33,515 nt of DNA from Caldilineales bacterium. GTDB taxonomy: Bacteria; Chloroflexota; Anaerolineae; J102. Both the position numbers and the translations under genes were made by a program. How positions within the stretch are numbered: the first letter of the stretch is position 1; the number at the start of each line of letters is the position of its first letter. Location of the stretch: NCBI GenBank assembly GCA_019695115.1, contig JAIBAP010000063.1:1-33515 (forward strand), given 5' to 3'. Below the pieces are notes generated by a model. It searched no databases, was not told the DNA's origin, and saw nothing but the letters and a program-made list of their open reading frames with translations. Shown piece after piece: positions 1 through 33,515 of the stretch.

Positions 1-104
1 CCGCTCGCTGTCCTACTCTGCCCCACACCGCCGAACGCCAACCCCGGCGTGGCGCTGCCCAACAACAAGCTGATCACCACCAGCAGGTTGATCAGGTGAT
101 TCAC
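1..104 (-). CDS. 5' end of an exported protein (partial, runs off the window)
   Basis: Reading leftward from a GTG at 104-102, an open frame runs to the window edge without a stop. It encodes VNHLINLLVVISLLLG, then SATPGLAFGGVGQ, which looks like a signal peptide: a short polar start, a hydrophobic core and an Ala-X-Ala-like cleavage region. Only about 34 codons are visible, so the function cannot be read. An ATG at 133-131 lies upstream, but the 12-base C run between it and the GTG puts it out of frame by one base, so the GTG is the usable start as sequenced. The gene is preceded by a CRP-like promoter at 236-277. The same promoter and leader design sits before an RHS remnant at 3711, so this may be an RHS-type or other surface protein; that is inference. 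Confidence 0.5.
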   Translation of the reverse strand, partial: MNHLINLLVVISLLLGSATPGLAFGGVGQSRTAS

Positions 105-116
105 CTTACGATATTC

Positions 117-128
117 GGGGGGGGGGGG
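117..128. repeat. 12-base poly-G tract (poly-C on the minus strand)
   Basis: A homopolymer of 12 G lies just upstream of the leftward signal-peptide frame, between an ATG (133-131) and the in-frame GTG (104-102). Adding one base or removing two would join that ATG to the signal-peptide frame. It could be a slippage-prone, phase-variable tract, or simply a length error in the assembly. Confidence 0.6.
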
Positions 129-235
129 TACATAGGCGCCTCGCTGAAGGACGATGTCGGCCAGGGTCTGGCCAGGGCGGGGGGCGAGAAAAGGGGGGAA
201 GAAAAACCCAACCTCAGAACGCACTTCCTGGCTTC

Positions 236-277
236 ATTCTATCCAGCTTCGCGCCACAGAATATGATCCAGATCACA
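236..277 (-). promoter_or_regulatory. CRP/FNR-like site plus -10 box of the leftward gene
   Basis: On the minus strand, 277-262 reads TGTGATCTGGATCATA, close to the classical CRP consensus TGTGA-N6-TCACA. Its core dyad is at 264-275. A -10-like TAGAAT follows at 241-236, placing the dyad centre roughly 40 bases before the expected start of transcription. That is the class II activator arrangement, in which the activator overlaps the -35 region. The leader continues with a pyrimidine stretch (TTTTTCTTCCCCCC, then TTTTCTCGCC). The whole layout is repeated at 3711-3808. Confidence 0.5.
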
Positions 278-380
278 TTCAGCGCCATTGCCCCCCTCCT
301 TCACTGTCTCCCTGCCTCCTTTATCCCCCCCATTCCCACGCCCAAGACCGGATGGCTGTTTGCCCCATCCTCCCCGCGTC

Positions 381-389
381 TGCTACACT
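381..389 (+). promoter_or_regulatory. possible extended -10 promoter for the lipoprotein gene
   Basis: TGCTACACT is an extended -10-like sequence about 60 bases before the lipoprotein start. Two leftward promoters in this window carry the related TGCTACAAT (22505-22497 and 25906-25898). No convincing -35 is visible. The rest of 134-449 holds the leftward promoter/leader and pyrimidine-rich sequence, with no gene I can support. Confidence 0.3.
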
Positions 390-449
390 CCTTTCACCTG
401 CTGCCTTCACGATGGCGGTCCATCCCGTGCTTACGGGCGCTTCCACCCC

Positions 450-1748
450 ATGCCCACCCCTCACGCTTCCCGCTTCCCGCTTCCCGCTTCTCGCTTTCCC
501 CTCTGCCTCGCTCTCCTGCTGGCCGGCCTCCTCTTGGCCGCATGCAGCGGCGGCCCCCTGGTCGCCAACGCCAGCCTCGCGCCCCAGGCCATCAGCCCCA
601 ACGCCGACGGCAACGCCGACGCCACCCGCATCAGCTACACCATCCGCCGGCCCAGCGATGTCTCGATCTACTTCGAGGATGCCAACGGCCAGCGCCACTA
701 CTTCCGCCAGGAGCGGCGCCGCGCCGCCCGCGATTACAACGTGCTGTGGGGTGGGGTGATCGATGGCCGCGTCCTGCCGGACGGCAACTACACCTGGGTG
801 ATCGAAGCCACCGACGACCAGGGCCGCAGCGACCGCGCCAGCGGCGACCTGGTCATCGAGGACGCCGACACCACCCCGCCCGAATTCCAGAACTTCGCCG
901 TCACCCCCAAAACCATCACCCCCAACCAGGACGGCATCGACGACCGCGCCGCCATCACCTACTATCTCACCAAGCCGGTCGAGGAACTCCAGGTCTACCT
1001 GACCAACCCGCGCCAGGACGCCAACGACCCCAATCGCAAATACCCCCTGGCCGAGACGGAGCGCGAGATCAAGCCCAACGAGCCGGGCTACCATTTCTAC
1101 GACTACGACGGCGGCATCGACCTGGGCGCCGACCCCCCGCCCGATGGCGATTACTTTGTGGTGGCCGAAGCCCGCGACCGCGCCGGCAACCACACTATCA
1201 TCTCCGACACCCTCACCATCAACCTGGGCGGCAAGCCGCGCGCCGAGATCGTCAAAGGCGAGGTGACGATGCTCAACCCGGCCAGCGGCGACCTCAACAT
1301 CCCCCTGGGTGGGGCGATGATCTTCACGGCCACGATCGAGAACTACGGCAACGTCCCCATCCGCACCGCCGGCCCCTGGCCCGGCGCCGTCTACCGCTCC
1401 AACCAGAACTTCAACACCCTGGCCTACGAGGAGGGCGACGACAGTTGGTTCGAACAATCGGGCACCTGGCGCTTCGGCCTTAACTTCGAGAGCAACTTCG
1501 GCCAGGATTGGCCCTTCCGCTTCGCCGTTGGCCGCCGCCAAGACCTGCGCTGCGAGATGGTGGATGGCCGGGAGCAGTGCTTCCTCGACCCCGGCCAGCG
1601 CGGGCTGGTCTACGGCACCATCCTCTGGGAAGGAATCCCGGCCCGCAATCCCTTCCGGCTCTGGGGCGGGCTGCTGCACGAGGATGTCGAAATCGTCAAC
1701 GATTTCGCCGACGTGCAAGAAGTGCAGATCGCCGATCCGCAGCAGTAG
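450..1748 (+). CDS. lipoprotein with FlgD/CHU_C-like Ig domains
   Basis: A 432-residue exported lipoprotein of unknown role. It has a hydrophobic segment (about 18-31) ending in the lipobox LLAAC with Cys32. Two Ig-like modules follow, each starting with a SPNADGNAD or TPNQDGIDD signature typical of FlgD/CHU_C-type beta-sandwiches (about 47-120 and 140-250). The C-terminal region (TATIENYGNVPIRT) resembles a CARDB-like adhesion fold. The ATG at 450 was chosen because it places a normal signal peptide; longer versions only add a Pro-rich leader. The first 18 codons lie in a tandem CGCTTCC-type repeat, giving the duplicated peptide ASRFPLPASRFPL, so the n-region seems to derive from repeat DNA. 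It is probably surface anchored; the ligand is unknown. Confidence 0.75.
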   Translation: MPTPHASRFPLPASRFPLCLALLLAGLLLAACSGGPLVANASLAPQAISPNADGNADATRISYTIRRPSDVSIYFEDANGQRHYFRQERRRAARDYNVLWGGVIDGRVLPDGNYTWVIEATDDQGRSDRASGDLVIEDADTTPPEFQNFAVTPKTITPNQDGIDDRAAITYYLTKPVEELQVYLTNPRQDANDPNRKYPLAETEREIKPNEPGYHFYDYDGGIDLGADPPPDGDYFVVAEARDRAGNHTIISDTLTINLGGKPRAEIVKGEVTMLNPASGDLNIPLGGAMIFTATIENYGNVPIRTAGPWPGAVYRSNQNFNTLAYEEGDDSWFEQSGTWRFGLNFESNFGQDWPFRFAVGRRQDLRCEMVDGREQCFLDPGQRGLVYGTILWEGIPARNPFRLWGGLLHEDVEIVNDFADVQEVQIADPQQ

Positions 1749-1757
1749 GGCGGTGCG

Positions 1758-1919
1758 GGGACACGGATTTCACAGATAAACACGGATTCACAACCGTTCA
1801 TCGAGCACTATCCGCGTTTCGGCGCGCCCACCGTTGCCAGGCAGCAGCTCTCAAAGTTCAGCATTCAAGACAATCAAGCACTATCCGCGTTCATCCGCGT
1901 TCATCCGCGTACCCCAAAA
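1758..1919. repeat. intergenic word-like tandem repeats
   Basis: The gap contains degenerate short repeats such as ACACGGATTTCACAG with AACACGGATTCACA, then CGCGTTCATC repeated up to the next start codon. The ACACGGAT word recurs at 16014-16043. No gene is visible here and no clear promoter for the following glycosyltransferase. Confidence 0.6.
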
Positions 1920-2894
1920 ATGCACCTGGGCATCGTCATCGTCAGCTACAACGTGCGCGACCTCCTGCGCGCCTGCCTGGCCTCCGTCTTCGCCGACCTC
2001 TCCCGCTCGCCCCATCTGAGCGCCGAGGTGCTGGTGATCGACAACGCCTCGGCCGATGACAGCGCCGGCATGGTTGCAGCCGCATTCCCCCAGGCCGGGA
2101 TCATCGCCTCTGAGCGCAACCTGGGCTTTGCCGGCGGCAACAACCTGGGCCTGCGGCGCCTGGGGCTGGGCAGAGAGACACAACCGCCCGGCGCTCCTGA
2201 CGCCATCCTCCTCCTGAACCCGGACACCGAAGTCCAGCCCGGCGCGCTGGCGGCGATGGCCGGATTTCTGGCCTCGGAACCGAGGGCGGGGGGATGCGGC
2301 GCCCGCCTGAGCTATGGCGATGGCAGCTTCCAGCACAGCGCCTTCCGCTTCCCCGGCCTGGCCCAACTCTATCTCGACCTCTTCCCTGCTCACCCGCGGC
2401 TGCTCGATTCCCGGCTCAACGGCCGCTTTCCCCGCCGCCTGTACGAGGGCGAGAATCCCTTCCCCGTCGATTTCGTCCTCGGCGCCGCCCTGATGGTGCG
2501 CGGCCAGGCCATCGCCGCCGCCGGGCTGCTGGACGAGGGCTTCTTCATCTACGCCGAGGAAATGGACTGGCAATTCCGCCTGCGGGCTGCCGGCTGGCCG
2601 ATCTTCTGCGTCCCCGCCGCCCACATCACCCACCACGAAGGCCGCAGCACCCGCCAATTCCGCGGCCCCATGACCGTCGCCCTCTGGCGCTCGCGGCTGC
2701 GCTACTACGACAAACACTACCCGCCCTGGAAGCGCGCCGCCGCCCGCCGCCTGATCCGCCGCGGCATGGCCGCCCAAAGCCGCGCCGCCGCCGCCGCCCA
2801 CCAGTCCGGCCAGATCGACGACGCCGAACTCCAGGCCCGGCTCAGCGCCTACCGCCAGGTGATCGCCCTGCTTTCTGCCGATGCCCGCCCCTGA
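1920..2894 (+). CDS. glycosyltransferase family 2 (rhamnosyltransferase-like)
   Basis: A 324-residue GT-A fold enzyme that would transfer a sugar from an activated nucleotide donor onto a growing envelope polysaccharide or lipid carrier. Visible family features are the opening IVIVSYNVRDLLRACLAS, the donor-binding LVIDNASADDS, GFAGGNN (substrate loop) and LLLNPDTEV, which holds the DxD-equivalent NPDTE. VDFVLGAALMVRG, then GLLDEGFFIYAEEMDW, is the acceptor and catalytic-base region of WbbL/RfbF-type transferases. The C-terminal Arg/Ala-rich helix may be amphipathic and membrane associated. The stop overlaps the start of the next glycosyltransferase by 14 bases, implying translational coupling. 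The donor and acceptor sugars cannot be told. Confidence 0.85.
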   Translation: MHLGIVIVSYNVRDLLRACLASVFADLSRSPHLSAEVLVIDNASADDSAGMVAAAFPQAGIIASERNLGFAGGNNLGLRRLGLGRETQPPGAPDAILLLNPDTEVQPGALAAMAGFLASEPRAGGCGARLSYGDGSFQHSAFRFPGLAQLYLDLFPAHPRLLDSRLNGRFPRRLYEGENPFPVDFVLGAALMVRGQAIAAAGLLDEGFFIYAEEMDWQFRLRAAGWPIFCVPAAHITHHEGRSTRQFRGPMTVALWRSRLRYYDKHYPPWKRAAARRLIRRGMAAQSRAAAAAHQSGQIDDAELQARLSAYRQVIALLSADARP

Positions 2895-3639
2895 CCGCCC
2901 GCCCACCCTGGCCTGCGCTATCCTGGCCCGCAATGTCAGCGCCCACATCGCCGACTGCGTGCGCTCCTGCGCCTTCGCCGACCTGGTGCTGGTCTTCGAC
3001 ACCGATAGCGATGATGGCACTGTGGAGCTGGCGCGGGCCGCGGGCGCGCTCGTCGTCCCGGCGCCTTTCGTCAACTTCTCGCAGGCGCGCAACTACGCCC
3101 TCGAACACACCGATGCCGACTGGGTTTTCTTTGTCGACGCCGACGAACGGGTGACGCCCGAACTGGCGCAGGAAGTCCGTCAGGCCATCGCCTCGGATCG
3201 GGCCGAAGGCTGGTGGGTTCCCCGTTACAACCACATCGTCGGCCATGTGCTGCGGGGCGGCGGCTGGTATCCCGACCGCCAACTGCGGCTGCTGCGCCGC
3301 GACAAGGCGCACTACGACCCGGCGCGGGAGGTGCACGAGCTGGCCATCATCGACGGCCGCCAGGCCAACCTGAACGAACACCTGATCCACTACAACTACG
3401 ACGCCTGGGATCAGTTCCATGCCAAACAGCGCCGCTACACCGCCTTCGAGGCCAAGACCTTGCGGGCCGAGGGCGTGCGGGCGCACCCGCGCCACCTGAT
3501 CACCCGGCCTTTGCAGGCTTTCTGGCGGCGCTTCGTCACCTGGCAGGGCTACCGCGATGGTCTCTTCGGCCTGCGCCTGTGCCTGGTGATGGCGTGGTAT
3601 GAGTTGTTGAAGTATGGGTGGTTGTTGAGGGGGAGGTGA
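2881..3639 (+). CDS. glycosyltransferase family 2 (WaaE/KdtX-like)
   Basis: A 252-residue GT-A glycosyltransferase. It opens with TLACAILARNVSAHIADCV, followed by LVLVFDTDSDDGT, then NFSQARNYALEHTDADWVFFVDADERV, which contains the DxD motif and is characteristic of the WaaE/KdtX group of lipopolysaccharide-type transferases. RQLRLLRRDKAHY and VHELAII are the usual downstream signatures, and the C-terminus is a short hydrophobic, aromatic helix. Its start lies within the end of the preceding glycosyltransferase, so the two probably form one operon. The role is likely assembly of a surface glycan; the substrate is unknown. Confidence 0.85.
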   Translation: MPAPDRPPTLACAILARNVSAHIADCVRSCAFADLVLVFDTDSDDGTVELARAAGALVVPAPFVNFSQARNYALEHTDADWVFFVDADERVTPELAQEVRQAIASDRAEGWWVPRYNHIVGHVLRGGGWYPDRQLRLLRRDKAHYDPAREVHELAIIDGRQANLNEHLIHYNYDAWDQFHAKQRRYTAFEAKTLRAEGVRAHPRHLITRPLQAFWRRFVTWQGYRDGLFGLRLCLVMAWYELLKYGWLLRGR

Positions 3640-3699
3640 GGGGGAGGGGGAGACGCAGGGAGGGGGAGGGGGAGGGACGCAGGGAGGGAGGGAGGGGAC
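3629..3699. repeat. G-rich purine tandem repeat
   Basis: About 70 bases of repeated GGGAGGGGGAGGG and GACGCAGGGAGG words begin in the last codons of the preceding glycosyltransferase. Several G-runs lie close together, so the strand could form quadruplex structures; this is a possibility only. Confidence 0.5.
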
Positions 3700-3710
3700 A
3701 TGACGCCGAA

Positions 3711-3753
3711 GGTGATCCAGATCACGGAGGGCGGCAGGAAGGTGGGATAGAAT
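3711..3753 (+). promoter_or_regulatory. CRP/FNR-like site with class II spacing to a -10 box
   Basis: GGTGATCCAGATCACG at 3711-3726 contains the perfect dyad GTGATC-CA-GATCAC, close to a CRP/FNR-family operator. TAGAAT at 3748-3753 is a good -10 hexamer. The dyad centre (3718.5) is 41.5 bases before the start predicted from that -10 (about 3760), exactly the class II activator position. The following leader (TCTTTCTTTCCCCTTTCTCGC) parallels the leader of the leftward gene at the window start. The promoter now drives an RHS remnant, and perhaps reads on into the dCMP deaminase gene. Confidence 0.55.
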
Positions 3754-3836
3754 CGGAAGCAAAGTCAATCCCCCGACAGAGCGTCTTTCTTTCCCCTTTC
3801 TCGCGGCGGCAATGTGGCCGAGCTACGTTACTACGC

Positions 3837-3870
3837 CAGAGCCTGCCCTGAGTGTAGCCGAAGGGGCAAG
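3837..3870 (+). repeat. dispersed short repeat, copy 1 (CCTGCCCTGA...GAAGGG type)
   Basis: This 34-base element starts CAGAGCCTGCCCTGA and ends GAAGGGGCAAG. It is nearly the same as the reverse complement of 21560-21592, and a shorter inverted copy lies at 3905-3924 (CCCTTCACTGCGTTCAGGGC). Here it is carried in frame inside the RHS remnant, encoding a Cys-Pro-Glu-Cys-Ser-like peptide that is not part of the RHS family. Confidence 0.6.
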
Positions 3871-3904
3871 CCCCGCTACCATGCGGGTGGTGCGAAGACG
3901 GAGA

Positions 3905-3924
3905 CCCTTCACTGCGTTCAGGGC
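3905..3924 (-). repeat. dispersed short repeat, inverted partial copy
   Basis: CCCTTCACTGCGTTCAGGGC is the inverted, shortened form of the element at 3837-3870. The two copies bracket about 34 bases of the RHS remnant. Confidence 0.45.
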
Positions 3925-4125
3925 TTTACGGGCCAGCGGGCTGGCGCTCAGCAGAACGACCTGGGCATGTACTGGTACAACAGCCGCTGGTACGACCAGT
4001 TGACGGGGCGGTTCTTGCAGCCGGATACGATTGTGCCGCAGCCGGGGAATCCGCAGGCGCTGAACAGGTACAGCTATGTCCTCAACAATGCGTTGCGGTA
4101 CACTGCGCCCCCCACTATTGGCTGG

Positions 4126-4133
4126 TGTATAAT
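4126..4133 (+). promoter_or_regulatory. extended -10 promoter before dCMP deaminase
   Basis: TGTATAAT gives a TATAAT hexamer at 4128-4133, preceded by TG. No good -35 is present at the normal distance, as is common for extended -10 promoters. It begins about 20 bases after the RHS match ends and leaves a leader of roughly 105 bases before the deaminase ATG. Confidence 0.5.
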
Positions 4134-4245
4134 CGACCCCGAAAACCAAACCACGAGCCAGGCTGGATGGCCGGGCGTATCGGCCAGACGGTGGAAGCTC
4201 GAACCAATGTCGCCAAGAAACTGACACTCGACCCCACTCACCACC

Positions 4246-4719
4246 ATGCGAAAACGCCCGTCCTGGGACGAATACTTCATGAGCATCGCCTTGCAGGTGG
4301 CCAGGCGCAGCACCTGCGACCGGGCCAACGTCGGCGCTATCATCGTCAAAGACCGGCGCATCCTCACCACCGGCTACAACGGCTCGCCCGCCGGCCTGCC
4401 GCACTGCGACGACGTCGGGCACCTGATGGTCGAGGGCCACTGCGTGCGCACCCTCCATGCCGAGCAGAACGCCATCATCCAGGCCGCCTATCATGGCGTC
4501 TCGGTGCAGGAGAGCACGCTCTATGTCACCCATCAGCCCTGCCTGAACTGCGCCAAGATGATCATCAACGCCGGCATCCGCCGGGTGGTGTTCGCGGGGA
4601 CCTATCCCGATACCCTGGCCCGCCAGTTCCTGGCCGAGGCAGGCGTGGGTTTGCAGCACTTTGCACTATCCGAGGCAGAGCAAGAAGCCGTTGCGCACAG
4701 ACCGGAGCGGGGGGTGTGA
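4246..4719 (+). CDS. comEB: dCMP/cytidine deaminase (zinc-dependent, ComEB-like)
   Basis: A 157-residue deoxycytidylate deaminase, converting dCMP to dUMP in the cytoplasm and so supplying dUMP for thymidylate synthesis. The catalytic signature is complete: HAEQNAI with zinc ligand His71 and catalytic Glu73, and PCLNCAKM with zinc ligands Cys99 and Cys102. The N-terminal WDEYFMSIALQVARRSTC and VGAIIVKDRRILTTGYNGSP are typical of the family. The length is normal. The ATG at 4246 gives a standard N-terminus. The gene stands alone between the RHS remnant and the repeat-filled gap before acetyl-CoA synthetase. Confidence 0.9.
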   Translation: MRKRPSWDEYFMSIALQVARRSTCDRANVGAIIVKDRRILTTGYNGSPAGLPHCDDVGHLMVEGHCVRTLHAEQNAIIQAAYHGVSVQESTLYVTHQPCLNCAKMIINAGIRRVVFAGTYPDTLARQFLAEAGVGLQHFALSEAEQEAVAHRPERGV

Positions 4720-4727
4720 GGGGGGGC

Positions 4728-4831
4728 GTTCCGGGTTCCGGGTTCCGTGGTGCGTATTTCGTGTTCCGTGGTGCGTGGTGCGGGTTGCGTGTTCCGAGTT
4801 ACAGGTTACGAGTTACCAGTTACGAGTCAGT
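4728..4831. repeat. intergenic word-like tandem repeats
   Basis: The gap after the deaminase holds degenerate repeats of GTTCCGGGTTCCGTGGTGCG, then GTGTTCCGTGGTGCGTGGTG, then TTACGAGTTACCAGTTACGA. No gene is visible. Confidence 0.6.
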
Positions 4832-4833
4832 TA

Positions 4834-4870
4834 GTGCAAGCCGGGGGCGGAGTTTCGCGTCTGCTTGCAC
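4834..4870. promoter_or_regulatory. possible operator: inverted repeat before acetyl-CoA synthetase
   Basis: GTGCAAG (4834-4840) and CTTGCAC (4864-4870) are perfect inverted arms. A second small hairpin, CGTCTG/CAGACG (4858-4863, 4870-4875), overlaps them. A -10-like TAAACT follows at 4879-4884. This may be the control region of the following gene; support is weak. Confidence 0.25.
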
Positions 4871-4960
4871 AGACGTGGTAAACTTGCGCCGCCTGTTGGG
4901 AGACGGTTCCCAGGGCAACGCCATCGCCCCACACCCGCATACGCAAAGGAGCTTTTGCTT

Positions 4961-6871
4961 ATGGATCGTGAAGCCGACATCATCGCCTCCGAGCACGAGG
5001 TCTACCATCCCTCGCCCGAAGTCGTCAACCACGCCCACATCAAGAACTATCAGGAATGGTGCGACCGCGCCCAGGCCGACCCACAGGCATTCTGGGCCGA
5101 GCGAGCCAGCCACCTGGAATGGTACCATCCCTGGGACAAGGTGCTGGACGAATCGAACCCGCCCTTCTATCGCTGGTTCGTGGGCGGCAAGATCAACATC
5201 GTTCACAATGCCCTCGACCGGCATGTGAAAACCTGGCGCAAGAACAAACTGGCCCTGATCTGGGAGGGCGAACCAGGGGAAAAAGTCACCTTCAGCTATT
5301 TCGCCCTCTGGCGCGAGGTCTGCAAATTCGCCAACGTCTTGCGCAGTATGGGCGTGCGCAAGGGCGACCGGGTGACGATCTACATGGGCCGCATCCCCGA
5401 ACTGCACATCGCCATGCTGGCCTGCGCCAAGGTGGGCGCGGTGCACTCGGTCGTCTATGGCGGCTTCAGCGAGCAGGCCCTGGCCGACCGCATCGAAGAC
5501 GCCCAGAGCCGGGTGGTGATCACCGCCGACGGCGCCTGGCTGCGGGGCAAGATCGTCGAACTGAAGAAGATGGCTGACGAAGCCATCCACCGCTCACCGG
5601 TGGTGGAACACGTCATCGTCGTCCGGCGCACGGGGCAGGAAGTGTACATGGAGCCGGGCCGCGACTATTGGTATCACGACCTCATGGCTTTGCCCATCGC
5701 CTCCTCGCAGTGCCAGACCGAGGAAATGGACGCCGAAGACCCGCTCTTCATCCTCTACACCTCTGGCACCACCGGCAAACCCAAAGGCCTGCTGCACACA
5801 CATGGCGGCTACCAGGTCTTCACCACCACCACCCTACAGTGGGTCTTCGACCTCAAAGAAGAAGACCGCTACTGGTGCGCGGCCGACCCGGGCTGGATCA
5901 CCGGCCACAGCTACATCGTCTATGCGCCGCTGATCGCTGGCGCCACCAGTTTCATGTACGAGGGCGCGCCCAACCACCCCTACCCCAATCGCTGGTGGAA
6001 GATGATCGAGCAGTATGGGATCACCATCCTCTACACCGCCCCCACCGCCATCCGCGGCCTCATGCGTTTTGGCGACGCCTGGCCCAACCGCCATGATCTG
6101 TCCTCCTTGCGGCTGCTGGGCACGGTGGGCGAGCCGATCAACCCCGAAGCCTGGCGCTGGTACTACAACGTCATCGGCAAGCGCCGTTGCCCGATCATGG
6201 ACACCTGGTGGCAGACCGAGACCGGCGGCTTCATGATCACGCCCGTCCCCTCGCTGCCGCTCAAGCCCGGCTCGGCCACCCTGCCCTTCCCCGGCGTCGA
6301 GGCCGAAATCGTGGACGAAGACGGCGACCCTGTGGCGGCGGACGAAGACGGCTACCTGGTGATCAAACGCCCCTGGCCCGGCATGGCCCGAACCGTCTAC
6401 GGCGACCCCGACCGCTATGTGGCCCAGTATTTCGAGCGTTTCCGCGACCGCGGCTACTATCTGACCGGCGACTCGGCCCGCAAAGACGAAGACGGCTATT
6501 TCTGGATCATCGGCCGCATCGATGACGTGATCAAAGTCAGCGGCTACCGCCTGGGCACGGCCGAGATCGAGAGCGCCCTCGTCAGCCACCCGGCCGTGGC
6601 CGAGGCCGCTGCCATCGGCATGCCCGACGAGATCCGGGGCCATGTCATCTGGGCCTACTGCATCCTCCGCAGCGGCTTCGAAGCCTCGGACAAGCTGGTG
6701 GATGAACTGAAAGAGCACGTCCGCCATGAAACCGGCCCCATCGCCGTCCCCGCCAAGATCGAATTCGTGGACATGCTGCCCAAGACGCGTTCCGGCAAGA
6801 TCATGCGCCGGGTGCTCAAGGCCCGCGCCCTGGGCAAAGAAGTCGGGGACATCTCCACCCTGGAGGCATAG
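4961..6871 (+). CDS. acsA: acetyl-CoA synthetase
   Basis: A 636-residue AMP-forming acetyl-CoA synthetase, which converts acetate, ATP and CoA to acetyl-CoA through an acetyl-adenylate. The ATG at 4961 is preceded by AAAGGAG at 4945-4951. Longer in-frame starts reach into the promoter region. The AMP-binding signature [19 protein letters not shown] is intact. Family blocks also present are [28 protein letters not shown] (acyl-pocket Trp region), [20 protein letters not shown], the hinge [20 protein letters not shown] and the C-terminal [15 protein letters not shown], whose Lys is the usual acetylation-controlled catalytic residue. Activity on propionate cannot be excluded. In this window it could feed the Ccr/acyl-CoA dehydrogenase pair. 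Confidence 0.92.
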
Positions 6872-6896
6872 CCTCGCCGCCCCATCCGCCGACCGT

Positions 6897-6925
6897 TTGA
6901 CAAAGCCCCACCCCCTTCCTATAAT
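6897..6925 (+). promoter_or_regulatory. consensus sigma-70 promoter of the ABC importer operon
   Basis: TTGACA (6897-6902) and TATAAT (6920-6925) are both perfect and separated by exactly 17 bases. The expected start is near 6932, giving a leader of about 85 bases with AGGAGG at 7003-7008 just before the ATG. This is the strongest promoter by eye in the window and fits a highly expressed binding protein. Confidence 0.85.
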
Positions 6926-7016
6926 CGCCCCACCCATCCTGGTGACGCCCGCTTGTGACGATAGCGGCCACCGCCCATCGTTCCCACCTCGTTTTCTCAC
7001 TTAGGAGGAGAAAAAC

Positions 7017-8789
7017 ATGTCCAAGCATCGAATCTGGGTCCTGTTCGCCGGCCTTGTGCTGGTTGCCCTGTTGGCGGCAGCCTGCGGCGGCGCTACGGCG
7101 CCCACCGCTGCGCCGGCGCCAACCGAAGCGCCCACCGTTGCGCCGACGCCCGTCCCGCCCACACCTGAACCGACCAAGGCGCCCGAACCCACGGCCACAC
7201 CCGAACCGGCGCCAACCGAAGCGCCGGCCATGGAGTTGATGTCGAGCTCGGTGGATAGCTGCGACTACGGCGGCGAGATCAAGTCGATCGAAGCCATCGA
7301 TCCGTTGACTGTCAAGTTTACCCTCTGCTTCCCCGACCCGGCCTTCCCGGCCAAAGCCGCCGACACCTCCATGCAGATTCAGTCTTCGGACTATCTGGAG
7401 AAGACGGGCGGCACCGGCGACCTGCTGGAGAAACCCGTCGGCACCGGCCCCTACATGCTGAAGGAATGGCGCAAGGGCGACCAGATGATCATGGAAGCCA
7501 ACCCCAACTACTGGGGCGACAAGGCAAAAGCGCAGACGCTGGTCTTCCGCTGGAGCGCTGAGGCCGCCCAGCGTTTGCTCGAACTGCAATCAGGCAATGT
7601 CAGCGGCATCGACAACCCCGGCCCCGATGACTTCGCCGTCATCGAAGGCGACGCCAACCTCAAGCTCTACCCGCGCGCCGGCACCAACATCTTCTATGTT
7701 GGCATGAACAACACCTATCCGCCTTTCGACAACGAGAGAGTGCGACAGGCCTTCGCCATGGGCATCGACCGCGAGCGCATCGTCAAAACCTTCTACCCGG
7801 TGGGATCGTTGGTCGCCACCCAGTTCATGCCTTCCAGTATCTTTGGCTATAGCAAAGATCTCGACTGGTACAAGTATGACCCTGAGCAGGCCAAGAAGAT
7901 CCTGACCGAAGAAGGCGTCTACGATGCCAACGGCGTCTTCAAGACCACCATCACCTATCGCGACGTGGTGCGCGGCTACCTGCCCGAACCCGGCGTGGTG
8001 GCCCAGGACATCCAGGCGCAACTGAAGGATATCGGCGTCGAAGCCGAGATCGTGGTCATGGAATCCGGTTCCTACCTGGATGCCGCCGCCGCCGGCCAAC
8101 TCAATGGCTTCCACCTGTTGGGCTGGGGCGCCGACTATCCCGACGCCACCAACTTCCTGGACTATCACTTCGGCGCCGGCGCCAGCAAGCAGTTCGGCAA
8201 CAAGCATGACGACATCGTCGCCGCCCTCCAGCAAGCCGCCGCCTTGGCCGACCCGGCCAAGCGCCAGCCGATCTACGACCAGGCCAATGAGCTGATCAAG
8301 CAGCACGTGCCCATGATCCCGATCGCGCACGGCGGCAGCGCCGACGCCTTCCAGGCCAACTGCACCGGCGCTCATTCCAGCCCCCTGACGCGCGAGAAGA
8401 TGGCCGTCATCGACTGCGGTGGCGACACCCTCGTTTGGATGCAGAACGCCGAACCGGTCAGCCTCTATTGCGCCGATGAAACCGACGGCGAAACTTTCCG
8501 GGCCTGCGAACAGATGAGCGAAGCCCTGTTCTCGTATGAGGTCGGCACCACCAACGTCGAACCGGCCCTGGCCGAATCGTACGATGTCAACGACGACCTG
8601 ACCGAGTGGACCTTCCATCTACGGCCCGACGTCAAGTTCCATGATGGCAGCGACTTCGACGCCAACGATGTTGTGGCCACGTGGGACGCCCAATGGGATG
8701 CCGCCAGCCCGCTGCACACGGGTCGTGTTGGCGACTTCACCTACTTCCAGGCCTACTTCACCAAGTTCAAGAACGCGCCCGCCGAATGA
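7017..8789 (+). CDS. peptide/nickel-type ABC substrate-binding lipoprotein, circularly permuted
   Basis: A 590-residue extracytoplasmic solute receptor. The signal peptide ends in the lipobox LLAAAC (Cys23), followed by a Thr/Pro/Ala/Glu linker (about 26-72). The SBP_bac_5 (DppA/OppA) fold is present, but the order is rotated. Residues 86-450 (GGEIKSIEAIDPLTVKFTL, VGTGPYMLKEW, PPFDNERVRQAFAMGIDRE, LLGWGADYPDATNF, then IPIAHGG) match the middle and C-terminal parts of the family. Residues 468-590 (GGDTLVWMQNAEP, VEPALAESYDVNDDLTEWTF, FHDGSDFDANDVV, TYFQAYFTKF) match the family's N-terminal part. Six cysteines in the mature part (82, 104, 449, 467, 485, 497) are unusual. AGGAGG precedes the ATG. 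The ligand is unknown; peptides or other oligomers are plausible. Confidence 0.85.
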   Translation: MSKHRIWVLFAGLVLVALLAAACGGATAPTAAPAPTEAPTVAPTPVPPTPEPTKAPEPTATPEPAPTEAPAMELMSSSVDSCDYGGEIKSIEAIDPLTVKFTLCFPDPAFPAKAADTSMQIQSSDYLEKTGGTGDLLEKPVGTGPYMLKEWRKGDQMIMEANPNYWGDKAKAQTLVFRWSAEAAQRLLELQSGNVSGIDNPGPDDFAVIEGDANLKLYPRAGTNIFYVGMNNTYPPFDNERVRQAFAMGIDRERIVKTFYPVGSLVATQFMPSSIFGYSKDLDWYKYDPEQAKKILTEEGVYDANGVFKTTITYRDVVRGYLPEPGVVAQDIQAQLKDIGVEAEIVVMESGSYLDAAAAGQLNGFHLLGWGADYPDATNFLDYHFGAGASKQFGNKHDDIVAALQQAAALADPAKRQPIYDQANELIKQHVPMIPIAHGGSADAFQANCTGAHSSPLTREKMAVIDCGGDTLVWMQNAEPVSLYCADETDGETFRACEQMSEALFSYEVGTTNVEPALAESYDVNDDLTEWTFHLRPDVKFHDGSDFDANDVVATWDAQWDAASPLHTGRVGDFTYFQAYFTKFKNAPAE

Positions 8790-8836
8790 GACGGATGACG
8801 TCGCTTCTCCCTTCCGCCAACTGATTCATCACCGAC

Positions 8837-8866
8837 TGATGGGGCGCAGAAACCTGCGCCCCATCA
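8837..8866 (+). terminator. strong hairpin between binding protein and permease genes
   Basis: A perfect 13-bp stem (TGATGGGGCGCAG paired with CTGCGCCCCATCA) closes on an AAAC loop, with no T-run after it. It is better read as an mRNA-stabilising or partial-termination hairpin that favours the binding protein over the permeases than as a full terminator. Confidence 0.6.
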
Positions 8867-8907
8867 TGTCATTTCGGCTCGATAGCCGTCGAGAGAGCGC
8901 CCCAGCC

Positions 8908-9981
8908 ATGTCCAAGTACATCATTCAGCGCCTCATCTCCTCCATCCCCGTCCTCTTCGGCATCGTCTTCGTCACCTTCGCCCTGGCTCGTCTGTTGCCG
9001 GGCGACCCCTGCGTGGCGATGCTGGGCGAGAAAGCCAACGAGGTGACCTGTGGCGCCTTCAATGCCCGCTATGGCCTGGACAAGCCGATCCTGACCCAAT
9101 TCACCATCTACTTCCGCGATGTCCTGGCCGGCGACCTGGGCGAGTCATTTCGCTACGGCCGGCCCGTCACCGACCTGATCATCGAGCGTTTGCCTGTCAC
9201 CGTCGAACTGGCCTTGGCCGCCATGTTCTTGTCAATCATCCTTGGCGTCACTCTGGGCATTATCTCAGCCCGCAAGCAGAATTCCATCGTCGATGTAGCG
9301 ACGATGATGGGGGCGACGCTGGGATTCTCGGTGCCGGTGTTCGTGCTGGGGCTATTTCTGGCTTACGTCTTCGCCATCATCCTCAAAGGCACACCCTTTG
9401 CCCTGCCGCCGTCGGGCCGTCTCTCGGCCGGGATGAACGTGCCATCGCTGCCCGACACCCTCGGCCTGGAGAAAGGCAGCCCCTTCTTTGGCCTGGCGAG
9501 TTTTCTGGGCAACATGTACATCTTCGATGCCATCGTCCATACCGATCTCGACCTTCTGGGCGATGCCGTCAAACACCTGATCCTCCCGGCCATCGCCCTT
9601 TGCACCATCCCGATGTCGATCATCGCCCGCATGACCCGCTCCAGTCTGCTGGAAGTGACCTCCCAGGACTATGTGCGCACGGCCCGCGCCAAAGGACTCA
9701 ACGAGCGCGTCGTCCTCTTTCGCCATGCCCTGCGCAACGCCCTCTTGCCGGTCGTCACCATCATCGGCCTCTCCCTAGGACTTCTGCTCAGCGGCGCTGT
9801 CCTCACCGAAACCATCTTTGGTTTTTCGGGCGTGGGGCGCATCCTGTTCGACTCGATCACCTCGCGCGATTATGCCCCCATCCAGGGCTTCACGCTCATC
9901 ACCGCCGTGGGCTTTTTGATCCTCAACCTCATCGTCGACATCCTCTACGGCTTCCTCGACCCGCGCATCCGCCTGAAATAG
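8908..9981 (+). CDS. ABC transporter permease, DppB/OppB family
   Basis: A 357-residue inner-membrane permease subunit of a peptide-type importer. The start MSKYIIQRLISSIPVLFGIVFVTFALARLLPGDP is the classic DppB N-terminus, which is why the ATG at 8908 was preferred to earlier in-frame codons. Several hydrophobic helices follow. The cytoplasmic EAA loop that docks the ATPase is clear (QDYVRTARAKGLNE, then HALRNALLPVVT), and the C-terminal FGFSGVGRILFDSI and YGFLDPRIR are standard. The first outer loop carries two cysteines (Cys35, Cys48) where most family members have none. It follows the binding protein after a hairpin and precedes the DppC-like partner. Confidence 0.9.
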   Translation: MSKYIIQRLISSIPVLFGIVFVTFALARLLPGDPCVAMLGEKANEVTCGAFNARYGLDKPILTQFTIYFRDVLAGDLGESFRYGRPVTDLIIERLPVTVELALAAMFLSIILGVTLGIISARKQNSIVDVATMMGATLGFSVPVFVLGLFLAYVFAIILKGTPFALPPSGRLSAGMNVPSLPDTLGLEKGSPFFGLASFLGNMYIFDAIVHTDLDLLGDAVKHLILPAIALCTIPMSIIARMTRSSLLEVTSQDYVRTARAKGLNERVVLFRHALRNALLPVVTIIGLSLGLLLSGAVLTETIFGFSGVGRILFDSITSRDYAPIQGFTLITAVGFLILNLIVDILYGFLDPRIRLK

Positions 9982-10033
9982 AAGCCCCTTCGCGCACTTT
10001 GCACCCCCACCGATTCGAACCTGGAGCGCATTC

Positions 10034-11092
10034 ATGGCCACGTCGTCAGAAGTTGTCACCCCGCCGGTTGACCTCAAGTTCAAACCCTCTCGACGCAGCC
10101 ATAGCTTGTGGTACGAGGCCGTCCGCGACCTGTTGCGACGGCGATCCGGTCAGGTCGGTTTAGTCATCATCGCCTTCCTGGTCATCATCGCCGTTTTTTC
10201 CCCCCAACTCTCGACCCATGACCCCCTTCAGGTGCTGATCGGCGTCGAGGACAACGTCAAGCGCCGCACGCCGCCCTGCATCTATGCCGCCAATGGGCTG
10301 CCGTCGCTGCCCGTCGTGCGCAGTTTTCAGTGCGACCCCTCGTTGCCAGAACACTATTTCGGGGTCGATGGCAACGTGCGCGATCTCTACAGCCGCGTCC
10401 TCTACGGCGCCCGTGTGTCGTTGCGGGTCGGCTTCTACGTCGTCTTCGTCGCCCTGCTGTCGGGGACGCTGATCGGCGCCGTATCGGGCTATCTTGGCGG
10501 CCGCATCGACAACGTGCTCATGCGCCTGATGGACATCGTGCTGGCCTTTCCGGCCCTCGTCCTGGCCATTGCCATCAACTCCGCCCTCCTCCAGGCCCTG
10601 GACACCAGCCTGCTTACCACCATCATCGACGGGCTGAAGCGCCTTCTGGGGTTCGAGGATGTGGGCCTGCTGACGGCGCTGATGGCCGTCTCGCTCGTCT
10701 CGATCCCCACCTTTGCCCGGCTGGCGCGGGCCAGCGTGCTCTCGATCAAAGAACAGGAATATGTCACCGCGGCGCGGGCGATCGGCGCCCCCCCCAACCG
10801 CATCCTGTTGCGCGGCATCTTGCCCAATGCCATGGCGCCCTTGATCGTCGCCGCCACCTTGGGTGTGGCTTCGGCCATCCTCGACACCGCCGCCCTCTCG
10901 TTTCTGGGCCTGGGCGCGCAGCCGCCCACGCCCGAATGGGGCGCCATGATCGGCGCCGAACGCAACCAGATGTTCACGGCCCCCTACCTGATCATCTTCC
11001 CCGGCCTGGCCATTGCCCTGACCGTCCTCGGCTTCAACCTCCTGGGCGATGGCCTGCGCGACGCCCTCGACCCGCGGATGAAGAACCGCTAG
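10034..11092 (+). CDS. ABC transporter permease, DppC/OppC family
   Basis: A 352-residue partner permease. The N-terminal cytoplasmic arm (SLWYEAVRDLLRRRSGQVGL) leads into the first membrane helix. The outer segment after it (about 62-115) is longer than usual and includes two cysteines, Cys82 and Cys100. FGVDGNVRDLYSRVLYGARVSL is the family's conserved FGTDxxGRD-type motif. The EAA loop is KEQEYVTAARAIGAPPNRIL followed by HGILPN-like RGILPNAMAPLIV, and the end is SFLGLGAQPPTPEWGAMI, LLGDGLRDALDPR. No ATPase gene follows, so the ATP-hydrolysing subunits must be encoded elsewhere or shared. Confidence 0.9.
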   Translation: MATSSEVVTPPVDLKFKPSRRSHSLWYEAVRDLLRRRSGQVGLVIIAFLVIIAVFSPQLSTHDPLQVLIGVEDNVKRRTPPCIYAANGLPSLPVVRSFQCDPSLPEHYFGVDGNVRDLYSRVLYGARVSLRVGFYVVFVALLSGTLIGAVSGYLGGRIDNVLMRLMDIVLAFPALVLAIAINSALLQALDTSLLTTIIDGLKRLLGFEDVGLLTALMAVSLVSIPTFARLARASVLSIKEQEYVTAARAIGAPPNRILLRGILPNAMAPLIVAATLGVASAILDTAALSFLGLGAQPPTPEWGAMIGAERNQMFTAPYLIIFPGLAIALTVLGFNLLGDGLRDALDPRMKNR

Positions 11093-11136
11093 ACGGACGA
11101 CGCCGCCCCCCCTTTCCCATCCCGCCCCCCGATCTC

Positions 11137-11655
11137 ATGCCCGAACGCATCATCACCCTTGCCGGCCATCCCATCTCCCCCGTCCTGGGCGCCCCTGTCC
11201 GGGTGGGCGACCCGGCCCCTGCCGCCGCCGGCCGCACCAATGTCTTCGGCGTCGACAGCTTCGACGTCCTTGCCGACACCGCCGGCAAAGTGCGCGTGCT
11301 CAATTTCGTCCCCAGCCTCAACACCAGCATCTGCTCGGCCCAGACCAAACGCTTCAACGAGGCTCTGGCCGGCGACGAAGGCGTGGCCGTGGTCACGATC
11401 AGCGCCGATCTCCCGGCCATGCAGCGCAGTTGGTGCGCCACCGCCGGGCTGGAGAACGCCCTCATGGTCTCCGACGCTTTCGATATGGCTATCGGCAGCG
11501 CCTATGGGACATACATTCGCGATATCCGCCTGGACCAGCGTGCTGTGGTGGTGGTCGATCGCGAAGACGTCGTGCGCCATGCCGAATACTGCTCCGACAT
11601 CGACATGCACCCCGATTACCAGGCTGCGTTGGCGGCAGTGAAATCACTGCTTTGA
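11137..11655 (+). CDS. tpx: thiol peroxidase (atypical 2-Cys peroxiredoxin)
   Basis: A 172-residue Tpx, which reduces hydrogen peroxide and alkyl hydroperoxides at the expense of thioredoxin. PSLNTSICSAQTKRFNEA carries the peroxidatic Cys66 with its TxxC Thr63. The resolving Cys100 sits in SWCATAGLENALMVSD, the position expected for Tpx and distinct from Bcp or AhpC. The N-terminal LAGHPISPVLGAPVRVGDPAP is typical. The ATG at 11137 gives the usual length; the frame is open far upstream, but only as a shadow of the permease gene. It lies 44 bases after the DppC-like gene and could be co-transcribed with it. Confidence 0.88.
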   Translation: MPERIITLAGHPISPVLGAPVRVGDPAPAAAGRTNVFGVDSFDVLADTAGKVRVLNFVPSLNTSICSAQTKRFNEALAGDEGVAVVTISADLPAMQRSWCATAGLENALMVSDAFDMAIGSAYGTYIRDIRLDQRAVVVVDREDVVRHAEYCSDIDMHPDYQAALAAVKSLL

Positions 11656-11715
11656 TGGCTCTTGGTTATGAGGTCCCGATAACCAGGGACCACGAGCCAA
11701 TGACGCGCGCGACCC

Positions 11716-12906
11716 ATGAAGCAACCCGCAGGCGTCCTCATCGGGCGGGAACTGACCAAATTCCTGCTGTTGGCCATATTGGTGCGGTTGGTGCGCGACA
11801 CGGGCGTGCGGATGATGTACCCCTTCCTGCCGGCCTATGCCGCCGGCCTGGGCGTAACCCTGACGGCGATGGGCGTCCTGCTCTCGCTGCGCAACGGCGC
11901 CATCCTCCTGGCCCCCTACTTCGGCCATCTTTCCGACCGCGGCGGCCCCCGGCGTTTGCTTCTGTTTGGTTTCGGCCTCCTGGCCCTGGGGATGACGGTG
12001 ATGGGCTGGGCCAATGGCATGGTCATGGCGGCGGCGGCGTTCGTGCTCCTGGGGCTATCCGACGCCATCAACACGGCCTTGATGCAGGCCTATGTCAGCG
12101 ATCACTCGCCGGTCGCCATGCGCGGCCGGGCGCTGGCCATCGTCGAATACGCCTGGGCGATCACCGGCATCGCTCTCCTGCCCCTGGTGGGCTGGCTGAT
12201 TGCCGCCGTCAGCTGGCAGACGCCATTCCGGCTGATGGGGCTGGCGGCGGTGGCGGCTATGCTGCTACTGGCCTTTGCCATGCCCGGCGACCCCCCGCGC
12301 AGCAACCGCCCACATCTGACCCTGCGCACCCAGATGGCCGGCATCGTCCGCGACCGCAGCGCCTTTGCAGCGGTGCTGGCCAGCGGCCTGGTGTTCATCG
12401 CCGTCGAGACCGTGTTCGTCGTCTGGGGCGCGCACCTTGAGCGGCGTTTTGGCTTCGACCCGGCGCAGATCGGCGGCGTCGCCGTCATCATCGGCCTGGC
12501 CGAGTTGGGCGGGTCGGTGCTCTCCAGCCTGATCATCGACAAGACCGGCAAACGGCGGGGGACGACGGCTGGGGTGCTGGCTTTCATCTTCATCCTGGCC
12601 CTGATGCCCTGGCTCGACCGTTCGTTGGCGCTGGTAGTGACGGGGCTGGCGCTGGCCTCGATGTGCCTGGAATATACGGTGGTGAGCAGCATCCCTCTGC
12701 TGGGCCAGCAGCGCCCCGGCAGCCGCGCCAGCGTGTTTGCGATGGGCGTGATGATGGCGGCCATGACTCGCGGCGCCACCGACGCCGTCGCCACCTGGCT
12801 GTTCGAGAATGTCGCCTTCCTGGCTGCCATGGGCTACGCCCTCATCGCCCTGGTGGGGTCGGCCTGGCTGTTGTGGCGACGGGTGGAGGAGCGGGCGGAG
12901 GCGTAG
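11716..12906 (+). CDS. MFS transporter
   Basis: A 396-residue major facilitator protein with about 12 hydrophobic segments. The loop 2-3 motif is visible as YFGHLSDRGGPRRLLL (the family GxLxDRxGRR type), and the equivalent loop in the second half is SSLIIDKTGKRRGTTAG, placing it as a two-bundle symmetric carrier. The pattern (YPFLPAYAAGLGVTLTAMGV; SDAINTALMQAYVSD) resembles drug or sugar efflux MFS members. The substrate cannot be read. It begins 60 bases after tpx and ends just before the mqnC promoter. Confidence 0.8.
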   Translation: MKQPAGVLIGRELTKFLLLAILVRLVRDTGVRMMYPFLPAYAAGLGVTLTAMGVLLSLRNGAILLAPYFGHLSDRGGPRRLLLFGFGLLALGMTVMGWANGMVMAAAAFVLLGLSDAINTALMQAYVSDHSPVAMRGRALAIVEYAWAITGIALLPLVGWLIAAVSWQTPFRLMGLAAVAAMLLLAFAMPGDPPRSNRPHLTLRTQMAGIVRDRSAFAAVLASGLVFIAVETVFVVWGAHLERRFGFDPAQIGGVAVIIGLAELGGSVLSSLIIDKTGKRRGTTAGVLAFIFILALMPWLDRSLALVVTGLALASMCLEYTVVSSIPLLGQQRPGSRASVFAMGVMMAAMTRGATDAVATWLFENVAFLAAMGYALIALVGSAWLLWRRVEERAEA

Positions 12907-12921
12907 GAAACGGGGGGAATG

Positions 12922-12930
12922 TGATAAAAT
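12922..12930 (+). promoter_or_regulatory. possible extended -10 promoter for mqnC
   Basis: TGATAAAAT matches an extended -10 element (TAAAAT at 12925-12930), about 65 bases before the mqnC start and just after the MFS stop. No clear -35 is seen. Confidence 0.4.
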
Positions 12931-12995
12931 CTACAGCCGTCGCCAGCATCTCCGGCCTATGATCGCCAGTATCGACTCTGGCCTCGCATCCATCT

Positions 12996-14165
12996 ATGAA
13001 CACCACCGATCTCCTCCACAAAGCCGCCGCCGGGGAGCGCCTGACCCCGGACGAGGGCCTGCACCTTTACACTCAGGCCGACCCCGAAGCCGTGATGGCC
13101 ATCGCCCACGACCTCCGCTTGCAACGCACGGCGCCCGGCCTGGTCACCTATCTTGTCGACCGCAACATCAACTACACCAACGCCTGCACCACCGACTGCC
13201 AGTTTTGCTCGTTCTACCGTGTGCCCGGCCACCCCGAAGTCTACGTCCTCAGCCGGGAACAGATCGGTGAGAAGGTGGAAGAACTGCTGGCCTGGGGTGG
13301 GACGCGCATCCTCATGCAGGGCGGCCACAACCCGGCCCTGCGCATCGACTGGTACGAGGACATGCTGCGCTGGCTGAAGGCCACCTACCCCGAGATCGAA
13401 CTGGATTGCTTCAGCCCCTCGGAGATCGAAAACATCGCCCGGCTGGAAGGGCTGACGATGGCACAGGTGCTGGCCCGGCTCAACCAGGCGGGGCTGGATG
13501 GGCTGCCGGGTGGCGGGGCCGAAATCCTGGATGATGACGTGCGCGACCGCATCTCACCCAAGAAAACCAAGACCGCCGAATGGATCCACGCCATGCGCAT
13601 CGCCCAGGGCCGGGGCATGGTCACAAGCGCCACCATGGTCATCGGCTTCGATGAGACCATGCAGCAGCGCCTCAACAGCCTCACCCGGCTGCGCGAGTTG
13701 CAGGACGAATCGTTGGCGAGTCATGGCAACGGCTTTAGCGCCTTCATCATGTGGACGGCGCAACTCAGCCACACCAACAGCCTGGGACGCAGCCGCCACC
13801 GCCACAAGTACGGCGCCGGCTACGACGAGTATCTGCACACCAACGCGCTCGCCCGCATCTACCTCGACAACTTCACCAATTTTCAGGCCAGTTGGCCCAC
13901 TCAGGGCCTGGACACCGCTCGCCGCGCCCTTTGCGCCGGGGCCAACGACTTCGGCAGCACCATGCTGGAGGAGAATGTGGTCAGCCAGGCGGCGGCCTAC
14001 ACCCAGCAAGAACAGCGCATGACCGTCCATCGCCTGCACGAGCAGATCCGCCAGACCGGTTTCACGCCCGCGCAGCGCGATAGTCGCTATCGTCTTGTCC
14101 GCACCTTCGACCGCGTCATGACGGCAGCGGAGCTGGCGCCGGTGGCGATACCGACGCGGCTATAA
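12996..14165 (+). CDS. mqnC: cyclic dehypoxanthinyl futalosine synthase (radical SAM)
   Basis: A 389-residue radical SAM enzyme of the futalosine menaquinone pathway. It cyclises dehypoxanthine futalosine, forming the ring that becomes the naphthoquinone head. The cluster-binding CxxxCxxC is in YTNACTTDCQFCSFYR (Cys64, Cys68, Cys71). ILMQGGHNPALRIDWYEDML, LPGGGAEILDDDVRDRISPK, and the closing NFQASWPTQGLDTARRALC with GANDFGSTMLEENVVSQA are MqnC-specific relative to MqnE and CofG/H. TGFTPAQRDSRYR ends the domain. Length is normal. The prenyltransferase of the same pathway lies about 950 bases downstream, separated by an insert. Confidence 0.9.
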   Translation: MNTTDLLHKAAAGERLTPDEGLHLYTQADPEAVMAIAHDLRLQRTAPGLVTYLVDRNINYTNACTTDCQFCSFYRVPGHPEVYVLSREQIGEKVEELLAWGGTRILMQGGHNPALRIDWYEDMLRWLKATYPEIELDCFSPSEIENIARLEGLTMAQVLARLNQAGLDGLPGGGAEILDDDVRDRISPKKTKTAEWIHAMRIAQGRGMVTSATMVIGFDETMQQRLNSLTRLRELQDESLASHGNGFSAFIMWTAQLSHTNSLGRSRHRHKYGAGYDEYLHTNALARIYLDNFTNFQASWPTQGLDTARRALCAGANDFGSTMLEENVVSQAAAYTQQEQRMTVHRLHEQIRQTGFTPAQRDSRYRLVRTFDRVMTAAELAPVAIPTRL

Positions 14166-14220
14166 GCCAGGATGGCCTTCATCTCCTCCCACCTCAGTCA
14201 AGATCCAGGAGCAGTGGCCG

Positions 14221-14583
14221 ATGCCAACCATTACCCTTGAACCCGAACTCTACACACGAATCAAAGAAACAGCTCGCAAACAGGCTTCTTCCATCGATTC
14301 CGTGGTCGCTGAGGCGGCCAATCACTATCTTTGGGAATTGGAACGCCAGAAGATTTCAGAAGAGGCAGCAGCCTACCGCGACCATCACGCAGAACTAAGA
14401 CAGCATTTCCTCGGCAAATACATCGCCATGCACAACGGTGAGGTGGTGGATTGCGACGCGAATGTGGATGTGCTCTGGCAGCGCGTGCGTCAACGATTCG
14501 GATGCACACCGGTCATGATTGTTTTGGTGGGGGCATCGCCTGAAGAAACTATTTCTCGGCATGGTTTTCGATTCGAGTCATAA
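14221..14583 (+). CDS. RHH-like N-terminus plus DUF5678-like protein
   Basis: A 120-residue protein of unknown function. Residues 1-45 (TITLEPELYTRIKETARKQA, SIDSVVAEAANHYLWELERQ) look like a ribbon-helix-helix DNA-binding module as found in antitoxins. Residues 65-105 (KYIAMHNGEVVDCDANVDVL, then TPVMIVLVG) resemble the DUF5678 fold. A GGAG-like site (CAGGAGC, 14205-14211) precedes the ATG. Base composition is visibly more A/T-rich than mqnC upstream or mqnP downstream. It is followed, after a palindromic repeat, by a retropepsin-like protein; such pairs are reported as neighbours in many bacteria, but I can only infer a joint function here. Confidence 0.65.
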   Translation: MPTITLEPELYTRIKETARKQASSIDSVVAEAANHYLWELERQKISEEAAAYRDHHAELRQHFLGKYIAMHNGEVVDCDANVDVLWQRVRQRFGCTPVMIVLVGASPEETISRHGFRFES

Positions 14584-14601
14584 GCAATGATGTATCAGTT
14601 C

Positions 14602-14684
14602 AGGTGCGACGCACTTCGAGCGCCTTCATGACCTGCATGGTGCTGAAACCCGAGTCATTTACGCTCGCGAAGTGCGTCGCACCT
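14602..14684. repeat. 83-base palindromic element (MITE/REP-like)
   Basis: AGGTGCGACGCACTTCG at 14602-14618 is repeated as a perfect inverted arm at 14668-14684 (17 bp). Both arms continue inward with CGCTCG/CGAGCG, offset by a two-base insert. Each arm contains the near-palindrome GTGCGACGCAC. The 45-50 bases between the arms encode nothing recognisable. It lies between the two A/T-rich genes. Confidence 0.65.
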
Positions 14685-14704
14685 CAAAGGTGAACACTTA
14701 CGCA

Positions 14705-15085
14705 ATGAAATACTCGCATAATAGTACATATTTACCACCATGTCCGGAAATAACGATTATTTTGCGCAACGAAGATACTGATCTTAGCACACAATCCCTG
14801 CCTGCTCTACTCGACACTGGCGCGGATGCAAGTTTCGTGCCACTTCATCACTTGCGCAAACTCAGGGCTTATGTAATTCAAGAAGCATTTGTGCGCAGTC
14901 ATTGGGGCGATCGACATCGCGTCCATCTTTTCAGGATCGACATCGTCTTGGACGGCCTGACTTTGGTGGGCATGAATGTCGTTGGAGATGAGTATGGCTC
15001 AGAGGTGATCCTCGGACGGGATGTGATCAACCGTTTGCGTCTATTCCTGGATGGCCCAGGCAGCGCCACCGAGGTCTTTCCGTGA
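14705..15085 (+). CDS. retropepsin-like aspartic protease family protein
   Basis: A protein of 126 residues (from the ATG at 14705) with a single-domain retropepsin-like fold. SLPALLDTGADASFVPLHHL carries the catalytic DTGA motif, and SEVILGRDVINRLRLFLDGP carries the conserved ILG-x-D/N signature near the C-terminus. Such small bacterial aspartyl-protease-like proteins would act as dimers; their substrates are unknown. A GTG at 14672 in the same frame lies inside the palindromic repeat, so the ATG with AAAGGTGA upstream is preferred. The DNA is A/T-rich compared with its neighbours, a sign of acquisition together with the preceding gene. Confidence 0.75.
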   Translation: MKYSHNSTYLPPCPEITIILRNEDTDLSTQSLPALLDTGADASFVPLHHLRKLRAYVIQEAFVRSHWGDRHRVHLFRIDIVLDGLTLVGMNVVGDEYGSEVILGRDVINRLRLFLDGPGSATEVFP

Positions 15086-15110
15086 GCGAGCTACGATTGC
15101 CAGGCTATCA

Positions 15111-16001
15111 ATGAGCGCAAGACCTGTCCGCACCTTCCTCGAAATGATCAAATTCGAGCACACGGTCTTCGCCCTGCCGTTTGCCTATCTGGGCATGGCG
15201 CTGGCCTGGGCGCAGACGGGCGCCTTCGTCGCCCCGGTCGCTTGGGCGACGCTTTTCTGGCAGTTCGTCTGGATTACCGTGGCCATGGCCGCAGCCCGCA
15301 CCGCCGCCATGGCCTTCAACCGCGCCATCGACGCCGAGATCGACGCTCGCAACCCGCGCACAGCCGGCCGGCCCATCCAAACCGGGCGCATCAGCCAGCG
15401 GGCGGTCTGGCTGGCGGGCTTTGTCAGCCTGGGGGTGATGCTGTTCGCCGCCTGGCAACTGAACACCTTCGTCTTGCTGCTCTCGCCCCTGGCCGTGCTG
15501 GGGCTGCTGGGCTATGCCTACACCAAACGCTTCACCTGGCTCTGCCACCTGTGGTTGGGGTTGGTGGATGGCGCGGCTGCAGCCGGGGCCTGGGCTGCCG
15601 TTACCGGCGACCTGGCCGGGCCGATCCCGTGGCTGCTGTGGGCGGCGGTGGCGGTCTGGATCGGCGGCTTCGACCTCATCTACGCCTGCCAGGATGTGGA
15701 GATCGACCGCCGCGAGGGTCTGCACAGCCTCCCCGCCCGTTTTGGCATTCCCGTCGCCCTCCGCCTGGCCCAGATCGCCCATGTGCTCACCGTCATCCTG
15801 TTGGCAGGAGTCGGCATCGTGGCCGGGTTGGGCTGGCCCTATTGGTTGGGGCTGGTGGTGGTGGCCGGGCTGCTGGTCTACGAGCACTCACTCGTCAAGC
15901 CGGACGATCTGAGCAAGGTCAACCTGGCCTTCTTCACCATGAACGGCTACATCAGCGTCATTACTCTGCTGGCGACCGTTCTTGGCCTGTGGCTTGGCTA
16001 G
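15111..16001 (+). CDS. mqnP: UbiA-family prenyltransferase of menaquinone synthesis
   Basis: A 296-residue integral membrane prenyltransferase with about eight or nine helices. The two Asp-rich, Mg-diphosphate binding motifs are visible as NRAIDAEIDARN (Asn70, Asp74, Asp78) and DLIYACQDVEIDRREGLHS (Asp188, Asp195, Asp199). The motif AFNRxIDxxIDxxNPRTAGRP and the YACQDxxxDRxxGLHS block are characteristic of the MqnP subgroup, which attaches the polyprenyl tail to the futalosine-derived ring. Proximity to mqnC supports that assignment over UbiA proper. The ATG at 15111 was chosen because it begins SARPVRTFLEMIKFEHTVFA, the usual MqnP start. Confidence 0.87.
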   Translation: MSARPVRTFLEMIKFEHTVFALPFAYLGMALAWAQTGAFVAPVAWATLFWQFVWITVAMAAARTAAMAFNRAIDAEIDARNPRTAGRPIQTGRISQRAVWLAGFVSLGVMLFAAWQLNTFVLLLSPLAVLGLLGYAYTKRFTWLCHLWLGLVDGAAAAGAWAAVTGDLAGPIPWLLWAAVAVWIGGFDLIYACQDVEIDRREGLHSLPARFGIPVALRLAQIAHVLTVILLAGVGIVAGLGWPYWLGLVVVAGLLVYEHSLVKPDDLSKVNLAFFTMNGYISVITLLATVLGLWLG

Positions 16002-16009
16002 AAAAGTCG

Positions 16010-16045
16010 TTGGGACACGGATGAACACGGAACACGGAACACGTT
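16010..16045. repeat. word-like tandem repeat between convergent genes
   Basis: GGACACGGATGAACACGGAA and a further CACGGAACACG word fill the gap between mqnP and the leftward gene. The same ACACGGAT word is found at 1760-1790. Confidence 0.55.
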
Positions 16046-16052
16046 TCACCCC

Positions 16053-18290
16053 TCACGGCAGTTCCACCATTTCCGGGATGACGATGGCATTCTCTGGCCA
16101 GGGCGTGCCGGCGGCGTCAAAGGCGGCCGGGCGTGCGCCGGCGTCCAGGTCGTACATCCCCACCTGCAAGCGGTAGTCGCCGGGCGGGAGGTCCGAAGGA
16201 AGGGGTATGGTGTGCTCGGAGGCGACGGTCTCGCCGGGGCGCCAGCGCTGCGTGGGCCAGTAGCCGCGGCGGGGCGGGGCGTCGCCCTGGGTCAGCTGCT
16301 GGCCGGCGGCATCGACCAGGTGCACGAATATCTGGTAGTCGGTGGGGATGAACTGCTCCGCCGACCACACCAGCTCCATCTCCAGGCGGTCGGGATGGCG
16401 GACGAGGTGGTAGCGGTCGAGGCGGATGCCGGGTGACAGCCGGGCAATGGGCGGAGCGACGGCGTCGGGAGGTTTCACGGGCGCGGCCACGGCCCCGGCA
16501 TCGAGGAAGATGTTGGCGACAGGCTGGCCGGCGCTGGAGGCGGGCAAAGATTCGTTTTCGGCAGGGTGCAGCAGGTCGGTGCTGAAGCTGAGGCCGAGTC
16601 TGAGCAGCGAGGGCGAGGCGGCCGCCGGGTCGATGGCAAGCTGGTAGACGTCGGGGTAGAGCTGACCGGGCTGCCAGAAGGAGGTGGGAAGCAGGCCGCC
16701 GCCGGGCCAGGTGTCCAGTTTGGCCACGGCAGCCATCTCGTAGCCGAAACCGTTGAGCGAAAGCTGGTAGTTGCGGTCGAGGGGCCGATCGGTGCGCCAA
16801 TAGAGGGTGATGGGCAGGCTCTGGCCGGGAGCGACCGAGTCAGCCTGCAGCCGGTAGCCGGCCAGTTGGATGTCGGCGCCAAAACGGATGTCGAGCGGGG
16901 TGGCGCCGGCAGGGAGGGCGGCGAGAGCAGCGGGCGGGCGGTAGGCGGGGGTGATGACCAGGAACGGGAGCAGGGCGGCGACGGCGGCCAGGGTCAGCGA
17001 GAGCGTCCGGGTGACCAGCTGCCGGCGTTCGTTGGGCATCCAGGCCGACAGACCGAGGGCGAGGTAGAGAGAGATGGGGGCGATGCCGCCGAACAACAGA
17101 CGGCCCTGCGAGGCGGTGGTGAGCAGCGTCCAGCGCACGACGCCCGCCAGGGTGAGGGCGAGAAAGGTCAGGAGGACGAGGTGGATGGGCCAGGTGGCGG
17201 GACCTGGCCCGTGCGCCCGTCTGCGACCAAGCAGAAGAACAAGCCCCGAACCGGCCAGCACCGTCAGCCCGCCCGCCAACAGGTAGAACCACGGCGGGGC
17301 CAGGAGGTTGAAGGCGCCGAAGACGCCCCAAAAGGAGTACCAGAAGCCCCGCCATTCCGGCCAGAGGTCGATCAAACCGAAGCCCGCCGGCCGTGGCCCG
17401 GCGACCAGCGCCATGCGCTGCAAGCCGAGGAGTTCGCCGTAGAGGTGCAGGTTGCGGACATACCACCAACCAGCGACGAGGGTGGCGGCGAGGGAGAAGA
17501 TGGCCAGGCGCAGGAAGGCGGTTCGGTAGGGCGCCTGGCGGATGCGGCGCGGCGCCGTGGCGGCGCCGAGGAGGAGGCCGAGGCCAACGACCGGGGACAG
17601 GATGGCGCCTGAAACTTTGGTGAGGGCGGCCAGGCCGACGATGACGCCGATCAGGGCCGTCCGGTCGGCGCGCAACCCTGGCCCGCCCTCTTGCATGTCC
17701 GCGACCAACAACCACAAGGCCAGCGTCGTCAGCAGCATCAGCAAGTTGTCGTTGTTGACCGCGGCGTTGATGAAGACGACCATCGGGTTGAAGGCCGCCA
17801 GCGCCGCCGCCAGGAAGGCTACCTGCGGTCGGGCCGGGAAGACGGCCAGGGTCAGGCGGTAGGTCAGGTAGACGGTGGCCGCACCCATCAGCAATGAGAA
17901 CCAGCGGATGAGGTGGACGGCCAGGACCGTCCCGCCCTGGCCGCTTTGCTGGCCGGGGGGATGGGCGACCAGGTTGAGGTTGTCGGTGGCGCCGGGGACG
18001 CCGATCTTGGGGAAGGGGTTGGCGATGGCGTTGGCGGGGTAATCGCTTGTATCGATCCTGCCGGTGAGCAGCGCTGCCAGGAAGTAGTAGAGCGGCGGCT
18101 GGCTGCCTTCCTGCGCCCAGGCCGACGGGATGGCCGGGTCCTGCACCGGCAGACGGTGGTTGTCGGCGATCTCGCGCACCACCGGGTAATGCCAGATCTC
18201 GTCCGATGCCTCGAAGATGGGCGTGGCGAAGGCATAGATCAGCCCTACGGCCAGGTAGAGAGCGAGGATGAGGGCGAGGAAGCGGGGCAT
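16053..18290 (-). CDS. GT39-type multi-pass membrane glycosyltransferase
   Basis: A 745-residue protein. The N-terminal two-thirds holds about 11 hydrophobic segments separated by loops, with ATPIFEASDEIWHYPVVREI and AWAQEGSQPPLYYFLAALLT in the first outer loop. This is the GT39/ArnT-PMT pattern, where the acidic residue after the first helix is catalytic. Such enzymes use polyprenyl-phosphate sugars on the outer membrane face. The C-terminal 250 residues (LAGYRLQADSVAPGQSLPIT; VHLVDAAGQQLTQGDAPPRR) form a beta-rich, probably carbohydrate-interacting region common in this group. The ATG at 18290 was chosen; an upstream in-frame start lies in repeat DNA. No strong ribosome site is seen. The acceptor is unknown. 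Confidence 0.8.
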   Translation of the reverse strand: MPRFLALILALYLAVGLIYAFATPIFEASDEIWHYPVVREIADNHRLPVQDPAIPSAWAQEGSQPPLYYFLAALLTGRIDTSDYPANAIANPFPKIGVPGATDNLNLVAHPPGQQSGQGGTVLAVHLIRWFSLLMGAATVYLTYRLTLAVFPARPQVAFLAAALAAFNPMVVFINAAVNNDNLLMLLTTLALWLLVADMQEGGPGLRADRTALIGVIVGLAALTKVSGAILSPVVGLGLLLGAATAPRRIRQAPYRTAFLRLAIFSLAATLVAGWWYVRNLHLYGELLGLQRMALVAGPRPAGFGLIDLWPEWRGFWYSFWGVFGAFNLLAPPWFYLLAGGLTVLAGSGLVLLLGRRRAHGPGPATWPIHLVLLTFLALTLAGVVRWTLLTTASQGRLLFGGIAPISLYLALGLSAWMPNERRQLVTRTLSLTLAAVAALLPFLVITPAYRPPAALAALPAGATPLDIRFGADIQLAGYRLQADSVAPGQSLPITLYWRTDRPLDRNYQLSLNGFGYEMAAVAKLDTWPGGGLLPTSFWQPGQLYPDVYQLAIDPAAASPSLLRLGLSFSTDLLHPAENESLPASSAGQPVANIFLDAGAVAAPVKPPDAVAPPIARLSPGIRLDRYHLVRHPDRLEMELVWSAEQFIPTDYQIFVHLVDAAGQQLTQGDAPPRRGYWPTQRWRPGETVASEHTIPLPSDLPPGDYRLQVGMYDLDAGARPAAFDAAGTPWPENAIVIPEMVELP

Positions 18291-18299
18291 GGGGGGAAT

Positions 18300-18540
18300 T
18301 GCGGGGTGGGGAGTGCGAATTGGCGGGTGGCAGGTGGCAAGTCGCAAGTGGCAGGTGGCAGGTGGCAGGTGGCAAGTCGCAAGTGGCAGGGGGCGGGGGG
18401 CGGGTGGCGATTTGGTCGTTAGTCGTTGACTGTTGACTGTTGACTGTTGACTGTTCCACTCTCTCCCCCTTTTCCCTTGTCCCCCTATTTCCTTGTCTAC
18501 TTGTCTACCTGTCTACTTGTTTCCTTGTCTACCTGTCTCC
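18300..18540. repeat. mosaic of short tandem repeats
   Basis: Three word families follow one another: GGTGGCAAGTCGCAAGTGGC and related repeats (18325-18410), TTGACTGTTGACTGTTGACT (18425-18455), and CTTGTCTACTTGTCTACCTG (18495-18540). The last family supplies the stop codon of the leftward GT4 gene. The first and third families also occur at 25640-25704. Confidence 0.7.
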
Positions 18541-19719
18541 TTGCCCACTCACCTCCCGAAACACTTCATCCATCATCGCCGCTCCCTGGTCCCAGGTGTA
18601 GTGGGTCTGGACCTGGTGGCGCCGGCGCAGGGCGGGGGCGCGCAGGGCTGGCAGGTGGTCGAGCGCCCAGACCAGGCCCTCGGCCAGGGCCTCGGGCCGG
18701 TGCTCGACCAGGATGCCGTCCTCGCCCAGGTACTCGCGGTGCACGGGCGTATCGGTGGCGACGATTGGCAGCGCCAGGCTCATGTAGGGGAGCAGTTTGC
18801 CGCTGCCTTCGGTGGCCGAGAGTTTGGGCGCGACGGCGACATCGCCCAGGGCCAGGTGGTGGGGGGCGTCAAGGTAGGGGATGGGGCCGGTGAAGTGGAC
18901 GCGGTGCTCGATCGCCAGGCGGGCGGCCAGGCGGCGATAGTTGGACTCGTTGGGGAAGCCCATGATCAGGAATTGGGCGGGGTGGGCAGCCAGAGGCGGG
19001 CAGGCGATGGCTTGCAGGAGCAGATTGATGCCTTGATACCAGGCCAGCAGGCCGAGATAGACGACGGTCGGACGGGAAGGGTCGAGGCCGAGACGGGCGC
19101 GCAGGGCGGGGTCGGGCGGACGAGGGGCGAAGAGGTCGGGGTCGATGGCGTCGGGCAGGGGGTGGATGCGGGCGGGGGTGCGGGGGGCGAGGGCGGCGGC
19201 GGCGTGTCGAGAGGAGGGGAAGATGGCCTGCGGCCGGGCGTCGATCCATCGCTCCAGCCGCTGCCAGGCGGGGAGCAGGGGAGAGTGAAGGGACAAGAAG
19301 TGGTGGTCGAGCATCTCGGCCGTCAGCGAACCCTGGTAGTCGAAGGTCAGGGGCGCCCCGAACAGCCGCGCCAGCCCCCAGCCGATCAGGGCGCCCTCGT
19401 GCAGGTAGGCGTGGATGATCTGCGGGCGGAAGCGCAGGGCCGCGGCCAGAGCGGTGGGGGCCAGCAGGGCATCCAGGAGCAGCTTGCGCCGCGAGGAGCC
19501 GACCGGCATGGCGCGGGCGAAGGGCAGCGGCGGGCGCATGGTCGGCAGGCCGGGGAGGTCGCGGCCGGCCGGGTAGGTGAGTAGCCGCACCTGGTAGCCT
19601 CGCCGCTGCAGGGCCTGGAGTTGGCCCATGATGCGGATGTGGCAGCCGTAATCGGCGAAGAAGCCGGTGGGGGCAAGGGCAAGGAGACGCAAGGCGGGGC
19701 GAGGAGGGTCCCAGGGCAA
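18529..19719 (-). CDS. glycosyltransferase family 4
   Basis: A 396-residue GT-B fold enzyme. The N-terminal acceptor domain has LALAPTGFFADYGCHIRIMG, with the early glycine loop, and PQIIHAYLHEGALIGW. The C-terminal donor domain has PTVVYLGLLAWYQGINLLLQ, RVHFTGPIPYLDAPHHLALG and the E-x7-E type EGSGKLLPYMSLALPIVATD, which binds the nucleotide sugar. The first possible start is a TTG at 19719, immediately after a T-run terminator; a second TTG lies at 19692, and no ATG is available early enough. The C-terminal GQGDR and the stop are encoded in repeat DNA. Probably transfers a hexose to an envelope glycan. Confidence 0.82.
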   Translation of the reverse strand: MPWDPPRPALRLLALAPTGFFADYGCHIRIMGQLQALQRRGYQVRLLTYPAGRDLPGLPTMRPPLPFARAMPVGSSRRKLLLDALLAPTALAAALRFRPQIIHAYLHEGALIGWGLARLFGAPLTFDYQGSLTAEMLDHHFLSLHSPLLPAWQRLERWIDARPQAIFPSSRHAAAALAPRTPARIHPLPDAIDPDLFAPRPPDPALRARLGLDPSRPTVVYLGLLAWYQGINLLLQAIACPPLAAHPAQFLIMGFPNESNYRRLAARLAIEHRVHFTGPIPYLDAPHHLALGDVAVAPKLSATEGSGKLLPYMSLALPIVATDTPVHREYLGEDGILVEHRPEALAEGLVWALDHLPALRAPALRRRHQVQTHYTWDQGAAMMDEVFREVSGQGDR

Positions 19720-19721
19720 AG

Positions 19722-19741
19722 AAAAAGCCCGGGGGCCGGGC
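19722..19741 (-). terminator. intrinsic terminator after parB
   Basis: On the minus strand, GCCCGG-CCC-CCGGGC (19741-19727) forms a tight six-pair hairpin, followed directly by TTTTTC. It ends the parAB transcript. Its T-run lies within a few bases of the start of the next leftward gene, so read-through would be needed for GT4 expression unless that gene has its own internal promoter. Confidence 0.8.
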
Positions 19742-19762
19742 GATCAGACGGGGAACAGCGGC

Positions 19763-19797
19763 AAGACCTTTGAGGTTTTGGAAACCTCAAAGGTCTT
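19763..19797. repeat. perfect 16-bp inverted repeat
   Basis: AAGACCTTTGAGGTTT is followed by a TGG loop and its exact complement. It lies 10 bases after the parB stop and just before the intrinsic terminator. It may be a dispersed palindromic element or a second transcript-ending hairpin. Confidence 0.75.
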
Positions 19798-19807
19798 CAC
19801 GGTCCTT

Positions 19808-20719
19808 TCACAGCGGTTCGGCGACCAGCTTATCGTACAGACCGGCGAGTTCTTCTTCCGAAAAGAAGTGGATGACGATGCGGCCGCCTTTGCGGGTGCG
19901 GAACAGGTTGACTTTAGTGCCCAGGTGGTCGCGCAGGCGGTCTTCGATGGCCCTGGTTTCCGGGCTGGCGCCGAGGTCGTCGTCGTCGCTTTCAGGGGGT
20001 GGGGCGGGGCTGTTCAGGCGGCGGATGAGTTCTTCGGTCTGGCGGACGGAGAGGCCGCGGTTGATGACCAGTTGGGCGGCCTCGATTATCTCGCGCTCGC
20101 CGCTCAACCCCAGCAGGGCGCGGGCATGGCCCTCCTGGATCTGGCCTTCGATCAGGGCGTGTTTGACCGGGTCGGGCAGCCGCAGCAGGCGGACGGTGTT
20201 GGCCACGGCCACCCGGCTCTTGCCCACCCGCTCGGCCACCATCTCTTGCGTCAGGCCGAACTCGGACATCAGGGTGTCGTAGGCGGCGGCTTCTTCGAGG
20301 GCGTTCAGGTCGGCGCGCTGGACGTTTTCGACCAGGGCCAGCTCCAACATGCTCTGCGGGCTGGCCTCTTTGACCACCGCCGGCACCTCGGCCAGCCCGG
20401 CCAGCCGCGCCGCCCGCCAGCGACGTTCGCCGGCAATGATGAAATAGGGGGTGGGGTCGTCGGGCCGGGCGCTTGTGACGACGATCGGCTGGATGAGGCC
20501 GTGCTCTTTGATCGAGGCCGCCAGTTCGGCCAGGGCTTCGGGCGCGATGGCCTGCCGCGGTTGGCGGGGGTTGGGGCCGACGGCGTCGATGGCCAGGATG
20601 CGAAGTCCACCGGCAGCAGGGGCGGGCAGGCCGGGGCCGGCGGCGTCGGACGATGACGGCTCGGAGCTGGTTGGGATCAGGCTGCTGAGGCCGCGACCCA
20701 GGCCACGTCGTGTTGTCAT
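19808..20719 (-). CDS. parB: chromosome-partitioning protein ParB
   Basis: A 303-residue ParB/Spo0J protein, the CTP-dependent clamp that loads at parS sites and spreads along DNA. The N-terminal RRGLGRGLSSLIPTS is the ParA-interacting peptide. NPRQPR, GLIQPIVV and FIIAGERRWRAARLAGLAEV (the CTP-binding GERRWRA motif) define the NTPase domain, followed by ALVENVQRADLNALEEAAAY. The helix-turn-helix is GLTQEMVAERVGKSRVAVAN. The C-terminal dimer domain is LGTKVNLFRTRKGGRIVIHF. The start overlaps the parA stop by four bases (ATGA), indicating coupling. No parS consensus is visible in the window. Confidence 0.92.
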   Translation of the reverse strand: MTTRRGLGRGLSSLIPTSSEPSSSDAAGPGLPAPAAGGLRILAIDAVGPNPRQPRQAIAPEALAELAASIKEHGLIQPIVVTSARPDDPTPYFIIAGERRWRAARLAGLAEVPAVVKEASPQSMLELALVENVQRADLNALEEAAAYDTLMSEFGLTQEMVAERVGKSRVAVANTVRLLRLPDPVKHALIEGQIQEGHARALLGLSGEREIIEAAQLVINRGLSVRQTEELIRRLNSPAPPPESDDDDLGASPETRAIEDRLRDHLGTKVNLFRTRKGGRIVIHFFSEEELAGLYDKLVAEPL

Positions 20720-21522
20720 GCGCTGCCTCCCGCGGGGCGAACGGCGCCGTTGCGTTGCATCAGTTCGGCAGCCAGGTCCTGATAGGCGACGGCCCCCGGC
20801 GAGTTGGGGGCGTAGCTTGCCACTGGCTCGCCGTAGCTGGGGGCCTCGCCCAGGCGGATGTTGCGGGGGATGACGGCGCGGAAAACGCGGTCGCCAAAAT
20901 AGGCCCGGATTTGTTCCTGAACCTCGGTGCTGAGCCTCACCCGCACGTCGAACATCGTCAGCAGCAGCCCGGCGATGTCCAGACGAGGGTTGAGCGCCTT
21001 TTTGACCCGGTCGATGGTGGCCACCAGTTGCCCCAGGCCCTCCATGGCCAGGTATTCGCACTGCACGGGGACGATGACGCCGTGCGTGGCCGCGGCAAGG
21101 GAGTTGACCGTGAGCAGGCCCAGGCTGGGCGGGTTATCGATGAGGACGTAGTCGTAGCGGTGGAGGGTGGGGGTGAGGGCGTCGCGCAGGAGGTAGCTGC
21201 GCCGAAAAGGGTCGGCGATGGCTTCGACGGCCTCGGTCTCCAGGGCGGCCAGGGCGTGCGAGGCCGGCGCCAGCTCGAGCCGCAGGCGGTTCGTCATCGT
21301 GACGACATCGGCCAGGCCGGCCTCACCGCTGAGCACGTCATAGAGTGAACGCGGCAACTGGCTGGCGACCAGGCCCAGGCTGCTGGTGGCGTTGGCTTGC
21401 GGGTCGATGTCGACGATGAGGACGCGTTGCCCGGCCTGGGCCAGATAGGCGCCCAGGTTAACGGCGGTTGTGGTCTTGCCGACGCCGCCTTTTTGGTTGG
21501 CGATTGCGTAGACGTAGGGCAT
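20716..21522 (-). CDS. parA: chromosome-partitioning ATPase ParA
   Basis: A 268-residue ParA/Soj ATPase that binds DNA nonspecifically and moves ParB-parS complexes. The deviant Walker A is NQKGGVGKTTTAVNLGAYLA (residues 9-28) with both signature lysines. Walker A' is VDIDPQANATSSLG and Walker B is YDYVLIDNPPSLGLLTVNSL. VIPRNIRLGEAPSYGEPVAS is the standard C-terminal block. It has no N-terminal HTH, so it is the small chromosomal (Soj) type. The ATG at 21522 gives the conserved short N-terminus MPYVYAIANQKGG; longer frames read through repeat DNA. Confidence 0.93.
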   Translation of the reverse strand: MPYVYAIANQKGGVGKTTTAVNLGAYLAQAGQRVLIVDIDPQANATSSLGLVASQLPRSLYDVLSGEAGLADVVTMTNRLRLELAPASHALAALETEAVEAIADPFRRSYLLRDALTPTLHRYDYVLIDNPPSLGLLTVNSLAAATHGVIVPVQCEYLAMEGLGQLVATIDRVKKALNPRLDIAGLLLTMFDVRVRLSTEVQEQIRAYFGDRVFRAVIPRNIRLGEAPSYGEPVASYAPNSPGAVAYQDLAAELMQRNGAVRPAGGSA

Positions 21523-21532
21523 GGGGGGAGTG

Positions 21533-21592
21533 GCAGGGGGCAGGGGGCAGGGGGCAGAGCTTGTCCCTTCGCTCCGTTCAGGGCAGGCTCTG
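21533..21592. repeat. GCAGGGG tandem repeat plus dispersed short repeat, copy 2
   Basis: GCAGGGGGCAGGGGGCAGGG occupies 21533-21557. Next to it, 21560-21592 (CTTGTCCCTTCGCTCCGTTC, then AGGGCAGGCTCTG) is the reverse complement of the dispersed element at 3837-3870. It lies between pfkB and parA. Confidence 0.6.
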
Positions 21593-21620
21593 AGTGAAAG
21601 GAAGGATGGCAGGGGGCGGG

Positions 21621-22454
21621 TCAGAGAGGGAGGGGAGTAGCCCGGATGAAAGTTTCGACGCGGGCGCGGTCGGGGATGGCGGCAAGGCCCTCGCCTTCGA
21701 CCGAGAAACTGGCGGCGACGTTGGCGAAATAGGCCGAGGCGATAGGGTCGCCCGTTTCCCACAGGCGGACAAGAAAAGCGGCGGTGAAGATGTCGCCGGC
21801 CCCGGTGGGGTCGATCTCAACAGCCGGGCGGGGCGGGATGTGGTGACGGACGCCGTTCAGCCACAAGATGCATCCTTGCGGCCCCACCGTGATGATGGTC
21901 ACGGCGACGCGCTCGATCAGGGTGTTCACGGCCTCCGGGTCGGCGATCAGGTCGGCTTCGGAAGCGACGATCACATCGATGTGGGGCAGGATGCGGTCGG
22001 CGTCCCGCCAGGGAATGGCGTGGACGCGGCCCTCGTCGTCCCAGGCCCGCAGCCAGCCCTGCGGCACGACCCCCTTCAGCCCATGCAGCCGGGCGGCCAG
22101 GGCGGGGTCCACTTCCTGGCAGAGCGGGCCGAGCAGGAAGACATCGCCGGTGGTGTAGTGGTCGGCGATGTCGTCAACCAGCAGGGGCGGGGCCGTAGCG
22201 CGAATGAACTGGGTGCGGTTGCCGTGGTGGTAGATGTTTTCGAAGGTGGTCGTACACTCAGAACCGAGATTGACGATCTCGATCCCGGTCAAGAGGGGGT
22301 GAGATGCCTCATGGACATGGGCACGGGTGATGATGGTGGTGTGCGCGCCCAAACGCTGGGCCATGACGGCGGCGTAGCTGGCGGTTCCACCCAGGCCGAA
22401 GCCGCCGGTGGGGAGAAGGTCGCGGGTGAGGTGTCCGATGACGGTGAAACGCAT
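21621..22454 (-). CDS. PfkB-family carbohydrate kinase
   Basis: A 277-residue ribokinase-fold sugar or nucleoside kinase. The N-terminal FTVIGHLTRDLLPTGGFGLG leads into GGTASYAAVMAQRLGA, the sugar-binding block. The C-terminal signature VEIDPTGAGDIFTAAFLVRL contains the anion hole and the catalytic Asp (DPTGAGD), and VIVASEADL is the domain-lid region. It is slightly short for ribokinase. The ATG at 22454 gives a normal N-terminus. A TGCTACAAT promoter lies just upstream. It is on the same strand as parAB and may be co-transcribed, but the substrate is unknown. Confidence 0.82.
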   Translation of the reverse strand: MRFTVIGHLTRDLLPTGGFGLGGTASYAAVMAQRLGAHTTIITRAHVHEASHPLLTGIEIVNLGSECTTTFENIYHHGNRTQFIRATAPPLLVDDIADHYTTGDVFLLGPLCQEVDPALAARLHGLKGVVPQGWLRAWDDEGRVHAIPWRDADRILPHIDVIVASEADLIADPEAVNTLIERVAVTIITVGPQGCILWLNGVRHHIPPRPAVEIDPTGAGDIFTAAFLVRLWETGDPIASAYFANVAASFSVEGEGLAAIPDRARVETFIRATPLPL

Positions 22455-22496
22455 GGGGCGGGGAGGGGAGCGGAGGGCCGTGAGGAGGTTCGGGCG

Positions 22497-22505
22497 ATTG
22501 TAGCA
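22497..22505 (-). promoter_or_regulatory. extended -10 promoter of the PfkB-type kinase gene
   Basis: On the minus strand the sequence is TGCTACAAT, with the -10 hexamer TACAAT at 22502-22497. The predicted start is near 22490, leaving a leader of about 35 bases before the ATG. The same nonamer occurs before the small membrane protein at 25906. Confidence 0.5.
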
Positions 22506-22573
22506 CACCGGCGCGGATTTCTGCACCCAGGGCAGGGCGATTCTTGCATCTTGTCTCACTATCGACTAGAATC

Positions 22574-22591
22574 ATACCGACCAGTCGGTAT
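22574..22591. promoter_or_regulatory. TetR-type operator
   Basis: ATACCGAC-CA-GTCGGTAT is a perfect 8-bp inverted repeat with a two-base centre, the typical form of TetR-family operators. It lies about 60 bases before the tetR start, so autoregulation is likely, and the downstream epimerase may be controlled too. Confidence 0.75.
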
Positions 22592-22648
22592 TTTCATATT
22601 CGACCCGCAACGACGACCGACCCTGTGCGGGAGAGGCCACACGCCACT

Positions 22649-23254
22649 ATGCAGCAACGACAACGCAGCCAAACAACCCGATCCCAACTTCTGGACGCTG
22701 CCCTAACCAGCTTCGCCGCCCGCGGCTATGCCGCTGCCAGCGTCGACGACATCTGCCAGGCGGCGGGCGTGAGCAAGGGCGCCTTCTATCATCACTTCAG
22801 CAGCAAGCAGGCGCTGTTCCTGGCCCTGCTGGATCGCTGGCTGGAGGCCTTCGACCGGCAAGCAGCGATGCTGCAAGGGCAGGATCTGACGGTTGGGGCG
22901 ACGCTGACCGAGTTGGCAGAGTTGGCGGCGCCGCTTTTTCGCGACGCAGCCGGACAGCTGCCCATGTTCCTGGAGTTTTGGAGCCAGGCGGCGCGTGATC
23001 CGGCTGTTTGGGCGGCGACGATCGCCCCCTTTGCCCGCTATCGCCAGTTTTTTGCCGGCCTGGTGGCGGCCGGCGTTGCCAACGGCGACTTGAAGCTGGT
23101 GAATACCGACGCTGCCGCGCGCGCCGTGCTGGCCCTGGCCCTGGGCTTGCTGCTCCAGAGCGTGTTGGAGCCAACCGCCGACTGGGATCGGATCACACGG
23201 GAAGCCGTTCAGATCGCGCTGCGCGGGCTGCTCCAGAACCCGGATGGCGAATAG
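22649..23254 (+). CDS. TetR-family transcriptional repressor
   Basis: A 201-residue one-component regulator. The N-terminal DNA-binding domain is clear: RSQTTRSQLLDAALTSFAAR, then GYAAASVDDICQAAGVSKGA and FYHHFSSKQALFLALLDRWL, the standard HTH of the family. The rest is an alpha-helical ligand pocket and dimer interface with no signature that names the ligand. The ATG at 22649 is the start that removes a non-conserved, promoter-overlapping extension. It likely binds ATACCGAC-CA-GTCGGTAT upstream and represses itself and the following epimerase gene. Confidence 0.88.
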   Translation: MQQRQRSQTTRSQLLDAALTSFAARGYAAASVDDICQAAGVSKGAFYHHFSSKQALFLALLDRWLEAFDRQAAMLQGQDLTVGATLTELAELAAPLFRDAAGQLPMFLEFWSQAARDPAVWAATIAPFARYRQFFAGLVAAGVANGDLKLVNTDAAARAVLALALGLLLQSVLEPTADWDRITREAVQIALRGLLQNPDGE

Positions 23255-23314
23255 CAATCGGCGAGGTTGCGGAAACCTTGCCAGTTCTCATCGTAACGCA
23301 AAAGGAAAAATGCT

Positions 23315-24334
23315 ATGCAAGTTCTACTCACAGGCGCGTTCGGCAACATCGGCGCCGTCGCCCTGGCCGAATTAGTGAAACGCGGGCACAAGGTGCGCAC
23401 GTTCGATGTGCCCACACCCGCCAATCGCAAGCTGGCGCGGGCCTGGGAGGGGCGGGCGGAGATGGTCTGGGGCGACCTGCGGCAGGTCGAGGAGGTGCAG
23501 GGGGCTGTGCAGGGGCAGGAGGTCATCGTGCATCTGGCCTATGTCATCCCCAGGCTCTCGGCCACCGGCGTGGGCAGCGAAGAACGGCCGGACTGGGCGC
23601 GGGAGGTCAATGTTGGCGGCACGCTCAACCTGCTGGCGGCGCTGAAAGCGCTGAATCCGGGGCCACGGCTGCTGTTCGCCTCCTCGTTGCACGTCTTCGG
23701 CCCCACCCAACATCTGCCGCCCCCGCGCACGCTGTCCGACCCCGTCCATCCGTTGGAGAACTACGCCCTGCACAAAGTCGCCTGCGAGGAGATGGTCAAG
23801 GCGGCGGGTGGGCGGTGGGCGATCTTCCGACTTGGCGCCGCCCTGCCGACGCGTCTCATCCTCGACCGGGGCATGTTCGACGTCCCCCTCGACAACCGCA
23901 TCGAGTTCGTCCACAGCCGCGATGTGGCCGTCGCCATTGCCAACGCCCTCGAGAGTGAGGCTGCCTGGGGTCACACCTGGCTGATCGGCGGCGGGCCTCG
24001 CTGCCAACTCTACTATCGCGAGCTGGTGAGCCGGGTGATGGAGACGGTGGGGGTGGGGATGTTGCCCGAGAGCGCCTTTGCGGCGACGCCCTTCAGCACC
24101 GATTGGCTGGACACCACCGCCAGCCAGAAGCTGCTGGGCTTCCAGCGGCTCACACTCGACGATTATCTGCAAGATGTGCGCCGCACGCTCGGTCGGCGTC
24201 GTCTGTTCGTCCGCGTCCTGCGTCCCGCCATCCGCCTCTGGCTGCTGCGCCATTCACCCTACTATCGCCACACGCCGGCCCAGGCCGGCCGGCGTTCAGG
24301 TCAGCGGGCCGGGGTCGCGCCACTGCCCGGTTAG
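23315..24334 (+). CDS. NAD-dependent epimerase/dehydratase (extended SDR)
   Basis: A 339-residue extended short-chain dehydrogenase. The nucleotide-binding motif is LLTGAFGNIGAVALAELVKR (TGxxGxxG, residues 6-12) and the catalytic pair is Y-x3-K in NYALHKVACEEM, with the upstream Ser in LLFASSLHVFGPT. Such enzymes epimerise or reduce sugar nucleotides or related substrates. The C-terminal tail (RRRLFVRVLRPAIRLWLLRH) is basic and longer than usual. AAAGGA precedes the ATG. It follows tetR by 60 bases and overlaps the opposing aconitase-X gene by 39 bases at the 3' end. The substrate is unknown. Confidence 0.82.
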   Translation: MQVLLTGAFGNIGAVALAELVKRGHKVRTFDVPTPANRKLARAWEGRAEMVWGDLRQVEEVQGAVQGQEVIVHLAYVIPRLSATGVGSEERPDWAREVNVGGTLNLLAALKALNPGPRLLFASSLHVFGPTQHLPPPRTLSDPVHPLENYALHKVACEEMVKAAGGRWAIFRLGAALPTRLILDRGMFDVPLDNRIEFVHSRDVAVAIANALESEAAWGHTWLIGGGPRCQLYYRELVSRVMETVGVGMLPESAFAATPFSTDWLDTTASQKLLGFQRLTLDDYLQDVRRTLGRRRLFVRVLRPAIRLWLLRHSPYYRHTPAQAGRRSGQRAGVAPLPG

Positions 24335-25573
24335 GGCCGCCTCCAGACAGCGGTCGAGGTCGCCGTAGCGCATCGTCACCTTGCTGTGCATGGGCGCATA
24401 GCAGGCCATCTTGCCGGCGTTGGTAGCCATGCTGCGGATGCCCAGGCTCCGCACCGGCGCCACCACAGCGCAGGTATCGGCCACCACCTCGCCGCCAGCG
24501 GCCTCGATGATCTGCACCCAACCGGCCTGCGCCGCCCGCTCGCGGGTGAGGCGGGCGGTCGTCACCCACAGCCGGGTGCGCAGTCTCTCGCCCTGCAATC
24601 GTTCGGCGATGCGCTGGAGTTCGCTGAGCGAGGCGTGCGGGCAGCCGATGGTCACCAGGTCGATGGCTGTGGTCTCGGGGTTGGCGTCCATGACCTGATA
24701 GGCCGGAGCCAGGGTGTCGATGACCCATCTCTTGGCGTCGGGCCGGATCAGGCGCTCGCCCAGGTCGCGGGCTTCGGGTGTGTAGCCGGCGACATGGAAG
24801 AGGGCGACGGCGCCGTAGGCGGCAATGCCGGCGCCAAGCGTCTTCAGCCGGTCGCCTGCCTCGCCGCCCAGAGTGAGGTCCTGGGGCAGGGGCGGGAGCC
24901 AGGCGCCCAGGTCGGGGAAGAACGGCGTCCCATCCCCCACCGCCCGCCCGACGAGATAGCTGAGGGCGCCGAAATCGGCCACATCACGCACGGGGCAGGC
25001 CACCTCGACGATATGGGTGGCGGTGCGGTTTTCGTCGAGATGGAAGCCGTAGCGGGCGGTGCGGCCGACGATGGCGGCGGCCAGGGCGCTGGGGCCACCC
25101 TCGCGGTTGGTGTAGGCCCCCACCACCGAGTTGGCCCAGGCGACGGCGCTCGATTCGGCCCAGGCCAGATGGTCGCCCCGCCGCGGGGCGAAATCGGGCA
25201 GCAGGTAGGGCGTGCAGGACATGGTGGGGTTGACGCCCATGCGCACGAAGGCGCCGACGGCCGTGAGTTGCGGCCGGGCGAAGTCAGGGCTGATGCCCAT
25301 GGCCTCCCACCGCTCCAACTCCATCCCGGCCGGGTTGAGGGTGGTGGAGACGCGCACCTTGGCGCCGGCATCGGCCCATTCGTTCAGGAATTCGACCCCG
25401 GCATCGCCCAGGTTTTTGTAGCTGACGCCCGAAATCTGGACATGCTGCACGGGGGTCAGGTCGGCGGCGCCGTAGATGCGGCCCAGGGCGACGACGATCG
25501 CCATCGCCCGTTGCACGCCCGGCCCGGCTGCGCCAGCGAGGAGGGATTGTTCTTCAGGGGTGAGAGAGAGCAT
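24296..25573 (-). CDS. aconitase X catalytic (large) subunit
   Basis: A 425-residue AcnX protein (DUF521). Family motifs include VQISGVSYKNLGDAGVEFLN, NPTMSCTPYLLPDFAPRRGD, WANSVVGAYTNREGGPSALA, TIGCPHASLSELQ and a C-terminal GIRSMATNAGKMACYAP. Three cysteines in the positions expected to hold the Fe-S cluster are visible (Cys120, Cys311, Cys368). Known members are phosphomevalonate dehydratase (archaea) and cis-3-hydroxy-L-proline dehydratase (bacteria). The usual DUF126 small subunit, either fused or adjacent, is not in this window. The ATG at 25573 gives the normal start; an upstream frame extends into repeat DNA. It overlaps the epimerase gene tail-to-tail. Confidence 0.85.
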   Translation of the reverse strand: MLSLTPEEQSLLAGAAGPGVQRAMAIVVALGRIYGAADLTPVQHVQISGVSYKNLGDAGVEFLNEWADAGAKVRVSTTLNPAGMELERWEAMGISPDFARPQLTAVGAFVRMGVNPTMSCTPYLLPDFAPRRGDHLAWAESSAVAWANSVVGAYTNREGGPSALAAAIVGRTARYGFHLDENRTATHIVEVACPVRDVADFGALSYLVGRAVGDGTPFFPDLGAWLPPLPQDLTLGGEAGDRLKTLGAGIAAYGAVALFHVAGYTPEARDLGERLIRPDAKRWVIDTLAPAYQVMDANPETTAIDLVTIGCPHASLSELQRIAERLQGERLRTRLWVTTARLTRERAAQAGWVQIIEAAGGEVVADTCAVVAPVRSLGIRSMATNAGKMACYAPMHSKVTMRYGDLDRCLEAALTGQWRDPGPLT

Positions 25574-25704
25574 GGGAATTGCGGATTGCGAATTGCGGAT
25601 TGCGGAATGTGAGGCAAGAGGCGTGGCCTGCAGCCTCAACCTGCCACTTGCCACTTGCCACCTGCCACTTATCTACTTGTCTACCTGTCTACTTGTTTCC
25701 CTCT
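25574..25704. repeat. mosaic of short tandem repeats
   Basis: GAATTGCGGATTGCGAATTG (25575-25607), then CCTGCCACTTGCCACTTGCC (25640-25670), then CTTGTCTACCTGTCTACTTG (25676-25700). The last two families match words in 18325-18540, but in a different combination and, for the second, on the opposite strand. Confidence 0.65.
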
Positions 25705-25890
25705 CTACCTCCCCCGATTCAACAAATGATCGAGACCGAGGAAGATGACGACGGCGAGGACGGCGAAGACGAGCAGAACCTGCCAGAAGCTGGCGCTGAC
25801 GAAGACGACGAAATGGAGCCGCGACCAGATCAGCCAGAAGGCGATCAGAACGGCGATGGTGAGGAGAAGGGAACGTGAACGTGTGCGCAT
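25705..25890 (-). CDS. small two-helix membrane protein
   Basis: A 61-residue protein: [20 protein letters not shown], then an IWSRLHF linker and [20 protein letters not shown], closing with [10 protein letters not shown]. There are two clear membrane segments with a basic N-terminus, suggesting both ends inside. No family is recognised. The -10 box TACAAT (25903-25898) puts the expected transcript start at or next to the ATG at 25890, so it may be leaderless. It lies between repeat DNA and the Ccr control region. Confidence 0.6.
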
Positions 25891-25897
25891 GGGCGGG

Positions 25898-25906
25898 ATT
25901 GTAGCA
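25898..25906 (-). promoter_or_regulatory. extended -10 promoter giving a leaderless start
   Basis: TGCTACAAT on the minus strand, with TACAAT at 25903-25898. The expected start of transcription (about 25891-25890) coincides with the ATG of the small membrane protein. Confidence 0.5.
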
Positions 25907-25952
25907 TGGCCGGGGCCGGCGCGAAAGAGCATCACCCCGGCATCAGGCCAAC

Positions 25953-25990
25953 TTGCCAACACCCCCTGTTTATGACACAATGCGTCATAA
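25953..25990 (+). promoter_or_regulatory. promoter with overlapping operator before ccr
   Basis: TTGCCA (25953-25958) and CACAAT (25976-25981) are spaced by 17 bases. Over the -10 lies a 21-base dyad (25970-25990) with perfect outer arms TTATGAC/GTCATAA, and pairing that continues inward at all but three positions. A regulator bound there would block the promoter. The start would fall near 25988, leaving a leader of about 125 bases. Confidence 0.5.
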
Positions 25991-26046
25991 CCGGTCGTTC
26001 AGCAGCCGGTGGGAGCGATGCCGCTCCTCGAATTGCACATACTCGC

Positions 26047-26085
26047 AGAAAGGCCCGCTTCAGCGGCCTTTCTGGGCCGATTTTT
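26047..26085 (+). terminator. hairpin in the ccr leader (attenuator-like)
   Basis: AGAAAGGCC (26047-26055) pairs with GGCCTTTCT (26065-26073), and an inner GC/GC pair closes on TTCA with one bulged C. A T5 run follows at 26081-26085. It sits between the ccr promoter and its ribosome site (GGAGG, 26102-26106). It could act as a leader terminator or as a dispersed palindrome. Confidence 0.5.
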
Positions 26086-26112
26086 ACCTTCCCGCTTTTC
26101 TGGAGGACGCCC

Positions 26113-28464
26113 ATGACGCAAGCTGCCACATCTGAACTCAAGGATCTGTATCCCGTTGGCGAGCAGCCGCCGGTGGGACACGTACCGTCGCACATGTACG
26201 CCTGGCTGATCCGGCCCCAGCGCTTTGGCGAGCCGAACCAGGCCTTTCAGATCGAGGTGGTGGACACCCCAAGCATCGCCGACGACGAGGTGTTGGTCTA
26301 TGTGATGGCGGCGGGTGTGAACTACAACAACGTCTGGGCCGGGCTGGGGGTGCCGATCAATGTCATCGAAGCCCGCCAAAAGGCGGGCGAGAAAGAGGAC
26401 TTCCACATCGGCGGCAGCGACGCCAGCGGCATCGTCTACAAGGTAGGCAAGAAGGTGAAAAACGTGAAGGTGGGCGATGAGGTGGTCATCCACTGCGGAA
26501 CCTGGGATCAGAGCGCGCCCGAAGTGCTGGCCGGGCAGGACCCGATGTTCAGCCCGTCTTTCCGTATCTGGGGCTACGAGACCAACTACGGCAGCTTCGC
26601 CCAGTTCAGTCGCGCTCAGGACCACCAGTGCCTGCCCAAACCCAAACACCTGAGCTGGGAGGGCGCCGCCGCCTACATGTTGGTGGGCGCCACCGCCTAC
26701 CGGATGTTGTATGGCTGGGGCGAGCACGCCCTGCGCGGCGATGATGTCGTGTTGGTATGGGGCGGGGCCGGGGGGCTGGGGTCGATGGCCATCCAGGTGT
26801 GCGCAGCGGCGGGGGCCAAAGCCGTGGCCGTGGTCAGCGACGACGACAAATTCGACTACTGCACCAGCCTGGGCGCGGTCGGTTGCATCAACCGCAAGCA
26901 CTTCGAACATTGGGGCATGTTGCCACATTGGAAAGACGCCGTCGGCTATGCCGAATGGCTGAAGGGCGTGCGCAAGTTCGGCAAGGCCATCTGGGATGTG
27001 CTGGGCGAGCGCCGCAGCCCGCGCCTTGTCTTCGAGCACCCCGGCGAGAGCACCATCCCCACCTCCATCTTCGTCTGCGACACCGGCGGCATGGTCGTCA
27101 TCTGCGCCGGGACCACCGGCTACAACGCCACTGTCGATCTGCGCTATCTGTGGATGCGCCAGAAACGGCTGCAAGGCTCGCATTTTGCCAATGACAGCCA
27201 GGCCAAGGGCATCAACGATCTGGTCATCGCCGGCAAAGTCGATCCCTGCCTCTCCCGCACCTTCACCTGGGCCGAACTGCCGCTGGCCCACCAGCTGATG
27301 TACGAAAACAAGCATCCCTACGGCAACATGGCCATCCTCATCGGCGCCCCGGCCGAAGGCTCAGGCATCAGCGCCGCCGAGCCGGTGGCCCATGTCGAGC
27401 CGGCGGCCGTGCCGGCGGCCCGCCGCGACTTCTACCGGGCGCCGCTGCACGAACTGGAGGAGCCGGCCGCCGTACAGCCCGGCCCTCTCGACGCCAGAAC
27501 CGTGCGCGAGTTGATGCACTACGGCGCCATCACCGTCAGCGCCGCCACCTCGGTGGACGAAGTGGCGCGGCGGATGGCCAACTACCGCATCCACGCCATC
27601 GTGGTGGTGGACGAAGCCGGCTATGCCATTGGCCTGGTCTCGCAAACCGACATCGTCCTCGCCCGGCAGGGGCGCACACCCGAACAACTGATCACCCTGA
27701 CCGCCGGCGAGGTGATGACCAAACGGTTGATCACCTGCCGGCCCAATGCCAGGGTGTCCGAGGCCATCACCCTGATGACCCGCAACCGCATCCACCGCCT
27801 GGTGGTGGCCGATGAGCGCCAGGGCAAGCTGTGGCCGATCGGCATCCTCAGCATGACCGACATCATCAACTACGGTTTGGAGACCCCGCCGGCCCCGGCA
27901 GAAGGCGGAGCGGGCGGTCTGGGGATGCTGGCCGATATCTACGAGCCAACCCCGCCGCGGCCCTCCAAGATGGCGCCGCCCGCGCCCCGGCTGGGGCCAG
28001 GCGTCTCGCCCGACCTGAGCACGGTGAACGAGGTGATGCATCACGGCGTCGTCTCCTGCCATCCCGAGACCTCGCTCAGCGAGGTGGCCCATCGCCTGCT
28101 GAGCAACCGCATCAGCGCTGTCGTCGTCGTCGATGGCGAGGGCTATCTGGTGGGTCTCGTCAGCCAGACCGATGTGGTGCTGGCCCGGCAGGGAAGGTCG
28201 CCCGAGCAGCTGGCCGCCCTCACCGCCGCCGACATCCTCACCGCCAATGTCATCACCGCCACCGCCGATATGCCGCTAAGCCAGGCCATCACCTTGATGA
28301 CCCGCAACCGCATCCACCGCCTGGTGGTGACCGAGATGCGCGACAACCGGCCCTGGCCCATCGGCGTCGTCAGCATGACCGATATCGTCCGCCAAACCCT
28401 GGGCGGCGAGGAACAAGCCGAGGACGGCGGTGTGATGAGTTTCTTCGGCGTCGATCCGATTTGA
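26113..28464 (+). CDS. ccr: crotonyl-CoA carboxylase/reductase fused to four CBS domains
   Basis: A 783-residue fusion. Residues 1-415 are a crotonyl-CoA carboxylase/reductase, which reduces crotonyl-CoA with NADPH and adds CO2 to give ethylmalonyl-CoA. [51 protein letters not shown] (NADPH fold), [24 protein letters not shown] and GSHFAND fit the proteobacterial-type family. Asn70-73, Glu156 and His357 lie where CO2-binding residues are described; the Phe position is Tyr155, normal for this subgroup. A linker follows, then CBS domains at about 463-520, 531-590, 637-694 and 705-763. All four keep the nucleotide-contacting G-x2-S-x-T-D motif (GLVSQTD, GILSMTD, GLVSQTD, GVVSMTD). Family enzymes end near residue 430. 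GGAGG precedes the ATG. Confidence 0.92.
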
Positions 28465-28490
28465 AACGCGAGTTCCGCTGCTGACTCGAC

Positions 28491-28540
28491 GAAGGACGAA
28501 GGACGATAGACGAAAGCAATCTCTTCGTCCTTCGTCCTTC
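28491..28540. repeat. 16-bp inverted repeat after ccr
   Basis: GAAGGACGAAGGACGA (28491-28506) and TCGTCCTTCGTCCTTC (28525-28540) are perfect inverted arms around an 18-base loop, each built from tandem GAAGGAC words. It may end the ccr transcript, although no T-run follows. Confidence 0.6.
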
Positions 28541-28575
28541 TCCTATTGACCGCCAGGTTGATTTGTTATGAAGGT

Positions 28576-28650
28576 CGTGAACCGTGAAACGTGAAACGTG
28601 AGAAAACGTCGGCGATCTTCACGCATCACGCATCACGCATCACGTTTCAT
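28576..28650. repeat. tandem CGTGAAA and CACGCAT repeats forming a dyad
   Basis: CGTGAAACGTGAAACGTGAG near 28583-28602 and CATCACGCATCACGCATCAC near 28624-28643 are tandem words. TGAAACGTGA (28592-28601) is repeated inverted as TCACGTTTCA (28640-28649). The rest of the gap to 28724 is A/T-richer with a TATAAC at 28681-28686 that could be a -10 for the next gene. Confidence 0.5.
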
Positions 28651-28724
28651 GACCGAGTATCATTTCTTTGGCTAGCCATCTATAACTTCTTCGACATCAT
28701 CGTTCCCCAATGCCCCATTGACCT

Positions 28725-29888
28725 ATGAGCAACCTCTCCCCTGAACACGAAACCCTGCGCCGCGAGACGCGGCGTTTTGCCGAAAAGTCGGTCGCACCCA
28801 TCGCCCAGGAGCTTTACAACGAGCAGGCCGAGATCCCGATGGAGATCATCCGGCAGATGGCCGACCTGGGCTATTTTGCCATGGCCATCCCCGAAAAATA
28901 CGGCGGGCTAGAGATGGACAACCTGGCCGTGGCCATCGTCACCGAGGAATTGAGCCGGGCCTGGCTGTCGGTGGGGTCGGTGATGACCCGGATGCTGATC
29001 GCCGGCGGGCTGCTGTTGAACGGCGGCACCGAGGAACAGAAAGAGCGCTGGTTGCCCGGCATCGCCTCCGGCGAGATCCTGCCTGCGGCCGCCTTCACCG
29101 AACCGAACGCCGGCTCCGACACGGCCGGGATGCAACTACGGGCGCTGAAACAGGGCGACAAGTACATCCTCAACGGCCAGAAGACCTGGATCACCTTCGC
29201 CAACCGCGCTCACATGATGACGGTGCTGGCGCGCACCGACCCTGACCCCCACAAGCGGCACAAGGGCCTGAGCATGATCGTGGTCGAGAAGAAACCCGGC
29301 GACGGCTTCATGCCCCCGCACCTGCTGGGCGAGCGCATCCCCACCATCGGCTATCATGGCATGAAGTCGTTCTCGCTCAGCTTCACCGATTTCGAGGTTC
29401 CGGCCGCCAATCTTATCGGCGACAAAGAGGGCCAGGGCTTCTATCAGCTGATGGGCGTCTACGAGGTCGCCCGCATCCAGACGGCGGCGCGGGCCGTGGG
29501 CGTGGCTCAGGCGGCGCTGGAGGCCGCCCTCCGCTACTCGCAGGAGCGCAGCCAGTTCGGCAAACCGATCAGCGCCTTCCAGGCCATCGAACACAAGCTG
29601 GCGTACATGGCCAGCAAGGTCGAGGCCGGCCGCCAGCTGACCTATTACGCCGCCCGGATGAAGGACCAGGGCAAGCGCTGCGACCTGGAAGCGGGCATGG
29701 CCAAACTGTTTTGCGCCGATATGGTGGAATATGTCACCAGCGAGGCCATGCAGGTGCACGGCGGCTATGGCTATGCCCTGGAATATCCCGTCAGTCGCTT
29801 CTGGCGCGATGGCCGGGTTTTCCGCATCTTCGAGGGCACGAGCGAGATCCAGGCGAGCGTGATTGCGAAGAGGTTGTTGGAGAAGTAG
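28725..29888 (+). CDS. acyl-CoA dehydrogenase
   Basis: A 387-residue FAD-dependent acyl-CoA dehydrogenase that would introduce a C2-C3 double bond into a CoA thioester and pass electrons to ETF. AAAFTEPNAGSDTAGMQLRA and TWITFANRAHMMTVLARTD are the flavin and substrate blocks. AALRYSQERSQFGKPISAFQ, MQVHGGYGYALEYPVSRFWR and FRIFEGTSEIQASVIAKRLL are the C-terminal helices, with the catalytic Glu in EGTSEIQ. The length is normal for short-chain enzymes and lacks the N-terminal extension of methylsuccinyl-CoA dehydrogenase (about 550 residues). Next to Ccr it may still act in that pathway; this is inference. Butyryl- or isobutyryl-CoA substrates are alternatives. Confidence 0.88.
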   Translation: MSNLSPEHETLRRETRRFAEKSVAPIAQELYNEQAEIPMEIIRQMADLGYFAMAIPEKYGGLEMDNLAVAIVTEELSRAWLSVGSVMTRMLIAGGLLLNGGTEEQKERWLPGIASGEILPAAAFTEPNAGSDTAGMQLRALKQGDKYILNGQKTWITFANRAHMMTVLARTDPDPHKRHKGLSMIVVEKKPGDGFMPPHLLGERIPTIGYHGMKSFSLSFTDFEVPAANLIGDKEGQGFYQLMGVYEVARIQTAARAVGVAQAALEAALRYSQERSQFGKPISAFQAIEHKLAYMASKVEAGRQLTYYAARMKDQGKRCDLEAGMAKLFCADMVEYVTSEAMQVHGGYGYALEYPVSRFWRDGRVFRIFEGTSEIQASVIAKRLLEK

Positions 29889-29996
29889 GGGCGACACCGG
29901 CGGAACGAATTCCTGTTTCGTTTTCAAGCTTTGCCTCCGCCGGCCTCGTTCCTATCGCCTGCAGCGCGCAATTAGAAGAAATAGGAGGCATTCTCG

Positions 29997-31982
29997 ATGA
30001 AGCGACTTGTCACCTATCTGGTCAGCGGTCTCGTTGCGCTCGTTCTGACAACGTTCGGATTCCTCCAAACTCGTTCTCAGACTGCCGCCATGGGAATGGA
30101 GGTGGCGGGTCAGTTTGGCGGGGCAAGCTATGCTGTGACCCTTCGGCAGGCCCAGGACGGGGTCGAGCAGCCGCCCTATCTGATCCTCGGCGTCGGCCCG
30201 CGGCTTGTGGTCATGGACGCGACCAACCCGGAGCAGCCGGTGAAAGTGGGGCAGAGCGAAATCCTACCGGGCGTGGTGCGGGCGCTGGCGCTGAGCGGCT
30301 CGCTGACGCTGAGCGGCTCGCTCGTTTTCGCAGCGACCGGGCTGGGCGGGTTGCAGGTCATCGACCTGGCCGAGCCGACGCAGCCGGCGGTCATTGCCAG
30401 CTACGACACCGGCGGCTATCTGGAAGACCTGGCCGTGGCCGGGAGCGTGGTCTACCTGGCCAGCACGCCCAAATGGGACGGGTCGAACTGGGTAGGAGCC
30501 AGCCTGCAAGTTGTGGATGTATCGGACCCGCGCCAGCTGCGGCTGCTGGGCGGCTATGACACGCCCGGCTACGAGCACGGGGTGGCGGCGGCGGGTGGGT
30601 GGGTCTTCGTGGCCGATGGCGACGGCGGGCTGCGGGTGCTGGAGGGCGCGAACCCGGCGGCGCTGAGGGAGGTGGGAGCCTACGACACGCCGGGCTATGC
30701 GCTGGATGTGGCGACGGACGGGGAGTACGCCTATGTAGCTGACTTCACGGAGGGGGTGCGGGTGGTGGATGTGGGCGACCCGGCCAATCCAAAAGAAGTT
30801 GAGTATGTCGAAACGCCGGGGAAGGCGAGAGGCCTGACGCTGGCGGGGCAGACGGTCTATGTGGCGGATGGGGAGGGCGGGATGCGGGTGGTGGATGTGA
30901 CGCAGCCGGAGCAGGCGCGCGAAGTAGGGGCGCTGCAAGCGGAGGGGGATGTGCGGGGGGTGGCGGCGTTGGGCACAACGACAGCGGATAGTGTGATCTA
31001 TGTGGCGGATCGCAAGAGCGGTCTGCGGGTGGTGGAGGTGAAGGAGGGAGGCGCGCTGCGAGAGGTGGGCGGCTACGAGACGACCGGGTTCGTCGATGGC
31101 GTTGCCGTCGGCGAGGGCATGGATGGAGAAGCGTTTGTCCTTGTGGCCGGCAGCGGCCATCTACTGACGCTGCGACTGTCCAGGTCGGGCGAAGCGGTGA
31201 TCCTGGGCAGCTACGAGACCTCAGGTCAAGTCGAGGATGTCGTCGTTCTATCGCCATCTTCAGAAGACCAGCCCTATTACGCAGTCGTGGCCGAGGCCCC
31301 GCACTGGCGGGGGGATGGCTGGTCGGAGACGGGGCTGCGTGTGTACGAAGTTAGCGTCGCCGGCCGGCTGAGCGAAGTTGGGTTTGCACCGATGCCGGGC
31401 GAAGTGCACAAGCTGGATAGCGATGGCGACACGGTCTTCGTCGCTGCCGGCAGCGGCGGGGTGCGCCGGATCGATTTCACCAATCCGTTGGCGCCGCAGG
31501 AGACTGGCTATTATGAGCTGGGCGAGGCGGTGATCGATGTAGCGGCGGCAGAGGCGGGCTGCGTCTATCTGACGACGGGGAGCCAGGTGATCGACCTCTG
31601 CCCCGGCGAGGAGACGGCGCCACCAGAATCCGGGTCGGGCGTTCTCTTGCCGACGCCAGACACGTCGGGGGAGCATCTGAGCGAGCAGCAGGGGTTGAGG
31701 CCGCTGACGCGCAGGCGCGTGGCGATGGCGGCGTTGATGTTCAGCGATGATTTTCTCTATTTCGGCGACACGCCTGTGGAGGATGCGTTATTGGAAGGGG
31801 AGCGCAGCCAGGTCAGCCGCTTGCGGTTGATCGGCAGCGAGCAGACGAGCCGGGAGGACGCCATTGGCCTGGCTGTTGCGCCCGGCCAAGTACGGGGGAT
31901 CACGCTGCTGGGCGACGAGATTTACCTCGCTGGTGGCGATGGCGGGGTGGTGATCCTGCAACGCGCAGATGGAGACAAGTGA
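29997..31982 (+). CDS. exported LVIVD-repeat beta-propeller protein
   Basis: A 661-residue secreted or surface protein. AGGAGG at 29983-29988 precedes the ATG. A signal peptide or anchor (RLVTYLVSGLVALVLTTFGF) is followed by about ten LVIVD-type repeats, each with a core such as GLQVIDLAEPTQPAVIASYD, GVRVVDVGDPANPKEVEYVE or GMRVVDVTQPEQAREVGALQ. Each repeat is likely one blade of a beta-propeller used for binding, with no catalytic signature. Two 18-base near-direct repeats (30288-30323) encode LSGSLTLSGSL, a recent local duplication. The stop overlaps the next start (GTGA), so the two proteins are probably made together. The ligand is unknown. Confidence 0.82.
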   Translation: MKRLVTYLVSGLVALVLTTFGFLQTRSQTAAMGMEVAGQFGGASYAVTLRQAQDGVEQPPYLILGVGPRLVVMDATNPEQPVKVGQSEILPGVVRALALSGSLTLSGSLVFAATGLGGLQVIDLAEPTQPAVIASYDTGGYLEDLAVAGSVVYLASTPKWDGSNWVGASLQVVDVSDPRQLRLLGGYDTPGYEHGVAAAGGWVFVADGDGGLRVLEGANPAALREVGAYDTPGYALDVATDGEYAYVADFTEGVRVVDVGDPANPKEVEYVETPGKARGLTLAGQTVYVADGEGGMRVVDVTQPEQAREVGALQAEGDVRGVAALGTTTADSVIYVADRKSGLRVVEVKEGGALREVGGYETTGFVDGVAVGEGMDGEAFVLVAGSGHLLTLRLSRSGEAVILGSYETSGQVEDVVVLSPSSEDQPYYAVVAEAPHWRGDGWSETGLRVYEVSVAGRLSEVGFAPMPGEVHKLDSDGDTVFVAAGSGGVRRIDFTNPLAPQETGYYELGEAVIDVAAAEAGCVYLTTGSQVIDLCPGEETAPPESGSGVLLPTPDTSGEHLSEQQGLRPLTRRRVAMAALMFSDDFLYFGDTPVEDALLEGERSQVSRLRLIGSEQTSREDAIGLAVAPGQVRGITLLGDEIYLAGGDGGVVILQRADGDK

Positions 31983-33445
31983 AGGTGACCATGTCAACGA
32001 TAAGATCGAAGCTTTCAAGAATAATGTCATATCGATGGCTGCTGTTAGCGCTGGTTCCGGCGGGCCTGATGATCATTTGGGCCAGTAGCAGTACGCAGGA
32101 AACTATCGCCGTAGCCTCGACGGCAGCGGAATTGCTCGTTCCGACTCCTGAAGATCCATCCGGTCTATATGTGCAAGAGCCAGATTTCATCGCCCTGGGC
32201 GGCTGGCAGGCAGACTGGAACAGTTGGGCTGCCGGAGCGATGGTGCGCGTGTATTGGAACCAGGTCGAAACCACTACGCCCGGGCAATACGATTGGGATG
32301 ATGTCGATGATTTCTTGGCCGAAATCCCTTCTGGCAAGAAAGCTATTATCGGCGTCTATTTCAAAGAGAGCGCAAAGGACTGCTACTATGGCATACCCTC
32401 CTACTACTATGGCGCTGGTTATGGGGCGTTGCAGCTGAAGAAACGGATAGGCAATCCGCCAGGACCATATACATGGGAAAATGCGACACGCGAATGTAAA
32501 CAGGACGGAACGACTTACTACATTTCTACCGCTGTTGACTTCATGCATCCAAGTGTGAAGGCCGAAACAGACAGGCTGGTGCAGGCTTTCATCAATCGCT
32601 ATAAGAACCATCCGAAGGTGGCAGCATTTGAGTTTGCTACTGGCGCCGCGGGCGAAGCTACGCCTTGGGCGCATCCGGGCACGACTTTGGACAAACATAG
32701 CGAAAACCAAGAGGAAGATCACGGTTTCTACGATCGATGGACCTATGAATATTACTACGAGCGGTCTGGCGAGGGGAAGTACACGATTACAGCCTGGGCC
32801 CGGCACAATTACGAATTGGCGCGTACAATCGATGCCGCCCTGCCGGGCGGGACGAAGAGGGCCTTCATGCAGTTTGCGCAGAAGTGGCCGGCCTCGGATT
32901 GGTGGAGCGACGCCGTGCGCTGCATTGCCGGTCAGGTAACAAGGGTTTGCAACACTTCGACCAAGACGCCCATTACCAGCGGACTCGTCGGCATCAAGCA
33001 TTCAGGTCTGAAGGCGGACACCGTCGATGGTGGGGAAGAAGATGGCACGAACTACTGTGGATGGTGGTTGGGCTATACAGGCTACGACTACTTCACGAAA
33101 GACCCCTGGAAAATGATGCGCTGGGTGCATGATGTGGGGCAATTGAAGACGGATTGGGAGTTCAACAACTCCTATGCCACCGATCCTTTGACCTCGGCCT
33201 ACGGTGTTCCTGGCCCTGATCTGCTTCCCACCAGAGATCATGTACGCTACAGTTTGGCCATGGGCTTATCCTATGGGGCGGATGTGATACTGGTGTATGT
33301 CAGGAACACACAGTACAAGCAGGAACTGGAATGGGCCAAGAAATACGTCGGCAAATCCACAAGCAGCGCGCCCAACCTTTGGATTGTGTTGCGAGTTATC
33401 CATGCCTCGCGGCGGCATGCGCCCGAGCAAGAAACTCGGAAGTGA
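31979..33445 (+). CDS. exported TIM-barrel glycosidase-like protein
   Basis: A 488-residue protein from a GTG overlapping the previous stop, or 484 residues from the ATG at 31991. An N-terminal membrane segment (YRWLLLALVPAGLMIIWASS) suggests export. MVRVYWNQVETTTPGQYDWD then DVDDFLAEIPSGKKAIIGVY is the beginning of a GH42/GH5-like (beta/alpha)8 barrel. AFEFATGAAGEATPW places a Glu where the acid/base residue of such barrels usually lies. No family assignment is secure. The gene is more A/T-rich than the propeller gene before it. The last 25 residues look atypical, so a frameshift or truncation near 33390 is possible. The propeller and this protein may act on the same glycan. Confidence 0.65.
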   Translation: MKVTMSTIRSKLSRIMSYRWLLLALVPAGLMIIWASSSTQETIAVASTAAELLVPTPEDPSGLYVQEPDFIALGGWQADWNSWAAGAMVRVYWNQVETTTPGQYDWDDVDDFLAEIPSGKKAIIGVYFKESAKDCYYGIPSYYYGAGYGALQLKKRIGNPPGPYTWENATRECKQDGTTYYISTAVDFMHPSVKAETDRLVQAFINRYKNHPKVAAFEFATGAAGEATPWAHPGTTLDKHSENQEEDHGFYDRWTYEYYYERSGEGKYTITAWARHNYELARTIDAALPGGTKRAFMQFAQKWPASDWWSDAVRCIAGQVTRVCNTSTKTPITSGLVGIKHSGLKADTVDGGEEDGTNYCGWWLGYTGYDYFTKDPWKMMRWVHDVGQLKTDWEFNNSYATDPLTSAYGVPGPDLLPTRDHVRYSLAMGLSYGADVILVYVRNTQYKQELEWAKKYVGKSTSSAPNLWIVLRVIHASRRHAPEQETRK

Positions 33446-33515
33446 GCGATAATGGTAGGCAGTCGACTTCCAGACAAGCTAAGACCGATACCGTCTTGGT
33501 GCGTAAGAGCCCGTG

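Follow-up and report, generated by a model that had tools for sequence, protein, structure and literature searches.

Tandem heptamers as such are already known, as far as the accessible parts of four papers go (PMC4679880, PMC4692102, PMC2700814, PMC6749651). Long simple-sequence repeats have units of 5-11 nt, heptanucleotides being the commonest, and the excess of heptamers, on record since at least 2007, has been put down to polymerase slippage, with no more than a guess about polymerase contacts for a mechanism (Mrazek 2007, as told in the accessible parts of PMC4679880 and PMC4692102). Among the individual words described there, TAACTGA forms direct repeats in Beggiatoaceae, Cyanobacteria and Bacteroidetes (PMC4679880), and quadruplex-forming GGGNATC heptamers are found in Xanthomonas and Nostoc, where the G-rich sequence lies antisense within 50 bp upstream of open reading frames or sense within 50 bp of stops (PMC4692102). 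Geobacter metallireducens carries multi-copy elements with four or five tandem 7-mers or four 8-mers (accessible part of PMC2700814), and REP elements are GTAG/CGTC-tagged palindromes (likewise in part, PMC3733652).

In our best reading, the arrays described here are a variant of these known heptamer repeats. What is new in the present analysis is their strand order, in which G-rich words are followed head-to-head by C-rich words with a single switch between them. No description of such a single-switch order was found in the accessible parts of the heptamer-repeat literature (PMC4679880, PMC4692102, PMC2700814, PMC6749651), and six literal array sequences, mostly words of this genome, gave no match in the open-access papers searched.

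The window is a whole contig of 33,515 nt, from a genome of 5.99 Mb in 135 contigs. The initial annotation had listed seven gaps between genes as being filled with short tandem words, and arrays with a period of 7, 8, 10 or 14 (Tandem Repeats Finder) are indeed present in 7 of these 7 gaps. Across the gaps of the window the unit is mostly 7 nt long; CTTGTCTA has 8 nt and ATCCGCGTTC has 10 nt. Words are given here on the plus strand, except for two entries without strand. At 18321..18408, a G-type (G-rich) heptad mosaic of TGGCAGG, TGGCAAG and TCGCAAG runs through 12.6 units with a 35-bp higher-order repeat (Tandem Repeats Finder and the sequence itself). It is followed at 18425..18455 by GTTGACT x4.4, which is entered in the 7-nt register from TTGGTCG, TTAGTCG and TTGACTG, such that between 18321 and 18455 the word shifts from TGGCAGG to TTGACTG while the register continues. 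A 21-mer of the GTTGACT array has 8 matches in the whole genome, its reversed control none. The next array (18492..18543) consists of the C-type 8-mers CTTGTCTA and CCTGTCTA, and the minus-strand GT4 gene terminates within it; the gene ends in ...SGQGDR* with its TAG at 18531-18529, so that the claim of a stop codon inside a word stands. The corresponding claim that words form the first codons of a lipoprotein gene was not confirmed for the single lipoprotein-like gene checked (7017-8789, SBP family 5), which has an AGGAGG motif before its start and a period-18 coding repeat without the words, and no second lipoprotein candidate was found.

A second gap opens with a G-type ATTGCGG/ATTGCGA array (25576..25606) that adjoins the start of the minus-strand gene 24296-25573, and goes on with C-type TGCCACT heptads passing into TCTACTTG octads (25642..25710). 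Recurrence of one word at these two loci, as had been noticed, is exact for CTTGTCTACCTGTCTAC (18500-18516 and 25676-25692), and the two loci have a 25-mer in common, starting at 18500 (18500-18524) and at 25676. When up to 3 mismatches are allowed, CTTGTCTACCTGTCTAC matches 7 times where 0.02 matches would be expected, a number that none of 100 shuffles attains. The other recurrence put forward, that of ACACGGAT (1761, 1780 and 16015), fails to reach significance by itself, 7 of 100 shuffles equalling its 3 matches. ACACGGAT words occupy 1761..1910 together with ATCCGCGTTC x2.8, and the text of this 10-mer links the gap to 5 others. At 4728..4827, the heptads GTTCCGG, CGTGGTG, CGGGTTC and GTTACGA form a mosaic in a single register; GAACACG x3 (16023..16043) belongs to the commonest word class, AACACGG; and GGCAGGG x3.7 (21532..21557) is followed by what is, by eye, a variant of a 27-nt core known from other gaps. 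Without strand are the head-to-head pair GACGAAG x3.9 / CTTCGTC x3.3 (28488..28544) and a dispersed element (28555..28690, approximate borders set by eye) with head-to-head arrays of CGTGAAA (28576-28601) and TCACGCA (28619-28644), which non-periodic 20-mers tie to 3 other gaps in a 1.23-Mb sample. Two further observations on the window are an alcohol-dehydrogenase-like protein with four CBS domain matches in one reading frame (25906-28464) and a palindromic dispersed repeat around TCAGGTGCGACGCACTTCGA that links 4 gaps (after 14165 in the window, and L260, L262 and L272).

That the process is genome-wide, as first supposed, is shown by strict arrays in 133 of 639 gaps of at least 30 nt. Exact period-7 arrays of at least 18 nt each number 335 in 1,233,515 bases of the genome, as compared to 16 arrays of period 6, 21 of period 8 and 9 of period 9, and in a part of 433,515 bases 104 such arrays were observed vs 0 in a Markov-2 simulation (a single simulation of this part). 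As in long simple-sequence repeats, units of 7 nt thus exceed both other unit lengths and chance. The arrays are also chiefly non-coding: 94 of the 104 lie between genes, 8 lie in genes and 2 straddle a border, while 87% of the DNA is coding (genes were delimited with a simple hexamer-based caller of our own, without a published annotation). Autocorrelation of intergenic DNA peaks at lags 7, 14, 21, 28, 35 and 42 in this genome only among three compared, and 9.8% of its intergenic bases lie in lag-7 arrays, vs 0.8% in the congener G001 and 0.5% in G049.

The words belong to a limited vocabulary, which recurs. A total of 419 arrays of at least 16 nt fall into 83 word classes, the top six of which comprise 172 arrays, with AACACGG (38), ACGCCTC (36) and ACCACGC (26) leading. 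Where CACG is followed by three bases and another CACG, 7 of the 64 possible triplets (GAA, CCT, TTT, CAA, CAC, CAT and AAA) account for 195 of 217 cases in the 434-kb part, and the triplets alternate as whole units, CCT-TTT 16 times and TTT-CCT 13 times. The words thus act like the letters of an alphabet built on an invariant four-base anchor, rather than like a swarm of point mutants. Text is also shared between gaps: 1,269 20-mers are common to different gaps, 583 of them non-periodic and 686 mosaic. All 11 copies of the 27-nt core AGCTTGTCCTGAG... are embedded in TGGCAGG/TCGCAAG words, and a second short core, GAGCACGCCYACGTGCGAAC, occurs in 8 copies, mostly adjoining CGTG words. The exchange of words between loci that had been inferred from the window is well supported by these shared 20-mers and the core, though exchange itself was not seen happening. 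Among side observations, a dispersed palindrome, CGACTAAAGTCGTTACTACG, links 6 gaps, including those at L064 13656, L066 5653, L275 3336, L277 10707 and L295 19085.

Such shared cores invite the idea of a composite mobile element, REP- or MITE-like, with a G-rich and a C-rich end, which would be mobilized by a Y1 transposase or some other enzyme and whose tandem parts would then expand. That non-periodic cores travel with set words in fixed orientation (AGCTTGTCCTGAG in 11 of 11 copies, GAGCACGCCYACGTGCGAAC in 8 copies, mostly adjoining CGTG words) and that an element of roughly 130 bp with both arms links 4 gaps speaks in its favor, as do 3 Y1_Tnp matches in this genome and none in two congeners. 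However, most array gaps lack a shared non-periodic core (only 44 of 133 are in families joined by non-periodic 20-mers), the arms are not inverted copies of one another, and Y1_Tnp is not significantly commoner in word-rich genomes (15/17 vs 31/44, p 0.20). Short dispersed non-periodic cores among the words are a likeness to REP elements, but neither a tag nor a link to a transposase is shown for the arrays here (PMC3733652, accessible part). A constant core or terminal inverted repeats, which would mark REP or MITE elements, are not found as a rule, although a subset of gaps does carry cores. We therefore regard a mobile element as quite unlikely to be the general explanation.

Comparison with relatives shows that the arrays are extra DNA relative to a congener. 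CTTGTCTACTTGTCTAC occurs 59 times in this genome, is absent from both congeners and has 16 copies in G049, which is from another family. Heptads anchored on CACG number 1,419 here (reversed control, 21), 119 in G015 of the same family and 3 in the congener G001, which has 9 heptamer arrays in 669,552 bases. Such heptads reach at least 10 matches in 17 of 61 genomes, a scattered distribution of the kind seen for long simple-sequence repeats. G003 and G008 also give high counts for the reversed CACG control (34 and 62, respectively), which suggests that these two genomes hold further low-complexity heptads. Using 670 kb of the congener (a smaller 277-kb sample gave 2 pairs only), we found 26 conserved neighbor pairs, 6 of which carry arrays in this genome. 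In the four well-matched ones the gap measures 293, 182, 180 and 162 bp here vs 81, 68, 9 and 4 bp in the congener, which, together with the period-7 tandem arrays, bears out the local expansion of repeats that had been proposed. Two more array gaps rest on weak orthology (38% identity), one of 203 vs 206 bp, i.e., without a length difference, and one of 160 vs -4 bp. The 20 array-free pairs have a median gap of 70 bp here and 46 bp in the congener.

The joint between the co-oriented genes for the beta and gamma subunits of a 2-oxoacid oxidoreductase, with 162 bp of words in this genome vs 4 bp in the congener, was surveyed more widely. Of 30 loci, 9 were dropped as weak paralogue matches, and 1 of the 21 used had no neighbor gene, which leaves 20 genomes with both genes. 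In 16 of these 20 the gap is 4-56 bp long, often with a GGAG motif. G003 has 168 bp of different words (TACCAATC...), G039 has 70 bp with ACGAGTA-like words, and G036 has 122 bp without obvious words. Given the short gap in most genomes and the unlike words in this genome and in G003, the extra DNA is most simply derived, a recent insertion, and the joint has been filled more than once. The presence of arrays inside a conserved gene pair and the lawful differences between relatives also make an assembly artefact very unlikely as their source. An artefact, or a lack of enrichment, would have refuted the initial annotation, and neither was encountered; what it lacked was the strand architecture, the absence of the arrays from the closest relative and the prior work on heptamers.

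The strand architecture is strict. Along the contig strand, 45 of the 46 gaps with both array types read G then C and 0 read C then G (permutation mean 13.6, maximum 26); within mixed gaps there are 47 transitions from G to C and 1 from C to G, and the single exception reads GCGC. By eye, this GCGC order is that of the window gap 28465-28724, with its two head-to-head pairs. When this genome and other taxa are taken together, the strand leaving a gene is the G-rich one in 369 of 468 arrays, at starts and stops alike: near starts in 182/204 co-oriented and 21/25 divergent cases, near stops in 135/201 co-oriented and 31/38 convergent cases. Arrays with as many G as C, including the commonest class AACACGG, were excluded from these polarity counts and included in the count of outgoing strands per word. 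The latter shows orientation to be a property of the word, since CCGTGTT is outgoing in 35 of 37 arrays and even the G-free AACAATC in 8 of 9. Arrays that share a gap are not independent, and tests per gap were therefore run alongside. In co-oriented gaps of this genome, the first half holds 69 G-rich and 49 C-rich arrays and the second half 10 and 125 (p 2e-19; with the longest array per gap only, p 2e-6), the stop side being less polar than the start side (69 to 49 vs 125 to 10).

The rule is not confined to this genome. In loci of other taxa alone, 121 of 149 arrays in co-oriented and divergent gaps conform to it (p 7e-15; counted per gap, 53/66, p 6e-7), as do 43 of 45 in Desulfobacterota loci, and mixed gaps read G then C in 22 of 26 cases and C then G in 1. 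The 13 Verrucomicrobiota loci alone gave no significant polarity. The loci of other taxa had been picked for holding one C-type word, and 80 loci among the matches listed were pooled with this genome for the polarity counts given above.

One way to obtain such borders without any copying between gaps is slippage by 7 nt that is blind to the word, followed by selection against G-rich words upstream of starts and against C-rich ones downstream of stops. Polymerase slippage has already been proposed for the heptamer excess (PMC4679880 and PMC4692102, accessible parts), and scrambled words, except one that gave none, form arrays in viral contigs too, in line with slippage of this word-blind kind. 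In addition, polarity in this genome is more pronounced at starts than at stops, a difference that could equally result from selection at starts, and Shine-Dalgarno cores are rarer in co-oriented gaps with arrays (25/111) than in those without (123/295), so that leaders may be constrained. GC skew in the same gaps begins at +0.24 beside the stop and falls to -0.47 beside the start where arrays are present, the corresponding values without arrays being -0.04 and -0.17; start-side polarity is thus partly present without arrays, whereas stop-side polarity is missing. Selection would need two rules, C-rich before starts and G-rich after stops, and the second fails in array-free gaps, where the lack of a G excess after stops (-0.04) implies that selection for it is not general. 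Moreover, convergent gaps also fit the rule (31/38), an order kept in 45 of 46 gaps would be very strict if selection on leader composition had set it, and the G-free AACAATC nonetheless retains one outgoing strand (8/9). Slippage alone explains the 7-nt unit but not the text common to gaps, and neither 83 classes for 419 arrays nor shared mosaics follow from it. Slippage plus selection thus seems unlikely to us, though it remains a serious contender.

We tentatively favor a different reading, without being able to call it probable and with its mechanism unproven: heptanucleotide arrays may grow inward from both sides of a gap, by copying directed by 3′ ends between arrays together with 7-nt slippage. 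A DNA break or the collapse of a fork between genes would create two outward-pointing 3′ ends, each of which could anneal by a few bases (e.g., the constant CACG) to a matching array elsewhere. The annealed end would then copy some heptads, slip by 7-nt steps or switch template, and the two extended ends would finally be joined. Because a 3′ end can copy only the same strand of another array, words would remain mostly G-rich outward wherever they are inserted, which amounts to a memory of orientation. This would account in one step for polarity at both kinds of border, the single switch, unlike arms, orientation memory, travelling cores and mosaics, but it is still inference; copying, break and end-joining are all inferred, and no such event was observed. 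Complementarity between the left and right arms of a gap barely exceeds that between arms taken from different gaps (14 inverted 12-mers within vs 11.2 between), as independent growth of the two ends would lead one to expect. Shorter inverted matches are somewhat enriched within gaps (8-mers 36 vs 26.8, 10-mers 22 vs 14.9, p about 0.02), so that fold-back synthesis stays possible. This genome lacks Ku, which was found in 1 of the 61 genomes searched; joining would thus need a Ku-free route, and end joining of the Ku type is excluded as a general one. Most of the arrays are probably filler, either neutral or selfish, and tolerated nowhere but between genes.

In telomeric repeats, the G-rich strand is the outgoing 3′ strand, and fused telomeres read head-to-head; the arrays here match both properties. 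This raises the possibility that a terminal polymerase or an RNA-templated reverse transcriptase adds G-rich heptads to both 3′ ends, which are then fused. Such addition predicts much of what is seen, i.e., outward G-rich strands, one head-to-head switch, unlike left and right words, units of 7-8 nt and non-homologous arms, and RVT_1 is somewhat commoner in genomes with many CACG heptads (11/17 vs 15/44, p 0.044). Still, 6 of the 17 word-rich genomes have no RVT_1, including G047 (97% complete), such that a telomerase-type reverse transcriptase is not a regular feature of the bearers; 83 different words would be hard to template, Ku is absent, and the non-periodic cores common to gaps call for copying of DNA. 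We consider addition of this kind very unlikely. Somewhat less so, though in our view still rather improbable, is a broader notion of break-end capping, telomere-like without a telomere, in which both 3′ ends gain mostly G-rich words of 7-8 nt and the arrays are fused head-to-head intergenic scars in many phyla; extension would proceed either by copying existing arrays, akin to recombination-based lengthening of telomeres, or by terminal synthesis.

As to genes that might be required for the arrays, none of three candidates was supported: RVT_1 is missing in 6 of 17 word-rich genomes, Y1 transposase shows no significant association (p 0.20), and Ku is present in 1 of 61 genomes.

The arrays might also be functional RNA or protein-binding elements under selection, such as intercistronic hairpins, terminators or regulator sites. 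Their strict architecture (45 of 46 mixed gaps) is compatible with this, and regulatory roles have been proposed or discussed for the TAACTGA and GGGNATC heptamers (accessible parts of PMC4679880 and PMC4692102). However, RNA from 88 array gaps folds no more stably than that from 88 array-free ones (mean z -1.33 vs -1.51 against dinucleotide shuffles; energy per nt is weaker, -0.249 vs -0.318), an Rfam search of the window gave no match and hence no known structured RNA, and the congener manages without arrays at the same genes. A functional role for the arrays in general therefore strikes us as highly improbable. A simple hairpin or inverted-repeat model was likewise discarded, with inverted pairing within gaps at or just above the level between gaps and RNA folding unenriched.

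Returning to the described systems, long simple-sequence repeats too are tandem, favor 7 nt, are intergenic and are patchy among relatives; the difference is that one genome here has many words, mosaics in one register and a strict head-to-head order (accessible parts of PMC4679880 and PMC4692102). The TAACTGA repeats are similarly intergenic, mixed with related heptamers and scattered over phyla, and in the Bacteroidetes examples near relatives have shorter, repeat-free gaps, but they consist of one word located mostly just upstream of starts, whereas here 83 classes have their own outgoing strands (PMC4679880, accessible part). TAACTGA itself is not among the 40 commonest of these classes. 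GGGNATC heptamers have the same border polarity as the arrays here (369/468 G-rich outward) but differ in that the commonest outgoing words here mostly lack a GGG tract, and quadruplexes thus cannot be the common cause (PMC4692102, accessible part). The Geobacter elements resemble the arrays as tandem 7- and 8-mer families, yet have been described as RNAs or sites for regulators whose copy number is fixed, while number and words vary freely here (PMC2700814, accessible part). Finally, tandem repeats of archaeal Borgs are also fast-evolving and arise independently, but they are found on extrachromosomal elements of archaea (PMC9879509, accessible part).

Any model will have to account for the single-switch rule, which serves as a mechanistic fingerprint and lends itself to checking in many genomes at once. 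If end-directed copying holds true, intergenic DNA in these bacteria would record past breaks, and gaps between co-oriented neighbors could be filled within the divergence of one genus. The arrays hint at an unstudied bacterial way to patch or grow intergenic DNA. For annotation, it matters that the words can carry stop codons and accompany fewer Shine-Dalgarno motifs. Separately, the two bases ahead of start codons (-2 and -1) show a strong preference for C in this genome, which holds for array-free gaps as well (61% and 50%) and is perhaps a leader signature of the lineage.

How far the words extend beyond this lineage can be judged from a 25-mer of (CACGTTT)n, whose listed matches come from about a dozen phyla or more. 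The loci listed belong to Anaerolineae and other Chloroflexi, Desulfococcaceae, Verrucomicrobia, Uhrbacteria, Betaproteobacteria, Thermoanaerobaculia and Nitrospirae, and further to Omnitrophota, Bacteroidales, Gemmatimonadota, an FCB-group bacterium, a gammaproteobacterium and a Bacillota bacterium; the phylum labels of L109-L188 are our own assignments, based on record titles. In 20 genomes chosen by this 25-mer, CACG heptads exceed the reversed control, though all are carriers by construction; the Desulfococcaceae genome has 1,539 vs 0. Overlap in distinct words with other taxa is weak (4/46 vs 1.7 expected, 2/29 vs 1.0), and overlap in tokens reaches nominal significance for one family (G028, p 0.027) but not for the others. 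Transfer of words between phyla was discarded, since scrambled control words recur as often and the (CACGTTT)n genomes had been selected by that very word. In viral contigs, scrambled words gave 4, 0, 9 and 12 stretches vs 13 for CACGTTT, and the reverse of GTTGACT gave 31 vs 4 for GTTGACT. With scrambled words about as frequent there, we take it that the process rather than the vocabulary is widespread across taxa. At two of the loci, other word families stand beside the arrays, GTGCTTGGTGCTTGG in Bacteroidales (L129) and TTCCGTGGTTTCCGTGG in a gammaproteobacterium (L174). In the viral contigs L229-L259, triple repeats of CAACTGA, which is close to the published TAACTGA, are common (31 stretches).
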